Below, one piece after another: positions 1 through 64,000 of a stretch of 64,000 bases of DNA; the first letter of the stretch is position 1, and each line of letters starts with the position of its first letter. Source of the stretch: Turritopsis dohrnii (taxonomy: Eukaryota > Cnidaria > Hydrozoa > Anthoathecata > Oceaniidae); NCBI GenBank assembly GCA_027922465.2, contig BQMF02000033.1, positions 186,001 to 250,000 of the forward strand, in the 5' to 3' direction. Made by a program: the position numbers and the translations under genes. Under the pieces are notes generated by a model that was given only the letters and a program-made list of their open reading frames with translations, made no database searches and was not told where the DNA came from.

Positions 1-1
1 T

Positions 2-838
2 CTCAAGAGTTTATGTGATAGACGTCATACTAGACGACTTGCTTTTTTCTACAAAATTGTGAAGGGGATGGCACCACAGTATTTATCTGAATACCTTCCA
101 CCTCCGAACAGAGCTTCAGCAAACCTTAGAGCAAGACCTCCCTTTTTCTCGTTGTATTCAAGGACTGATCGATATTGCTCTTCCTTCTTTCGGTTTTGTG
201 TATTTGAGTGGAATAAACTGGATAGTCCAATACGTGATCTCCCCTCTATTTCCAGATTCAAATGTACTATTCTCAAATTCGTACGACCTAAAGGAGAATC
301 CACCTTCAAGGCAACAAACACCTAAGGAGTGATCTTGCTGACTTGCCTCAGGGTTGGGTTCAGTCACCTGAGAGAGCATAAATTTCGTCACAATTTTTAT
401 GACACAGTTGGTCCCTTTTGTAATTGTAGGACAAATTCCATTGAAACAATTGAACATTTCCTTTTGTATTGCTCGAATTACTCAAATGATAGGCTCGCAA
501 TGCTAGACGGTCTTCGGAATCTCAGTATGCATTTATTTCCGCTTAATCCTGTTTTCCTTTGTAGCATTCTTCTATTTGGTGATCTTAGACTCGATACGAA
601 AACAAATCGAAAAATTTCAGATATAGTCATCAAGTTTATTTGTGACTCGAATCGTTTCAGCGGACCACTGTTATAGATCTCTATTTATTTACGTTTATTA
701 TCTATTCTTTTATTTATTTTCTGTTTCTCGGTCCCTATCCTTGGCAATATCACTTTGTGCCTTCTGAGGATAGGGGTTGCTTGTATGCTTGTATATATTT
801 TTGTTTTTGTGTAATATACTTATTAACAAAAAAAAAAT
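2..838 (+). mobile_element. LINE 3' end fragment (CR1/L2/jockey-type)
   Basis: This is the C-terminal part of a non-LTR retrotransposon reverse transcriptase ORF, entered from the left window edge. Two overlapping frames (about 2-325 and 329-676) carry the region that follows the RT domain. It includes a Cys/His-poor stretch reading CNCRTNSIETIEHFLLYC, typical of the zinc-knuckle-like tail of CR1/L2/jockey ORF2 proteins. A frameshift near 325 breaks the frame, so the copy is dead. An untranslated tail follows to about 838 and ends in a short A-run, as expected for a LINE 3' end. The family is inferred from the protein pattern only. Confidence 0.7.
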
Positions 839-1490
839 ACGTTTTCAAATTAAATCTTTCAATAGTTTCAGGCATTAATATGCACTCATTGCCATTTTCA
901 AAACACAAAGTATATTCTTCACTTCCATCATACCTTTAGGAAAATAAATTTTGCGGGAATTAATTTTTATAAATTTTAGGATTTCTATTGTTCTAGAACA
1001 ATGGTCTTTTATTATGAAACAATAGGACTCCTGAAAAATTTAGTTCCCTTAAGGTAACTGTTTTTCATTTGTCAATTGATTTGATGAGGAGAGAAGAAAA
1101 TGGATTATTTAATCCAAATGCACTGGTAGTTTTCAATCTCTGTCCTTTTCTGACCATACTAACAATCCCACAGTTATCATAGCTTTATTTTTTCACTTCC
1201 TTTTTCAGGTTTTTCTTTTTGATTTTACCAGTACAACTGCTTGTCATTTCTCTATAATAATTTGAAAATATTTCACATTACCTAAAATATTACCAATGAT
1301 GAGGCGTCACAACACAACTTACACAGAACCTTGAGAAAGGAATCAACAAACATATGTAACATCAAAATACTACCTTTCGCTACTTTGGAGATGCTGTTTG
1401 CAATTTCATCAATATTCATAAGTTCCAAAGAACACATATGATTAAGTGATCTTATTTTGGACAGGAGGTATTTATTACCCTATAGGGGAG
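839..1490. other. no gene seen
   Basis: AT-rich sequence without a convincing reading frame, RNA gene or repeat structure. Confidence 0.5.
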
Positions 1491-1530
1491 ATTCGTGGGC
1501 TTACAGAAAAGGATAGGAGGATGGAAAACA

Positions 1531-2200
1531 CTACTTAGCTTTATACAGTATGTTACAGTTTATCAAGTTTGTCCATTCGTTCGTTGCTCTCCTACCATCT
1601 CTGCCTTTGAACATCAATTCTCCCAGTGTGAGCCCTGTAACTCCTTGGCCTGGTTGTTTTTTGGTGATTGCGATCTTCACAGCTATACCCAAAGGCTTCA
1701 TAAAACGTTGGTGCACCAGAGCAACTACTTCTTCTTGTAACTCCTGTGGTAGAATGATCTTATTAACTCTATGGAGTCCTCCGTTGGATATGGTTTGTTC
1801 TGAGAAGACTTTGTGGTACCACTTGAGTGTTGATTTGTTGGTCAGAGGTTGGCCAAGATAGATGAAATGCATTAACTTTTGAAGGGTTTTGTCATTTGGT
1901 TGAGAGTAAAGGATGTGGCTGCGGGCGATTGCAGAAGTGTAACGTGACGTGTGAAGATTGTATACCAATTTTTCGCAGATGCATGCTTCTTCAGCAATGG
2001 GAGTAGGCAATTCATGGAGTGGTATTGCATGGCGGCTGAGATAGTCAGCAGGGTTTTCAGAGCCTTTCTTCCAAAAAAAAGTGTAGTTAATAAGTTCGTG
2101 TCGAAGTTGTATTCTCTCAAAATGTATGGTTAGCTTGGAGAATTTGAGTGGCTGGTGGTCAGTAACGATAGTAGTAAGAGGCTCCCGTATGAGATAGTGT
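1531..2200 (-). pseudogene. Ty3/gypsy-like RNase H to integrase fragment
   Basis: Read on the minus strand, the segment begins with the end of a retroelement RNase H domain: TDHQPL, then the tail motif ENPADYLSRH. It continues into the linker and the start of the integrase zinc-binding region (LHRVNKIILPQELQEEVVAL). That order is that of Ty3/gypsy pol polyproteins, between RNase H and integrase. The frame ends soon after the putative histidine region, and no protease, RT core or LTR is visible nearby. It is therefore an isolated internal fragment. A gypsy-derived host gene is less likely, because both sides are truncated. Confidence 0.65.
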
Positions 2201-3359
2201 TGGAACCTACTGTGAGTGCTTCAAGGTGCAGTTGGGCATATTTCTTTTAGTCCTACTTAACTGCACTCACCACTGAAGCTGTATGTTAAGAGGAAAAGAC
2301 CAGATCCATGGCTAGATAAAGATCTGTTATGACTGTGCTAGGAGAAGAATGTCGTCCAAGTAAATTATGACAAGTACATTCTAGATATTACCCTCCCAAC
2401 AATTTTTAATGGTTTTAATCAAATGTGAGCTGAATCGCAGAAAAGCTTAATGAAATAAATTTCCCCTGGAAAGAACGAAAGATCAAAATAATTAAAAAGT
2501 CATAACATCGAAATACTTAACATTTGCTCCTGGGATAATGTTTAACCCTTGGAGACATTAAACACAACCAAACATCAAAATGATAAAGAATTTGAATCAT
2601 TGAAACGCTTAAAATGACCTATTTAGCGAAACCATGTTTTTTACATGCAGAAGATTTAACACAAACACATAGCAATAACAGAATATATATATTTATACGC
2701 AAAAGAGAAGTTGCAATATTTAAAACAGATCTGTTTACCCAGACATACAAAGCAAACATTGAATGAAATAACAAAATATTAAATTAAAACAAATTGATAC
2801 CTTCCAACTGTTTCGTTTGTGCTTGTTATTGGTTCTTCTAATAGAAAAATATTTTGAATGCATAATGATTCAAGTACCTAATCGTATTATGACAAACAAA
2901 CAAACAAAAAGGAGCTTTGAGAACATACTTAAAAACAATAATTGAAGACACAAAATTAATAATTAATATCCAAAAAATATTCTAAACATACTATGACAAT
3001 ATTGAAAGAAAGCAAAACAAACTAAAAGAAACTTCAAGAACACATTTACTCTATGAATAACCATTAAAAAACAAATGTAATGACAGAATTTATATATCTA
3101 AAGAGTTTATAAAAAATTGAAAACAACCACATTTTTAATCTGAGTTAAAATCTCCTCTGGCTAATTCACAACAGCTAAACAACCCTTTATTCTTATTTAT
3201 GCAGCATACCAACTGTGTTATAACTAAATAGATTGATACTATTTTAACTTTAGTTGAACTTCAAACAAAATAGGATACCTTTCACTGCCAATTCACTAAA
3301 CAGAATTGATCATCTTCTGTTGACATTTTCAAACACTTCTAAACTCTTTACTTCTATAT
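2201..3359. other. no gene seen
   Basis: Very AT-rich, with scattered A-runs and short direct repeats. No reading frame with recognisable content. Confidence 0.5.
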
Positions 3360-4712
3360 TCATACCTGTAAACAAATTACTAATACTTTATTTACTTTCC
3401 AGCACAAACATACATAGGTATTTATAGGCATTTTTTTGAAGTGAAATACATAAAATAAAACTGCTCTCTTCGTTTGGAAAACAATGTCAATATATTTCCC
3501 TCCTATGGAGACAGGTTGTGTTGGACCAGTGAGTTTACTTCTTGATAGTATCATTAGTTTGCACTTTTCTGGGTGAATGGTCAGGGAATTTCTTTTGGCA
3601 TAATGGGTCAGTTTATCAGCAGTTTTTCCCATTTTAGCAATCGCTTCATCTATTGTGTTGCATATAACAGATGCTGTTGTGTCGTCAGCAAATAGGTCCA
3701 CCTCCTCGTCTTCGTCATCAAAGTTGTCAGGCATATCATTGGTATTCACGGAAAAGAGATCAGGTCCCAGAAGAGACCCCTGTGGTACACCATATTCCAC
3801 TGTTGCAGTTTGAGACTGTACATCGTTGAGTATAGTGAATTGTTTACGACCAGAAAGGTATGACTGGATATAGTTGTACAGTGACCCTGACACACCACAT
3901 GCAGCAAGCTTTTTCATCAGGATTGGATGAGATTCTGTGTCGAAGGCTTTCTTGTAATCGATAAATAAGATAGCAACTGATTTCCCATCGTCGATAGCCT
4001 TTAACCATTTCTCGGTCATATAAAGCAATAAATCTTCAGTTGATCTTTGTTTTCTGAATGCCCATTGAAATTCGGTCTGAAGATTAAACGTTTGTATGTG
4101 TTCTTTTAACATACAACATATGTAGTGTTCAATCACTTTACTCGGGATAGACAGAAGGGAGATAGGGCGATAATTACTGCAGTCCTTTTTTGGACCTTTC
4201 TTGTAGGCACAGGTGACTTTTGTAGTTTTCCATTGATTTGGGTATGTCTCAGTTTCAATACTTTTCTTGAAAACAGAGAATAGACTAGAGATTGATACTT
4301 CTTTGCATAGTAGTAGTTCCTTTGCAGTTATTTCGTCAGCACCGCATGATTTGCCAGCTTTCACAGCAGATTTGAACGATTTAGCAAAAGAATCGATATT
4401 TGGATGGACTTTGCTAGTTGTTGGAGTGACTCGATAAATATGACGGTTTGATTTCTCAGGATTAATCTTTGAAGAGAGGTTGTTACCTACATTGGCAAAG
4501 TAGGAGTTCATCAAGTTTGATTTCTCACAGTCGTCTTTCAAGATTCCATCTTCGCTAGCTAATGGTCCAATGATTGATTTCTTAGTTTTCCCATAGAACT
4601 TGTTCACCGTTTTCCAGAAGCTTTTGCTGTTTGTAGAGTTTTGAAATTGCTCTTTCCAGCTTTTCGTATCAGGGAAGTGCAACAATTTCTTGATTTTTTG
4701 TATTTTGACCAT
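3360..4712 (-). pseudogene. LINE reverse transcriptase, truncated at both ends
   Basis: A 450-residue open frame from ATG at 4712 contains a nearly complete RVT_1 domain: NYRPISLL near residue 180, FIDYKKAFD (catalytic Asp), GVPQGSLLGP and the catalytic FADD box. This set marks CR1/jockey/L2-type non-LTR elements. The first 170 residues resemble the linker between endonuclease and RT, but no apurinic endonuclease domain precedes them. After about residue 420 the product runs into unrelated sequence, so the thumb and 3' tail are missing. The RT frame itself is intact, which suggests a fairly young but 5'- and 3'-truncated copy. It may belong to the same broad group as the LINE tails at 2-838 and 16.7-17.9 kb. 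Confidence 0.85.
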
Positions 4713-4789
4713 TGTTCAGTGTTCTTTCCTGACCTAGATTAGCTAACCATAGCTATTTAGTGGTCTCCACTATCACGTTGTTCTTGTAT

Positions 4790-5245
4790 TCACTTTTCTA
4801 TATGAACTTTTAATAGTTCGGTCAATTTATTAGAGTTTTCTATCAGTGTAAAGAGAACATTAAATCCCTTTTCATAAGTTATACGATGGAAGGCCTGGTC
4901 CTGAAGCAGAACAGTTTGTTCAAACAAACTTGATATGTTTTGGATGGTGCTCTGAAGATCTGAAGCATCTTCTTCTACTTCCCATTCAATGATAAACCAT
5001 AGACGGGAGAGTGGTCTTATTGGATTCCTCTCTCTCTTGTATACCTTTAAGTATTGTTTCGGTGTGCAGGGTAGAAGTCTTGTTATTTTCTGCTAACACA
5101 CTTTTAATATACCCATCTCGTTCAGGAACTTGCCCAATTCTTAACATTTATAATCTTGTCTTTGAGGTCTTTTTCTGCCACCTTTACCTTCGCATATTTG
5201 TCACAGTATTGTGCAATGTTAGTTGGTAAATCCCAACATGTTTCA
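4790..5245 (-). pseudogene. possible degenerate coding remnant upstream of the LINE RT
   Basis: On the minus strand, 4991 to 4790 is an open stretch of about 66 residues rich in Glu, Leu and Asn with coiled-coil character. Further open pieces in other frames lie up to about 5245. The codon-like pattern and orientation suggest the remnant of an ORF upstream of the reverse transcriptase. No domain is recognised and there is no clear start codon, so this may be chance. Confidence 0.3.
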
Positions 5246-5718
5246 TCAGAATCTTCATTTAGCTCAAATCTGGTTATTATTTCTATTGGTACAGGGCAAT
5301 CTTCATTCTCAATCTCATCTAACAGAAAACTTCACAACATTATTAATTATTTGTGAAAGGACCAAGCAAACTACACAACCTCTAAATCCATTGCAAGTCT
5401 CCTTTGACCACAACATATGAGGATTATTGTGATTAAACAAGATTAAAGAAATCTAAACTTACAACAACACTTGCACAGATTCAGACATCTTATTTCTTTC
5501 AAGAAGGGATTTTTAGGTCGTTGAAAGTATGACCTTCGGCAAACATGATGAAAGAACATAAAACATATCTGTGGAAGACGGAAATTTCATGTGATGACAT
5601 ATCAAAGTTCTGCACTTTGTGATTCTCTTTTAAAGCTCCCTTTGGCTATTGCATTTATCACGTAAAATTTTGTTTTTTTTTCCCTTGTGAAGAACAATCT
5701 ATATATTAATACCCGATT

Positions 5719-5764
5719 CTCTGTCTGTCTGTCTGTCTGTTTGTTTGTTTGTTTGTTTGTTTGT
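5719..5764. repeat. (TCTG)n then (TTTG)n microsatellite
   Basis: About five TCTG units run directly into about six TTTG units. A compound tetranucleotide microsatellite. Confidence 0.9.
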
Positions 5765-5859
5765 AAGTCACGCAAAATGGTAGATTGAGTTGTGAGCGAA
5801 ATTATTTCTTTATTTGTGTGCGACGTGAGTTCGAAGCAAATACATTGCAACCCCAATCG

Positions 5860-7830
5860 AACCTGACTTTGTTTGGCTGATGTACTAATAGAAATAACGT
5901 TTTGTTTTTATTATTATTGTTAGTTTTATATTCCACGTTGACTTTGCTCTGAAAACAGTACATCAACTAAATACAAAGAAACTAACTGATTAAACAGTTT
6001 GGACAAAAAGCAGCAGTGGCCGAACGTGGCAGCATGTTCGGTTTGTCACTAACTCTTGCCTGACTGTCTGAGATGGGTGAACTTTCTTTTTGAGCAATCA
6101 AAATGTTTAAAAACCGATATGTGAAAAAAAGAGTATCATAAAACAAAATGTTTTTTTTTTTTGCTTTTGTCGTGATAGTTGTCTTAATTTCTTTTAATCA
6201 ATTTCTTTTAATCTATTTTAATCTGATCGAACGTTTTTTTTATTCTCTTTATTCATTTAGCACGTGCATTTTTTCTCTCCTCCCGTGTGAACATTTTAAG
6301 AAGAGAAACCATTTTCGACATGTTTGATAGCAACCATGTTTGAGCGCGTAACTTTTTTAAAAAAGCTTTTTTACAAAAGCTAATAAGAAGTGGAAGTTCT
6401 TCTTCCTACGTTTTGAGTGTATTGTTGTACTGATCAACGATTGGTTTTAAAAAATATAAAAGTCACACATAATGAAAAACCTGAAAAATAGTTAATGTAA
6501 TACTGATGTAACACTGACTGCACACCAGAGGTTGTGACTTTGAATCTTTTCCAAGTTGTATGAGCCGTTTATAAAGTAATTTGCCATTTATTGATACAGT
6601 GATACACAGAGCAGGTGGATATGGGCGGCGAGCGACGCCGCCTTGGCGGCTAGTATTATAAAATTGGTAGATTGAATCAAGAAAACTCGTAGCAGATTTG
6701 TGTTCCCCTTTCTGTTAACCTTTTTATTTTTTAAATTACCCAATATCCAGTAAATAATAAATGATAATTCCTTAATTATCTTGACATTGACTCTGTAGAA
6801 AGAAAAATGTAGAGGAACGATTACAGATGCTAACATGAAAACTGTATCTTGCATAACAAACTGTAAGAAAACAAATTCCATCTAGAAATTTAATGCTTTT
6901 GAGATGCTATCTAAAGGAAAATAATCTGTTAGCCCTCCCGTTCAATAATGCATTGGAATTTGCATAATGTCAAAAGACACAAGATGAAAATCAGAGGGAT
7001 AAACACAATAACACAAGTTTAACACAATTTTAAAAACGAAATAAATATCAGATAGATTCTCAGACTACTCCTTATATGAATGTACCCATCAACGAAGCAA
7101 CTTACTTTTCTGGGAAAATATAAATGGTCACATCTGACAACTGTTGACAGTGATGTTATCAAAGGACTGCTACTTCTAGCAAACTGACGCTTGGCAATGG
7201 GTAGCCCACATCCTACCTCGCAAAAGGATGGATGAGTAAATTTGATTCGAAAATTTTGCAACAATTCAGCAATCTACTCACATTATCAGGATGGCATCTT
7301 GAGATAATGTTCATAGTAACCCTAGCCCTAAGCAGGTAGCTTGTTATGATTATTTGTTAACATCAGATGTCATTAGCCCTGTAAACACGTCCATTATGAC
7401 TAAACCGTTTTGTTTATGGTAGATCTTTTAGCTCCTTTTCTTTATCCATATCCAAATTCAGAAGGAAACTTGAAATGTTGCAAGTTCTGTGCAGTTTTCC
7501 CAGCTTAAATTAACTGAATTGCTGGAAAACCTGTCAGAACTGTCAGACTTACAACAAAATTTCCTGTGATACACACCTTTGATCATTGGTACTTTCTAAG
7601 GTTTTGTGTTTGTGTTTGACACAATTTAGAACTTTTTTATCATTATCGATGAATCAAAACTAGCTTTCATCAAAAAGCACAATCTTATATTTACTTTGAT
7701 GTTAATCAAACTCATAATTTGAACCATGGCTTCTTCCTGCTCAAGGATCAACATTTAGGCAAGGCTTGAGTTCATCTGTGTTTACTACGATGGACCTGAG
7801 GGGTCACTTCAATTTTTGAAATCTTCCTCT
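5860..7830. other. no gene seen
   Basis: AT-rich sequence. Short open frames (for example 6588-6881 and 7019-7264, minus) show no recognisable domain or conserved composition. A small GC-rich patch near 6625-6650 (GGCGGCGAGCGACGCCGCC) stands out by base composition only. Confidence 0.45.
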
Positions 7831-7832
7831 TT

Positions 7833-7955
7833 TTTTAAACTCTTCTACTTTCTTTTAAACTCTTCTACTTTTTTAAAAACTCTTCTACTTTTTTAAAAAC
7901 TCTTCTACTTTTTTTAAAACTCTTCTACGTTTTTTTAAAACTCTTCTACTTTTCT
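7833..7955. repeat. minisatellite, AACTCTTCTACTTTTTT-type unit
   Basis: Six imperfect copies of a 22-24 bp unit (AACTCTTCTAC followed by a T/A-run of variable length). The length changes in the homopolymer suggest slippage. Confidence 0.85.
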
Positions 7956-8462
7956 ACTACTCAAGACCCAGTTTCCACAGAGCATAATTGAGTGTACTCC
8001 CGCGCTGCGCACATGGTGGTGATTCATGTGGAATATAATATTGATCTTGTGAAAAGCGGACTTTAAGTATTCAAAGATGGCACCGACAAGCTGCATGTGT
8101 TAGAATGTAGCTATGGATATGCGAGAGTGTTAACATGTGCTAGAAAATAGCTTTAAATATGGTTATACGAGTGGAATAGTAGTGCTTTGAAGTTAATTAA
8201 AAAAGGTATCTATTTGGCAGTCGAATACTTGCGTTTTTTAATGCATTTCTAGTCCAAAGTTTTGTTTTTTGAACTGAACAAAATACCTAACTATAGCTTG
8301 TTTGTGCAACTAGCAGCTAAATATTCAATGATTCGATCTTTTGTTAGCTGAACAATGCTTGGAGCCGAAATATGTATTGTTCAAATAATGATATAAAATC
8401 TTTTTGTTGTTGTTGTGTTGGGAATGTATATTTGTAACACTCATTCTTTTTACCCTTTTTGT

Positions 8463-8995
8463 ATTATATATATAGAAAAAAATGGATAATATAATGAAGA
8501 GTGCCATTCGATCTGGCATTGAATAATATTTTAGAGATATTTATGATGGGAAAGACCAGCCATCATCGAGTACCATCAATAATTCGAAAACAGAAGGTCG
8601 TTTAAGTAATCTCTTGTCACGTATTAGATCAAAATCATCAAATAGCAATGTTTCTAAAAGAAAATATAAGAAACTCCAAGCAAAGTATCAGCGTTATAAT
8701 CCTGACTTAAAAGAATTCAAACTGGTAAAGCCCAAGGAGAGGGGAGGATCAAGATTTATTGATATAGAATGTTACGTGGTAACTTCATTTAGGACAATTA
8801 TAGACAAGATTCGCAAAAATGCGACTATATATTTCCCCAAAGTTGCAAAACTTTTATCAATTATTGTGTGTACATAGAAGACCATAAGAAAAGTGGTATA
8901 ACTACCATCAACGCAAATAAATATGCTGTCCATACTAATCAGGGTAGAATTCAATTTAATACCATAAAAGAACTTATTTCGAACTTATTATGAAA
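8463..8995 (+). pseudogene. unrecognised basic protein remnant
   Basis: The plus strand carries a Ser/Lys-rich frame with a stop codon near 8521. It continues through SRIRSKSSNSNVSKRKYKKL and a stretch containing KPKERGGSRFIDIE. The lysine-rich start and the structured second half look like real former coding sequence, and open pieces continue to about 8990 after further breaks. I do not recognise the family. It could be part of a transposon-encoded protein; no terminal repeats were found around it. Confidence 0.35.
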
Positions 8996-9309
8996 TGAAG
9001 ATATTCATGGTCATATGACATGGTTTCTCTTATAATTTTTGCTGATGACTTAAAAAAAGTTATGAGTTATGAGAAGTTATTATGGACAAAGCTAAAAATT
9101 AAAACACCTAAATGCAACTAATATTTCCCCAAACAACTGAATATCGACAACTGCATAAATGTGTATAAGGTAAATTCATCATAATAAACGTATGGTCTTC
9201 ATTGCTGCAGAAGCTTGACATCCTTTTACACAGTAATATCATGGTAAACAATGCAATTCAACAGAACACAGCTTTTCGTAACTCGTATAAACTATTTTAC
9301 AACATCATA

Positions 9310-9470
9310 CAATGAAATTTGTTTACAAGTTTACAAAAGAAGAAACGAAAATTGTCAAACCTAATTTTAATACTACAGTCTAAGTATTAAAAATACTTTG
9401 GGGTAGACAGCAAATAACTATTAAAAACAATCAAAATTTGTACTCCGTAGCATTTCAAATTAGGGCAAGG
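9310..9470 (+). repeat. dispersed repeat, copy 1
   Basis: This segment (GTTTACAAAAGAAGAAACG, then GGGGTAGACAGCAAATAACT, then GTAGCATTTCAAATT) recurs in reverse orientation at 60,955-61,110, with an indel of a few tens of bases and point changes. It is a decayed interspersed repeat of unknown class. Confidence 0.6.
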
Positions 9471-9584
9471 GTTATTTTCCAAAAAGAGATGGTCTTAAAG
9501 TGAAAATTTATAAAATTAAATTCAAGTATTCAGAATAAAAATCTCAGTCACAAAAATATGTGGACACTTATTACTTACTCAGGG

Positions 9585-9715
9585 TGTCTAGCAAAAATTT
9601 ATGATCAAATTCAGGGTTTTCAGGGTCATTTTCAGAAAAAATATCGTGATTTTCAGGGTTTTTTGTATGATTTTCAGGGTCCTAAATTAGGATTCCTAAC
9701 ATTTCCCTGACCTCG
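9585..9715. repeat. TTTTCAGGGT-rich interspersed repeat
   Basis: The octamer TTCAGGGT or a close variant occurs five times in about 90 bp, inside a segment beginning AGGGTGTCTAGCAAAAATTT and ending CATTTCCCTGACC. It resembles dispersed non-coding repeats common in invertebrate genomes. No coding content. Confidence 0.5.
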
Positions 9716-10120
9716 CAAACATGTTTATTGGTTTCTCACAAAAGGGATGACCTAGGTTTTATAAGATCTTTGTTATCGAAATAAAACAGTCGATAGACAT
9801 TCTTGTCAACTCTCCCGTAATAAGAATGTTCAGCTTCAAAATATAACAATAACCTGCATACTAATATAAGTAGTAAACAGAAATATGAAACAACTCTTTT
9901 ATATAAATATATTAAACTTCAACTACAAATAAAGCTCTGACTAACATAAATTTAGTAAGCATAAATATGAATAAACCTCTAATATAAATATGTAAAAACT
10001 AAAAACGCAAGAATAGCTCTGACTATACATTACCAATATACAAATTATACAAGTGAGTATTTTTCACTGAAAGTATCCTCTCTATGTATGTTATATTCAC
10101 TATACTCTAAGATAATTAAT

Positions 10121-11940
10121 TTAACATTCGTATGCTTTTTCTAATTTTTCTAAGGCCATATTGAGGGTTTCCAATGTTTTTTCCTTTTCAACTAGAGACT
10201 TTGCAAAAGATGCAGCTTTCGCAACATGATTCTTATTACCATCCGCAGCAATGGCTTCATGGACAAGACTTTCACGCAAAGTCTTCACAGCTTCTTCAAC
10301 GTTGATTTTTCGTTTCTTTACATTATCTATCTCCTCCTTTGCATGCTTTCTTTTAAGAATTCTGTCATCATTTAATTTTGATGCCTTCTTTTTCTCATCA
10401 TCTAACTTTTTTCGTTGGTGGGCATGCTTGCAGCTCCTTCTTAGATCTTTTGTTATTGGAAATTCCCAAACTTCTTTCCCACTTCTCTGCAAAACATCAT
10501 AAACTATTCTCTGGACGACCAACGCTTGTTCTTCCATGTTGACATCAGTGATAACTTTGTTGATGCTGAAGCCCCTTTCTGTATAACTTTGACCGTGTGA
10601 CATGATAAAGACTAGTTTACATATCATCCAAAGTTCCTTATATTGAGCATTGTTCCCCATATAGACATGAAAAAACTCATCCACTTGGTTTTTTCCTATG
10701 TCAAACGAAAGAAATTTATCTTTATTCTTCACCACTTCTTTCCTTACAAACTGATCGTACTGCCATTTCGCATTGTCAGCGACAGAGGATTTTATGAATT
10801 TCTTCGAATACAAACAATCCGCCAAATTAACAAACCTTTTCGACATGTTACCTGCTTTAACCATGTTGGTTGGACTTACTGAACATGCATTCCTCACTAG
10901 GCATAACTTGTTGGTAACCGTTCCTGAAGTTTTAAGAGAATGTGAAGTACAAACTGTATACACTCTCTCATACGTTTTTTCTCGTTTGCAACATTAACTT
11001 TAGAGAGCACGTCCTTGGTTGCAGCACCCAGATCAATCAAATACTCTACCAAACGATTGCCTTTATCATTCAGCCAATCTTCTTTCATCACTTTTGACAA
11101 TGCTTTGGCTTTATCAAGTTTCTCCTTTTTAAAAATCAACCGAAGCAAACGATATAAAACCTTAGAAAGCTCGTCATACATAAATGGCAACATAGGACTG
11201 TCCGTTTGAAACATTGTCAGAAAAGGTTTCAAAATTCCAGCAATGAAAGTAAAGAAATTTTGCTGGAATCAACAAATCCTGAAAGTAAAGAAATTTTGCT
11301 GGAATCAACAAATCCTGATAATATCTCACCAATGTTTCATAGCTTGTATTATTCTTTGGTCTATATGATTTGCTAAGACTTTCCCAATGTTTTACTGTAG
11401 CTTGGACTGAGCTCCACATTTCTAAAGCTCTTTCAGCCACTGCTTTATCCTCTATCCAGCGTGTGTCACAAAACTTCAAGGGAAAGAAGACGTTCCTTCT
11501 CTTAAATAAACATCACGACGAGCAGGTGACTCATTGAATATTTTGAAAATTGCCCTGAGGATTTTATTAATTTCCCAATCTGACTTAGTTGCACCGGTCT
11601 GAAAGGCACCGTGGAGGATATGTAGGGAACAACTGCCAATTTCTAATGTGTTGTTATACCCTTTTTCTACCAAGTGATCATTGACCATGTTTAAAACATT
11701 CCAGTTAGTCCTTGGTCCATCCATAGAGAGGTTAAGAAATTTGCTTAAATCCAAGTCAGAAACAGCTGCCATTAAATCATCCTTTAGATTCTCTGCATTT
11801 GGTCGCAACAGGAATTTTGAGTCAAAATAAGATGTCTCTGCGATATTCTTTTCATTGTTCCAATACCTGACATTCACATCCATTTGACACTTTTGTTGGT
11901 GTTTATTTAAACTTTCATCAAAGGAGCAGCATTTGACCAT
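10121..11940 (-). pseudogene. hAT-like transposase-derived gene, frameshifted
   Basis: Four overlapping minus-strand frames (11940-11476, 11479-11174, 11232-10897, 10963-10121) read as one protein broken by frameshifts. The first part holds LSMDGPRTNWNVLN and an HILHGAF stretch, as in the catalytic core of a widespread hAT-like family. The middle has KFCDTRWIEDKAV. The last part has ERGFSINKVI, typical of a hAT C-terminal region, and then a long Lys/Glu-rich coiled coil to the stop. An in-frame 36-bp tandem duplication (11,245-11,316) adds 12 residues. Loss of frame marks it as a pseudogene. Assignment to hAT rests on pattern only; a domesticated relative is possible. Confidence 0.6.
11245..11316. 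repeat. 36-bp perfect tandem duplication
   Basis: Two identical adjacent 36-bp copies (11,245-11,280 and 11,281-11,316) within the hAT-like frame. The length is a multiple of three, so the frame is kept. Confidence 0.9.
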
Positions 11941-12059
11941 AAGGTGCTTTAAATTGGTATATTCTTTAAAGAAATCTATCCTTCATCCTAAGCATCATAG
12001 GCATATATAGGTGAGGACTTAGAAGGTGTCTCATGGATAAGAAAAATTTGTCACATTGA

Positions 12060-12900
12060 AGGTTTCACACCATAAAGTATATTCACCAAAAGATATTCAA
12101 TTTTATATTATTTTGCATACAGGACATTCTTTTTTCAGAGGTCTCAGGGATGATTTGGCTGAACCACGTATGATAGCCAGTCCATGCATTCTTGCTGATG
12201 TAATTAAGAGCACTAATAGTTTGCAAACATATCTACAGTCTGCTCATTTAGGCTGGTGCGATATTCCATGTGAGCTAAACAAAGTCAGAGAATCTCGAAA
12301 AAAAAGTTGAAAACCCTACGTCATTGTACTATGCGAAACTCAATACCTTCGTAGCAATCAAGAAAAATCCAGTTGCACGTTTTAAATTACATAGCTATGA
12401 GAAATTCAATGCAAACCATTTCCACACTACTTTCATCAAACAAGTGATTTAATTTCTGAGATAGAAAACGCTATCCAAGTTCCGGAGCACCTCCGGGGAT
12501 TCTCCTCCCTTGATCCACAATTATTTCCTTTGGAGAAGGAGGCCTTAGATGAACATGGAAAGGAGGGCATCAAAACTTTAGCATCATATTATGGATCTCC
12601 TTCCATAATCCCTGATAACAACAGCACAAGTCCAGCCCTTCTGATCTGCCCAACTGTAGAAGTGCAATAAAAAATTTTCAAAACCATTGCAGTGACGAAA
12701 CGGATGAATTATGAGTCACAGCAGGTAGCCCTATTAATCAAAACAATAGATAAAGAGACACAAAATATCGGCGCTCTTTCGAAACAAATAAAATGTGTAA
12801 AAAAAGAGCAGACATATGCATTTGAACTCTTGTTGAAGGACTGGTGCAACAATGATACTGCTACGTTATATCTTATTATAATAATTTTTTTTCTTAATCA
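12060..12900 (+). pseudogene. degenerate coding remnant, possibly transposon-derived
   Basis: Plus-strand pieces in shifting frames look like former coding sequence: GHSFFRGLRDDLAEPRMIAS near 12,125; a stretch with HLRGFSSLDPQLFPLEKEAL and HGKEGIKTLASYYGSPSI near 12,490-12,610; and a Lys/Gln-rich frame at 12,692-12,880. The second stretch resembles the late part of a transposase-like protein family that is common in cnidarian genomes, as far as I remember. Multiple stops and frameshifts separate the pieces. The function is not established. Confidence 0.35.
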
Positions 12901-13019
12901 TGGTCATATAAACCGTTGTTACATATGATAACAATGTAATACAATTTTGAGAAATTTTTTTTAACAAAATCAAAAAAAATAAGTTATATAATAAATAAAT
13001 ACAATGTTTTTCTTTAATA

Positions 13020-14640
13020 TATATTTGAAATTGTTTCACTGACAACAAGGTTTCCTTTGTCTAGTGAAACTAGCAGTTCATTTGGAGAAGATCTTACTGA
13101 TCGACTTCCCCTAACACACATTGAGACTGAGTTTATTAGAGAGAATGCAATCTTTCTTCTCATCCACGTAACAGCTATCGAGTACTTTGTGTTCTTCTTT
13201 TCAGCGAGAGACTCCGCGGGCCTCGAGTAAAATTTTTTCATTTCTCGTCCCATTCCTCCCATGGCTGAGAAAACAAGAGGTGTGAACGACCCATGTTCAA
13301 TTTGAAGAATGCGTTCAGCATAGGATTTCTTTTTCTCATTCTCGTTAAGTTCATAGCACTTTTTGAGGCTCTGGTTCGCATAACGCTTGGCGAGTGGGTT
13401 GAATACCCTTATATCGAAAAAGGCCAATTGTCCTGCTTGCCAGAAACCGCGTGCTTTAATATCCAAACGAGCTTCGTCTGAAGAATTCGTTAATGGTCCA
13501 ATGAATTCCTCTCCAGTAATAGGAGTGAGAGGTGGTTCGATACAAACATCTTTGGATGTGTTGTTCAACAATGTTGCCGTTAAATCGCGTAGGTTGTTGT
13601 GGCGGAGCGAAACAAACCCACCTTTCTTGCATGTGAGTGCTGATGTATTCGCTCCGTTCATATCCGTCCATCGCTCCTTCCGCTGCCATTATGTAAATAG
13701 AGACATAGCAGACAATATTCCAGTTCACTGGATGGACATGAGGAACATGTGCGTGCAACCCGAAGATGGTAGAGGAAGCTGCCAAGACAGAAGTAAACAC
13801 GGTCGTTGATCTCCGGAAGAATATTTTATGACTCAAAACGCGTATTCTCTCGGCCCCTACCTTCGAGTATAACCCCTCCCCGTTTGACGAGGGTCCCGTA
13901 CATTAAGTGCATGTTCAATTGAGAAAGTTTCACCGCATTCACATTTGATTGGCAAGCGTTTCAGACTCCACCCGTATCAAGTCCCCAAAAACGTTTTTTG
14001 GTATATTGAACCTTTCATAGATTAAAGGTAATGTACACAGCCAGATAGAAGCGCCTTTTTCGGAGCTGATTTCGACGACCTTTTGCTGATTAATTGGAAG
14101 TTGATCGAGGATGGTTTTACGTTTGGTTTCTCGTTGTTTTGATTTGATCAAACGAATTTCTCTCTTTATACCTTGACTTCCGTTGTAACCGCCAAGGAAG
14201 TATTGTTGTTGCATGATGGTGTTCAATAGGCTTTGGGTAACTTTTATAAAGTTTTCAAATTCTTGATCAGAAAGCTCAGTATAAACTGGAATGCTGAGGC
14301 TTTCCATTTTCATCGGGAGTGAAATCAGCTGTCTTTCTATGGGTGAACAGTGAATACTGTCCGTTATCGCTGGAAGCAACTCGTTATCCAGAACGAAATC
14401 AAATGCAGTCAATTCATCTGCAATGTTGGGGATTGTCCGCATTATGTATGTCAGCTTGTGTTTGAAGCCCAACGTGAAACACGAATATGCTGCTTGCGGT
14501 TCGATGTGAGCAATTTTAGATAAAATTTTCAATTGCTTGATCAGGTCTTTGATTTTCTCTCCGACGAACGATCCTTTGAAGCCATCATGCCTATGAAAGA
14601 TTTATTGGCGACTGATTCAAATTTTTCTTAGGTGATCAAC
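13020..14640 (-). pseudogene. RT retroelement remnant with restriction-like endonuclease (copy A)
   Basis: Minus-strand frames give the C-terminal half of a retroelement protein. 14532-13939 carries the region after the RT core (EPQAAYSCFTLGFKHKL, then CSPIERQLISLPMK). Next come a CxC...H zinc-like motif (CECGETFSIEHAL) in a shifted frame and a domain at 13661-13014. That last domain contains CKKGGFVSLRHN, DEARLDIKARGFWQAGQ, AFFDIRVFNP and IEHGSFTPLVFS. The D...E/Q-x-D spacing around ARLDIKARGF...AFFDIRV suggests a PD-(D/E)XK restriction-like endonuclease, as in early-branching non-LTR elements. A roughly 190-bp foreign stretch (13,680-13,900) and frameshifts disrupt it. A second copy of the family is at 23,380-25,440. 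Confidence 0.6.
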
Positions 14641-16640
14641 CAGGATTTTTTCGCTTCTGGATAGTAGCCAAAGTCAGGACCGAGCGAGCACAAATTCTTC
14701 CACCAAAACAGCAGTTCATCGATCTTTCCGATTGTGCATACCACATTTATTTTAGAGAGTGATATATTTGCTTTTTCTTTAACGATCAAAACCTTCTTAT
14801 TTTTTCCCTTTTCGTCGTAAAACCACGTAGACGCAAGAGCGTTTTTTACGATTAGTATATGGGGAAATTCCGCCGCTGATCGTTTTCATTGGCTAATAAA
14901 GGAAAACTCTTAAAATGCGCTGTTTTGATTGACTGACAAATTCCAAAAATTTCAGTCGTTAATAACAGCTTTCATTTCTTTGTTCTGAATTTGACGAGGA
15001 AACACAGGTTCGTATACACGAAGGTATTGTTATTATTATAAAACGTTTTATAACCATGTTTATTGCTAAACTTTAACTGTTATTGTAATTTAGATTAATG
15101 GAAGTACAGGTGACACATGAATAAGTAAGTTTTGAACAGATGTTTATTTTTTATGTCATGGGTTTTTTCAGAGGAAAACCAAACGAAGAACGAGTGGAAG
15201 AAAATCTATTTTTAAGATAGAAACGTGTGCTGATTTTATGCATTTCTTTTTATAGTTATGAAATAGTTGTGAGAGTGCAGCAGTGAAGTAATGTAGTTGA
15301 ATTGAAGTTGATTAAAAATGGCTGCAGATGATGTTTATTTACATTGGTGAAATGGTTTTACTTTTTTTCTGTGGGAAAATGTTTTAATAAATACAGAGAT
15401 AGTAAAAACAGAGTTAAAACGATCAAAAAGTTGCATGCCCTACGAGCAGTTACTGATTTGTTTTGGTAACGAACTGGCTGTTCTTTTATTTATTTATTTC
15501 AAAATGGCTCCACAGTTATGAAGTTTAGAAAACAACATGAAAGGAGAGCTTGTGGCCACTGTCTGTCACTGTTATGCATTGAAATCTTTTTATTTATGCC
15601 TTTCAGTTTCAGGAAACTATGCTGGGAAGTAAATAGAGTGTTATTAATCTGTTAACAGGTATGAAATATAGAAAGTAAACAGTTTAGAAGTGTTCGATAA
15701 CGGCTTACAGATGATCAATATTGTTTACTATCATGATGATGTGAATTGGTATTGAAGGTTAAAACACAGTTAATATTATTGGATAAATAAAGGATAAGAG
15801 GGATGTTTACTGTTGTGTTTTGAATTTTCCAGAGAGGAGCTTTGAACTGGAAATAAAAAATGGCTCCACAATGTGAATATTTTCACGTGTTAAAAATTCT
15901 TTTTAGCTATACTAATTCTGCCATTAAGTTTGTGTTTTTAATTATAATTTTTAAGGTAAATATGTTTTCGAAGAGTCTTTTAGTTTGTTTTGTTTTTCTT
16001 TCGATTTCGTCATAGCATGATTAGGTTTTTTGCATATATGTTTTTGAATATTTTCATCTGTTAAAATAGAAATGAAGCACATGATGGGTTGAATTATAAT
16101 GTTGAGAGGGTATCTTAAGAGAAGAATGGATTATGTATTTAAGAAGATCATTAATTATGACTGTGCAATGAAACTATCCTACAAAGAATAAGCGTTGTTT
16201 GCTGGATTTTTCTTAAGTTCATATTTGATCATGTTTATGCATTATTTTGAGTTATGACAATCGTTTATGTACTATGCCTAAGTATATAACTTTGGCTTTA
16301 TGATTTTATTTGTGACTTTTTATCTTCTGGGTAAGTTTTTGTTCTTAGTTACATATTGTTTTTAGGATAAATGCTTACTAGAATTTCTTTCTTTTTTTGT
16401 TGTTGTTGTTGTTGTTTATTTCAATATTCTTATAGCATGCTTAGGTTTTCAGTATAACAATTGAAATATTAATCTTTTAGGCAACAATAAAAAAAGCATG
16501 AACAGACTATCATTTTAAATATTCATTAATGGTTGCTAACCCATGTAACTTTAGCACAAAAGAAACACAGTTGGAAGGTATTGATTTGTTTTCAATTTAA
16601 TTTTGCATATCTTTTGTTTTCATCTATATACTCGATTGTA
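14641..16640. other. no gene seen
   Basis: AT-rich, with homopolymer runs and a (TTG)n stretch near 16,396-16,416. No recognisable coding frame, RNA gene or terminal repeat found. Confidence 0.5.
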
Positions 16641-16740
16641 GGATAATATGCAGCCCTCCTCTTTACATATGTTTATGTTGTACATGTGTTTATGTTTACA
16701 TATGTTTATGTTGTATTTTACATATGTAAACGGTAACCTA

Positions 16741-17865
16741 CAATATCTACAATACCTACAATATCTCTGTGTGGGGCCAGCCCAACAAGCTTGGACCCTT
16801 GGAGGAGATTCACATCAAAGCTGCCAAGCTTATACATCAATTACCTAGCAATTTATCATCATATGAAACCCTTGAAAAAGCCAAATGGATGCCAATATCC
16901 TATATATATAAACGCTGCCTCTTATGCCTGATGCATAAGGTATATCACAGACTGATCGATGAGGATATCCGTTCACTCTTTACACACAAGGAACACAATC
17001 TATCTCAGAATCACCAAATGAATGTTACTTACGATACAGGTACCAAAAGCTCTTTTTCATATAAGGCTGCGAGAATATGGAATAGAATGCCTAATGAACT
17101 TACTGGTGAAAAATCTCACGAGGTTTTCAAAGAAAAACTTTCTAAATTTAAAAATATTATCAATAAATATTCATTTGACTATGATTCCTACCATATTGAC
17201 GATGATTTTACTCTTTATTAATTAATTTAGTCTTCAAGAAACAAATTAGTCGTTTTACCAAATCCTTAACAACTTCTACTCTCTTGCCAACCCTTAGTTC
17301 TAACTTCCATCAACACAGCCTGTGCCTGGGTCTTGTCTTGGATTAGAAGGCCAGTCCCTAGTGTCACTAGATGCCTAGTTATGCCTAGTCTGTTTTTGAA
17401 CTTCTTTTTCTTTTTCACTATCTTAAGTTTAATATATATTCTTCGTACTATTTTTAGTATTTTATATTTTATACTAGTTATATTTCTAAATCACTTTCTT
17501 TTTTTTTTCCAGCTCAATAACCCATTTTCATTTTGGATTCATTTGTGGCTTCTTTTGAGTCTATTATGCTAGCTTTTGCACTCATATCTAGTCTCATTAA
17601 CTGTACTTCCAGCTTCTAACTCATCGCCATCATCATAAGCCATCCTACGTTAGCCATACACAATTCAGCCATTTCAATTTTAATCATGCAGATACTACAG
17701 TATATACTAGACATTTTATTCTTTAATAACAAATTATATGTATATATACATTTTTATATTTTTATATTTAAGTTATTTTTTATGTAGGTCCACATCAGCT
17801 CACGCTGCCTTTGTCTGTAACCTGCTTTACTAAATAAAAGAATAATAATAAAAATAATAATAATA
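16741..17865 (+). mobile_element. LINE 3' end with (AAT)n tail
   Basis: The frame at 16,769-17,221 (150 residues) is the C-terminus of a CR1/jockey-type LINE ORF2. It contains LEEIHIKAAKLIHQLP, EKAKWMPISYIYKRCLLCLM and SFSYKAARIWNRMPNEL, all typical of the tail after the RT. A 3' untranslated region follows, and the element ends in AATAAAAG and a run of AAT/AATA units at about 17,836-17,865. CR1- and L2-type LINEs use such short microsatellite tails. The 5' part is missing, as usual for truncated insertions. Confidence 0.75.
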
Positions 17866-18430
17866 TTTTTGTTCTTTAGATCAAAACATTCTATATATGT
17901 ATCTAAACATTGAATGAATGATTTTTATCCATCGGTATGTGCAAAGGATTTGGATTATGAGTTTCAAAGATACCGGAAAGTAAAAATATCAGTTTCCGGT
18001 TGTACATTGATGGTATCGTCACTCATTTGGGAGTGATATGCATTGCAGTTGTTTAAAAGCAGCTTTTCCTCTATAGCGTCATGACTTTTATACTGTCATA
18101 TATACTGTCATGAGTTTTCCTATAGTGTCTGTTGCTCAACTGTTAATGATTGATATTTTAGTGTTAATTTGTTGATTCAATGACATTCTCTTTGTTGCAA
18201 TTCTGAATATGGGTGTAAAGATGTGCTTTTATAGTTACTTAATTATTTTGCCTAAAAAACAGTTTATTTCTGTATATCTGTTTTTTTAGGTGGAGTACAA
18301 GTCCCATTGACTTACGTTCACGTCGTGTACTCTGTTACCATGGTTTGTGCATGCAATTGCTTTATTTTATAATTCATTAGCCATGAGAAAGTTTCTCTAG
18401 CCTTTTATTCATTACTAGAATCAACAGATA
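17866..18430. other. no gene seen
   Basis: Sequence between the LINE tail and the piggyBac end. Nothing recognisable. Confidence 0.45.
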
Positions 18431-19797
18431 TTAACCCTCGTGGTGCAGACCACTGCACTGCAATGCAGTAGTATCAGACGAAGCAGTTTTGAGAATATTT
18501 TTTAAACAAAGCATCAGTTTTGCAAAATAGGTCATAACTTTTGATGTACTGGTCGTATGGATCTCAATGAGGGCTTGTTTTGTCACTAATAAATTGTAGA
18601 ATTATTTTCTGGTAAAATATTTCAAAATTTTTGGCTAGCCCCAGATCCTTTATGACCAAAACATGCAAAATAATGACAATTTTTAAGAAAAAATTACTTT
18701 CAAAGACTCTGATAACACTGAATTCTTCTTTTACTTCAATTATGACAAATTATTATGAAAAAGAAAGTGTCACAGGCATTGATAGTATTTTGAATAAATA
18801 TTTTATACATTTGAGACCCTTAAACAACTCTTAAACTTTAAATACAAACTAACTAAAAAATAGAAAATTATTGCCTCTATTGCTCATTCAAATACAGGTC
18901 AATGTACTTTTCAACATGTTTGTAGGTATGATAAATCTCAAAACAGTTGTTAATGCACAATGCAACACTACATGTTTTACATTCATATCGTGTGTCATGT
19001 CCACTGCGCTTCCGCTTGGCCAAACCTTTGTGTCGATCATATTCCCGCCCAGCAACGGTACAAACTTTACATGTGCGAAAAACTTTTCCTGTTTTGGAAT
19101 GCTCTAGTACATCAATTAGTTTGGGGAAATGCCTTTCTGTCAATCTAATATAGTCATTTGTCTTTGATCTATTCAGCACCTCATCACAATCAATAGCAAC
19201 AGTCGTGACCAGTTGACGGATGACATTGATTTGAAAATCGGTTTGTGTTTTCTTGCAAGGCTCGCCTTTCAATTTCAAATGTTCCTTCCACAATATAAAA
19301 GCATTCACCATGCATATGTTGGTCATTCTAAAAAATACTTTCTTCCACCACTTAATTGTTCTCTTGGAAAAGTGGGAGTACTTCAACAATTGATCATTGG
19401 CATCCACACCGACCATAAATTTGTTGTATTTAGTCATCACTAGGGGCTTTTTGATTGCTTCATTTGTCCTTCGATCAACACGGCCTGTGTTAACTTTAGC
19501 GCTGTTATATACAGTAGAAACCAATGTTAAAACTTTCCTGTCATACACTTTCAACATAGACATTTCGTCTTTGTACGACATCACGATTTCATCACCTTTC
19601 TGTTTCAACTTTTTATCACGTACAGCCACAGGAATTCCTTTACGATTTAGCCTCAATGTACCAACTGCTCCTGTTTCCACATTCTTTAATTCATGAAATA
19701 AATATGGAGAACTATAAAAGTTATCCATAAAAATGATATAGCCTTTGTTGAGGTAAGATTTGCTCAGTTTCATAACTAGATCATGAGTAGACAACAT
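18431..19797 (-). mobile_element. piggyBac-type DNA transposon, 5'-truncated
   Basis: The 3' end is visible: TTAA at 18,431-18,434 (the family's target site) followed by CCCTCG, then a subterminal palindromic run (GTGGTGCAGACCACTGCACT). The transposase frame begins abruptly at about 19,797 with no N-terminal domain and no second TTAA/CCC end, so the left half of the element is lost. The sequence beyond the break carries a hammerhead-like motif, which suggests an insertion or recombination breakpoint. Confidence 0.75.
18877..19797 (-). pseudogene. piggyBac transposase, C-terminal two thirds
   Basis: A 306-residue open frame belongs to the DDE_Tnp_1_7 (piggyBac) family, which cuts and pastes at TTAA. 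GYIIFMDNFYSSPYLFHEL near residue 20 carries the second catalytic aspartate. MTKYNKFMVGVDANDQLLKY near residue 125 carries a later conserved Asp block. The end is a cysteine-rich finger (CKVCTVAGREYDRHKG... YECKTCSVALCINNCFEIYH), the cross-brace-type domain used for end binding. The N-terminal third, including the first catalytic aspartate, is absent, so it cannot be active. The remaining frame is intact, pointing to a fairly recent truncation. Confidence 0.8.
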
Positions 19798-19805
19798 TCA
19801 GAACA

Positions 19806-19862
19806 TTTTTTAAATTTATATATTTACGAAGCTTTTCGTAGAGGTTTCTACATCATCAGGTA
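19806..19862 (-). ncRNA. hammerhead-ribozyme-like motif (weak)
   Basis: Read on the minus strand: CTGATGA, one extra base, a 4-bp stem GTAG/CTAC with a six-base loop, then GAAA. This is the order of the hammerhead core (CUGANGA, stem II, GAAA). Stem III would be short and I cannot confirm the cleavage site. Penelope-like retroelements carry such ribozymes in their terminal repeats, so this may be a fragment of one. The extra base makes activity doubtful. Confidence 0.3.
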
Positions 19863-21229
19863 AAACAAATTATCTTGCTTAATGGCGAATATTTCAATTT
19901 TAGATCATGAGTCTTACCAAACTTCGTTACTGCTTCGTCGGTCCCAGTGTATAAATCGAAATTTACACAATAGTTATTACATCAGTCTACAAGCCCATAA
20001 CGCCGCTAGATTTCTTAAAAACCGCAGTAAGAGAATTTTTTGTTTTCTTAGATCCATTCTATTATACAAGGTGTTGAAATTTACCTTAGAGCTTCCACTA
20101 ACAAGAAATGCATTGGGTGTTTAATTAGTTATTCACGGTCAGTGTATTGTAGTTCCATACCATCTTTGAGGCTTATTCATTTATGGCAAGCAATCACTCG
20201 CGCACGCGCCCACACACGCCTAAAAATTATGAGGCGAGTGTTTTTTTGGCGCCTAAAAGTTGAACAAACACTCCCAGGCGGGCAAGACTTCGCTCGCCAT
20301 AAAACGGACATAAATCAAAAATAAAAATACGAAACATTTCATTGTTCTTTCGAAAATCATAAAGTTAACTCATATTGCTATGAATTGCAATGTGTGGAAA
20401 CTAGGAGGGCTTTCATTTGCATTCCAGACGATTGACGTCACAAGACGCCAGTGAACTTAACAATACTTTTTTAATTAAAATCAAACAAACTTAAAATTCT
20501 AAAGATTAAACTGCACGGGTGTTCAATGTTTGATTTCCCTTCACCAAGCATTCACACACCTTATTATTTTGTTATTATTAAGTATTTAATGGGTTTATTG
20601 TTTTGAGATGACCAACGAAAGGTCTTATGAAAGTTAGAAATTTGTACCTTCCAAAAGAGCACAGCAGCTCTCGTTCAGTTCTTGTTTTGTTCTTTCTTTC
20701 AAATCATGTAAGTGAAAAGTTAGAGTAAGGGTATCAAAACGTCACGTATAAATATTTCGATGTGATGAGAAACTCAGTTTTATAAGGCATATTTTTGACG
20801 TTCCAGAGGAAATGGGATACACTTGCGCCTAGTTCACATTCACTTAGAATCTGAAAACTGTTTTTTGAAAAACAATCTAAATTCATTGCGCTGCAAATAG
20901 AAACCATCTGATTGTATCAAAGGAACTCACTTGAGAATGAAGTGTTCGGAGCATGTATTCGCAAAAGTATCAAAGCACAAGTTTACGGATGCTCAATTTT
21001 TTTATTTCCTCTTCAAACGACAAACAACATCATGAATAATTAATGAATTTTTTGTGCAGTACAAACCATACATCTTTTGAAACTTATCAAAGTTTATATT
21101 TATGATTTTTTTACAATCAAGTTTCTTTCGAACTTGGCCTTAGATTAGACAGAACGGAAGTCACTGCATTGCGTTATTTTCAGGAAAAATCCATTCTTCG
21201 TTTTTTTTAATCGGGCAGCAGCGACGCGA

Positions 21230-23380
21230 GTGTCTTATTTTGAAATGGCAGCAAGCTCAAAGGGAAATTCTTTGGCATTAAAAACCTTTTTGGATTACAA
21301 AACCATTGAACGAAATGGCTGCACTTACGTTAATCAAATTTGGTGGGTGCAAAATTCAAAGCCCAAATTGAAAACTCATCAGTCATTAAAGGAAATGCTA
21401 AAAAATCAGTGAAAGTGTTTATTGATGGAACCAATATGGTAACCAAATTCCAGGTAAGACTTCCACTGTTTCTGATTATCCTTATTGGAGGATTAAGTTT
21501 CTGTCTTCTCTGAAGCAAATAGCACACAGATAGTTGATGCTTGATCCTGATAGTTGGTATTTGTTTTCTTTAAAATAACATTTTCACTCAAGAAGTTTAC
21601 AGTTCCTTGCAAAAAGTATTTATTTTGTAGATCTTCAGGCATATTGATGGAGTTTTTCATAAATATTCTCGAATATTGAATCAAACTGACCCGATTAATA
21701 GGAGAGTACCTGTACCCTCTCAAGCATCGGTGGTGCAGCCAAAAGTCACAAGTTCTTTAAGAGCAATTCCGAACGTTAGTCAAATGTCAGAGAGATAATG
21801 GTGTCTGGCTAATTGAAGGTAAGACTTACGGAAGAGACTATCTATCTGAATTACTTCATGTAGGTTTCTGTAGTGGTGTGACCATATCTTTTTCTTCTAT
21901 CTTAATTCAAGTACAAAGATCAAAATATTTTCAACCAATTTTTCTTCGCCGAAAAATTGGAAATGTTTTTTTGTTTTTTGTAAACAAATTTAATTTTTAT
22001 CGCAATTTTTTTCCTGAATAGGTTTTGTCTTTGGATCTTTTAGGGAAGGAAGATTGTCGATCAGTGTTAGAGTATCTTTTGGCAATAGCAGATGCGGTCG
22101 CGGAGAAAGTTGCAGTCATTGTGGCATCAAACAACTTTTTTTCTTTGTTATTGGATGGAAGCCAAGCGAGAAAGACGGGGGCAGATAAAGAGATGGTCTT
22201 AATCAGAACCGAAAGAAATGGTAAACATTAAGAAATACTTTTAACCATTGAACTGACGATGTTGTATATAAAAATGTAATTGTCTTATTAAGCATGGATA
22301 TTAATTTTTTTTGTTTCAGGTATACCGACTTACTTCGCAGTGTCTCTGTTGGAAATGGCCGAATGGGGAGGAACTGGCGCAGAGTCACTGAAAAAAAGCC
22401 ATTGATAGCATATTCAAGGAAGGTGACAAAATTCCTTTGACCGAGGAAGAATTAAAATGAAGCTCATTTCAGTTACCACCGATGGTGCAAGTGTAAATAC
22501 GGGGAGGATCTCAGGGCTAAATGTCAGAATGTCAAAGGAAAGAGAATGGCTGATCCAAATTCATTGCATTAACCACTGTGTTGAACTGGCTGCAAAGAAA
22601 GCCGTTTTTGAAACCCCTTTTCAGGATATTGATAAATTCTGCCTAAACAACTACTATTTGTTGAGGGATTCTGGAAAAATAAAATCTGAGAAAGGCTGCG
22701 GAAGTTTTGGGGATTGAGCACTATGTGCTCCCTAAACTGGCGGGAATTAGGTTTGTTGGGCATCGACGAACTGCTCTTAAAGCCTTGCTAAACATGTGAC
22801 CAGCGTTCTTGACAGCCTATGAAAACGCGATTGCCAATCCGAAAACACGAAACGAGACGAGAGCTAAAGTCCAAGATCTGATAAAAAATTTCAAAAGTTA
22901 TAAGACCCTTACCCTTGCCTGCACATACCTTGATGTTCTTGAAAAGACTGCGCCAACATCAAAAGTCTTTGAGGGAGAGAAGTTGCTGCCTTTTGAGATC
23001 ATGGAAACAATTGAGCGATCAATAACTGAATTGGAAGAGTTCTCTGATGATTACGAAGACCTAGATAGCTATCTCCAAAGATTTTCTTTAATCCAAAATG
23101 ATAATGGAGAATTCACTATTGAAAGTGAGTTTAATTCTCCTGGAGACAAAATGAAAAATCTAACAAATCGTCGACCCGTAAAGATCAGCTTTGGACATTG
23201 GGATATGACTTAATCATGCTTCAGTAAGTTTCGCAAGGTCCACTAGAGAGAACGTTGGAAAAGAAATGGCAGAGCTGCTCAGAGAACGATTCCAAACTTT
23301 TGAAGGTGCTGTTTTCCAAAACATTTCATGGTGCAATCCAGAGTATTGGACCGATGATAAAGATTTCAGAATCGATTAAA
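21230..23380 (+). pseudogene. hAT transposase, N-terminal and catalytic part
   Basis: The plus strand carries exons of a DUF4371-type hAT transposase (cut-and-paste DNA transposition). 22,025-22,231 has ASNNFFSLLLDGSQARKTG. An intron with GT at 22,221 and a TTTTTTGTTTCAG acceptor at about 22,319 follows. Then come TYFAVSLLEMAEWGGTGA and, after a frameshift, LISVTTDGASVNTGRISGLN (catalytic Asp region) and IHCINHCVELAAKKAV. The last piece ends near 23,378 in NPEYWTDDKDF, where an opposite-strand retroelement is inserted. Frameshifts near 22,395 and 22,700 show the gene is dead. Confidence 0.7.
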
Positions 23381-25440
23381 TTGACAGTTTAATTTTATTT
23401 TTTCTTTAAACAGTATACATAACATTTAATCTTAATGAAGTTGTACATAAAACAGTTTCACCATTCCATATTTATAACACATTTTTTTCAAATTCTGTTT
23501 GCGAGTTCAATTTCGTTAATTTCATCTCTGTTGAATACCTTCCGAGTGTTCCTTGAACCTCGCACACAGAGAATTGCTGATCGTAATAATGCAAATGAAA
23601 TCTTGGTATTTAACCAAGACGCTACCAAGCAGCACTGTATGTCTCTTTTCTCTGAAAGTCGAGTTGCAAGCACCGAGATAACTTTGTCTGTCTCTCTGCC
23701 ATAACCGCCATACAGTGTAAAGACAAGTGGAGAAAAGGAGCCGTGTTCCACTTCCAAGACTCTCCTAGCATACGATAATTTCTTTTCTTGTTCGTTTCCT
23801 TTGAAAAGCTTCTTCAGGTCTTGGTTGCAATGGGTTGGAGTGAATGGATTAAAAATCCTTACATCGAAAAATGCCCGTTCCCCTCGTTGCCAGAATCCTC
23901 GACCTTTGTGGAAGCGATTCTCATGTTAGTTCTTGTAAGTGTGGTTCAATCTCTACATCGGATGAAATTTCTGTAGCGATTTTTCCAATGAGATCGCGTA
24001 TTTCGTCATGTCCTTGGTGTATGTAACCGCCTTTTGAGCAGGACATGGCATGATCAATCGTGAATTGCTTTCCGCACGCGCATGTTGTCTGGAGGTACTT
24101 CAAATTCCATCGATACCGGAGACCGATTGCATCGTGAAATTCTCTCTTGTTCAGGAAAGTGTTCTTGTCTTTTCTCGGAATTGCAGTAAGCCAACTCGAA
24201 GCCCCTTTCATTCTGGCAGTTTTGTTCGAACGTTTTTGTTCCTTTGTCATCGCATCTTGAAGGTCTTGAAGAATGCTCTCATATGATAACTTCTTTTCAA
24301 GCTTTGATCTCCTGTTTTATTTTCTTCATACTAAAAGTTTTCTCCTCAAGAGTTTCTCGTCGAAGCTTCAAGTTTTTGGCAATATCAGATGATATTCTTT
24401 TTGAATTCTCAAATTCAGTTCTTGATAGGTCTGAGAATATTGTTATTCCTAGACCACCAAACTTGGATGGAAGGCTTATCAATTTTCTTTCGAAATGTGA
24501 CGAATATTCAAGAGTGATGGTAACATTTTCGTATCGATAACTTCGTCCAGTCTTTGGAGGGCTTCGGATAAGTTTGGTATTGTTCGTAGGAAGTAACTTA
24601 ACTTGTGTCGAAATCCGTGAATGAATGCGGTGTAAACTGCTTGTGGTTCACTTTTCGCAATTTCTGCCAGTGTTTTTACTTGTACGATCCATTCGTCAAC
24701 CAGCTTTTTCTGGTAGTTTCTAATTTCGTCTGTTCTGCTGATGAATCCACCTAGGTATTTTCTTCCTTGTGTTGTTATATTGATACCCGTATCAGCAAAG
24801 AGTATTTTGGCTTCTTCAAACTTGTCCTCAACAAGCCATGACTTAGAAGCTTTCGGAAAATATCCAAATAGAGGACCAGTTGAAACGATATTATCTCACC
24901 AAGGTTTAAGGGATTCTAAAATTCCTGCACCCCCTATGTCATCTGCGTATGCGGCTTGTTTTACATTTCCATCAGCGTCATTTTGTTCGTCTTGTTTTTG
25001 TTCTCTTTTGAGTAATGGCAGCATAGGAGCAAGGCCAATAGCGTACGGTGGCATTGCGAAAGGATCCCCTTGCGTTGTCACTTCTGATGACATTATTTCT
25101 TTGCCACCTACAACGAAGAGACGCGACGGTGTTCTGTAGCAGTTCCGAACATACTTTGCCATTGGTGGACAAACATGTTATGTAGCAGGGCTTGTCTGTT
25201 TAGTGAGTTAGAAGCGTTCGAAGCGTCTACAAGCAGAATTGCGTCTGTTTGATTTTCATCAAAGATCTCTCGCATTCTATGCACGGCAGCTTCACATCCT
25301 AATGGAATTCCAGCACACAGTTGCAATGCTCCCACCGATTTTATAATTTCTGGTTTAATTGTGAGAATTATGGCTTTACCAACTATTCTTCGAAGAACCT
25401 CGCCGATACCTATGGGTCTTATCCCAGGATTTTTTTTCTA
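23380..25440 (-). pseudogene. RT retroelement with restriction-like endonuclease (copy B), nested in hAT
   Basis: This has the same family pattern as copy A but more of the RT. On the minus strand, in order: PIGIGEVLRRIVGKA; CAGIPLGCEAAVHRMREIF; LLVDASNASNSLNRQALLHN (RT motif A); SSEVTTQGDPFAMPPYA (motif B); AAYADDIGGAG (motif C, A-D-D); LPSKFGGLGI; a Cys/His knuckle (CACGKQFTIDHAMSC); GFWQRGERAFFDVRIFNP (restriction-like nuclease); and VEHGSFSPLVF. Several frameshifts separate these pieces. The orientation is opposite to the host hAT gene, and both sides return to hAT sequence, so it inserted after the hAT was in place. Confidence 0.7.
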
Positions 25441-25980
25441 ATGGTTAAATTTTCTAACGGTTTAATTGATCATTTCTCTCAACCTTTCTCGACGGCGAAA
25501 TTTGACCGCAATAAGGTTATTAAAGAATGAAAATTTTTCCAACACTTCATCAAAAAAAAATCACCCCAAGAAAACCGCATCGGAAGTGTGGAAAAGTACC
25601 TAAACTTTAAAAGGAAAGACTTTCCTAACTTATGTATCCTCGTTGAAATCGTCTTTAGTTTGTCTGGCTCTAACTCCTCGGTAGAAAGAGCATTCAGCAC
25701 CTTGACAATGATGCTGTCTGATCAACGCCTTCATTCTTCCCATAGGCTCCTGGAAAGCCGTATGATTATCAAAGTGAATGATAGTTATTGGAGCTCAATA
25801 GAAAGAGAAGAAATCATTGAACGGGCTTTGAAGATATACACCACCCAAGGAGAAAAAGAAAACTTGATGATACTGACAAAACCGATTTCAAAGATATCAC
25901 GGAGGATTCAGATAATGAAAGTGATGTTTCGATAGAATCCGAAGATGACAAGGCACTGATAGTGATGAAATGCTAACGGA
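25441..25980 (+). pseudogene. hAT transposase, C-terminal dimerisation part
   Basis: After the nested retroelement the hAT frame resumes (LIDHFSQPFSTAKFDRNKVI). At 25,588-25,935 it gives SLSGSNSSVERAFSTLTMML, the conserved hAT C-terminal dimerisation motif (S-S-x-x-E-R-x-F-S), followed by a short charged tail. This is the downstream half of the gene at 21,230-23,380. Confidence 0.7.
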
Positions 25981-26572
25981 GAATGACTATTAATCAGACG
26001 TTAGTATTATCGTTGATAACAGTTTCGTGCAAAATCTGTTAAACAAGAACACGATATTCTTTTTTTCTTTTACAAACTCATTCATTTATTTTTCTTTCAG
26101 TATTTTTTTCCCATGCTCATTTTTTCTTCATTCATTTGAATTGCTACAGAATAAAAAGAAAGAACTTTTATTCCCATCTGGAGTTTGAATGCGCCTTAAC
26201 TTTAACATTATTGAAACCACAAGTAGAACAAATTAGATTTTATACACCTCATTGGAACTTGGTATTGGAAGTCGTGAAGTAAAGAGAAAAAGGCAATCAG
26301 TCTCCTGTGTTTGGGGTTCACAGGTTGAATTGTCCCCCTTACTTCACTATCCTTCATAACATTTGAAGGTACATGTGTATACCTACATTTACATTACCAA
26401 AAGTTTTACGACGTCTTTAATCCTAATTAAAACAGTTGATAATATTACTTTAATAAATCATTTTTAGAAATTACTCGCCATCACTCGCCTTGATTTGTTA
26501 TGGCGAGCGGTAAATCACTCGCGTAAAATCAGCTAAATTGAGTTTAGGTGAGCGGACCTCCGCACGCCTTTG

Positions 26573-27190
26573 TAAATCTATATGATCATTATTTATGTTA
26601 ATATTTGTTGTTTTTAGTTAGAATAAAAGTTGTTATATACCTTCTTTGATCTTTATTTCACTATTCTGGAGCCTGTATTGTGAAATGATATTACCTATTA
26701 TAGTTTAAGCAAAAATGTCTTTGCCATTTTGAGATATTACTAATCATAGCTAAAATTTAGTTTAGTTTAGTTCATTGAGGACAAAGATCTACTATGCCTG
26801 TATGTTAAAGATAATACACTATTATTTGAAATATGCTGATGTAAGCAGAAATAAAAACAATTAAGAAATGGTCTAGGAACGAGCAGCTTTTTATAAATAA
26901 ATAAATAAATAAATCTTCTTCGCTGACTAATAAAATTGATTAACTGCTGACACACATTTTTCTCGATCTTATGATAGTTCATTATTTTGAATGAAGTATA
27001 TTTAGGGAAAATTGTACATTATCTTTAACTTATATTTATTCAGATTCTTTAGAGTTATAGTATTGGATTATTTTGATGCGATTAAAGTCAACTTGGCGTT
27101 GGTAGTTCACAGAAAAAAATTATCCCACAACAAACGATACTTACCTTAAGTTGAAGTTAGTTGGGAGTTATGTGAATAAATTATTCCCAC
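26573..27190. other. no gene seen
   Basis: AT-rich spacer between the hAT end and the DIRS end. A short (AAAT)n run lies near 26,895-26,912. Confidence 0.45.
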
Positions 27191-27370
27191 ATGGATGAGT
27201 ATAAAATATCCACCCTACAACCACCCATTATACTCATCCATCATGTACAAAATTTTTTCTGTAAGATTTGCTGTGAAACCCTGAATCCGCTGTGCGTTCT
27301 ATCTCATTTTATACTCATTCAAATTTTATTTCATAAATTATTCCCCAGACTCCTGAGTATAAAATGAGAT
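27191..27370. repeat. pair of perfect inverted repeats, probable DIRS terminal structure
   Basis: Two adjacent palindromes share the core TGAGTATAAAAT. One has 13-bp arms (27,191-27,203 and 27,229-27,241). The other has 17-bp arms (27,301-27,317 and 27,354-27,370) with a 36-bp spacer. They lie just downstream of the minus-strand tyrosine recombinase. DIRS elements carry inverted terminal repeats and an internal complementary region near this end, so these may be part of that system. Confidence 0.5.
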
Positions 27371-27528
27371 TTCACAGAGTACCAAAATTTTCTGTTTCAC
27401 AAAACAGACAAAAAGAAAACATTCTTATATTACAAGCTTCAGTTTTGTTCATAACACAAAAAATTACACTTTAGTGAGCTAAGCACTAAAAATTAAACCT
27501 GTTTAACTAAAAATTAACAAATGAAGTT

Positions 27529-28414
27529 TCATTTTGTAAGAATATTCATTAAGTTGACGTCTTCCACGACCAATTTTTCGTAATTTTTCGCAAAAGTACG
27601 GGCGTTAGCCCAACCTGCGTTCCGTATGATATCTGCAATCGGTAAATCATGCTGTTTAGCTTTCGAAATTGATGCAGATCTATTGGAGTGTGCAGAAAAA
27701 ATATTAATACTAATACCAGCATTCCCCAACATAGATTTACACCATCTTGAAATGGTATCCTTAGAAACAACATTGTGAGGTTTTATAAAACTGATAAATA
27801 GGTTTTGGTTCTTTCTGATAGGTTTTGTTTTTTCTATTTAGATTCTTAAATGTGAGACTACACAAAGCTTAGACTCTTCAAATTCTTTGAAAACAAGAGG
27901 TTGCATGTGCCTTGATGGTCTACTTTGTTTTATAACAGAAGTTATGGGGATGACAACTTTGCCTAGTTGATAAATGATATCATCTAGGGATATAGAATGT
28001 AAAGTTTGAATACGTTGACCGCCTGACACTATAGCCATCAAACTAGCGAGTTTTTGTGTCAGTATTTAAAGTGATACTTCTGTTAGATTGGGTAAAGATC
28101 GAAAATAATTGAACAATATCTTAACATCCCATATCATATGATTTCTTGAAAAGGTCGGTCTGTTTTCAAAAACACCTTTCATAAATCTTTTAACTATAGG
28201 CAATTTTCCAAATGATTGATCCCCAATAGGTCTAATTATAGACGAGATAGCACTTCTAACACTCTTCATTTGATCAAAACTAAAATTTTTGTTATATAAT
28301 TCAGTGAGAAAATCTAATGCTTGTTGAATTGTGGGCTCAAAAGGGCGTTTTGCATCCTTAAAAAAGGAAAGCCACAATTGGTTTATATTTAGTAGAGTAG
28401 AATTAGGTATACAT
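27529..28414 (-). pseudogene. DIRS tyrosine recombinase, C-terminal part
   Basis: Minus-strand frames 28449-28066, 28041-27838 and 27773-27529 together read as a DIRS-type phage-integrase-like recombinase, which integrates the element's DNA circle. Visible are the N-terminal helical domain (FEPTIQQALDFLTELYNKNF and KSVRSAISSIIRPIG), the first catalytic Arg (GGQRIQTLHSI), the HxxR box (HSNRSASISKAK), the GWA Trp position and the nucleophilic Tyr (KNYEKL). All catalytic residues are present, but frameshifts separate the blocks. The upstream end is cut at 28,415 by an inverted-repeat element. Confidence 0.75.
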
Positions 28415-30733
28415 CCGGAAAAAAATACTATAAAGCTAAAACTCTGCACAGTTGTTCTATAATACTTATAGTTCTACCAAAAAAAAAAGCCCCATCAATT
28501 TGACCATGGGAAACCTGTTTTTCGGCCAATTCAAATTTGGTTCAAAAGACAAATTTGACCAAAATTTTGATGTTGTCAAAATCGTAAGTTTTATATATCA
28601 TTCGAAAGATAATTTCATGCTGAATAAAAAACTTGGTCATGGCAACCTTTGAAAATGTACCGTTTCGTCGATATTTGAGCTCAAAGTGTGTATGATGACG
28701 TCATCAGTTGAAGTGAGATTGTCAACTTTCGCAAATTTATATGCTCTATATATCATTTGAAAGATAATTTTATTCTGAGAAAAAAAGTTGCTTACAGCAA
28801 CCCTTCAAAATGTATCACTAAGTAGATAATTGTGTCTGAAGTCATAATGATGGTTTCAAAGTTTTCTATGTTTGTTCGATTACAACTCTATACTATACTA
28901 GATGATAGTCTAAAAGTTTCATGACGTAAATTGTAAATGTTAAAATAGTAGAAAATTATGTTTATGTTATAACATTTTAAACATATCAACAGGTTATTCT
29001 TCAAATACATCAAAAATGTTTCTTTCACTTTCCAAATCATCTTCATTGTCATCTTCATCGCTATCTACATCAGAGACAGTTACGTCCACGAGCTAAAATA
29101 TGAAATATGAAAAATACAAATATGCTTGGTATGATTGAGCATAAAACTTGTATGAATGTCATTATGTAGAAGAAGTAAGTATCAAACTTACGTGTCTATT
29201 GTTGCAATCTTCACCATGGCATCCACTGCAAGCTGACATGCACTTCAAACCATTCTTTTTGCAAGTCCGTCCTGTATCTGTTGGACACCCTCTTTTGTTT
29301 CCTGTGTTTACATGTAATCTGAAGGAAGTCATACATGAAATATGATAAACAGCCTCTTCAGCAACCAAATCATTACAAGAAACAATACGAGAATATACTG
29401 TATCTCCCCAATCATCACTTCTTTCTTTACAGCGTTCTAGTAAAGTTGAAATTAAGGGTATAGTTTCTTGCTATGCTTGACCTGCTATCCACATTTTTAT
29501 CACAAAGAAAACATTTAGTTTTCCATTCGTAGATGTTCTTAAATATGTTAACAGAGGATCGTAATTTCTTTCGAGACTCTGGCATTGGATCTTCACTTTT
29601 CCTTCTTGAGTCAACAAACAGTCGCCTGCATTCGTGATGAACAAAAACCTCCGATTTTTTTTGCTTTGATAAGTCATTCAAAGTTCTGAAATGCAATAAA
29701 GTTGTATATTTTGAAACAAACGGAGCACCAAACAATCTTGCAAAAAATTAATAAAGATTAATTACTTTATATAACCTCTGAAAATGACTGTCATACTTCT
29801 TTCTAATTTATTTTACACTATCAACTCGCTAGACAGTTCAAAGTGAAAGAATTTTACTGACTTAAAAGTTACTAATGTCATACTGCTAAAACTCATAAAA
29901 CTAAATTACTTGTGCAAATCGTGCAATCTTCTATCCTGGCTTACTTGAACTAAGGTACATAATCCTTTTTCATAAACTTTCACAGGTAGTTTGCCTTCAC
30001 TGAATTCTTCTTTACAAATGATACAATGGTTAGCCATTCCTCAAAATATTTATATCTTATCTGAAAGAATAAATGAAATAAGTACATTCTATATTAAAGA
30101 CTGGAAATATACTTTGACTTGCAACTTGTTTTTCTTTCCATGACATTTTAAACCCAATATCAAGGAAATTAGACTTTTACAAATGTTGTTGTGAAGTGCT
30201 ATTTACGCGGACACTTTTGATCGAAAGTTTTCATGCGAAAATTTTAGAGAACACGTTCTGCTGGAAGTACTTCGATAATAGAATTCCAAATCATTGAACT
30301 TAATTAGCTGATTCTCATATTCATTTGGACATAGAAAATAAAAACTCAGTTCGAAAGTAACCACAAGTAGAAACCGTCTGCTATAATTCTTTTTTCTGAA
30401 TTTTTCGACAATTTTTGTGCAAGTTGAAAATCTCACTTCAACTGATGACGTCATCATACACACTTTGAGCTCAAATATCGACGAAACGGTACAATTTCAA
30501 TGGTTGCCATGACCAAGTTTTTTATTCAGCATGAAATTATCTTTCGAATGATATATAAAACTTACGATTTTGACAACATCAAAATTTTGGTCAAATTTGT
30601 CTTTTGGAACCAAATTTGAATTGGCCGAAAAACAGGTTTCCCATGGTCAAATTGATGGGGCTTTTTTTTGGTAGAACTATAAGTATTATAGAACAACTGT
30701 GCAAAGTTTTAGCTTTATAGTATTTTTTTCCGG
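28415..30733. mobile_element. 2.3-kb DNA element with about 314-bp terminal inverted repeats
   Basis: The left arm (28,415-28,728) and right arm (30,421-30,733) are inverted copies with few differences, both beginning CCGGAAAAAAATACTATAA. The arms include the palindrome TGATGACGTCATCA. No clear target duplication was found; the palindromic CCGG at each end could hide a 4-bp one. The element interrupts the DIRS recombinase. Its internal minus-strand frames look like pieces of a cysteine-rich protein, so it is probably a deletion derivative of a larger transposon. Superfamily not assigned. Confidence 0.7.
29162..29735 (-). pseudogene. cysteine-rich protein remnant inside the inverted-repeat element
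   Basis: Minus strand: HHECRRLFVDSRRKSED and KTKCFLCDKNVDSRSS lead into DDWGDTVYSRIVSCNDLVAE and AVYHISCMTSF, then CKKNGLKCMSACSGCHGEDC near the end. This Cys/His arrangement recurs in proteins encoded by DNA transposons in invertebrate genomes. The middle of the usual protein seems deleted, and the two parts are separated by a frame change near 29,430. I cannot name the family. Confidence 0.45.
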
Positions 30734-31394
30734 GTTTTGATAGATTTTTTACTATTTCTCCTGTACTAATTGTTCTGTTGTACCGGTGTCACCGCCTAAA
30801 AGTACTCCCCTCAATGAGTACTCCCCAGTACTTATTTCCTAGGAAATAAATACTCCCCAGTACCTTTTTCCTAAGAAATAAGTACTCTCGGGATTCCTTA
30901 TTTCCTAGTAAATTTGTACTTCCCCTTGGAAATAAGTACTCCCCTTTTTATGCCCTTGAGCAGTTTCGGTACACATCACTTTTGACATTGTGCCAGAAAA
31001 ATCTAGCCACGGTTTTCTGATGTGTTGAATCCCTTCCACGATGAGCAGCCATTGCTTTTGCTTTAGAGTCTTCCCCTAATCCAACATGAATATCATGGAT
31101 TATCGTTTGTTGAGTCTCCTTTGAAGAAATTACAAGTCTTGAATCTTTGTACATTAGCTGGCCGTTTACAATGCTGTTGTGCGCAGTTATGTAATTTTTG
31201 CGCAGATATGTAATTTCTATTTTTTCTAGATTTTTCACTCAACTACCACTGCTTTTGCGATTTATCATAAAATCTTTTATGAATGACATGATAATCTATA
31301 TTTTGTGTAAAGATTAAGAATTTTAAGATAAAAAACTCTTTTGTAAGAATTTCGAATACTTTCATGGCGGAAAATGAGCGTGTTCATGTTGTTA

Positions 31395-31660
31395 CACCGT
31401 CAAATGTAGTAACTCTGTCAAATGTAGTAAACCTACGACAAATGTAGTAAATACCTTTAAGTTTGGAATGAGCCATAATTAGGCCAAACACTTGAAGGTC
31501 TTAACCAGGTAACTTTTCAAAGGCTATCAAGTGGCCATATAATAAAACCAAAAATCGCGCATGCGCAGTAGAAATATACTTGTATGAGGTTAATGAGCCA
31601 AAATAAGTTAAAACCCTCGAAGGTCTTAACCAAGTAACTTTTTAAACTTTATAAATTCAG
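31395..31660. repeat. AAATGTAGTAA triplet and dispersed repeat, copy 1
   Basis: Three AAATGTAGTAA units lie at about 31,400-31,450. The following 31,470-31,640 (with ATGCGCAGTAGAAATATAC and AATGAGCCA) is related in the same orientation to 59,190-59,400. An interspersed repeat carried inside the nested element. Confidence 0.5.
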
Positions 31661-32214
31661 GCTATTGTTTCTCGTCTTTTTTGCGGAATAGAAATCTTCG
31701 CTAAAAGTACATGTCAGTTCTCTTTAACATTTACTTTCAAATAAGCAAGTTGCAGATAATCCTGACATGAACTTATACTTGTCAAGTCACTTGACATGAG
31801 CAAATTTCCTCTGTTAATAAGATCATCGTATGTGGCAGAGTAAGTGGTGCAGTTTTGCACTTTAGAGACGTTTTTGAAAAGTGTGCAAAGACCAATAAAA
31901 ATTTGTAGGAGTGTGAAGTGGAATAGTGAGCCTATAACGCATCAAACGTCGATTTTGCTCTAGAATGTTATGTTTTGCTTTGTTAGTTCATAAAAGTGTT
32001 AGGGTTTTTCAGATTTTTTTAGGATACTTGTGTTCTCTATCCATATTCATAAATGAAAAAAACGAAAAAATGAAAGAAAAATAAGAGATCTGTCTAACTC
32101 AGTGAGAATCACCTTAATTAAGTTTTTCTTTTCGAGGAAGATGTGGGGGTACATCTCTGCAACTTCTCCGTAAACCGTTTTTTATCAAAATGGTACACAG
32201 AAAAAAGGTGCAAA

Positions 32215-32520
32215 TTCTGTAAATTTGGACCAAATTGGGCCTAAAATCCCCTTTTAACACAAATTTTCGTAAAAATTCGCTTCATCTCTGAAATCAGAAT
32301 GTTGGAATTGTCCTTCGTGTAAATTTTCAAAAGAAACGGACCATTCTGTAAATTTGGACCAAATTGGGCATAAATTCCCCTTTTGACACAAATTTTCGAA
32401 AAATTCGCCTCATCAGAATCTTCGAATTGTCTTTCGTGTAAATTTTCAAAACAAACGGACCATTCTGTAAATTTGAACCAAATTGGGCCTAAAATACCCT
32501 TTTGACACAAATTTTGGAAA
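32215..32520. repeat. tandem repeat, about 120-bp unit, 2.5 copies
   Basis: Copies begin TTCTGTAAATTTGGACCAAA and contain ACAAATTTTCG and GTAAATTTTCAAA. The word use (AAATTTGG, CCAAATT) resembles the 128-bp satellite beside the Polinton, but the units are not the same. Confidence 0.75.
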
Positions 32521-32601
32521 AATGGCCCTCAAATTTGCAATCAAAACCTTCAAAACTGAGTTCTTATCAAACGAACATTTAACCATAAAAAAGTTCGTAT
32601 T

Positions 32602-32820
32602 TTACATATCTGGGCAGCACTCGATTACATAACTGCGCAGCTCAAAGATTACATATCTGCGCAAACAATTACATAACTGCACAGAAATTACATAACTGCG
32701 CAAAACAATTTATCAGTAGATGGTTATAAGGACTTGACATGGTGGATAGAGAATGTAAATGATATTCAAAATTTACAGAAATTACATATCTGCGCAAAAA
32801 TTACATAACTGCGCACAACA
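32602..32820. repeat. array of seven TTACATAWCTGCGCA units
   Basis: A 15-bp unit alternating TTACATATCTGCGCA and TTACATAACTGCGCA occurs seven times. The last two units form the right terminal inverted repeat. The array is split by a 67-bp insertion at 32,707-32,773. Such arrays near transposon ends are often transposase-binding sites; that role is inferred. Confidence 0.7.
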
Positions 32821-33239
32821 AATGCTAAATGCCTTGCATGCTTTTCGAAAGTTTGCTTTTTTCCCTTTATCTCCGGCCACCTCGCATGGAAACGTTTTTT
32901 CACGCAAATATTTTTTGATAGCATCAAAATCAACATGATGTGCCATTGTTTCTGTGATCTTCGTAGTTTTAAATGTCAATCCCTTTCCAAAACGTGGGTT
33001 TTCAAAGCATCAAGTTTGAATGAAGTTCGAATGAATCATTTCACAATGCAATGCAATGTAATGACATCTTTGAAAAAGGAGTTACTTTGGCCTAGGAAAT
33101 AAGTAATCCCTTTGGGGAGTACTTATTTCCTAAAGGGAGTACTTATTTACTAGGAAAAAAGTACTGAGGGAGTAGTTTTTTACTAGGAAGTAAGTACTGT
33201 GGGAGTACTTTTTGTCAGGGAGTGATTATAAGCTGCTAC

Positions 33240-35110
33240 ACCGGACCTCCAACTACTCATGATCAAGTCCACAGTAGAATTAGAAAAACCTTGCCTTAAG
33301 TATTCTTGCCTGATACAAGACATGCCAGAAGTGTCACTGGCTTCCAAATTGGATGCACTTCGTCCGGGCTCTCTGGCAAAATCAGCACCTTCTGACCCGG
33401 TGTTACTTTTGTTGGTTCTGAGACCTTCATTGCCATTAATGTTGTGTACCAAGTTTGTGATGGCCAATCGGGCACTACGATCAGTGCCACTACTTTGTCC
33501 ACTTTGATCTTTTGTAATACACAACATACAAGGCTGAAAGGAGGAAAAAGGTAAGGCATTTTAAATTTTGCCTTAAAAGCATTAATATATTTGGCTTTTG
33601 GATCAGGCCTGTATGATATGTAACATGATACTTGGTGATTTAGTCTATTTGCAAAACAATCAACATCTGGATAGAAATTCTGACTTTTGCAAATGCTATC
33701 GAAAATATCTTTATTTAATATCCAATTACTATCCTTATAATCTTTTTTCGATTCAAGATCAGCAAGTATATTTTCTTTTCCTGGAATATAGGAACAGGTT
33801 ACCCAGATATTGTTTTCTTGGCAAAAATTCCAGATGCATTGGCAAATACTGTCACAGAGAGTACTTTTACTACTTCCCATTTTATTTATGATGCCTATGG
33901 CAGTTTTGCTGTCTGGTAATATTGTGATATGTTTATTTTCAAAAGAGCTTAGAAAACTTTGAAATTTCTTTTGCATTAATATGATAACATTTTCTTGATA
34001 TGACCAGGAACCTCCAACACTATTTTTGTCAAAGGTTCCTTCCCAGGCAAACTGTGAAGCATCAGTATAAATTGTTGCTTCAGCTTTGGGGGGATAGATC
34101 CAATTTTGAATATCATTTACATTCTCTATCCACCATGTCAAGTCCTTATAACCATCTACTGATAAATTCATTAAAGCATCAAAATACCCTAGATTTTCTT
34201 TTAGTGCTATTGCTTTATCCTTTTCAAGTTTCCTATAATGCAACGCCCCATATTTTGATGCAGGCAAAACTGAAATTATATGTCCAACCACTTTAGCTAC
34301 ATAACGTATGGAGGGTTGTTTTAATTTTCTCAATGTATTCAGATGCTTTTTAAGAGCTTCTGTACGTTTTTCAGTGAGAACTATGGTCATAGTTACAGAA
34401 TTAATCACAAACCCCAAAAATATAATAGTTTGAGAAGGTATAAGTTGAGACTTGACAGGATGGACTGCAAAGCCAAGTTTACAAAAAACCTTTGCTGCTG
34501 ACAAAGTAGCTTCCAAGGCTTTTATGTATGTATAACCAGATTGAAGAAACTCATCAATGTATCCACAAATTGGATTACCATTGCGTCTAATTTCACTCAT
34601 AGGAACAGTTTGTAAATCTCCTAGGACAAGGCCCTAGTCGCTTGGGATAGCAAGTGTATTTGTATAACTTTCCTTTGCATTGAAATTTTAAGTAAGATTG
34701 ATAACATTCTCTGATATAATAAGCATCATTAAGATCTATCGATGTCATAAAATCATTCTTATTGATCATCAATAATGCATCCTTTATGGTTTGCATCTTG
34801 AAATGCACATATTTTATATTTTCGTTCACTTTCTTTAAGTTTAAAATAAGTGTAGTTCCTCCATCAGATTTTGGAGTTGTGAATATGGGAGAAACACATT
34901 CTTTTTCTTCATGGCAACACTCAACAATTATGCCTTTTACAATCATTTTTTGAAGTTCAAAGCTAACCAAATTTTCTTGATCATCTTTATACTGATTAAA
35001 ACTGAAGTGTTTAACAGGAGGTTCCACTTCAAATTCGATAGTATCCCCATGTTTAATAGTATCTAAAATGTGTTTATCCGTTGTTATACTTTTCCAGCCT
35101 TCATAAATTT
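33240..35110 (-). pseudogene. DIRS reverse transcriptase, RNase H and methylase-like domains
   Basis: Minus strand, from 35,110: KHILDTIKHGDTIEFEVEPP, then RT pieces in two frames. NDFMTSIDLNDAYY is motif A. The YxDD box reads YIDEFL, so the second catalytic Asp is changed to Glu. Next come RNase H (ATIYTDASQFAWEGTF, LPDSKTAIGI, GKENILADLESK) and the DIRS-type methylase-like domain (DVDCFANRLNHQVSCYISY, then MPYLFPPFSLVCCVLQKI). The last piece, IRQEYLRQGFSNSTVDLIMS, starts the recombinase frame. Frameshifts at about 34,595 and 33,400 and the altered YIDE box indicate an inactive copy. It is nevertheless nearly complete. Confidence 0.8.
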
Positions 35111-35142
35111 ACAAAGTTGACCCCCCCTTTGAAATTGTTCAC

Positions 35143-35516
35143 TCAAATAGAACATTCATTTAGGAAATAGCTTACCTCGGACACCTCAAGATGGTGTCCG
35201 AAAAGTTTATCTGAACCTTTATCTTTTCTCTCATTATTGTTAATTGACACTAAATCTTTGAATTCATCTTTCAAAACACATTTTATGAACAATTTCCTTT
35301 TTAAAGAGATTTCATCAGAGGCATGTCCCAAGAGACTGATGATATCAGTAGAATTTTGAACAATGGCTTGTTTTTCAATTTTTGAATCTAAAACATCTTT
35401 AAGTTAATGATATAACTCCACTAACTGCAGCAATTATATTTCTTTGTATCATGCTCATACGAACATCAGCTGTTTTTTGAAAACTATTAAGTAGTTGCCA
35501 AATTTCAACATTAAGT
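35143..35516 (-). pseudogene. DIRS gag-like ORF, C-terminal part, cut by the Polinton
   Basis: Minus-strand frames contain VEIWQLLNSFQKTADVRMS, IQRNIIAAVSGVISL and then LLGHASDEISLKRKLFIK, the pattern of DIRS gag-like proteins just upstream of pol. The sequence stops at 35,516, where the Polinton terminal repeat begins. The upstream gag part is not found on the far side of the Polinton, which instead meets a satellite. Confidence 0.6.
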
Positions 35517-35619
35517 AGTAGTAGGCGAGAGTAATTTCACCCACACCCTCGATGTTCATAATTTTATCGAGAATTTACTATATTTTTAACGGTGAAAATA
35601 AGGGGGGATTTCCCCATGA
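35517..35619. repeat. Polinton left terminal inverted repeat, 103 bp
   Basis: Begins AGTAGTAGGCGAGAG, as Polinton ends typically start with AG. Identical over 103 bp to the reverse complement of 50,481-50,583. Near its inner end is GGGGATTTCCCC (35,604-35,615). Confidence 0.95.
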
Positions 35620-35831
35620 GATCTTTGTTTTCATAACGCGATACGAGTTATGAAACGTGTTATTTTGATTACATAACATAACAAAATTCTCAAATAACAG
35701 TTTCTATTATTATAACCACAAATTACTCATAAATGTAAACAATTAAATATCTCATAAAAATGTAGTAAAAAGCAGTTTGTAGAAGTTTCATTTTTATAGC
35801 ATAAATAAGCTAACAATACATATGACATACA

Positions 35832-36248
35832 GGTCAGCGTAGTCTAGTGGATAAGAACGATAACTTGTAACAACAAGGTCGTGTGTTCGAACCCCACTCG
35901 GTCTCTCATGTCCTGGTTGAAAAACTTGCATGAGTGCGCACTTCCCCGCAGTTGCGTTGGATATATCGCGGTTTGGGTAGACTTCGGTCTGGGTGATTAA
36001 TCACTGTCAGGTTTCACTGGTCCACAGAGACATTCAGGTTACCGTCAAATCGATCGAAATTCAACATAAACGTCAGGGCTTGAAGGTGTTAGCATGAACC
36101 TAAACTACTATGACATGTGGCTGTCGGGATATAAACGTCAGGGCTTGAAGGTGTTAGCATGAACCTAAACTACTATCACATGTGGCTGTCGGTACAAAAA
36201 CCTAAGGGTTCTCTAAAATAGAGTTTTGTTTTCAATAATAATAATAAT
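35832..36248 (+). repeat. tRNA-derived SINE inside the Polinton left arm
   Basis: The head has RNA polymerase III boxes: A box TAGTCTAGTGG at 35,840-35,850 and B box GTTCGAACCC at 35,885-35,894, in a tRNA-like order. The acceptor stem does not pair, so it is not a tRNA gene. A body follows with a 65-bp direct duplication (36,066-36,130 and 36,131-36,193), then an (AAT)n tail at about 36,228-36,248. This tail resembles that of the LINE at 17.8 kb, a possible source of its mobilising enzyme. It reaches the stop region of the next gene. Confidence 0.7.
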
Positions 36249-37380
36249 ACCATATACTAAACATCGTGGTAATCGCTAAAACCAAAGCTATTTTCTCTTC
36301 TTCGTGAGATGGGAGTGAATCTGTTTGACTCACTACTCTTTTGTGAACTTTTATTTTTGTTTGTGTTGGAGAGCTAGTCACTTTGGGTGAAATATGATGC
36401 TCTTGCATAACATTAATCATTTTATTTCTTCCGAGGATCAAGTTGACATTAGATATGAGAATTTTATTATTATAACCAGACACTCCCGACTTGATGTTTA
36501 GATTCATGTCACTAGGTAACATGTAAATACCTTGTCCAACAGAATAATCAACTTTACTTGAAGCGTAATTTAAAGTGTCCTGATAACGTTTAATGTCATC
36601 TTGAATATCAACTCTGCGATTAACAATGTCTTCAAAGTTGTTCATAAAAACTCTTTGAGCTGTCAAAGAGCTTGAATTATTACCTAAAATAGAAGAACGA
36701 GCTGAGGCTTGCGAACTAAGAACAAGATAAGCATATGCTCTAACACTCTCTGAAATTTTTACAAGACCTGTTTTTGTAAAGCCTTTAGATTTTTCTATAA
36801 TCCATCGTGTCATGGAGTCGTCTGTGAAATAACTCACACCTGGCGTTGGATAGTCTCTACGTCTTTTTTGATACGAGCTGTAAAAATATTGCCCTTTGTA
36901 TTTTTTAGGATCAGAATCGACACCATATTCACTACAGATTTTTAAAAACTCTTCTTTGTTATAAGGATTATCGTATTGGTTGAAACTATCTTCAAAAGGT
37001 AGGGGTGTCTGAAGACGCTTAATGATTCGTCTAATATGATAATAGACGTGAAAACGATACACTGCTCTAATCATAGGAGTAGAGCGACTTTCTTTCAGAT
37101 GTTCAGAACTGACTCCACAAGCGCTTGAAGCACACCAAGTGACAAAGTTGATTTGTGTTTGCCATAATTTAAACGGTTGTTTCTGCCAAATTTTCATACG
37201 TTGATCATTTTCATCCATTTCGTAATTAGTAAATATATTTGGAAAAGTTGCGGGGAAAGAACCGCTCTCAGAGACGATAATTGTTTGTTTGTATAAATCT
37301 TTAGCATTCAAAATCTGAAGGTCTTGTCCTCCATTTGGCTTATAAGCCGCATTGGGATTATATTTAAAAATATCCTCCAT
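36232..37380 (-). CDS. Polinton hypothetical protein, 382 aa, C-terminal membrane segment
   Basis: Start is ATG at 37,380. I recognise no enzymatic domain. The N-terminal half contains the conserved-looking stretch LWQTQINFVTWCASSACGVS, and I believe similar proteins accompany Polintons in cnidarian genomes. The middle is rich in Tyr and Arg. The C-terminus is a hydrophobic segment (IALVLAITTMFSIW) and probably a membrane anchor. The last five residues are all Tyr, encoded by the (AAT)n tail of the SINE on the opposite strand, so the original C-terminus may have been altered. It is divergent from the penton gene, sharing a 39-bp promoter gap. A structural or host-interaction role is possible but not shown. 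Confidence 0.8.
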   Translation of the reverse strand: MEDIFKYNPNAAYKPNGGQDLQILNAKDLYKQTIIVSESGSFPATFPNIFTNYEMDENDQRMKIWQKQPFKLWQTQINFVTWCASSACGVSSEHLKESRSTPMIRAVYRFHVYYHIRRIIKRLQTPLPFEDSFNQYDNPYNKEEFLKICSEYGVDSDPKKYKGQYFYSSYQKRRRDYPTPGVSYFTDDSMTRWIIEKSKGFTKTGLVKISESVRAYAYLVLSSQASARSSILGNNSSSLTAQRVFMNNFEDIVNRRVDIQDDIKRYQDTLNYASSKVDYSVGQGIYMLPSDMNLNIKSGVSGYNNKILISNVNLILGRNKMINVMQEHHISPKVTSSPTQTKIKVHKRVVSQTDSLPSHEEEKIALVLAITTMFSIWYYYYY

Positions 37381-37419
37381 TATTATTTAATAATATTATC
37401 TTCTATTTAATACAAGAAA

Positions 37420-37980
37420 ATGTATATCACGGTAAATCTCGTAAGGGGTGAGAAGACTGTATATCTATCTTACCCCATTCAAAACTTGGATGGCTCAAAA
37501 GAAATTGCATTGGTTGATATGTTTGCAGACAATGTTACGTATGAAATAACCACAGATCTAACACTGAAACTGTCTGCTGATGGGAAAGCTAAAAAGTTGG
37601 TACCTCAAGGAACATTCACGAGTAGGGAATTGAATGCCTTTTTAGCAGGTGCCTTTTTAAAGGGTGATGCAGAACTTACCTCATTAAGCAAAGACCCTCG
37701 AATAATCAGAACAAATAAGCTCGCTAAAAAAATCAAAATTAATTTGCATCTCTCTGAACTTGACAACACTCAAAATCTTGAGGATGGTAAGCTAAGTGAT
37801 ATTTTACTATCCCATCACAAGGCTGAATATAGTGACTTCACATATGTTGAGCCTAAAAACCCTCAGTACAAAAAATTAAAAAATGGTGTATTTCAGTCTC
37901 TCACGTTGAAAATCACAGATCAACATGGTAATATGCTAAAAGAAGACCTAGGAAGAACCGTTGTTTTGCATATCCGCTAA
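37420..37980 (+). CDS. minor capsid protein (penton-like)
   Basis: 186 residues from ATG at 37,420. By position directly before the major capsid gene, by length and by C-terminal pattern (GVFQSLTLKITDQHGNMLKE), it corresponds to the Polinton minor capsid protein, the single-jelly-roll protein predicted to form icosahedral vertices. The N-terminus (MYITVNLVRGEKTVYLSYPI) is beta-rich with no signal peptide. An AT-only palindrome separates it from the next gene. The fold assignment is by family knowledge; no catalytic residues are expected. It would assemble with the product of 38,024-39,340. Confidence 0.8.
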   Translation: MYITVNLVRGEKTVYLSYPIQNLDGSKEIALVDMFADNVTYEITTDLTLKLSADGKAKKLVPQGTFTSRELNAFLAGAFLKGDAELTSLSKDPRIIRTNKLAKKIKINLHLSELDNTQNLEDGKLSDILLSHHKAEYSDFTYVEPKNPQYKKLKNGVFQSLTLKITDQHGNMLKEDLGRTVVLHIR

Positions 37981-37999
37981 AACGAGATAAAAAGTAATA

Positions 38000-38022
38000 A
38001 TTAATTATATATCATAATTAAT
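38000..38022. terminator. AT-only perfect stem-loop between penton and capsid genes
   Basis: ATTAATTAT, five-base loop, ATAATTAAT; ends two bases before the capsid ATG at 38,024. AT-only palindromes arise by chance more easily than the others, and it could equally be a promoter element. Confidence 0.35.
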
Positions 38023-38023
38023 A

Positions 38024-39340
38024 ATGGAGTATGGAAAGAGGTTAAATCCAGAACGTTCACTTAGAACTGCCCGCGGTGTAAAAGGCTCTCGTCAAAAAGT
38101 AATTGTCACACACAATCCGAGTGAGATCGATCAAAATCAGCTATTATTGGTTAGATTTCCAAATTTAGGAAGTGATGATGTTATTATCCCAGGAACAACG
38201 AATCTAAGTTTTGATATTGAACTCGAGTCGAAAGCTGACTCAAAAAGAACATTGGTCAGTAACATTGGGAGAGCTATCGTTAAGAAGTTGGCTGTCAAGT
38301 TCGAAGGTAACGAGATATTGAGTATCGATGACTTTGATCTTTTTGGGTGTTACAGAGATTTATGGTTAACCAAGTTTGAAAAGAGAAACGCGATAAGACA
38401 AGGTATCATCATCGACGATGGGTGTACAGAGAATTGTATGAAATTAAGGATTGGTGCTTCTGATAAAAAGGACGATGATGCGGAAGACAAAGCCATTGCT
38501 GACACCTATAAAAACAAGTTTGTCATTCCACTCGACTTTGAGATGCTAGATAGTACTATTCCATATTATCAAGCAGGTTTAGGTAATAGGTTATGCTACG
38601 AGATCACATTTAACGACTATAACCGAGTTATTTATTCTGACCCTCCAGATACTGCCGCAGGTCAAAAACGTAACCCAGATGGTAAATACAAAATATCTAA
38701 CATCTCACTTGAATATGAGCTTGTGACACAACCCACGTTGGCTAGACAAATCGCTTCTGAATACGAAAACATGGCTTTGCTCTATGATAGGGTTTTGAGG
38801 CACAGACAAATTAGAGTAAACAAGTCAGACACAACATGGAATTGGTCATTCAACACACCTGCCAAATCTTTGAAGGGTATCTTAGTTCTATTTGAAGAAG
38901 AAAAATCCTACAAACGAGAAACCTGTAAATTCTACAATCCAAAGATCAAAAAGGTATCTGTCATCGTCGAGGGCAAGCCTAACCAACTTTTTGCTCAAGG
39001 GATGCAGCCGTTTGAACAATACAATGAGATTTGCAAGTATTTTGCTGAAGGAAAACCAAAAGATAATAGCGTCGGCGAAAACCGAAAGCGCTTGGGATTA
39101 CATGATGTAAAAGTCTCTGATTACTTAACAAACAAGTATGCTCTATGGTTAGATTTCAGAACAATTGATGAGAATGCCTTGCATGGGACCGGTCGAAAGA
39201 TTGAAAATGCGAGTGAAGGCATCACTTTACAGATTGAAAAGACCGCTGAAACTGCAGGAAACTTAAACGCATATATATATCTAATAATGGATGCTCAATT
39301 AAACATACAAAACGGTCAATTTATGTCTACATTATATTAG
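38024..39340 (+). CDS. major capsid protein (double-jelly-roll type)
   Basis: 438 residues from ATG at 38,024. The pattern RFPNLGSDDVIIPGTTNLSF near the start, KFVIPLDFEMLDSTIPYYQ and LCYEITFNDYNRVIY in the middle, and a beta-rich C-terminal half matches Polinton major capsid proteins. Those are homologous to the double-jelly-roll capsid proteins of adenovirus and nucleocytoplasmic viruses. Trimers would form the icosahedral shell. Only four bases separate its stop from the ATPase start, suggesting coupled expression. The frame is intact and of usual length. Confidence 0.88.
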   Translation: MEYGKRLNPERSLRTARGVKGSRQKVIVTHNPSEIDQNQLLLVRFPNLGSDDVIIPGTTNLSFDIELESKADSKRTLVSNIGRAIVKKLAVKFEGNEILSIDDFDLFGCYRDLWLTKFEKRNAIRQGIIIDDGCTENCMKLRIGASDKKDDDAEDKAIADTYKNKFVIPLDFEMLDSTIPYYQAGLGNRLCYEITFNDYNRVIYSDPPDTAAGQKRNPDGKYKISNISLEYELVTQPTLARQIASEYENMALLYDRVLRHRQIRVNKSDTTWNWSFNTPAKSLKGILVLFEEEKSYKRETCKFYNPKIKKVSVIVEGKPNQLFAQGMQPFEQYNEICKYFAEGKPKDNSVGENRKRLGLHDVKVSDYLTNKYALWLDFRTIDENALHGTGRKIENASEGITLQIEKTAETAGNLNAYIYLIMDAQLNIQNGQFMSTLY

Positions 39341-39344
39341 TAAA

Positions 39345-39950
39345 ATGGATACACTTTACATGAAAGAGCCTCACACAGCATTATTCGTTGGACCAACATC
39401 GTGCGGTAAAACGGATCGTGTTGTAAAATTATTAGAAAATCAATACTTTGATCACTTTGATTTCATCGTGATTATATGTCCCACCTTAAGGTGGAATCAG
39501 ACTTACAGAGATCGAAAGTGGTTCTGGAATGACAGCTATGTGATTTTAATTGAGCCGGAAGGATCTTTGTATGAATGGATTAAGAAAATGGACTTTTTCT
39601 GTGCTGGATACAAAACCTTATTTCTGATTGATGATATAATAGCTGATGAAAAATTAGACAAAAAGAGACAGCCTTTGCTCGAGTTGGCAATTAGCGGTAG
39701 GCATCGAAATCATTCGCTATGGTTACTTACACAATCATACACAGCTATACCTAAAAATTTACGACGACAAGCTAAAATGTTATATGTGTGGTATCCAAAA
39801 GATAGAAACGATCTAGCCACTATTCATGAAGAGAATGATGTGATTGATTCACAAGAAGAATTGAAAGATGTCAAGGAAAAACTGAAAGGAGGGAAACACA
39901 CGTGCCTAGTCATGAGAATGGAACATCCGAGAACGCACGTGATTTGTTAA
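39345..39950 (+). CDS. packaging ATPase (A32/FtsK-HerA type)
   Basis: 201 residues from ATG at 39,345. It would pump the genome into the capsid by ATP hydrolysis. The Walker A motif GPTSCGKT is at residues 16-23, Walker B LFLIDD at 92-97, and a sensor-like LLTQSY near residue 128. This is the expected short form for Polintons. Its position right after the capsid gene fits the morphogenesis block. The stop is followed by a perfect 8-bp stem-loop (39,964-39,988), the likely transcript end shared with the convergent small gene. Confidence 0.9.
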   Translation: MDTLYMKEPHTALFVGPTSCGKTDRVVKLLENQYFDHFDFIVIICPTLRWNQTYRDRKWFWNDSYVILIEPEGSLYEWIKKMDFFCAGYKTLFLIDDIIADEKLDKKRQPLLELAISGRHRNHSLWLLTQSYTAIPKNLRRQAKMLYVWYPKDRNDLATIHEENDVIDSQEELKDVKEKLKGGKHTCLVMRMEHPRTHVIC

Positions 39951-39963
39951 ACAAGTTGACATA

Positions 39964-39988
39964 TTTGTTACATGACTCTTGTAACAAA
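39964..39988. terminator. stem-loop TTTGTTAC/GTAACAAA after the ATPase
   Basis: Perfect 8-bp stem with a nine-base loop, 13 nt after the ATPase stop and before the convergent GADD34-like gene. Confidence 0.55.
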
Positions 39989-39992
39989 AAAT

Positions 39993-40076
39993 ATAAGACT
40001 CCTATAAGACTACTGTAAGACTACTGTAAGACTACTGTAAGACTATTGTAAGACTGTTATAAGACTACTGTAAGAG
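39993..40076. repeat. 11-bp tandem repeat TAAGACTACTG, about 8 copies
   Basis: Imperfect copies between the convergent ATPase and GADD34-like genes. The array overlaps the 3' end of the latter. Confidence 0.85.
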
Positions 40077-40291
40077 ATTAATTTACGTCTCAATACAGGT
40101 TCTAGAATTTTACCAATATGTTTAATCCTCGATTCAAAGCGTACTCTGTCAACAGCAGCCTCTATCCAGTTACTTCTACGAGATTCACAAGCATAGATAT
40201 AATGGACCATTACTTTATCATTAAAAGTAACCTTTTTTGTATCTTGATGGGAAAATATAATATCATCATCTGAGGATTCATCATCGAACAT
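40043..40291 (-). CDS. PPP1R15/GADD34-like small protein (predicted PP1 recruiter)
   Basis: 82 residues from ATG at 40,291. An acidic start (residues 3-11) is followed by KVTF at 20-23, which fits the RVxF consensus for protein phosphatase 1 docking. Then come VMVH at 27-30, W42, and DRVRFESRI at 48-56. This order (K-V-x-F, V-x-V-H, W, D-R-x-R-F-x-x-R-I) is that of the functional core of PPP1R15 proteins, which hold PP1 on eIF2-alpha and reverse stress-induced translation arrest. Large DNA viruses are known to carry such homologues. The last nine residues are encoded by an 11-bp tandem repeat, so the C-terminus is probably variable. Function is inferred from motif order only. Confidence 0.6.
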   Translation of the reverse strand: MFDDESSDDDIIFSHQDTKKVTFNDKVMVHYIYACESRRSNWIEAAVDRVRFESRIKHIGKILEPVLRRKLISYSSLITVLQ

Positions 40292-40383
40292 AATTGTTTA
40301 AGTAAACAATGTTTATTTATTTAACAATGTTAGAATATATTATTAAACATCATCATCCTCTTATAATTATTTTGTCTTACATA

Positions 40384-40620
40384 ATTATAAGAGGACAGCA
40401 AACTCTTATACAACACATTTCAACAAACTTATAAGAAGATAGCAAACTCTTATACAACAAATTTCAACAAAATTATAAGAGGACAGCAAACTCTTATACA
40501 ACAAATTTCAACAAAATTATAAGAGGACAGCAAACTCTTATACAACAAATTTCAACAAAATTATAAGAGGACAGCAAACTCTTATACAACAAATTTCAAC
40601 AAAATTATAAGAGAGTATAA
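40384..40620. repeat. 44-bp palindromic repeat array, five units
   Basis: Units begin at 40,385, 40,429, 40,473, 40,517 and 40,561 (exact 44-bp period), with a partial sixth at 40,605. Each contains TATAAGAG, nine bases, CTCTTATA, an 8-bp inverted repeat (the second unit is mutated). The array lies between divergent genes (40,291 minus and 40,645 plus). It could act as a bidirectional regulatory region, a replication or packaging signal, or a series of binding sites. Confidence 0.9.
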
Positions 40621-40626
40621 GAAAAT

Positions 40627-40636
40627 TATAACAAAC
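40627..40636 (+). promoter_or_regulatory. TATAACAAAC box, copy 1
   Basis: Exact 10-mer ending 8 nt before the ATG at 40,645. The same 10-mer is found before two other Polinton genes at 0 and 8 nt. Probable promoter or initiator element. Confidence 0.55.
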
Positions 40637-40644
40637 ACAACAAA

Positions 40645-41289
40645 ATGATAGAATATGTCAACTTCATGTTATTAAGCATACTGCTGATCTCGCTATTTTA
40701 CTTTTATTTTGTGTTAAAAAAATACCTCTCTCTAATAAAAATGGTGGAAACAGCGATCGATAATTTAATCAACCAGAGTTATGATGTTCCGGGTGAATTT
40801 CCACCTTCAGATGGTAAAAGACAAAAATTACTCGAGTGTGTCTTAACCGGTAATAGCAAGCTATACTTAGGGAAAATGTACACGGAAGAGCAAATTAACA
40901 AACTCAAAGATGAAGAGGTAGAAAAACTTTTTAGTATCTACGAGGCTAAACTATCAGGTCAAATGGTAAAATCCTTGGGGAAATCACTGATACGTATTTA
41001 TTCCATGGGGGCTTGTGCAACATTAGGAATAAACAATCAAGAAGCGCTAAGCAATGACCTGGAAACTGACCCCTTCTTAAACTCTGCCCTTCAAAGATTT
41101 ACGTGTGACTTATATTATAAATTCGGCTCATTATTAGCACCACTCAGTGTTGGACTTATTACCGGGAGGCATTATATCAATGAAAGGAATTTAAATAAAT
41201 CCGATGATAATATAAATACAGCAGATAATAAAAATGTCAGAAGAACAGACTCCCATTCAAGTGACAACGAAGAACCCAAAAAAGGTTGA
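40645..41289 (+). CDS. Polinton membrane-anchored protein, 214 aa
   Basis: ATG at 40,645, chosen because the TATAACAAAC box precedes it by 8 nt. Residues 5-24 form an N-terminal membrane segment (FMLLSILLISLFYFYFVLKK). A charged helical region follows (EEQINKLKDEEVEKLFSIYE), then a conserved-looking part with SLIRIYSMGACATLGINNQE and LITGRHYINERN, and a polar tail. I do not recognise the family beyond its association with Polintons. The next gene overlaps its end by 56 nt in another frame. It begins a block of four small membrane-protein genes, which could be virion membrane or assembly factors. Confidence 0.75.
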   Translation: MIEYVNFMLLSILLISLFYFYFVLKKYLSLIKMVETAIDNLINQSYDVPGEFPPSDGKRQKLLECVLTGNSKLYLGKMYTEEQINKLKDEEVEKLFSIYEAKLSGQMVKSLGKSLIRIYSMGACATLGINNQEALSNDLETDPFLNSALQRFTCDLYYKFGSLLAPLSVGLITGRHYINERNLNKSDDNINTADNKNVRRTDSHSSDNEEPKKG

Positions 41290-41578
41290 AGCGGGTAAGA
41301 AGTTGGCGGAATACAACCGTAAAAAACGAGAACAATTAAAACAAGTGTCGCCTCAAAAAGAAATGAAGAAGCCCGATGACTCTCTCACCAAACCAAATGA
41401 ACAACCCATGAACTACACCTATGGTGTAGGTGGAATAATAGCTCTCGGTTTAGTTGGTGGATTTGCTTATTTTGTGTATAAAAAGAGAGAGCAAATATTA
41501 CCCCGTGGGTCACCATCCACCCCCCTTCCACAAAAATCTAAAATACCAGTGAAAATCAATAAACATGAAATGGAATAA
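41234..41578 (+). CDS. Polinton single-pass membrane protein, 114 aa
   Basis: ATG at 41,234, inside the 3' end of the previous gene. A long Lys-rich, Pro-rich N-terminus (about 1-55) precedes one membrane segment (GVGGIIALGLVGGFAYFVY), then a basic, Pro-rich tail. The small size, single glycine-rich transmembrane helix and basic flanks resemble minor virion membrane proteins, but no homology is recognised. Tightly packed with its neighbours. Confidence 0.65.
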   Translation: MSEEQTPIQVTTKNPKKVEAGKKLAEYNRKKREQLKQVSPQKEMKKPDDSLTKPNEQPMNYTYGVGGIIALGLVGGFAYFVYKKREQILPRGSPSTPLPQKSKIPVKINKHEME

Positions 41579-41596
41579 AAAGAAAAAAAATGTATA

Positions 41597-41606
41597 TATA
41601 ACAAAC
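41597..41606 (+). promoter_or_regulatory. TATAACAAAC box, copy 2
   Basis: Exact 10-mer immediately followed by the ATG at 41,607. It argues for that ATG rather than the upstream one at 41,565. Confidence 0.5.
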
Positions 41607-41834
41607 ATGGACAAGAAAAGTATTGTCAACGATTTATATCACGCATCAGTCGTCTGCGTTTTCGCTATCGGCTACTCTATGCTAGGAAAAAAGGTGTTAA
41701 AAATGACACCTCCCTCTATTCAAAAGTTCGACTTGGAAGATACAGGAAAACTAGTTGCCATTATCGCCGCTAGTGAAATAACAAAGGACTACTTAATCAA
41801 ACAAAAGATTTTACCTGAAAATATCAATATCTAA
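41607..41834 (+). CDS. Polinton small membrane protein, about 75 aa
   Basis: Two start codons are in frame, 41,565 and 41,607. I prefer 41,607 because the TATAACAAAC box ends just before it and the upstream residues are a Lys/Asn run. The product has one hydrophobic segment (LYHASVVCVFAIGYSMLG) and a second weaker one (KLVAIIAASEI). No family recognised. It ends two bases before the next gene. Confidence 0.6.
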   Translation: MDKKSIVNDLYHASVVCVFAIGYSMLGKKVLKMTPPSIQKFDLEDTGKLVAIIAASEITKDYLIKQKILPENINI

Positions 41835-41836
41835 AT

Positions 41837-42259
41837 ATGGCTTCTATCGCAATGATGTTAGGTGGAGCTTTGGCTAACGCTTTGGCTTTCACAGGATCAA
41901 GCTATCTGTTTTCAAGTTTATCCAAAGATAGAATCGATAGGGAAAGAAAACGTCATGATTTGGCCATAGAAAAATTACAAAAAGCACAGATTGAATGGCA
42001 GCAAAAACGACAGGAAAGAATCGATTTTATCAATAAGCAGCTCATGCTCGAAAAGAAGGCTGATTCAAAATTCGTAGAACTAAATGATGCAATGAGAGAG
42101 TACAATAGGGTGTTTAGTAATCATCTTGAACCGCTACCACGAGAGCCTGTATTGAGCGACTTTTATACACCGAGTCATGATCAACATGAAAGAGAATTGG
42201 CTTTTATAGCTCTGAGTATGCTCGGTATTGGTGGAATTGTGTGGTATTTTGAAAGATGA
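41837..42259 (+). CDS. Polinton membrane/coiled-coil protein, 140 aa
   Basis: ATG at 41,837. A hydrophobic Ala/Gly/Leu start (IAMMLGGALANALAFTGSSY) is followed by a charged coiled coil from about residue 30 to 80. Then comes a proline-containing linker (EPLPREPVLSDFYTPSHDQ), and a second membrane segment at the end (LAFIALSMLGIGGIVWYF). Two membrane helices flanking a coiled coil suggest a structural membrane protein. No family recognised beyond Polintons. A perfect 11-bp stem-loop follows the stop. Confidence 0.7.
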   Translation: MASIAMMLGGALANALAFTGSSYLFSSLSKDRIDRERKRHDLAIEKLQKAQIEWQQKRQERIDFINKQLMLEKKADSKFVELNDAMREYNRVFSNHLEPLPREPVLSDFYTPSHDQHERELAFIALSMLGIGGIVWYFER

Positions 42260-42287
42260 AATGTATATTCAATTTGAGTACAAAAAT

Positions 42288-42312
42288 TATGTTACACGAT
42301 ACGTGTAACATA
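42288..42312. terminator. stem-loop TATGTTACACG/CGTGTAACATA between convergent genes
   Basis: Perfect 11-bp stem with a three-base loop, 28 nt after the stop of the 140-aa gene and 17 nt from the end of the convergent 423-aa gene. Confidence 0.65.
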
Positions 42313-42329
42313 TATACACACTCAGATGG

Positions 42330-43601
42330 TTATCGTCTAGTGACAAGGTATGTATAGATCAACCCTACAATCAGAGCCCATAAATTTTGACTTAACCAAC
42401 CTACAACTTCCTTAGCTCTAGTGAGTATCCACGATACGATAGATCCAATTATTCCTGGTAAAGCCTCTGCCGCTTTAGATGCTAATCTACCTAGAAGTGA
42501 TGCTAACGCTTTTAGTTTATTTTTTATCCATTCCTTTGCATCGTCCTTTTTATCACCACCTTTGTCAGTATTTTGCGAAGAGTTTCCAGCTGCTGATGGT
42601 AACAAAGCTTCCACAAGGACACCGATAGCCATACCAAACGCTGTCAGAATGCTAACGATTGTTATACCTTGTTCACGGAATAGTGTTCGTATCCTTTCAC
42701 CTAATGTGGTATCTTTGTCGAGGACTTTAGCAATGGTTTCTTTGATGCTCGTTACTTGACTGTTTAATTTACCTTTGAGAATATCAATGTTCTCTTTCCT
42801 AGCTTTCAACTCTTCATGTAATCCCTCCACTCTCTCTTCAACCTCTTTTCGTTGTTCATCTGTGTATGTCGCATCGTTTTCCATCTCTTCCAACTTGTTT
42901 TTCTCTCGATCGATATGCTGTTCTATTCGAACCTTTTTCGCAACCTCTTCCTGAAGACCTCCTCGTATGTTTCTCAACGCCTTATCCAATCCTAACAACT
43001 CTCGCACAGGATATTCAAATAGATCACCGGTCTGAGTCATTTCATGATCGACCGATTGTTGTCTTATTAATGAAATTAGATCTTCCGTACTATTTGCAAT
43101 GTTCCCCGTAATCTCCTCAAGCTCTACATCACTCGATTTTGTGATTTTAGATGTCGAGGGAAGCTCTTCTTGTATTTTGTTAAGTGCAACTGCTTGTCGT
43201 GCTGTTATTTTACCCTTAGGTATATCAAACCCTAATTTACGTAACCCCTCCTTACGCAATATATCAGCTATAGTACCGGTAGCCCTTAGTCTTCCATTGT
43301 TTGTCAATGGTTTGCTACTGTCTTTGTAGTATAATTCACCATCTCTGATTTCAAACAGATCGGTATATAACACCTCAGGTTTTTGTTGCAATCGTTCAGA
43401 TAATCTTTTGTATATATCACCGACAAAACTTTTCAAAAGTTTAATTTTTTGATCTCCACCACCAAATGAGGTTTCACCCGTCGCTCCGCGTGTATCTATT
43501 TGTTCACCACCCGAAGTTGGTATGAGAGGAAACGTCTCATCGGTTGTTTCATCTGTCGTCATACCATGTTCTCCAAAAGGATCTATGTCAATGTCTGCCA
43601 T
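42330..43601 (-). CDS. Polinton coiled-coil protein with C-terminal membrane segments, 423 aa
   Basis: ATG at 43,601. A Thr/Glu-rich N-terminus precedes a conserved-looking block (LFEIRDGELYYKDSSKPLTN, GFDIPKGKITARQAVALNKI). A long coiled coil follows at about 190-290, then a hydrophobic region (ITIVSILTAFGMAIGVLVEA) and a C-terminal amphipathic/membrane part (IIGSIVSWILTRAKEVVGWL, NLWALIVGLIYTYLV). The layout resembles the PC1-type coiled-coil proteins of Polintons, though I cannot confirm orthology. It is divergent from the next gene with a 59-bp gap, and convergent with the previous one across the 42,288-42,312 hairpin. Confidence 0.7.
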   Translation of the reverse strand: MADIDIDPFGEHGMTTDETTDETFPLIPTSGGEQIDTRGATGETSFGGGDQKIKLLKSFVGDIYKRLSERLQQKPEVLYTDLFEIRDGELYYKDSSKPLTNNGRLRATGTIADILRKEGLRKLGFDIPKGKITARQAVALNKIQEELPSTSKITKSSDVELEEITGNIANSTEDLISLIRQQSVDHEMTQTGDLFEYPVRELLGLDKALRNIRGGLQEEVAKKVRIEQHIDREKNKLEEMENDATYTDEQRKEVEERVEGLHEELKARKENIDILKGKLNSQVTSIKETIAKVLDKDTTLGERIRTLFREQGITIVSILTAFGMAIGVLVEALLPSAAGNSSQNTDKGGDKKDDAKEWIKNKLKALASLLGRLASKAAEALPGIIGSIVSWILTRAKEVVGWLSQNLWALIVGLIYTYLVTRR

Positions 43602-43642
43602 TTTATTTATTTATTTAGAGGATAATTTATTATTAATTATGT

Positions 43643-43652
43643 TATAACAAAC
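43643..43652 (+). promoter_or_regulatory. TATAACAAAC box, copy 3
   Basis: Exact 10-mer ending 8 nt before the ATG at 43,661, the same spacing as copy 1. Confidence 0.55.
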
Positions 43653-43660
43653 CTCTAAAT

Positions 43661-44257
43661 ATGAATTTTAAAATTTATCCAAAACTACCCACTGCTCCTC
43701 AGGATTTGAATGAGCAGGAAAAGTTTAACGCAAGCGTAATAAATTCTGAGTTTGAAGAGTTGATAAAACTTAAGAACAAGTTTAGTATCAAGCTCAAGAG
43801 ATACAACAAGGCGATAGAACGATCGATGCTACTAAATGCTAGCTCAAGCGCTATAACCATCGGCTCTGGCATCGGTTCAATTGCAACAGGGGCTACTATT
43901 ATCGGAATGCCTATTTCTGCAGGATTAGGTGGTGTAGCCCTAGCCGGCTCTATCTGTACCGGACTTACCACAGCTGTCATCAAAAGATATCAAAAGAAAG
44001 TAGAAAAAGTGATAAAATTATATGATATTGTTACATCCTCAATTTCTGTCTTCGAAACAAGTATCTCACAGGCGCTGACTGATGGAAGGATCAATTACAA
44101 AGAATTCCAGGTTTTGCAGGGAACATATTACAAAGCTTTAGAAGGACTCAGTTCTACAGATAGAAAGATGGAGACTGAAACTCAAAATCAATTTCAAAAA
44201 AGTTTGATGGTAGAACTCCAAAACTTGAAAAAGTCAATAAACGAAAATGGTTACTAG
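43661..44257 (+). CDS. Polinton coiled-coil protein with glycine-rich hydrophobic hairpin, 198 aa
   Basis: ATG at 43,661. Charged helices (residues 15-58) lead to a Gly/Ser/Ala-rich hydrophobic stretch of about 45 residues (AITIGSGIGSIATGATIIG, then GLGGVALAGSICTGLTTAVI). Further helices follow, rich in Lys and Glu (KRYQKKVEKVIKLYDIVTSS). A glycine-rich hydrophobic hairpin between coiled coils is seen in some membrane-inserting proteins, so membrane insertion during entry or exit is conceivable. No function is established. I believe the family is common in cnidarian Polintons. Confidence 0.7.
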   Translation: MNFKIYPKLPTAPQDLNEQEKFNASVINSEFEELIKLKNKFSIKLKRYNKAIERSMLLNASSSAITIGSGIGSIATGATIIGMPISAGLGGVALAGSICTGLTTAVIKRYQKKVEKVIKLYDIVTSSISVFETSISQALTDGRINYKEFQVLQGTYYKALEGLSSTDRKMETETQNQFQKSLMVELQNLKKSINENGY

Positions 44258-44350
44258 GATGTGTGGTTATGTGTTCCTCAATTTGAAAAGTGATAAAGTG
44301 ATAAATGAAACTGATATAAAGAGATATGATCACAAGTATATATATAGACA

Positions 44351-44671
44351 ATGGAATTTCCAACAGTTGATACATTCGAACAGACAATCAACAAGCAAAA
44401 CAAGGAACAAATGGCAGAGATCATAAAGTGGCGAGAGCTACCTGAAAACGTGATTTATCATGTTAAATTTTTTTCTACAAAAGCTATGTATGCAGAGTTG
44501 AAAGATGGAGCAGGAAATATATATAAGGTGTGGTTGCCTGAAAGACTTTTCATTGAATTAAATGATTATGGTTGGAGCTCTAGAGAGGCCTTTGTCAGAC
44601 CGAAAGGTCTCAAACAATCTCAAAAGAATTCAGAAAGACAATTCTTTGATTATGACGTTATATGGCGCTAG
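44351..44671 (+). CDS. Polinton small soluble protein, 106 aa
   Basis: ATG at 44,351, 4 nt after a TATATATAGAC run. Mixed beta-rich sequence: VIYHVKFFSTKAMYAELKD, NIYKVWLPERLFIEL, AFVRPKGLKQSQ and a C-terminal FFDYDVIW. The alternating pattern and basic loop could suit a small nucleic-acid-binding (OB-like) fold, but that is a guess from pattern. Polinton relatives exist in my memory; function unknown. It converges on the integrase across a 9-bp-stem hairpin. Confidence 0.6.
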   Translation: MEFPTVDTFEQTINKQNKEQMAEIIKWRELPENVIYHVKFFSTKAMYAELKDGAGNIYKVWLPERLFIELNDYGWSSREAFVRPKGLKQSQKNSERQFFDYDVIWR

Positions 44672-44689
44672 ATAAAATCTCGTCGACTC

Positions 44690-44714
44690 ATCTTTACTTG
44701 TTTCTAGTAAAGAT
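44690..44714. terminator. stem-loop ATCTTTACT/AGTAAAGAT between the 106-aa gene and the integrase
   Basis: Perfect 9-bp stem with a seven-base loop, midway in the 66-bp convergent gap. Confidence 0.6.
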
Positions 44715-44737
44715 ACTTTTTGTATGAGATGTATGAT

Positions 44738-45721
44738 TCACCAACCTTGCACATAATCAGGAGGTAGCTCTGTATCTTCAGGTATTAATATCAGCTCTTC
44801 TTTCACAAAAGCTCGTTCAGGTCCATCTTGAAGGTAATACATTACACGGTTACCAGGTTGCTCTATTACCTCACTCAATCTATATGTCTTCTTTGACCAT
44901 ATCCTATCTGTTGCTCTTTTTCGATGATCGTTGTGCTCTTCACCCGGTTGCAATAGATATCTATACAAACCATCTTGAGGTAGCTCTACTTCAGGTGGAT
45001 AGCTCTCTTGTTTAGCGAGAGGTACCTCTTTCATTTTAATAGCATCTTTTGGTTTCATACCGATCATCCGAGTCTTCGTATCGTTTAATCTATCCACAAG
45101 TTTATACAAATATTTGACCCACGTAGATGATACCTTTTCCGAATCGTTCAGTTCTTGAGCATCTTGTATTTTGAATAAATTTTCGGCAAGTATCTTGTTC
45201 AACGCCTCGACAAACGCTGTATGGGTATGCTTATATTTAGTAGTTACTCTTTTAATTTCAACGTTATTCTTCTCCAACAGCTTTGTCACATCGGCTTTGA
45301 ATTCTGAACCGTTATCGCATTGAAATACTTTTGGATAGTTTAAGGGTCCAACCTTGTAGATGTCTTCAATCATAGCGGCAACCTCTTTGGCTTTCTTAGT
45401 CTTCAAAGGTCGGGCTACTTTGTAACGTGAAGCAACATCGATAGCGGATAAGATGTACTTGTATTTATTACCATATAGCATATCACTAGGCATATATAAT
45501 ATATCAAATTGATGAATCTCATTCGGTTTAGTTACCTCATAATGTGAACGTTCAACATGTTTCGGTGCTGGTAAATGTACTTGCCACAAAGCTTGTTTTG
45601 ATAGCCACTTCTTAATTACCTTCGGTTTGAAGTCGAATCCTCTTAGATTGCGAACAGCCTTTTGTCCTTTCCATAAGTTTTGAGGTTGATAATAAATCTC
45701 TTGAAGTTTAATGTCAGACAT
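44738..45721 (-). CDS. integrase (retroviral type, DD35E)
   Basis: 327 residues from ATG at 45,721; the longer frame upstream lacks ATG. It inserts the element's DNA ends into the host genome. The catalytic triad is D73 (IHQFDILYM), D136 (FQCDNGSEF) and E172 (AFVEALNK), giving the canonical D-35-E spacing. The N-terminal 60 residues are basic with no clear HHCC finger. The C-terminal 100 residues are beta-rich (YRLSEVIEQPGNRVMYYLQD). No obvious chromodomain. Position next to PolB and orientation are usual for Polintons. The frame is intact. Confidence 0.92.
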   Translation of the reverse strand: MSDIKLQEIYYQPQNLWKGQKAVRNLRGFDFKPKVIKKWLSKQALWQVHLPAPKHVERSHYEVTKPNEIHQFDILYMPSDMLYGNKYKYILSAIDVASRYKVARPLKTKKAKEVAAMIEDIYKVGPLNYPKVFQCDNGSEFKADVTKLLEKNNVEIKRVTTKYKHTHTAFVEALNKILAENLFKIQDAQELNDSEKVSSTWVKYLYKLVDRLNDTKTRMIGMKPKDAIKMKEVPLAKQESYPPEVELPQDGLYRYLLQPGEEHNDHRKRATDRIWSKKTYRLSEVIEQPGNRVMYYLQDGPERAFVKEELILIPEDTELPPDYVQGW

Positions 45722-45820
45722 TTTTTTATTTATAAACAACGTTTTATTTTAGCTCATTTTGTTAAAAAATGACATCAAAGTGGCTTAAAAGTTTTTATTA
45801 TCTTTATATAAAGAATAAAC

Positions 45821-46144
45821 ATGACTGACAAAACAGAATCATATTACGATAATGGAGTATCAGATTACCAATCAATGACTTATGATATGTTAGTAAAATT
45901 ATGTGCATCACGAAAAATAAAATATGTTAAGCAAATGAATAAAGATAAAATGATTGATGTACTTGAAAAGAATGATAAGGATCCATCTTATACTCTCGAT
46001 CCTGATATGAAACAAGCATTTTATACACGCTATTCAAACTGGATAAATAACAACGAAGAAAAATATCAAAGGTATCGAGAGAGTCAATACGAGAAGAGAA
46101 GGATGGCTCGCAAACAAAATAGATTGGCTCGTTCATCCTTGTAG
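45821..46144 (+). CDS. Polinton SAP-like small basic protein, 107 aa
   Basis: ATG at 45,821. Residues 15-50 (YQSMTYDMLVKLCASRKI, then NKDKMIDVLEKND) look like a SAP-type helix-turn-helix DNA-binding motif. A Tyr/Arg/Lys-rich tail follows (RESQYEKRRMARKQNRLARS). The start of the polymerase has a similar motif. A DNA-binding role is inferred, perhaps genome condensation or end recognition. A perfect 10-bp stem-loop follows the stop. Confidence 0.6.
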   Translation: MTDKTESYYDNGVSDYQSMTYDMLVKLCASRKIKYVKQMNKDKMIDVLEKNDKDPSYTLDPDMKQAFYTRYSNWINNNEEKYQRYRESQYEKRRMARKQNRLARSSL

Positions 46145-46161
46145 AGGTTATTTTTTTTTTG

Positions 46162-46188
46162 TTTTGTTACTTAAATCTAGTAACAAAA
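46162..46188. terminator. stem-loop TTTTGTTACT/AGTAACAAAA after the SAP-like gene
   Basis: Perfect 10-bp stem with a seven-base loop, 17 nt after the stop and preceded by a T-run. Confidence 0.65.
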
Positions 46189-46299
46189 GTTACCTAGAGG
46201 GTTTGAGTCGTTTGATGATGATGATTGAAAAAATGATATTTCAAAATGAGTTAAAGGATCATGATCACTTAAATATTACATAAATAATAATTATACAAC

Positions 46300-49200
46300 A
46301 TGACTACTAAAAATACTGTTGTTGAATTAAAAGCTCTTGCTAGAGAACGCGGTTTACATGGCTACTCAAAACTCAGAAAAGCTGAGTTGATCGAATTATT
46401 AGCAAACCCACCTATCCAACCTGTTCCACTACCAAGACCTACTAGGTTTAACCGACCTGTTCCACCACCAAGACCTGTTCCATTTATTCCCACCCAACAA
46501 GATATGGATATCTTTGAACAGCGAGAAATGTCGAAAAATAGACCTCAGGTGAAAAGTAAGTTGGATGAATGGAGAGATTGGTTGGTAAATCATGTACCTA
46601 AACCTATTAAGGAGAAAACTAGTAAAGCTTTCAAAACTTTGAAAGATAAGGTTCTCAATCTGTATAAAAAGGTTAGAAAAGAGAGAGATGAGGATGATGA
46701 TGTTGTTCGAGAATTAGATCAACGACCACAAATCAACTTGATTGAAAGCCATCCAAGAATGAACAGGTATGAGGTTACCGGTATTTTGAATTCAGACCTA
46801 TCAAATATGATTTTCAACCGAATCAGAGAAGATATTGAAATGCGTTCGAGGATTGTTTACAGTTTTACCGCTAAAATTTATCGGGGAAATGGGGAACTTG
46901 TAAAGTATGAAAAAACGCTTCCTGGAGAAGGTACTTATACAAGTTTATCCGCAATCGAGGAGTATATCAAACGATGTGAGAGTCGAAGGTTAGATTTGGA
47001 CGATGATGGTGTTTGGTCTAAGGCGTATCTACCAGCGGCCGAGGTTTTCGATAGTCCGGGTGTCTATCAGGGACGTGTCGAATTTACTAGAATTATCATA
47101 AAAGTCATACACAGTAATGAACCGCTCATGGGTTGTGGTCCTCTCCCTGATTGGCTTCGTAAGAAGAAATGTATTCACGCTATTGATGATAAAAAGGACA
47201 ATCTGTGTGTATGGAGATGTCTTGCTATCTACTTTGGATATTGTGATAATGTGGCAAGACCTGCTGAACGTACTACTACCAAAGCGTTACAACTAGCTCG
47301 AGATTTTTATGATGATCAGAACCTAGAAGTTGAGGATGTACGAGCTACAAAACTCGTTGATTTTGAAGGTATTGCCAAAAAGTTTAATGTCAATATCCGT
47401 CTATATGAATCGAAAAACCAACAGGTTTGGAAATTGGTGTTTGGTAAAAACCAGTTCAGAAAAAGTTTACCTTGTGTTGATATCGGTCTCTACGAGGGTC
47501 ATTGCTTCTACATAAAAGATCTTGATGGTTTGACACAACACTGGGAATGTGTCGGTTGCGAACAGAGATTTAACAGACACGACAATTATAATAGACACGT
47601 AACAGAAAATCTTTGTTCGGGAGGGAAAACCAAGTTGATATGCAAAGGAGAAAAGTTTAAGCATATCATGAACAGTTCCGATAAGGTATTCTATGGAGGT
47701 AACACCCAGTTCAGTTATGCCGGTTGTCGATGGATTGAAAAACAATCTGAAATCACAGGCAAACATATTCATCACGCTCTTTGCGGTCATGGGGGTGAGA
47801 GATGTGTGAAGATTAATAATCGCGAGATTCTTGTGGATGGATATGAACCTGAAAGTAATACTGTCTATCAATATTATGGTTGTAGATGGCATGGATGTCC
47901 TTGTATAAATGGCGATCCGAAAAAATATCGAGCTACACTCGACATGGAGACAAAAATTAGGAGTCTTGGTTGTGATGTTATTTCAGTTTGGGGGTGTGAA
48001 AAACCGGAGTTGAGTACCGTTGAGCTTGAAAAGAAGTTTGTTCCATACCCATACTTTATCGTGTTTGATTTCGAAACGATACTCCATAAACTCGACCAAC
48101 AAGTTACGAGTGATCTGACTTTTGATACTAAACATATCGCAGTCAGCGTTGCTATTACCGATAACTTTACAAATAAACCCACCTTTCTTGTAAATTCGGA
48201 TCCGGAAAAGCTCATCAAAGACTTTATTTTAGATTTAGAAAAACGGTGGGTGGACATCTCGAAATGTGTAAGTGAAGAATATTATTTGCCCGACAAAGAT
48301 TCGCTTCCATCCTCCGTAGTTATGCGACAGGAAGCTTGGTGTAATCAGGTTCCTGTGCTAGGTTTCAATAGCGGTAAATACGATCTCAATATGATCAAGA
48401 AGCACTTTGTTAATCATATGACAGAACAGGCCGGTTCAATCTCTGTGGCTAAGAAAGAGAATAGCTATATGTTTTTGACGACCGGTCAGTTCAAATTTTT
48501 AGATGTGAAATCTTATCTTGCACCGGGTCTTTCTTTTGATGGTTGGTGTAAAGCAAACAATTGTGAAGAACAAAAACTCGTCTTTCCTTATGAATGGCTG
48601 GATAGTTTTGAGAAACTTTCTCACATAGGCACTGTTAAATATGAAGATTTTTACTCGAGTCTCAAGAAAAAGATTTTAATCACTACTCAAGAATATGAAG
48701 ATTTTAAGGTTGAATTTGAGAAACGTGGGTGTGTTACGATGTTGGGTTGGTTAAAAGAATATAACTTGGCTGATGTTGTACCGTTTGTTGAAGCTTTGGA
48801 GAAGACGCGAGAATATTATTATGGAGACGATATCGATATGTTGAAGGATGCTGTATCTATTCCTGGAATTTCGATGACTTATGTTTTGAACAAAGCGTTG
48901 AAAATGAAAAAGAAAGGAGAGCCCGATTTGTATGCACCCGGACAACCTTGTACGTGTAAATGTTCGAAGGAATGTTATAAACAAGGTTGCAAAGACTGTT
49001 CAAAAATACGGAAAGATTGTGAGGCGTGTCCGAAAAACAAAGCTTACGAGTTGTTGAAAACCGGTATGGTTGGTGGTCCGAGTATTGTGTTTTCCAGATA
49101 TGCCGAAAGAGGTGTGTCAAAGATACGACCTCATAAATATAAAGACGCTAGGGATTGTGAGTCTGTTGTTGGTTTTGATGCGAATAGTTTGTACTTGTTT

Positions 49201-50430
49201 TGTTCGGGACAGGAGATGCCCTGTGGAAAGGAGAGTTACATTGAGATCGAAAATCCTACAGATCCGGAGTTTTTGAAAGAGTTTTCCGAGGGTGTATGTG
49301 ACGGTTCTATTTTTGGTTTTTGTCAGGTAGATATTCATGTTCCGGAAGAGTTAAAAGCTAAATTTGAAGAGTTTTCACCTCTGTTTGTTGTCGATAAAAT
49401 TCCTGAGAGATTAGTACCTCAACATATGAAGGATTATCAAACAGCTACAAATAGGATGAATATCAAAGGAACTAAAAAGTTATTGGGGGTTTGTAAGGCG
49501 AAGAAGATTTTGTTATATACACCGTTGTTGAAGTGGTATATAGATCACGGTTTGAAGGTGACTGGCGTATATAAAATTCTGAAATATACAGCGAGCAGGC
49601 CTTTCAAATGGTTCCCTAAAGAAGTAACCGATGCGAGACGAGATGGCGATTCGAACCCTGCATTAAAACAACTCGGTGACACTCATAAACTGAAAGGTAA
49701 TTCGTTCTACGGTAAAATGATTGAAGATCTCGAAAAACATACCAATAATACGTACACAAAATCAGAGGAAAATGTCGATAAGGCGTTCAGAAGCCCTTTC
49801 TTTGACGATCTTGAAGTTATTAATGAGACGTTTGAGATCAAAGAGAGAAAACGTCAAGTCAATATAAATCGACCTTATCAATGCGGTATCGCCGTGTACC
49901 AATTTGCTAAATTGAGGATGCTTGAGTTTTACTACGATTTTCTCGATAAATATATTGACAGGAGGGATTTTGAATTGATTCAAATGGATACGGATAGTAT
50001 GTACATGGCTCTTTCGTCTAAGTCGTTGGATGATATCGTTAAACCCGAACTTAAGGATTATTATTTCAAGCAAGGTAAAGCAGAATTTTTGAGTACGAGT
50101 AAATACCACGATAGAACACCGGGTTTATTCAAGGCGGAGTTCAATGGTACTCGAATGATTGCGCTCACGAGTAAATGTTATTTTGCGGAAAATCAAGATC
50201 TGGGTAAATCAAAGTTTAGTTGTAAGGGAATTTCAAAAAGGCAAAATGAAATGAGTTGGCAGCGATACAAAGAAGCTTTGGATGGTAGTAAGGACATGGC
50301 ACAAAATACAGGGTTTAGGGTAAGTAATCATAAGATCGTCACGTACACACAAAAGAAACTAGGTCTAAGCGCTTATTATGACAAACGAATCGTAGCCGAT
50401 GATGGGATACACACCAAACCTCTATACTAA
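46300..50430 (+). CDS. protein-primed family B DNA polymerase with N-terminal extensions
   Basis: 1376 residues from ATG at 46,300; replicates the element. In order: SAP-like motif (residues 3-30); proline-rich linker (44-64); OTU-like segment with KDNLCVWRCLA near 300 and GHCFYIKD near 400; C2H2-like finger (CVGCEQRFNRHDNYNRH, 417-435); nuclease-like block VDGYEPESNTVYQYYGCRWH near 511-530. The exonuclease motifs are FDFETI near 588 and FNSGKYDLNM near 688. A cysteine cluster lies near 885-910. The polymerase motifs are A FDANSLYL near 958, B KLKGNSFYGK near 1130, C DTDS near 1229, and TSKCYF near 1290. It is longer than typical because of the N-terminal domains. Motifs are intact. A 7-bp stem-loop follows. 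Confidence 0.95.
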   Translation: MTTKNTVVELKALARERGLHGYSKLRKAELIELLANPPIQPVPLPRPTRFNRPVPPPRPVPFIPTQQDMDIFEQREMSKNRPQVKSKLDEWRDWLVNHVPKPIKEKTSKAFKTLKDKVLNLYKKVRKERDEDDDVVRELDQRPQINLIESHPRMNRYEVTGILNSDLSNMIFNRIREDIEMRSRIVYSFTAKIYRGNGELVKYEKTLPGEGTYTSLSAIEEYIKRCESRRLDLDDDGVWSKAYLPAAEVFDSPGVYQGRVEFTRIIIKVIHSNEPLMGCGPLPDWLRKKKCIHAIDDKKDNLCVWRCLAIYFGYCDNVARPAERTTTKALQLARDFYDDQNLEVEDVRATKLVDFEGIAKKFNVNIRLYESKNQQVWKLVFGKNQFRKSLPCVDIGLYEGHCFYIKDLDGLTQHWECVGCEQRFNRHDNYNRHVTENLCSGGKTKLICKGEKFKHIMNSSDKVFYGGNTQFSYAGCRWIEKQSEITGKHIHHALCGHGGERCVKINNREILVDGYEPESNTVYQYYGCRWHGCPCINGDPKKYRATLDMETKIRSLGCDVISVWGCEKPELSTVELEKKFVPYPYFIVFDFETILHKLDQQVTSDLTFDTKHIAVSVAITDNFTNKPTFLVNSDPEKLIKDFILDLEKRWVDISKCVSEEYYLPDKDSLPSSVVMRQEAWCNQVPVLGFNSGKYDLNMIKKHFVNHMTEQAGSISVAKKENSYMFLTTGQFKFLDVKSYLAPGLSFDGWCKANNCEEQKLVFPYEWLDSFEKLSHIGTVKYEDFYSSLKKKILITTQEYEDFKVEFEKRGCVTMLGWLKEYNLADVVPFVEALEKTREYYYGDDIDMLKDAVSIPGISMTYVLNKALKMKKKGEPDLYAPGQPCTCKCSKECYKQGCKDCSKIRKDCEACPKNKAYELLKTGMVGGPSIVFSRYAERGVSKIRPHKYKDARDCESVVGFDANSLYLFCSGQEMPCGKESYIEIENPTDPEFLKEFSEGVCDGSIFGFCQVDIHVPEELKAKFEEFSPLFVVDKIPERLVPQHMKDYQTATNRMNIKGTKKLLGVCKAKKILLYTPLLKWYIDHGLKVTGVYKILKYTASRPFKWFPKEVTDARRDGDSNPALKQLGDTHKLKGNSFYGKMIEDLEKHTNNTYTKSEENVDKAFRSPFFDDLEVINETFEIKERKRQVNINRPYQCGIAVYQFAKLRMLEFYYDFLDKYIDRRDFELIQMDTDSMYMALSSKSLDDIVKPELKDYYFKQGKAEFLSTSKYHDRTPGLFKAEFNGTRMIALTSKCYFAENQDLGKSKFSCKGISKRQNEMSWQRYKEALDGSKDMAQNTGFRVSNHKIVTYTQKKLGLSAYYDKRIVADDGIHTKPLY

Positions 50431-50453
50431 TCGAAATTCATTCACGATAACAC

Positions 50454-50478
50454 TTATTAATGCGTTTCACGTTAATAA
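50454..50478. terminator. stem-loop TTATTAA/TTAATAA after PolB
   Basis: 7-bp stem with an 11-base loop between the PolB stop and the right terminal repeat. The weakest of the set because it is AT-only. Confidence 0.35.
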
Positions 50479-50480
50479 TG

Positions 50481-50583
50481 TCATGGGGAAATCCCCCCTT
50501 ATTTTCACCGTTAAAAATATAGTAAATTCTCGATAAAATTATGAACATCGAGGGTGTGGGTGAAATTACTCTCGCCTACTACT
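50481..50583. repeat. Polinton right terminal inverted repeat, 103 bp
   Basis: Exact reverse complement of 35,517-35,619. It ends at 50,583, and the satellite begins within about 10 bases. Confidence 0.95.
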
Positions 50584-50589
50584 TTGCCA

Positions 50590-51535
50590 GAATTGAAATC
50601 AGCACCTTTCAAATGTAATCCATGCAAAATTTCATGAAATTTGAAGAACTTTCGAAATTTGGTCCAAATTTGGCCCAAATTGTCCAATTTTAGTCAAATC
50701 TGACAAAATGACTGTCAAATTTGAAATCAGCACCTTTCAATTGTAATCCATGCAAAATTTCATGAAATTTGAAGAACTTTTGATATTTGGTCCAAATTTG
50801 GCCCAAATTGTCCAATTTTAGTCAAATCTGACAAAATGACTGTCAAATTTGAAATCAGCACCTTTCAATTGTAATCCATGCAAAATTTCATGAAATTTGA
50901 AGAACTTTTGTATTTGGTCCAAATTTGGCCCAAATTGTCCAATTTTAGTCAAATCTGACAAAATGACTGTCAAATTTGAAATCAGCACCTTTCAATTGTA
51001 ATCCATGCAAAATTTCATGAAATTTGAAGAACTTTTGATATTTGGTCCAAATTTGGCCCAAATTGTCCAATTTTAGTCAGATCTGACAAAATGACTGTCA
51101 AATTTGAAATCAGCACCTTTCAATTGCAATCCATGCAAAATTTCATGAAATTTGAAGAACTTTTGATATTTGGTCCAAATTTGTCCCAAATTGTCCAATT
51201 TTAGTCAGATCTGACACAAAATGACTGTCAAATTTGAAATCAGCACCTTTCAATTGTAATCCATGCAAAATTTCATGAAATTTGAAGAACTTTTGATATT
51301 TGGTCCAAATTTGGCCCAAATTGTCCAATTTTAGTCAAATCTGACAAAATGATCGTCAAATTTGAAATCAGCACCTTTCAATTGTAATCCATGCAAAATT
51401 TCATGAAATTTGAAGAACTTTCGAAATTTGGTCCAAATTTGGCCCAAATTGTCCAATTTTAGTCAAGTCTGACAAAATGATCGTCAAATTTGAAATCAGC
51501 ACCTTGTCTAAATTGGCCCAATTTTAGTCAAACAT
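50590..51535. repeat. satellite, 128-bp period, seven full units plus a partial
   Basis: Unit starts (GAAATCAGCACCTTTCAA) fall at 50,595, 50,723, 50,851, 50,978, 51,106, 51,236, 51,364 and 51,492. The spacing is 127-130 bp, mostly 128. Units are highly similar. Each is rich in AAATTTG/CAAATTT words. Confidence 0.95.
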
Positions 51536-51634
51536 GTCCTAAGTTTTCCTAGCATAGGGCAGTCATTAACTATTCTGAATTAAACAAACAATCCGAAATC
51601 CGAACGGACTTTCCGAAACAGCAAAAAAGTGTTT

Positions 51635-51655
51635 GATAGATAGATAGATAGATAG
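51635..51655. repeat. (GATA)n microsatellite
   Basis: Five GATA units. Confidence 0.8.
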
Positions 51656-51886
51656 GCGTGTAAACCAAACAATTTCCTTACGCAAAGCGCGCGGAAATTG
51701 AATTATATAAACACATTTATCATTAATCCACTAAAGCTCAACCATATGATAAACGAGGATGGTTTTTAACTTTGACAACTTGAAAAAAGAAGTAACAAGA
51801 AATAACAACTCATACCTTTAAAAACGGGTTTCAAAGACGTTTCCAGAATATAATAAATCTAAATTAGCATTAAATTTCCTTCTTCC

Positions 51887-54800
51887 TTAATTTTGAATGA
51901 GAGATGAATTAAATGTTTTCCAAGCTTTACCTAAACTTTCGTAAATGAAATACATCATTATCAGAAACAATATCGGATTTAATAGAGGATCGATTGTATC
52001 ATAAGTCATCAACACCTTTGAAATAGATTCATCGTTTTCTATACGATAAACGTATAAAACAGAGCGAAGCATGTTGACACCTGCAAAAACGACAAGGAGG
52101 GACATGGAAACGGCTTCTAGATTGTTAACCAAACCATCCTTGTAAGGCTTGACTTTCAACTGAATGAGCTGGAATATAATCAAAAATCGGAAAAAACCAT
52201 CGCAAGTCGCGAATCGGATCGATATAAAATACGATTACATAGGCGATGATTAGCCTTTGAATGAGCAGCCACGAATGCCAATAAAAACATGTTTTCTCGC
52301 CGTCACTTCTGTATGGTTGTTCAAACAGTTCGGCAATGGACGACTTAAATTTGTTTTTTTCAAGACCGGAACAACGAACGTTTTTGAATGATATGTAAGA
52401 GAAGGGAACTATTGGAGGTATTGCCATTAAGATAAGAAATCGCTCAACGTTGATGACGTTTCTTCTTAAAAGTTTTAATGATAAAAACAGCGAAATTGGA
52501 AATGGTATAATCCACAGCAAAGACATCCAGCGGCCAAATACTGAAAAGCACCCAACATCCCATATCTGCATAGACATATAATACATTATCATTATCCATT
52601 GCTACACAATGAATCATTACTAGTGATAGTGTTGCGACGTTTTGTAATTCATAGTAAGCAGACTCAAAAAACACGTATAGCAACGGCAAAGGAAAGATAT
52701 CTCGTCCGGGTTACTCTCAGACGCATAGATGTCCTTTGGTTGAAAGGAATTTGGGATATCCTCAGAAGGTACATCTTCATCAGCATTTGTACCACTATTC
52801 AATTCTGTGGAATTGTTTGTGTTACGACTGTTTAAATATCTAATTACTTCCCGTGATTTCTGATACACAGTAAGAGGTGCAAAGACAAGGCTGTAATGAT
52901 CGTAGGTATAATCAACCCAGCTGAAAAAACTAAATGCTTGAGAAGGTATTTTTAAAAATCATTAAACTGTAGTGATGGGCACAAACGAAAAGGGAATTTG
53001 ATGATCTCCAAGTTAAATAAATCTATAAAAAGCGTATTTATGTTTGAAGTTGAATATTTTGATCCAAGTTCAATAGTCATTAATTGTTTTAACTGGTAGA
53101 AAGTAATTAGTACATTGAAGATTCCAGACCAGCGACTGCAGTCATCGTCACTTTCTTTACCGGACATTATTTCGTTAGGGAGGAAACGCGGATTGTCGGG
53201 AGTGGAATTGTCACTGTCTCTTTTTATATCATTGTATTGTCTGAGCTCGATGCTTGTATTGGTTTCTTCCTCGTCAACGTGCTTAATGTTTTTGAAAAGT
53301 TTACGACAAGAAATGAGGTGTATAATCCTTTTTATAAGACTTGAAATGTATTTCAATTTGTCAAAGTATCCAACACCAAGAATGTACAAAATCAATGAAA
53401 GAATGAATAAAGCCCAAAAGTAAACTGGATGTTCACAGGATGATGTTAATATGCATTTATTTGAGAAGTAATCCACTACATATCCTTGCATACATTTACT
53501 GCATAAATGTCCATTACGGTGTTGGTTACATGTGTTAAATGTGGTACATGGCTTGGTTTTGTCAGAACAGCAGTAGCCATTGGGGCAGGGAAGAAAATTC
53601 ACATCACCATTGGATCTGCTAACATAGCTCCAATAGTTGTTGTTACTGATTAAATTTCCATCGCACGTGCCACCAGTTGGACAGGTCTTACACGAAATGT
53701 TTTTTTGATTTCTTAATAACAGTTGTGTATTACTGTTTGTAATGTGGTATACGAAATAAGGATAAGTTCTTGAAATTTCTGCGATTGTGCTGAAGTTAGA
53801 AAATGTATTTAAAGCAATTCTTGTTACTTCATTATCAGTGATATAAGTTCCTTTTAGGCACGCTTTGCATCAAAATAAAAGCATCAGTTGTTTTTATCTC
53901 GTAATGTGGATAGCTGTTATTAGAACATGATAAAGATGAATTCATAAAATTGATAGAACTTGGATTTAAATGCACTTTTGCATCTACTTCGATTATTGGT
54001 GTTTCTATTTTTGTAATGGCAGAGATTAGGACGTTTTTTACATCTATTATAACGCTGCGGTTATTGTCACTTCGGTAATAAAGAGCCTGTTTCGATACTT
54101 TGAAAATTGAATTAGCCATTGTCAAATTTGAATTTATAATGCGTACACCTTCATAACATCTTATATTAATTTCTGAAATTGTAGCTGCGCCTCCCTCGAT
54201 ATCAAATACAATTCCACTTTTCGAATGATCCATGTAAAAAAAATTTATCCGCCATAAAACATTTATAGATTTGATCGCTATTTCAAACGTTACATTTTTT
54301 AACATAATGTTTGATAAATGGAATTTTGAAATTTTCAGCGCAGATATTTCTCTTAAGTACTCCTTTTCCAATTTGAATAAACGTGAAACATTCATTCCAA
54401 TCTCAGGTGAATTTCTCCAATGATCTAAAGTCAAGTCTCTTGAATATTCTCCTTTTCTTGCAGTTATTGTCGTTGAATCAAGTGATCTGTTTTTTTTGTT
54501 ATGAATACGTGTCGAGACATCTATATTTTGTGAACTACTAATGAATTTTGATGCTTTTGAATTGGTAGCATTTAAGTAAGTAATGTCAACATTTTCAACC
54601 GCAATAATGTTGATCATTATATTTTTCGATGATGCATTTTGTAAAACGACGTTGGAAAGTATGGTTGTTTTTGAGTATTCTATGAGCAGACCATCTGCAC
54701 CTGCTGAGCAGTTTACGATCTCAATCATATTGATGTTGATAATGTCGCTGATGTTTCGTTGAATGTTAACATTCAGAATACTTCCTGCTACGTTTGTTCC

Positions 54801-56813
54801 TTTGATCGAGATGTTCGAAAGAAACACTGACGTCCCAAGGAGGAAAGAAATACCATCACGATCTCCAGAACAGTTTTCGATCAAAATTGTGTTGATATTG
54901 ATGTCGTTGACATTGATATCATTATGTCCAGAAATGCTCAAAAATGTCTCTTTCACGTTTGTGTTTTTAATTGAGATGTTTGAGAGCAACGCTGACGTCC
55001 AAAGGCCAAAAGAAATACCATAACGATATGCTGAACAGTTTTCGATCAAAATCGTGTTGATACTGATAATGTGATGGATATTGATATCTGTATATCCAGA
55101 TATGCTCAACAATGTCTCTTTCACGTTTGTGTCTTTGATTGAGATTTTCGAAAGCAACGTTGAAGTCCACAGGTCTAAAGAAATACCATCACATTTCGAT
55201 GAACAGTTTTCGATCAAGATTTTGTTCATATTGATAATGTGATTGATATTGATATCATTATATCCAGAAACGCTCAGAAACGTTTCCGTCACGTGTGTGT
55301 TTTTGATTGAGATTTCCGAAAGCAACGTTGACGTCCAAAGGTCTAAGGAAATACCATCTCGATCTGATGAACAGTTTTCGATAAAAATCGCGCTGATATT
55401 GATAGTGTAGTTGATGTTGGTGTCTGTATATCCAGAAACATTCAGAAATTTCTCCTTCACGTTTGTGTCTTTGATTAAGATTTCCGAGAGCAACGTTGGC
55501 GTCCAAAGGTCTAAAGAAATACCATCTCGATCTGATGAACAGTTTTCGATCAAAATTGAGTTGATATTGATAATGTGGCTGACATTGATAACTGCATATC
55601 CAGAAATACTCAAAAATGTCTCTTTCACCTTTGTGTCTTTGATTGAGATGTTCGAAAGCAACGTTGACGTCCAAAGGTCTAAAGAAATGCCATCGCGATC
55701 TGCTGAACAGTTTTCGATCAAACTTGTGTTGATGATGATATCATTGAATCCAGAAACATTTAGAAATGTGTCTTTCACGTTTGTGTCTTTGATTGAGATG
55801 TTTGAGAGCGACAGGGATCGCTCAACGTGTATTTTAATGCCACGAATTGCGGAACAGTTTACGATCTTAATTTCTTTTATAGTAAGATCATCAGCATCTA
55901 AATCTATCATATCCCAACTCGCGATGTCTTGAATGGTTATGTTAGAGATTGAAAATGAATCATTTGAATGTGATTCTAAAACCCGATTGCATCTTCCATT
56001 AGTGACTTTAACATTTGACATAATGATATGACCACCATTCAAGTAAATCAAATTTGAAAGTGTATTAATGTTGGTTATTAATAATCCATGAAATATACTG
56101 TTTGAATCTCTCACATGAATCAAACCTTTGTCATTTCGTAGTATGTATTCTTTAGGCTGGAACCGACATTCTCTTAAAATAAATGAATCATTATTGATGA
56201 TCTTGATCGTAGAATTTTTTACAAATCTCGAGTTTGTAATTCTCACAGTGACGTTTCTGCCATAGTGTAGCTGATTACCTGTTATGGAAATTCTACCGGA
56301 AGTAAATGTACTATTGTGGATAAAAATCTTCGCATAATTTGTAGATTTCACGGTCAGAAAAGTTTGATTGGTCGTAGATTCAATGGAACAATTACTTATT
56401 GTGATGATAACTGCTGCGGCATTGGCCTCATTGTGAATTAGATGAATGTCCAAAAAACGGACGGTTTCCACGGAGATTTTGAATCTTTTTGAGTCGTCTT
56501 CCAAAGCAAATGCTGGAATCTTCCGGTTTGAAGTTACAGTTGGCAAGCAGCCATTTTTCTCTATTCCTTTCAGATTGATGGCTCCAGATAACAAAATTGT
56601 TTCATTTATTATATACTTCTCACAGTTTTTATTCATTACAATTACTGTGCCATTTGATTCCAGTTGGTGTTGGTAAGCATGTCTCAGAGTGTGACAGGGA
56701 TTCTCGATGCTTCCACAGTCGTTGGTGTCCCTACCATCAACTGATGTAAAAACTCGAAAATCGTGACCTAAAAAAAGTTTACTTATTACATTGGGTGCAA
56801 GAAGGTATTTCAT
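51887..56813 (-). pseudogene. large beta-helix, multi-pass membrane protein gene, frameshifted
   Basis: From ATG at 56,813 a 992-residue open frame starts with GRDTNDCGSIENPCHTLRHA, as in extracellular parallel beta-helix proteins. It is full of N-glycosylation sites and has 56-residue repeats. A 1-nt shift near 53,862 leads to a Cys-rich juxtamembrane part (CKTCPTGGTCDG, CPNGYCCSDKTKPC, GHLCSKCMQGYVVDYF) and several membrane helices (YFWALFILSLILYILGVGYF, LVFSAGLIIPTIITALSLHL, SLLWIIPFPISLFLSL, LLVVFAGVNMLRSVL). An in-frame stop at about 52,952 and shifts near 52,870, 52,600 and 52,160 break the rest. Small introns cannot explain all breaks, so it is a pseudogene or has sequence errors. Family not named; likely a host surface receptor-like protein. 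Confidence 0.65.
54700..55870 (-). repeat. 168-bp in-frame coding repeats in the beta-helix gene
   Basis: GAACAGTTTTCGATC recurs at 54,868, 55,033, 55,201, 55,369, 55,537 and 55,705 (165 then 168-bp spacing). Each unit encodes 56 residues containing IENCSSDRDGISLDLWTSTL-like text. A recent tandem expansion of one beta-helix repeat. Confidence 0.9.
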
Positions 56814-57099
56814 CTAGTTTTTGAAAAACTCAGATTGCACCACAAGAAATAAGTTTTTGTTGGTTGAAAAAGGCAAGGTTGTAGTTCACTATAATTTCAT
56901 CGTAACATCTGATAAAATTCCGTATTATAACAAATTAATCACTTGATGAATGTCCCATTAACTGTTTTGTACTGAAATAAGATAATTTCATCAAAATAGT
57001 TGTTATCAATTTTATAAGGACAAACTATCTTAATAACAGCATAAAATGTACTTAAGAAATAAGCTTGCGACACTGAATGTCGCACTTTTTTTACAATGG

Positions 57100-57640
57100 C
57101 TCCAGGGGCATTATAGAGAGGGGTGTTTATATAAAAAAAGTCGACTTTCTTTTAAATCCGTTCTTTTAAAAATATGAAATATAAATAATTAAAAATCTTC
57201 TACAATAACATGGTCGTCCTCAGTATCATCTGCATCACTGTCCGAGTCAGATGACTCAAACAGTGTCTGGTTAAAACTGTGTGCATCTTTTAGAAGCTGC
57301 AATTGTTCTTTAAGAATGCTGTAACCCGAAGCACCAGGTTGATTGGTTTCAAAGCAATGGATCAAATTGTCACTTCCGGTCACTTATCAAATTCAATTCA
57401 CAAGTTTGGAATAAGTTGATGACGGGGCTTAAAAAAAAAAACATGAATTTTAACGTTGCCTCTAATTCCCTCTTTCCAAGATTTTGTGTGTGATGAGAGG
57501 GGGGCTGTTTTTTGAGAGGGGAATTTGTTTGAGAGCGGAAGTTATGAAATATTTTTAGGGTCAGACTGGCCGTTTACTGGTGAGAGGCGTTTAAAAGAGA
57601 GGGTGCGTTTATTAATGATAACATACCGTACTTTTTAATA
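57100..57640 (-). mobile_element. possible pogo/Tigger-type remnant
   Basis: A 64-residue minus-strand frame (57,383-57,189) ends in an acidic tail (SSDSDSDADDTEDDHVIVED), like the C-termini of pogo/Tigger transposases. The surrounding non-coding sequence has repeated GAGAGGGGTGTTTAT and GAGAGGGTGCGTTTATT-type words that I associate with the termini of such elements. Ends not defined. Confidence 0.35.
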
Positions 57641-59185
57641 TTTTCCAAATGTCAACATCGAAAAGAAAGTTAGAGTATCTGTCCAGTTGACTGATGATAC
57701 GCGTTGAGCATCTCTCAAATTTACTATATCTACTTCTTTTACACCAAACCAAGAAAGGTATCTTAAGGTTGTACAAATCAAAAATAGTGAGAACTAAGAA
57801 TTTGTCTTACACTATAGTACGATTATTTAAGGAAAGAAAAGGATGCGTACCGTTGGATAGGGCTTCCATTTCGGAACTAGTCATATCTATAAATTGCAGA
57901 AATTATATGTCGAGGACAGGGTAAAACTTGTGCTTTATCAATCCACTGGTGAATGAACTGATGTGACAAAAAATGCGAAACATTTCTACTATCCTTCCTT
58001 TTCTTTTTTGCAGAAATAACTTTAATTCACGAGAAATGCCCTTTTTCCAGGAACGATTTGTCAGCTCCTTTACAGTTTGTAACTTGGCCACTGCATCAAA
58101 CGTCTTATTGGCTGACGTTAGCTGTGCGTTGGTGCACAAATCAAACAACTTAAGCTGTAATTAAAAATTTCTTCAAGTGAACAACTGAATGATCTACTGT
58201 CATTCTCCCTTATTCTCTGCAACAAACTTTTTATGTCGTAATTACGGGATCGCCGCCGTTTTTTCCACACTAAAGTCATTTGCTGGCTGAGCTTAAAATG
58301 TGCTCATCAGTGCGCTAGGAATAAAATAAAAAGCTGTAGATCCATACGTATTTCTTCTCCATTCCTTTTGCAACTATTTTAAAGCAATATTTATTCAGCC
58401 TTTTGTTGTATTTTGATCCATTCTTAAATTTTTACCTTCACATGACAACACACAACAACAAACAAGTCAACGTAAGATGAGTAATCTCATAATTTACATT
58501 TGCAATAAGACCACTTTTGCACCACAAAATTTTATTCATAAACCCTTATAGATTTACTTCTTTTTCATTCTTATTCCAAGATTATTATTGCTAATTAACG
58601 ACCGCTAAGGCACTGAGTATTAAAATAGGGCGGTGATTGTTTGAGTCCGGTTCCATTGAAAGGCTAGTGAAGTTCGACTTTGTGCTTTGCGTTATTGCGT
58701 ATACCACTCCTGGAAAAGAAACGGAAAGAACGAATGCCAGTAGAAAAGAACATGATTGGTTCTTCCTCCAATTGTTCTTTTGGGTTTTTTTTGTTTCTTT
58801 TGTTCCTGTTCATGAAAATTTTCTAAAATAGAAAACGGCCTTCATAAAAAAATCATGAGATCAGTTAAAAGATGTTAAAGAGAAATGTCTATTTTGATTG
58901 ATATTACGTGAAATGAAAAAAACTCTGAGGAACGAAAAGGCGAAAAAGAAAACCTTTTGTTCAACAATATGACTTCTGTTACAGGGTAAAAAAGGAAATC
59001 TAACGAATTTTTCAGCCGGCTAAACCTAGCATTATTTTGACCTCGAACTTGAGGATGTGTCAAAAGACATGAAAAGCTTTGTTGAATAAAAGAAAACAGT
59101 AAGTTTGTGTAGTTTATATTTATTTCTTATTAGAAAAAAGAAAATCTTTACAAATGGGTCATAATAAAGGCGAAACACATGAACA
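57641..59185. other. no gene seen
   Basis: Short frames only (for example 57,694-57,924 plus and 57,903-58,148 minus), none recognisable. AT-rich spacer. Confidence 0.45.
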
Positions 59186-59189
59186 ACTT

Positions 59190-59400
59190 CATGAGTAAGT
59201 TTTGTAAGGGCTGTCAAGTAGTCATAAAATGAAACCAAAAATCACGTATGCGCAGTAGAAATATGCTAGTTTGAGGTAAATGAGCCATAATTAGGCAAAA
59301 CGCATCAAGGTCTTCATCATAATATTCAATGTGCTACCAAGTGTTCATATAATATATCCCAAGTTCGCGCATGCACAGTAAAAAGATTTTGGTAGAATAG
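59190..59400 (+). repeat. dispersed repeat, copy 2
   Basis: Related to 31,470-31,640 in the same orientation. Both contain ATGCGCAGTAGAAATATNC, then TGAGG and AATGAGCCA, with similar neighbouring words. Confidence 0.55.
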
Positions 59401-59824
59401 CTACAAGTTAAGTAAAATTCATGTATGTATACATATATTTTCAGTACTGCTAACAAAGCATAAGAAGTGTTTGTTTGAATTCAATTGACATCACACATAC
59501 ATTTGCTTGTGTTCCAGTTAAATCAATCAGTTCGAGATACCTTTAACAATAACAGAACAAGTACTTATTCAACCATTTTATGAAGAGACAGTATAAAACT
59601 ACAATCCAATGATGTGCAACGATGATAAACAAAGAAGTGAAGAGATTTTTAGGATAGCCTGCTTTGAAGGATGTTGGAGCGTGACGGATGATGGAAAATA
59701 GATGTGGCCTTACTTTTACTTCAACAGGTTCACATAATTGGTATCTTTTATGTTAGTGCGCCTACAAAGTAACGCTGTCATCGCCTTTGCTGTGTTTCTA
59801 AGTGTTTTAAAGTCTCAATGTCAA

Positions 59825-60117
59825 TATCAAGTTGTGGGTCGAACAGAAACAAAACATACAGGAGGCGCAGTTTTTTCGACGTTTCGACTACCATACTGTA
59901 GTCATTTTCAATAAACGAATATGTGTTACATACAAATTTATTTATTATTATTACGTTTTATCTATATGATTGCTTTCTGTAATTATCTATTTAGTCACGG
60001 CTGTTACACTTTTTGTAAAACTTTACTTAAATTTGTATGTAACACATATTCGTTTATTGAAAATGACTACAGTATGGTAGTCGAAACGTCGAAAAAACTG
60101 CGCCTCCTGTATGTTTT
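59825..60117. mobile_element. foldback element with 92-bp perfect arms and 13-bp target duplication
   Basis: The arms, 59,849-59,940 and 60,028-60,119, are exact inverted copies around an 87-bp loop. GTCTCAATGTCAA flanks the unit at 59,812-59,824 and 60,118-60,130. The arms contain GACTAC, a loop, GTAGTC, then GAAACGTC, similar to stem II and the GAAA of the hammerhead motifs in Penelope-like elements. The CTGATGA half is not intact. Confidence 0.7.
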
Positions 60118-60134
60118 GTCTCAATGTCAAAGTT

Positions 60135-60950
60135 TCTAAAAGTTTTAACTCGCTGCATTTGGTTTTTCAGGAAAGGTTTTGCGCGGAACTCGACAGTTCT
60201 GAAATGAATCTACTTCTGAAGTTTACAGCCTGATACCCTGCAATTATCTGCAACCATATACTTTCTTTTTCATCTTCAGAATATTGCCTCTCCTCCTCCT
60301 GCAGCTGTCGAAATAGCAGTTTAGTCTGCACTTTGGAGTATGCAAAATTTCCTTAGGCGAAAATATATTCTTTGTAATGAAGGTAGGCAGGCTGCTAATT
60401 TTAAAACTTAATTAAAACATTAATTGTATAAGTATTTATGGTATGTTACCACCTATTCACGAAATTAAAATACATTACGTATAATATCTCAATACACCGG
60501 ACTGAGAAATAATTAACTTGAAAGATTGAATGGTTGAATATGCTTGCCTGGTTAGTCGCTTAATCCAACAACATTTTTCGATGGATGAATTCCATGATTA
60601 CGTATACTGTTTTGACACTAGGTATGACATTTTGTTTCGTAAAAATTAATATATATACTGTCAATTTTGCTTGCAAACAACAAACATAAATCAAAACACA
60701 TACCAACATAGCAGTCTGTAAATTAAATCAATGCAAAACAAAAACTTCTACTTTCAGCTATGTAGTGATTTGGTTATGGATGTATATTTTCGCTACGAAA
60801 ATCTGTTTTATTTCATTTTCATTTCCGACTTATGAAGATCATATTTTATGACATAATAAATGCGTGTGAAAATAGTTTTTTGAATCAGAGATGTTTAATC
60901 TGAATATTTGAATTTTATAAATTATCATTCTTAGTCCTTCTAGTTTTGAA
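60135..60950. other. no gene seen
   Basis: AT-rich; nothing recognisable. Confidence 0.45.
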
Positions 60951-60954
60951 AATA

Positions 60955-61110
60955 GCTCTTTTCGTTGCTAATTTGAAGTGCTACTCATAATGTTTGTTAT
61001 TTGAGTTTGGTTTTTGATTGTCTTTCATAGTTATTTGCTTATGTGTCTACCCCAAAGGTTTGACAATTTTCTTTTCTTCTTTTGTAAACCTGTATACAAA
61101 TTTGATTGTA
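60955..61110 (-). repeat. dispersed repeat, copy 2 (inverted relative to 9,310-9,470)
   Basis: The reverse complement matches 9,310-9,470 at both ends (TTTACAAAAGAAGAAAAG, GGGGTAGACA, AGCAAATAACTA) with an internal indel. Confidence 0.6.
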
Positions 61111-61336
61111 TAATTTTGTAAAATTAGTTTTTAACTGAGTTAACTGTGATTAACTGTGATTTTTTGGTATAAAAGCAAAGAAATTTGTGAATTTTATGCT
61201 AGGATAAAGATTATACGTTTATTTTGACGAAATTGCCTTACACAATGATCGGTTATTGATGTGTTCTGCAATTATAATGTTTAGCAATGTTTAGCAATGT
61301 CCATAGTAACATCTCAGTCACTTTATAAAGCTTCGG

Positions 61337-61796
61337 GGGGACACGGGCAACATTTTTCATGCGATTTCAACAAAATATATTTTGTTGCAGTCGCACGTAG
61401 TGTCGCCTATATTGAATTTCTTGCAACAAAATACTGCGTGCTCTCGTCGGAAGGTCATGTTGTTAAGATTACCAAAGCAAATTTGTTTTGACATGTCAGC
61501 AAAAATAAACGAGTATCATTGGATTAAAACAAAATTTTTGTATGAAAGCATGATGCAAATGTGGGGACACTAGCAACATTTTACAAAACGCATTTGCAAC
61601 ATGAAAAATTTGTTGCAGCAACAAAAAAAATATCAAACTGATTTTATAATTTTTTTTGTTGATGCAACATTTTTATGGGTGAAATTTGTTGCAGCAACAA
61701 ACAAATATACTATGGGGACATGAGCAACAAATGTCTTGCGATTGCAACAAAACAGATTTTCGTTGCAATCGCACGAAAAATGTTGCTCGTGTCTCC
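61337..61796. mobile_element. MITE-like element with foldback ends
   Basis: The ends GGGGACACGGGCAACATTTT (left) and GGAGACACGAGCAACATTTT (reverse complement of the right) are inverted copies over about 60 bp. Each end also folds on itself (TTGCAACAAAA...TTTTGTTGCA). No coding content. It abuts the next element exactly. Confidence 0.6.
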
Positions 61797-62076
61797 TTAA
61801 GCTAAGGCTTCACGCTGCAATTTTTCATGCGCGTGCAATGCAACATGCTGCATTGCATGCGCATGAAAAAATTTGTGTGTAGCCACCATGTTGCGGTAGG
61901 TGGCTACATTGTGCGATCTTAAAAAATTCCATCATGCAACACAAAATACTGTTGCTGCATTGCGAAAACATTTTCACTATGGGACACGCTGCAATTTTTT
62001 CATGCGCATGCAATGCAGCATGTTGCGTTGCACGCGCATGAAAAAATTGCAGCGTGAAGCCTTAGCTTTAGCTTAA
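61797..62076. mobile_element. MITE-like element with TTAA ends
   Basis: About 90-bp inverted arms: left TTAAGCTAAGGCTTCACGCT; the right arm has the same with an extra AGCTAA. Both arms have inner palindromes of GCATGC type. TTAA at 61,797-61,800 and 62,073-62,076 could be a piggyBac-style target duplication. Confidence 0.6.
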
Positions 62077-62299
62077 CTCCTCGGTAAAAAGAGAGAGAAA
62101 GTGAGAGATGTTCGTACATCTTCATTTCATAATAAGTTAAAAATAAAGTTTCTTTTTGGTATTAAGTTCAATTCCACCCTGACTTGTATGGACAGCATTT
62201 TTATTTGAGTATCAGGTTGATGGTAGTTATACCATTGTAATTACTTCACGATAAATCAACTAATTCATTCCAACAAATAAAAATCAGAAATAAAAAAGA

Positions 62300-62985
62300 A
62301 ATACCAATCAAAACATTAGGAGGACAATAAATGTCAAGTATTTGGAGGTTTTGCAGAAGTTGAAATAGTAAACTTGACAGAACAGAATAAGACTTGAAAA
62401 ATGCCATGAAGAATAGGAGGATCAAGCCAATGAAAAGATTTGAAAACATCTTCAAGCATAAACTTAAGATTTCGAGTGTGTATGGAGGTCCTGCGTTTCC
62501 TGCGTGCTAAAAACTTGCATATCGAATGACAATAGTTGAATAAGGATACAATAAGCGTGTGATACAAAATGTCAAGTTTTGATTGACTTAAAAAGCTAAC
62601 TCGAACTCTGTCCTTACGATTACAAAGATAGCTGAGAAAAAAGTTAAAGCTATTCCTTCCAAAGCCATAAGCTTCTAGTTTAACATTTAAAAGTTCATGC
62701 GACGTACAATCAAATACTTTCAAACACTTTCAAGCAAAATCAATCACTTACTTTACCGCTTTTGGCAATACAAACTTGTCACTTCCTTAGCACGGGAGCA
62801 TGTTGTGTGCTATATCTCCTCCTATTTTCTGAACGATCTTTGGGACAGATGAGAAACGACTAATAAGGGTGTAGTTAGCTTTATCATGCATGTTACATTT
62901 TTTCGGAGAAGGAACAATATAAGCAACTTTAAGTTCTGATGGAAACTAACAATCTAAAATGGCTTGATTGGCTTGAAACCACGTT
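62300..62985 (-). pseudogene. LINE reverse transcriptase fragment
   Basis: Minus strand: FPSELKVAYIVPSPKKCNMH and DKANYTLISRFSSVPKIVQK (N-terminal RT block). After a break come KVFDCTSHELLNVKLEAYGF and VRVSFLSQS. The text then jumps to TLIVSLFNYCHSICKFL, from further downstream in the family, so the catalytic ADD region is deleted. A dead CR1/jockey-type copy. Confidence 0.6.
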
Positions 62986-64000
62986 CTTAGGCATATTACT
63001 GGTCAATCAAATAAGGTGGAGAAGTCCAACATTACAACACCTGTGTTTCAGTCCTAAGTGTTCATTAGGTTACTAGGACTTTCTCTGTTCTACTTTAAAT
63101 GACTCAACCTCTCCTCCAAACATTTCAGCTGAGCTCTAGATAAAAGTCATTTTGATCTTAATAGTTTTCAGCTCGTTGTAACTATAATTCTGATATAAAA
63201 TAAATAAGTGTTTTCAGCATGGCCTCTAATTATGATGAACGCTCCTCTTTGTTGTGCGGTTACAGTTTCAATGCTTTAGTGTTCCAAAAAGTTTTGTTAT
63301 GAAGCCCCATATATAACTGGTATTTCCAAAGAAATGGATGGATGGATGGATCTTTACTTAAAATTTTCACTAAAGTATTGTAAAAGTTGTTTCAAGAAAC
63401 ACCAAAATAAATCCATTTATTTCCATCATTGAACTTTTTATCGACAACGACAATTTTCTACGCACCAATACTAAACTGACTCACAAAAATAGCGTAGCTC
63501 CTTTAATGAATCCTAGTCCCTGTTCACATTTACCTTGGCTTGGCCAACGTTCAGTGCAAAAGTGCGACTACAAAAACGAACGGACAAGAAGAAGGAGAGG
63601 ACGAAAAGAAAAAAGAAGCATTCTCTAGAAATATTATTTGGTGAAGTTAATAAAAGCTCGCCTGCAACAATTTTCAAGCAACCGTGTTTTGTTGAGGAAA
63701 TAACTAAAGTTAAGTATCTTTTTAAGACATTTTCACTAAATTATTGTAGAAATGGCTATGTTAAAGAAGGTAAAGCTAAATTTGATCTTGTGGTACATAT
63801 GTAGATAATTATGCTGCTAATGAAAGGGGTAACATGATGGAAAGTTCTAATCGGAATTTCAGTTAAATAAGTCGATGACTAATTTCCTTCTATATTGCGA
63901 GTTAGTTTTGAAATTCTGCTCGGTTTTGCACAATAATGTTCTCGATTTTGTTAAAGACTATATTCGAAAATGTAGCTCAATACAGTAGGATTCAGTAGGA
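62986..64000. other. no gene recognised
   Basis: A (GGAT)n microsatellite at about 63,333-63,350 and one Lys-rich open frame (63,535-63,804, plus) without recognisable domain. The window ends in AT-rich sequence. Confidence 0.4.

What the first reader, a model, noticed from the sequence alone, without database searches (positions are those of the whole stretch)
40043..40291. GADD34/PPP1R15-like PP1-docking gene inside a Polinton
The 82-residue product has KVTF (RVxF PP1-docking consensus), VMVH four residues later, a Trp, and DRVRFESRI. This is the same order and similar spacing as the PPP1R15 core that brings PP1 to eIF2-alpha. Some large DNA viruses carry such homologues to keep translation running during stress. 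A copy on a Polinton would mean these elements meet eIF2-alpha kinase defence, which argues for a real viral phase. I know of no description of this in Polintons. A short motif match can be convergent, so this needs testing.
Basis: partly seen in the sequence, partly recalled or inferred. Interest (0 to 1): 0.88.

Follow-up and report, generated by a model that had tools for sequence, protein, structure and literature searches.

The report
Stress-phosphatase gene carried by a Polinton
A virus-like jumping gene (Polinton), found at hundreds of places in an unnamed, probably animal, genome, carries a small gene resembling the cell's own PPP1R15 (GADD34) stress-reversal gene, which suggests that these elements can switch protein synthesis back on when the host tries to shut it down.

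Summary
The 82-aa minus-strand ORF (40043-40291) passes the Pfam PPP1R15 core model (PF10488) above its cut-off. In the PDB it best matches human PPP1R15B, then viral DP71L. It carries the functional order: RVxF, phi-phi (VH), Arg, Trp, the published eIF2alpha-binding motif (one deviation in this copy) and the two leucines critical in DP71L. It lies in a 15-kb Polinton with 106-nt terminal repeats, between ATPase and a 214-aa gene.

The own genome (436 Mb) shows at least 257 such places; the 150 best-scored are all open. Across 94 copies, none of 11 contact residues varies. A second Polinton form carries a related, more host-like gene at a different site (3 of 3 places read), with the ATPase slot empty in the one copy checked. 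A candidate host PPP1R15 gene shares the GK(V/I)LEPVL tail, and one Polinton copy keeps a five-residue stretch that the window type has lost.

Most likely it recruits PP1 to dephosphorylate eIF2alpha during element expression. No biochemistry was possible. pN/pS shows no purifying selection, some copies lack the gene, and the C-terminal actin contact is not recognisable.

The parts
35517..35622 (+). left terminal inverted repeat of the Polinton (106 nt)
   Evidence: 99% complementary to 50478-50583 (105 of 106 identical)
50478..50583 (-). right terminal inverted repeat
   Evidence: candidate 6-nt duplication TTGCCA adjoins it on the right, but on the left it lies about 17 nt away from the repeat (read by eye)
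36232..37380 (-). 382-aa ORF in the place where the penton/minor capsid gene is recalled to lie (name by position only)
   Evidence: ORF; no Pfam match
38024..39340 (+). candidate double jelly-roll major capsid protein, 438 aa
   Evidence: Capsid_N weak in 11 of 12 aligned relatives, best E 0.0016, in this copy 0.076; 3473 relatives among 7780 candidates in the protein collection; 96 scored copies in own genome
39345..39950 (+). A32-type packaging ATPase, 201 aa
   Evidence: Pox_A32 E 1.7e-7; PHROG terminase 8.2e-12
39965..39987 (.). hairpin TTGTTACA...TGTAACAA between the convergent ATPase and PPP1R15-like genes
   Evidence: read by eye; similar hairpins lie between the two other convergent pairs of the element
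39994..40075 (.). 11-nt minisatellite that runs into the 3' end of the gene; explains the variable C-terminus
40043..40291 (-). PPP1R15/GADD34-like gene, 82 aa
   Evidence: PF10488 above cut-off; human PPP1R15B and DP71L in PDB; 150 of 150 scored genomic copies (446 candidates) without stops
40379..40613 (.). 44-nt tandem repeats between the divergent PPP1R15-like and 214-aa genes
40645..41289 (+). 214-aa ORF with N-terminal hydrophobic stretch, neighbour of the slot
   Evidence: found in 25 of 27 capsid-centred copies read
44738..45721 (-). rve integrase, 327 aa
   Evidence: rve E 7.6e-12
46300..50430 (+). type B DNA polymerase candidate, 1376 aa
   Evidence: polymerase-like motifs DANSLYL, KLKGNSFYG and DTDS read directly, motif names recalled; no Pfam polymerase match and no relevant PDB match

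Best explanation
The gene is a Polinton-borne PPP1R15 core. Shown: the sequence homology, the element, the copy number, and a second Polinton form with its own PPP1R15-like gene. Inferred: residues 20-42 wrap PP1 (RVxF, phi-phi VH, Arg38, Trp42), the helix from about residue 42 on offers F52/R55 to G-actin and D48/R51 to eIF2alpha, and the complex removes the phosphate of eIF2alpha Ser51. This would keep translation going when a host eIF2alpha kinase reacts to Polinton replication or transcription. The gene was probably captured from a PPP1R15 gene of the host clade and shortened within the element.
For: PF10488 above cut-off and, own genome, in 150 of 150 scored places of 413 candidates, against 0 of 14 control genomes. 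PDB matches. Literature roles (passages of PMC8500838, PMC4394352, PMC10743859) map to V21, F23, V29-H30, I32, R38, W42, D48, R51, F52, R55, I56. In 94 copies none of 11 tested same-residue sites (these without V29) varies, against 23 of 42 other residues (P 7e-4). DP71L's critical leucines of LSAVL align with L63 and L67 (alignment), each kept in 92 of 95 copies. AlphaFold2 gives a disordered N-half and helices 41-47 and 49-81, the layout of the PPP1R15 core. A second Polinton form has a PPP1R15-like gene, a 147-codon ORF at C819, at another site. A candidate host gene has RRIENVGKVLEPVLK near its end, and copy C105, in the window's slot, keeps a MIAWDYAYRKSRRSNW stretch like the host's.
Against: No expression, binding or enzyme data. 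Two of the four published eIF2alpha contacts are not kept (human R587 is V47, R594 is S54), and with these included the site test weakens to 2 of 13, P 0.019; V29 of the phi-phi pair is Ile in 1 of 94 copies. The C-terminal actin contact (R612 region) falls in a minisatellite-derived tail that varies or is cut short in copies. pN/pS is 1.34 (bootstrap 0.34-11; 23 copies) against 0.19 (23) and 0.19 (15) for the two neighbours. At least one otherwise continuous copy lacks the gene (L071). Some relatives fall below the Pfam cut-off: C105 15.3 bits, P0131 17.4, P0132 13.6. AlphaFold confidence is low (pLDDT 66, six sequences). The residue list was chosen after the alignment was seen, and the 94 copies include sets picked for closeness to the query or for unusual scores.
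Confidence: 0.72

Rival explanations
1. The protein binds PP1 but does not direct it to eIF2alpha; it sequesters PP1 or brings it to another target such as a viral or chromatin protein.
For: RVxF, Arg and Trp are kept, while two eIF2alpha contacts and the C-terminal actin contact are changed. A DP71L deletion of residues 52-66 still bound PP1 and raised phospho-eIF2alpha, which the authors suggest may be sequestration (passage of PMC5346070).
Against: Residues after Trp42 (A46, D48, R51, F52, R55, I56) lie outside the PP1-wrapping part as described in PMC4394352, yet do not vary in 94 copies, and the published eIF2alpha motif is matched with one deviation or none.
Confidence: 0.17
2. A captured PPP1R15 fragment that rides along without function in a young burst of copies.
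For: pN/pS near or above 1 and low silent diversity (0.016) suggest a recent origin and no demonstrable purifying selection; some copies lack it.
Against: Open in 150 of 150 scored places and found as an ORF from Met in 72 of 77 loci by a script test (missing: L005, L066, L071, L055 cut by a contig start, L056), while some of the same copies have broken neighbouring genes. Changes avoid contact residues. Two Polinton forms each have such a gene at different sites.
Confidence: 0.1
3. Chance or convergent RVxF-type motif unrelated to PPP1R15.
For: The RVxF motif is found in most PP1 regulators (passage in PMC10743859).
Against: Curated profile match over 47 residues, recovery of PPP1R15B-like exons by a profile that, however, contained human R15B, and the shared GK(I/V)LEPVL tail with a candidate host gene.
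Confidence: 0.01

Closest known systems
PPP1R15A/GADD34 and PPP1R15B/CReP (animal eIF2alpha phosphatase subunits, PF10488)
   Same: RVxF, phi-phi (VH as in GADD34), Arg, Trp, D/R/F/R/I residues after it, order and spacing; 17 of 48 core residues equal human R15B
   Different: Only the core, no long N-terminal part; acidic DESSDDD lead; R587 and R594 positions changed; C-terminal actin contact not recognisable
Candidate host PPP1R15 (own genome C11:727457-727615, 345-codon open frame)
   Same: KRVxF, W, DR, RRIENVGKVLEPVLK tail; 20 of 48 core residues
   Different: Long N-terminal part; HF instead of RF; no Pfam match at E 1; five extra residues before Trp, as in Polinton copy C105
ASFV DP71L and HSV ICP34.5 (viral PPP1R15 homologues)
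   Same: Viral version of the core; DP71L short form has 70-72 residues (PMC5346070) and its LSAVL region aligns with LEPVL
   Different: Those are on large DNA viruses of vertebrates; this is on an integrating Polinton at hundreds of genomic places. ICP34.5 was not compared here
Polinton/Maverick elements and adintoviruses
   Same: TIRs, integrase, type B polymerase candidate, A32 ATPase, capsid candidate
   Different: No PPP1R15-type gene found described: 0 papers hold both polinton and PPP1R15; GADD34, PPP1R15, phosphatase and eIF2 do not occur in the adintovirus preprint PMC11071296

Membership tests
PPP1R15 family (PF10488 PP1c_bdg) | score above the curated profile cut-off | tested here: met
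   28.7 against 26.1 bits; 150 of 150 scored genomic places above it; but copy C105 scores 15.3
PPP1R15 family (PF10488 PP1c_bdg) | RVxF, phi-phi, Arg and Trp in register for PP1 | tested here: met
   V21 F23, V29 H30, R38, W42 in register with human R15B; roles from passages
PPP1R15 family (PF10488 PP1c_bdg) | eIF2alpha-binding motif Rx[Gnl]x1-2Wxxx[Arlv]x[Dn][Rg]xRFxx[Rlvk][Ivc] | tested here: inconclusive
   window copy has Ser at [Gnl]; 14 of 94 copies match fully, 94 of 94 if Ser is allowed
PPP1R15 family (PF10488 PP1c_bdg) | C-terminal actin contact (human R612 region) | tested here: not met
   tail is minisatellite-derived and variable. This is a feature of the cellular members; PMC5346070 states that DP71L lacks a RARA-like sequence
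PPP1R15 family (PF10488 PP1c_bdg) | binds PP1 and promotes eIF2alpha dephosphorylation | not testable with these tools
   needs biochemistry; complexes could not be predicted here
Polinton/Maverick | terminal inverted repeats | tested here: met
   106 nt, 99%
Polinton/Maverick | rve integrase | tested here: met
   E 7.6e-12
Polinton/Maverick | A32-type packaging ATPase | tested here: met
   E 1.7e-7
[quoted passage not shown]
   motifs read by eye; no Pfam polymerase match
Polinton/Maverick | double jelly-roll capsid protein | tested here: inconclusive
   Capsid_N weak in 11 of 12 relatives; AlphaFold model unusable, pLDDT 40; PDB profile search without a capsid
Polinton/Maverick | 6-nt target duplication (recalled) | tested here: inconclusive
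   TTGCCA on both sides but about 17 nt off the left repeat

The most novel reading that the evidence does not exclude
Polintons of this genome have taken up a host PPP1R15 gene and use it as an antagonist of the integrated stress response. They kept it at two different sites in two element forms, and one form has pared it from a host-like core to a minimal version. That would be direct evidence that these 'transposons' meet an eIF2alpha-kinase defence.
Probability: 0.55. Interest if true: 0.9.

Novelty: new variant of a known kind. Interest (0 to 1): 0.8.

Why it matters
Whether animal Polintons are transposons or viruses is an open question. A high-copy gene that imitates the host's own switch for ending translational shut-off is hard to explain unless element activity triggers that shut-off, so it makes a viral, or at least highly expressed, phase testable. 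It also adds an integrating element to the viruses known to have taken up PPP1R15, and gives a natural series (candidate host gene, long Polinton form, intermediate, minimal form) for learning what the phosphatase core really needs.

Tried and rejected
Rejected: chance RVxF match. Rejected: that the gene spread between strongly diverged elements, first suggested by low protein identities of neighbours in L023, L031, L038; these proved to be broken frames at 94-98% DNA identity. Not claimed: positive selection; pN/pS above 1 has a bootstrap interval of 0.34-11. The copies were chosen for unusual scores or frames, so the MCP-centred set is the one quoted for pN/pS; for the neighbours in it, copies with gaps or stops were left out.

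Led nowhere: single-protein search of the collection with the window protein; viral-contig scans with the gene, capsid, polymerase, alignments and a DNA pattern (no relative); capsid model and capsid PDB profile search; Rfam and ARAGORN for the SINE-like stretch; paper searches that ranked unrelated papers. PF10488, human R15B and a vertebrate-like R15B exon as queries did not bring up the candidate host gene among the 150 rows listed each; only P0131 did. The third regular expression was mis-specified and is not used.

Full report
What is there. It sits in an element bounded by 106-nt terminal inverted repeats at 35517-35622 and 50478-50583 that carries a capsid candidate, an A32-type ATPase, an rve integrase and a long type B polymerase candidate. 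Polymerase and capsid rest on motifs and weak profile matches. The gene lies between the convergent ATPase gene and the divergent 214-aa gene; a hairpin and an 11-nt minisatellite separate it from the ATPase, and 44-nt repeats from the 214-aa gene.

What the protein is. It passes PF10488 above the curated cut-off (28.7 against 26.1 bits). Its best PDB relatives are human PPP1R15B and DP71L. A human R15B core scores the chains of its own paralogue R15A at 24.6 and 22 bits and DP71L at 25.5, so 27.5 bits for the window protein is within the family range. By register with R15B the docking residues V21, F23, V29-H30, R38 and W42 are in place. Their roles come from passages of PMC8500838, PMC4394352 and PMC10743859. 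After Trp42, the actin contacts F52 and R55 and the eIF2alpha contacts D48 and R51 are kept; R587 and R594 of human R15A are V47 and S54. The eIF2alpha motif quoted in PMC5346070 (abstract and passages, Discussion in full) is matched by 14 of 94 copies as printed, and by 94 of 94, the window copy among them, if Ser is allowed at one place. The two leucines of DP71L's LSAVL reported as critical align with L63 and L67. AlphaFold2 on six sequences gives a disordered first half and helices 41-47 and 49-81 at pLDDT 66; the layout fits, but confidence is low.

How common it is. The window is part of a 436-Mb genome in 891 contigs, organism not named. The capsid query found 96 scored places of 1110 candidates, 95 of 96 without stops. 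The gene itself: 150 scored of 446 candidates, all 150 without stops. Joined with the PF10488 search (150 scored of 413 candidates, 150 of 150 above cut-off), the two lists give 257 distinct places on 213 contigs. The scored lists hold the best candidates only, so intactness is biased upwards. Of the 96 capsid places, 42 have a listed gene within 2.5 kb. Of the 54 others, 26 were read and 23 have it; one more read copy, L006, belongs to the 42 (so 24 of 27). The three without: L005 and L066 run from the gene's 3' end into inverted left-end sequence, and L071 lacks the gene between hairpin and repeats. 28 of the 54 were not read in full; one of these, C819, was read in part and has an empty slot. 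One copy (L077) ends at codon 70.

Constraint. In 94 copies (46 DNA haplotypes, 40 proteins, residues 14-66; the L001 duplicate, one chance match and L076 with an indel dropped), 23 of 53 residues vary. None of 11 contact residues that were tested does (P 7e-4); with the two replaced contacts included, 2 of 13 vary (P 0.019). V29, the first residue of the phi-phi pair, was not in that list and is Ile in one copy. Against constraint, pN/pS in 23 capsid-centred copies is 1.34 (0.34-11), while ATPase (23 copies) and the 214-aa gene (15 copies) show 0.19 and 0.19; silent diversity is 0.016 against 0.147 and 0.069. The other sets gave 1.11, 3.40 and 1.13 for the gene, all with intervals that include 1. 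So ordinary purifying selection is not shown. The low silent diversity fits a recent spread of the gene, but constraint on silent sites or sampling are not excluded.

A second Polinton form and a host gene. The last protein search, with a profile of copies plus human R15B, gave 13 hits. Ten look like vertebrate PPP1R15B exons, one is the human PDB chain, and two (P0131, P0132) are small stand-alone proteins with 50% and 48% identity over 60% of the window protein, from unnamed contigs of 1405 and 3071 bases. P0131 as query in the own genome ranked two new kinds of place above the window-type copies, apart from C105 at the top. First, 12 places of a related gene, each with one TAA within the stretch aligned to P0131. 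At C819 it is a 147-codon ORF that passes PF10488 (28.1 bits). In 3 of 3 places read (C819, C811, C125) it lies between sequence matching the 106-aa/integrase end and sequence matching the element's left end and penton-like gene; the other nine were not read. At C819 the ATPase/214-aa slot downstream is empty. In C811 and C125 the stretch upstream of the core is out of frame with it. Second, C11: a 345-codon open frame ending in a PPP1R15-like core, with an acidic stretch before it, a candidate host gene. Pfam does not recognise it, and in the 2 kb read its only tblastx match in the window is the PPP1R15-like gene itself. C105 is a window-slot copy (flanked by ATPase and the 214-aa gene) that keeps a five-residue stretch before Trp, as the candidate host gene and P0131 do. 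The simplest order is host-like core, then long Polinton form and C105 type, then the window type by a small deletion. Direction and number of captures are inference, since no tree was built.

Mechanism. Best-supported: a minimal PPP1R15 that brings PP1, probably with G-actin, to phospho-eIF2alpha, so that capsid and polymerase mRNAs keep being translated when a host eIF2alpha kinase responds. Docking residues and the eIF2alpha-facing helix are read from sequence and a low-confidence model; binding, catalysis, the kinase and the time of action are inferred. The changed C-terminus leaves PP1 sequestration or another substrate open.

Literature. No paper in the held library has both 'polinton' and 'PPP1R15'. 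The terms GADD34, PPP1R15, phosphatase and eIF2 do not occur in the main text of PMC11071296. A search for PPP1R15/GADD34-like and PP1c_bdg gave 12 papers, none about Polintons by title (listing only). Most subscription papers are not in that library, and supplements were not searched.

Noticed in passing
L066 (C751:12790-16390) and L005 (C119:922588-926901): Two Polinton copies break off in the 3' end of the PPP1R15-like gene; L066 was read by eye to continue into the element's own left-end sequence in inverted orientation. The two are 94.5% alike over 1122 nt across the junction. They look like a snap-back deletion derivative that has itself multiplied, as might be expected of protein-primed linear genomes.
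   Followed up: partly
C819:69300-74700, C125:291200-295900, C811:32400-36700: A rearranged Polinton form in which the integrase/106-aa end adjoins the left-end/penton-like end, with a PPP1R15-like gene between them and no full window-type terminal repeat in the pieces read.
   Followed up: partly
L076 (C776:68125-71725), L086 (C333:9920-10340), L100 (C105:960500-961600): Copies of the gene with the acidic DESSDDDIIFS(H/Y)Q block present two or three times at the N-terminus.
   Followed up: no
window 39965-39987 and the intergenic gaps near 42260-42330, 44671-44738: All three convergent gene pairs of the element have, by eye, a hairpin between their stop codons; divergent pairs share AT-rich motifs such as TAATTAATAAT and TTTATTTATTTA near the starts.
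   Followed up: no
window 35835-36210: Stretch that by eye looks like a tRNA-derived SINE with a 65-nt tandem duplication inside the element's left end; ARAGORN and Rfam found nothing.
   Followed up: partly
own genome, capsid search: 1110 first-look candidates for the capsid protein; 95 of the 96 scored copies open and 97-100% identical, which suggests a young and large Polinton burst; many copies lie near contig ends.
   Followed up: no
window 50593-51505: 128-nt satellite (7 copies) begins about 10 nt outside the right terminal repeat.
   Followed up: no
window 43661-44257: 198-aa element protein with a hydrophobic glycine-rich centre; weak Pfam matches DUF4461 (1.9e-5, just above cut-off) and RTX N-terminal domain (8.9e-4, below cut-off).
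   Followed up: no
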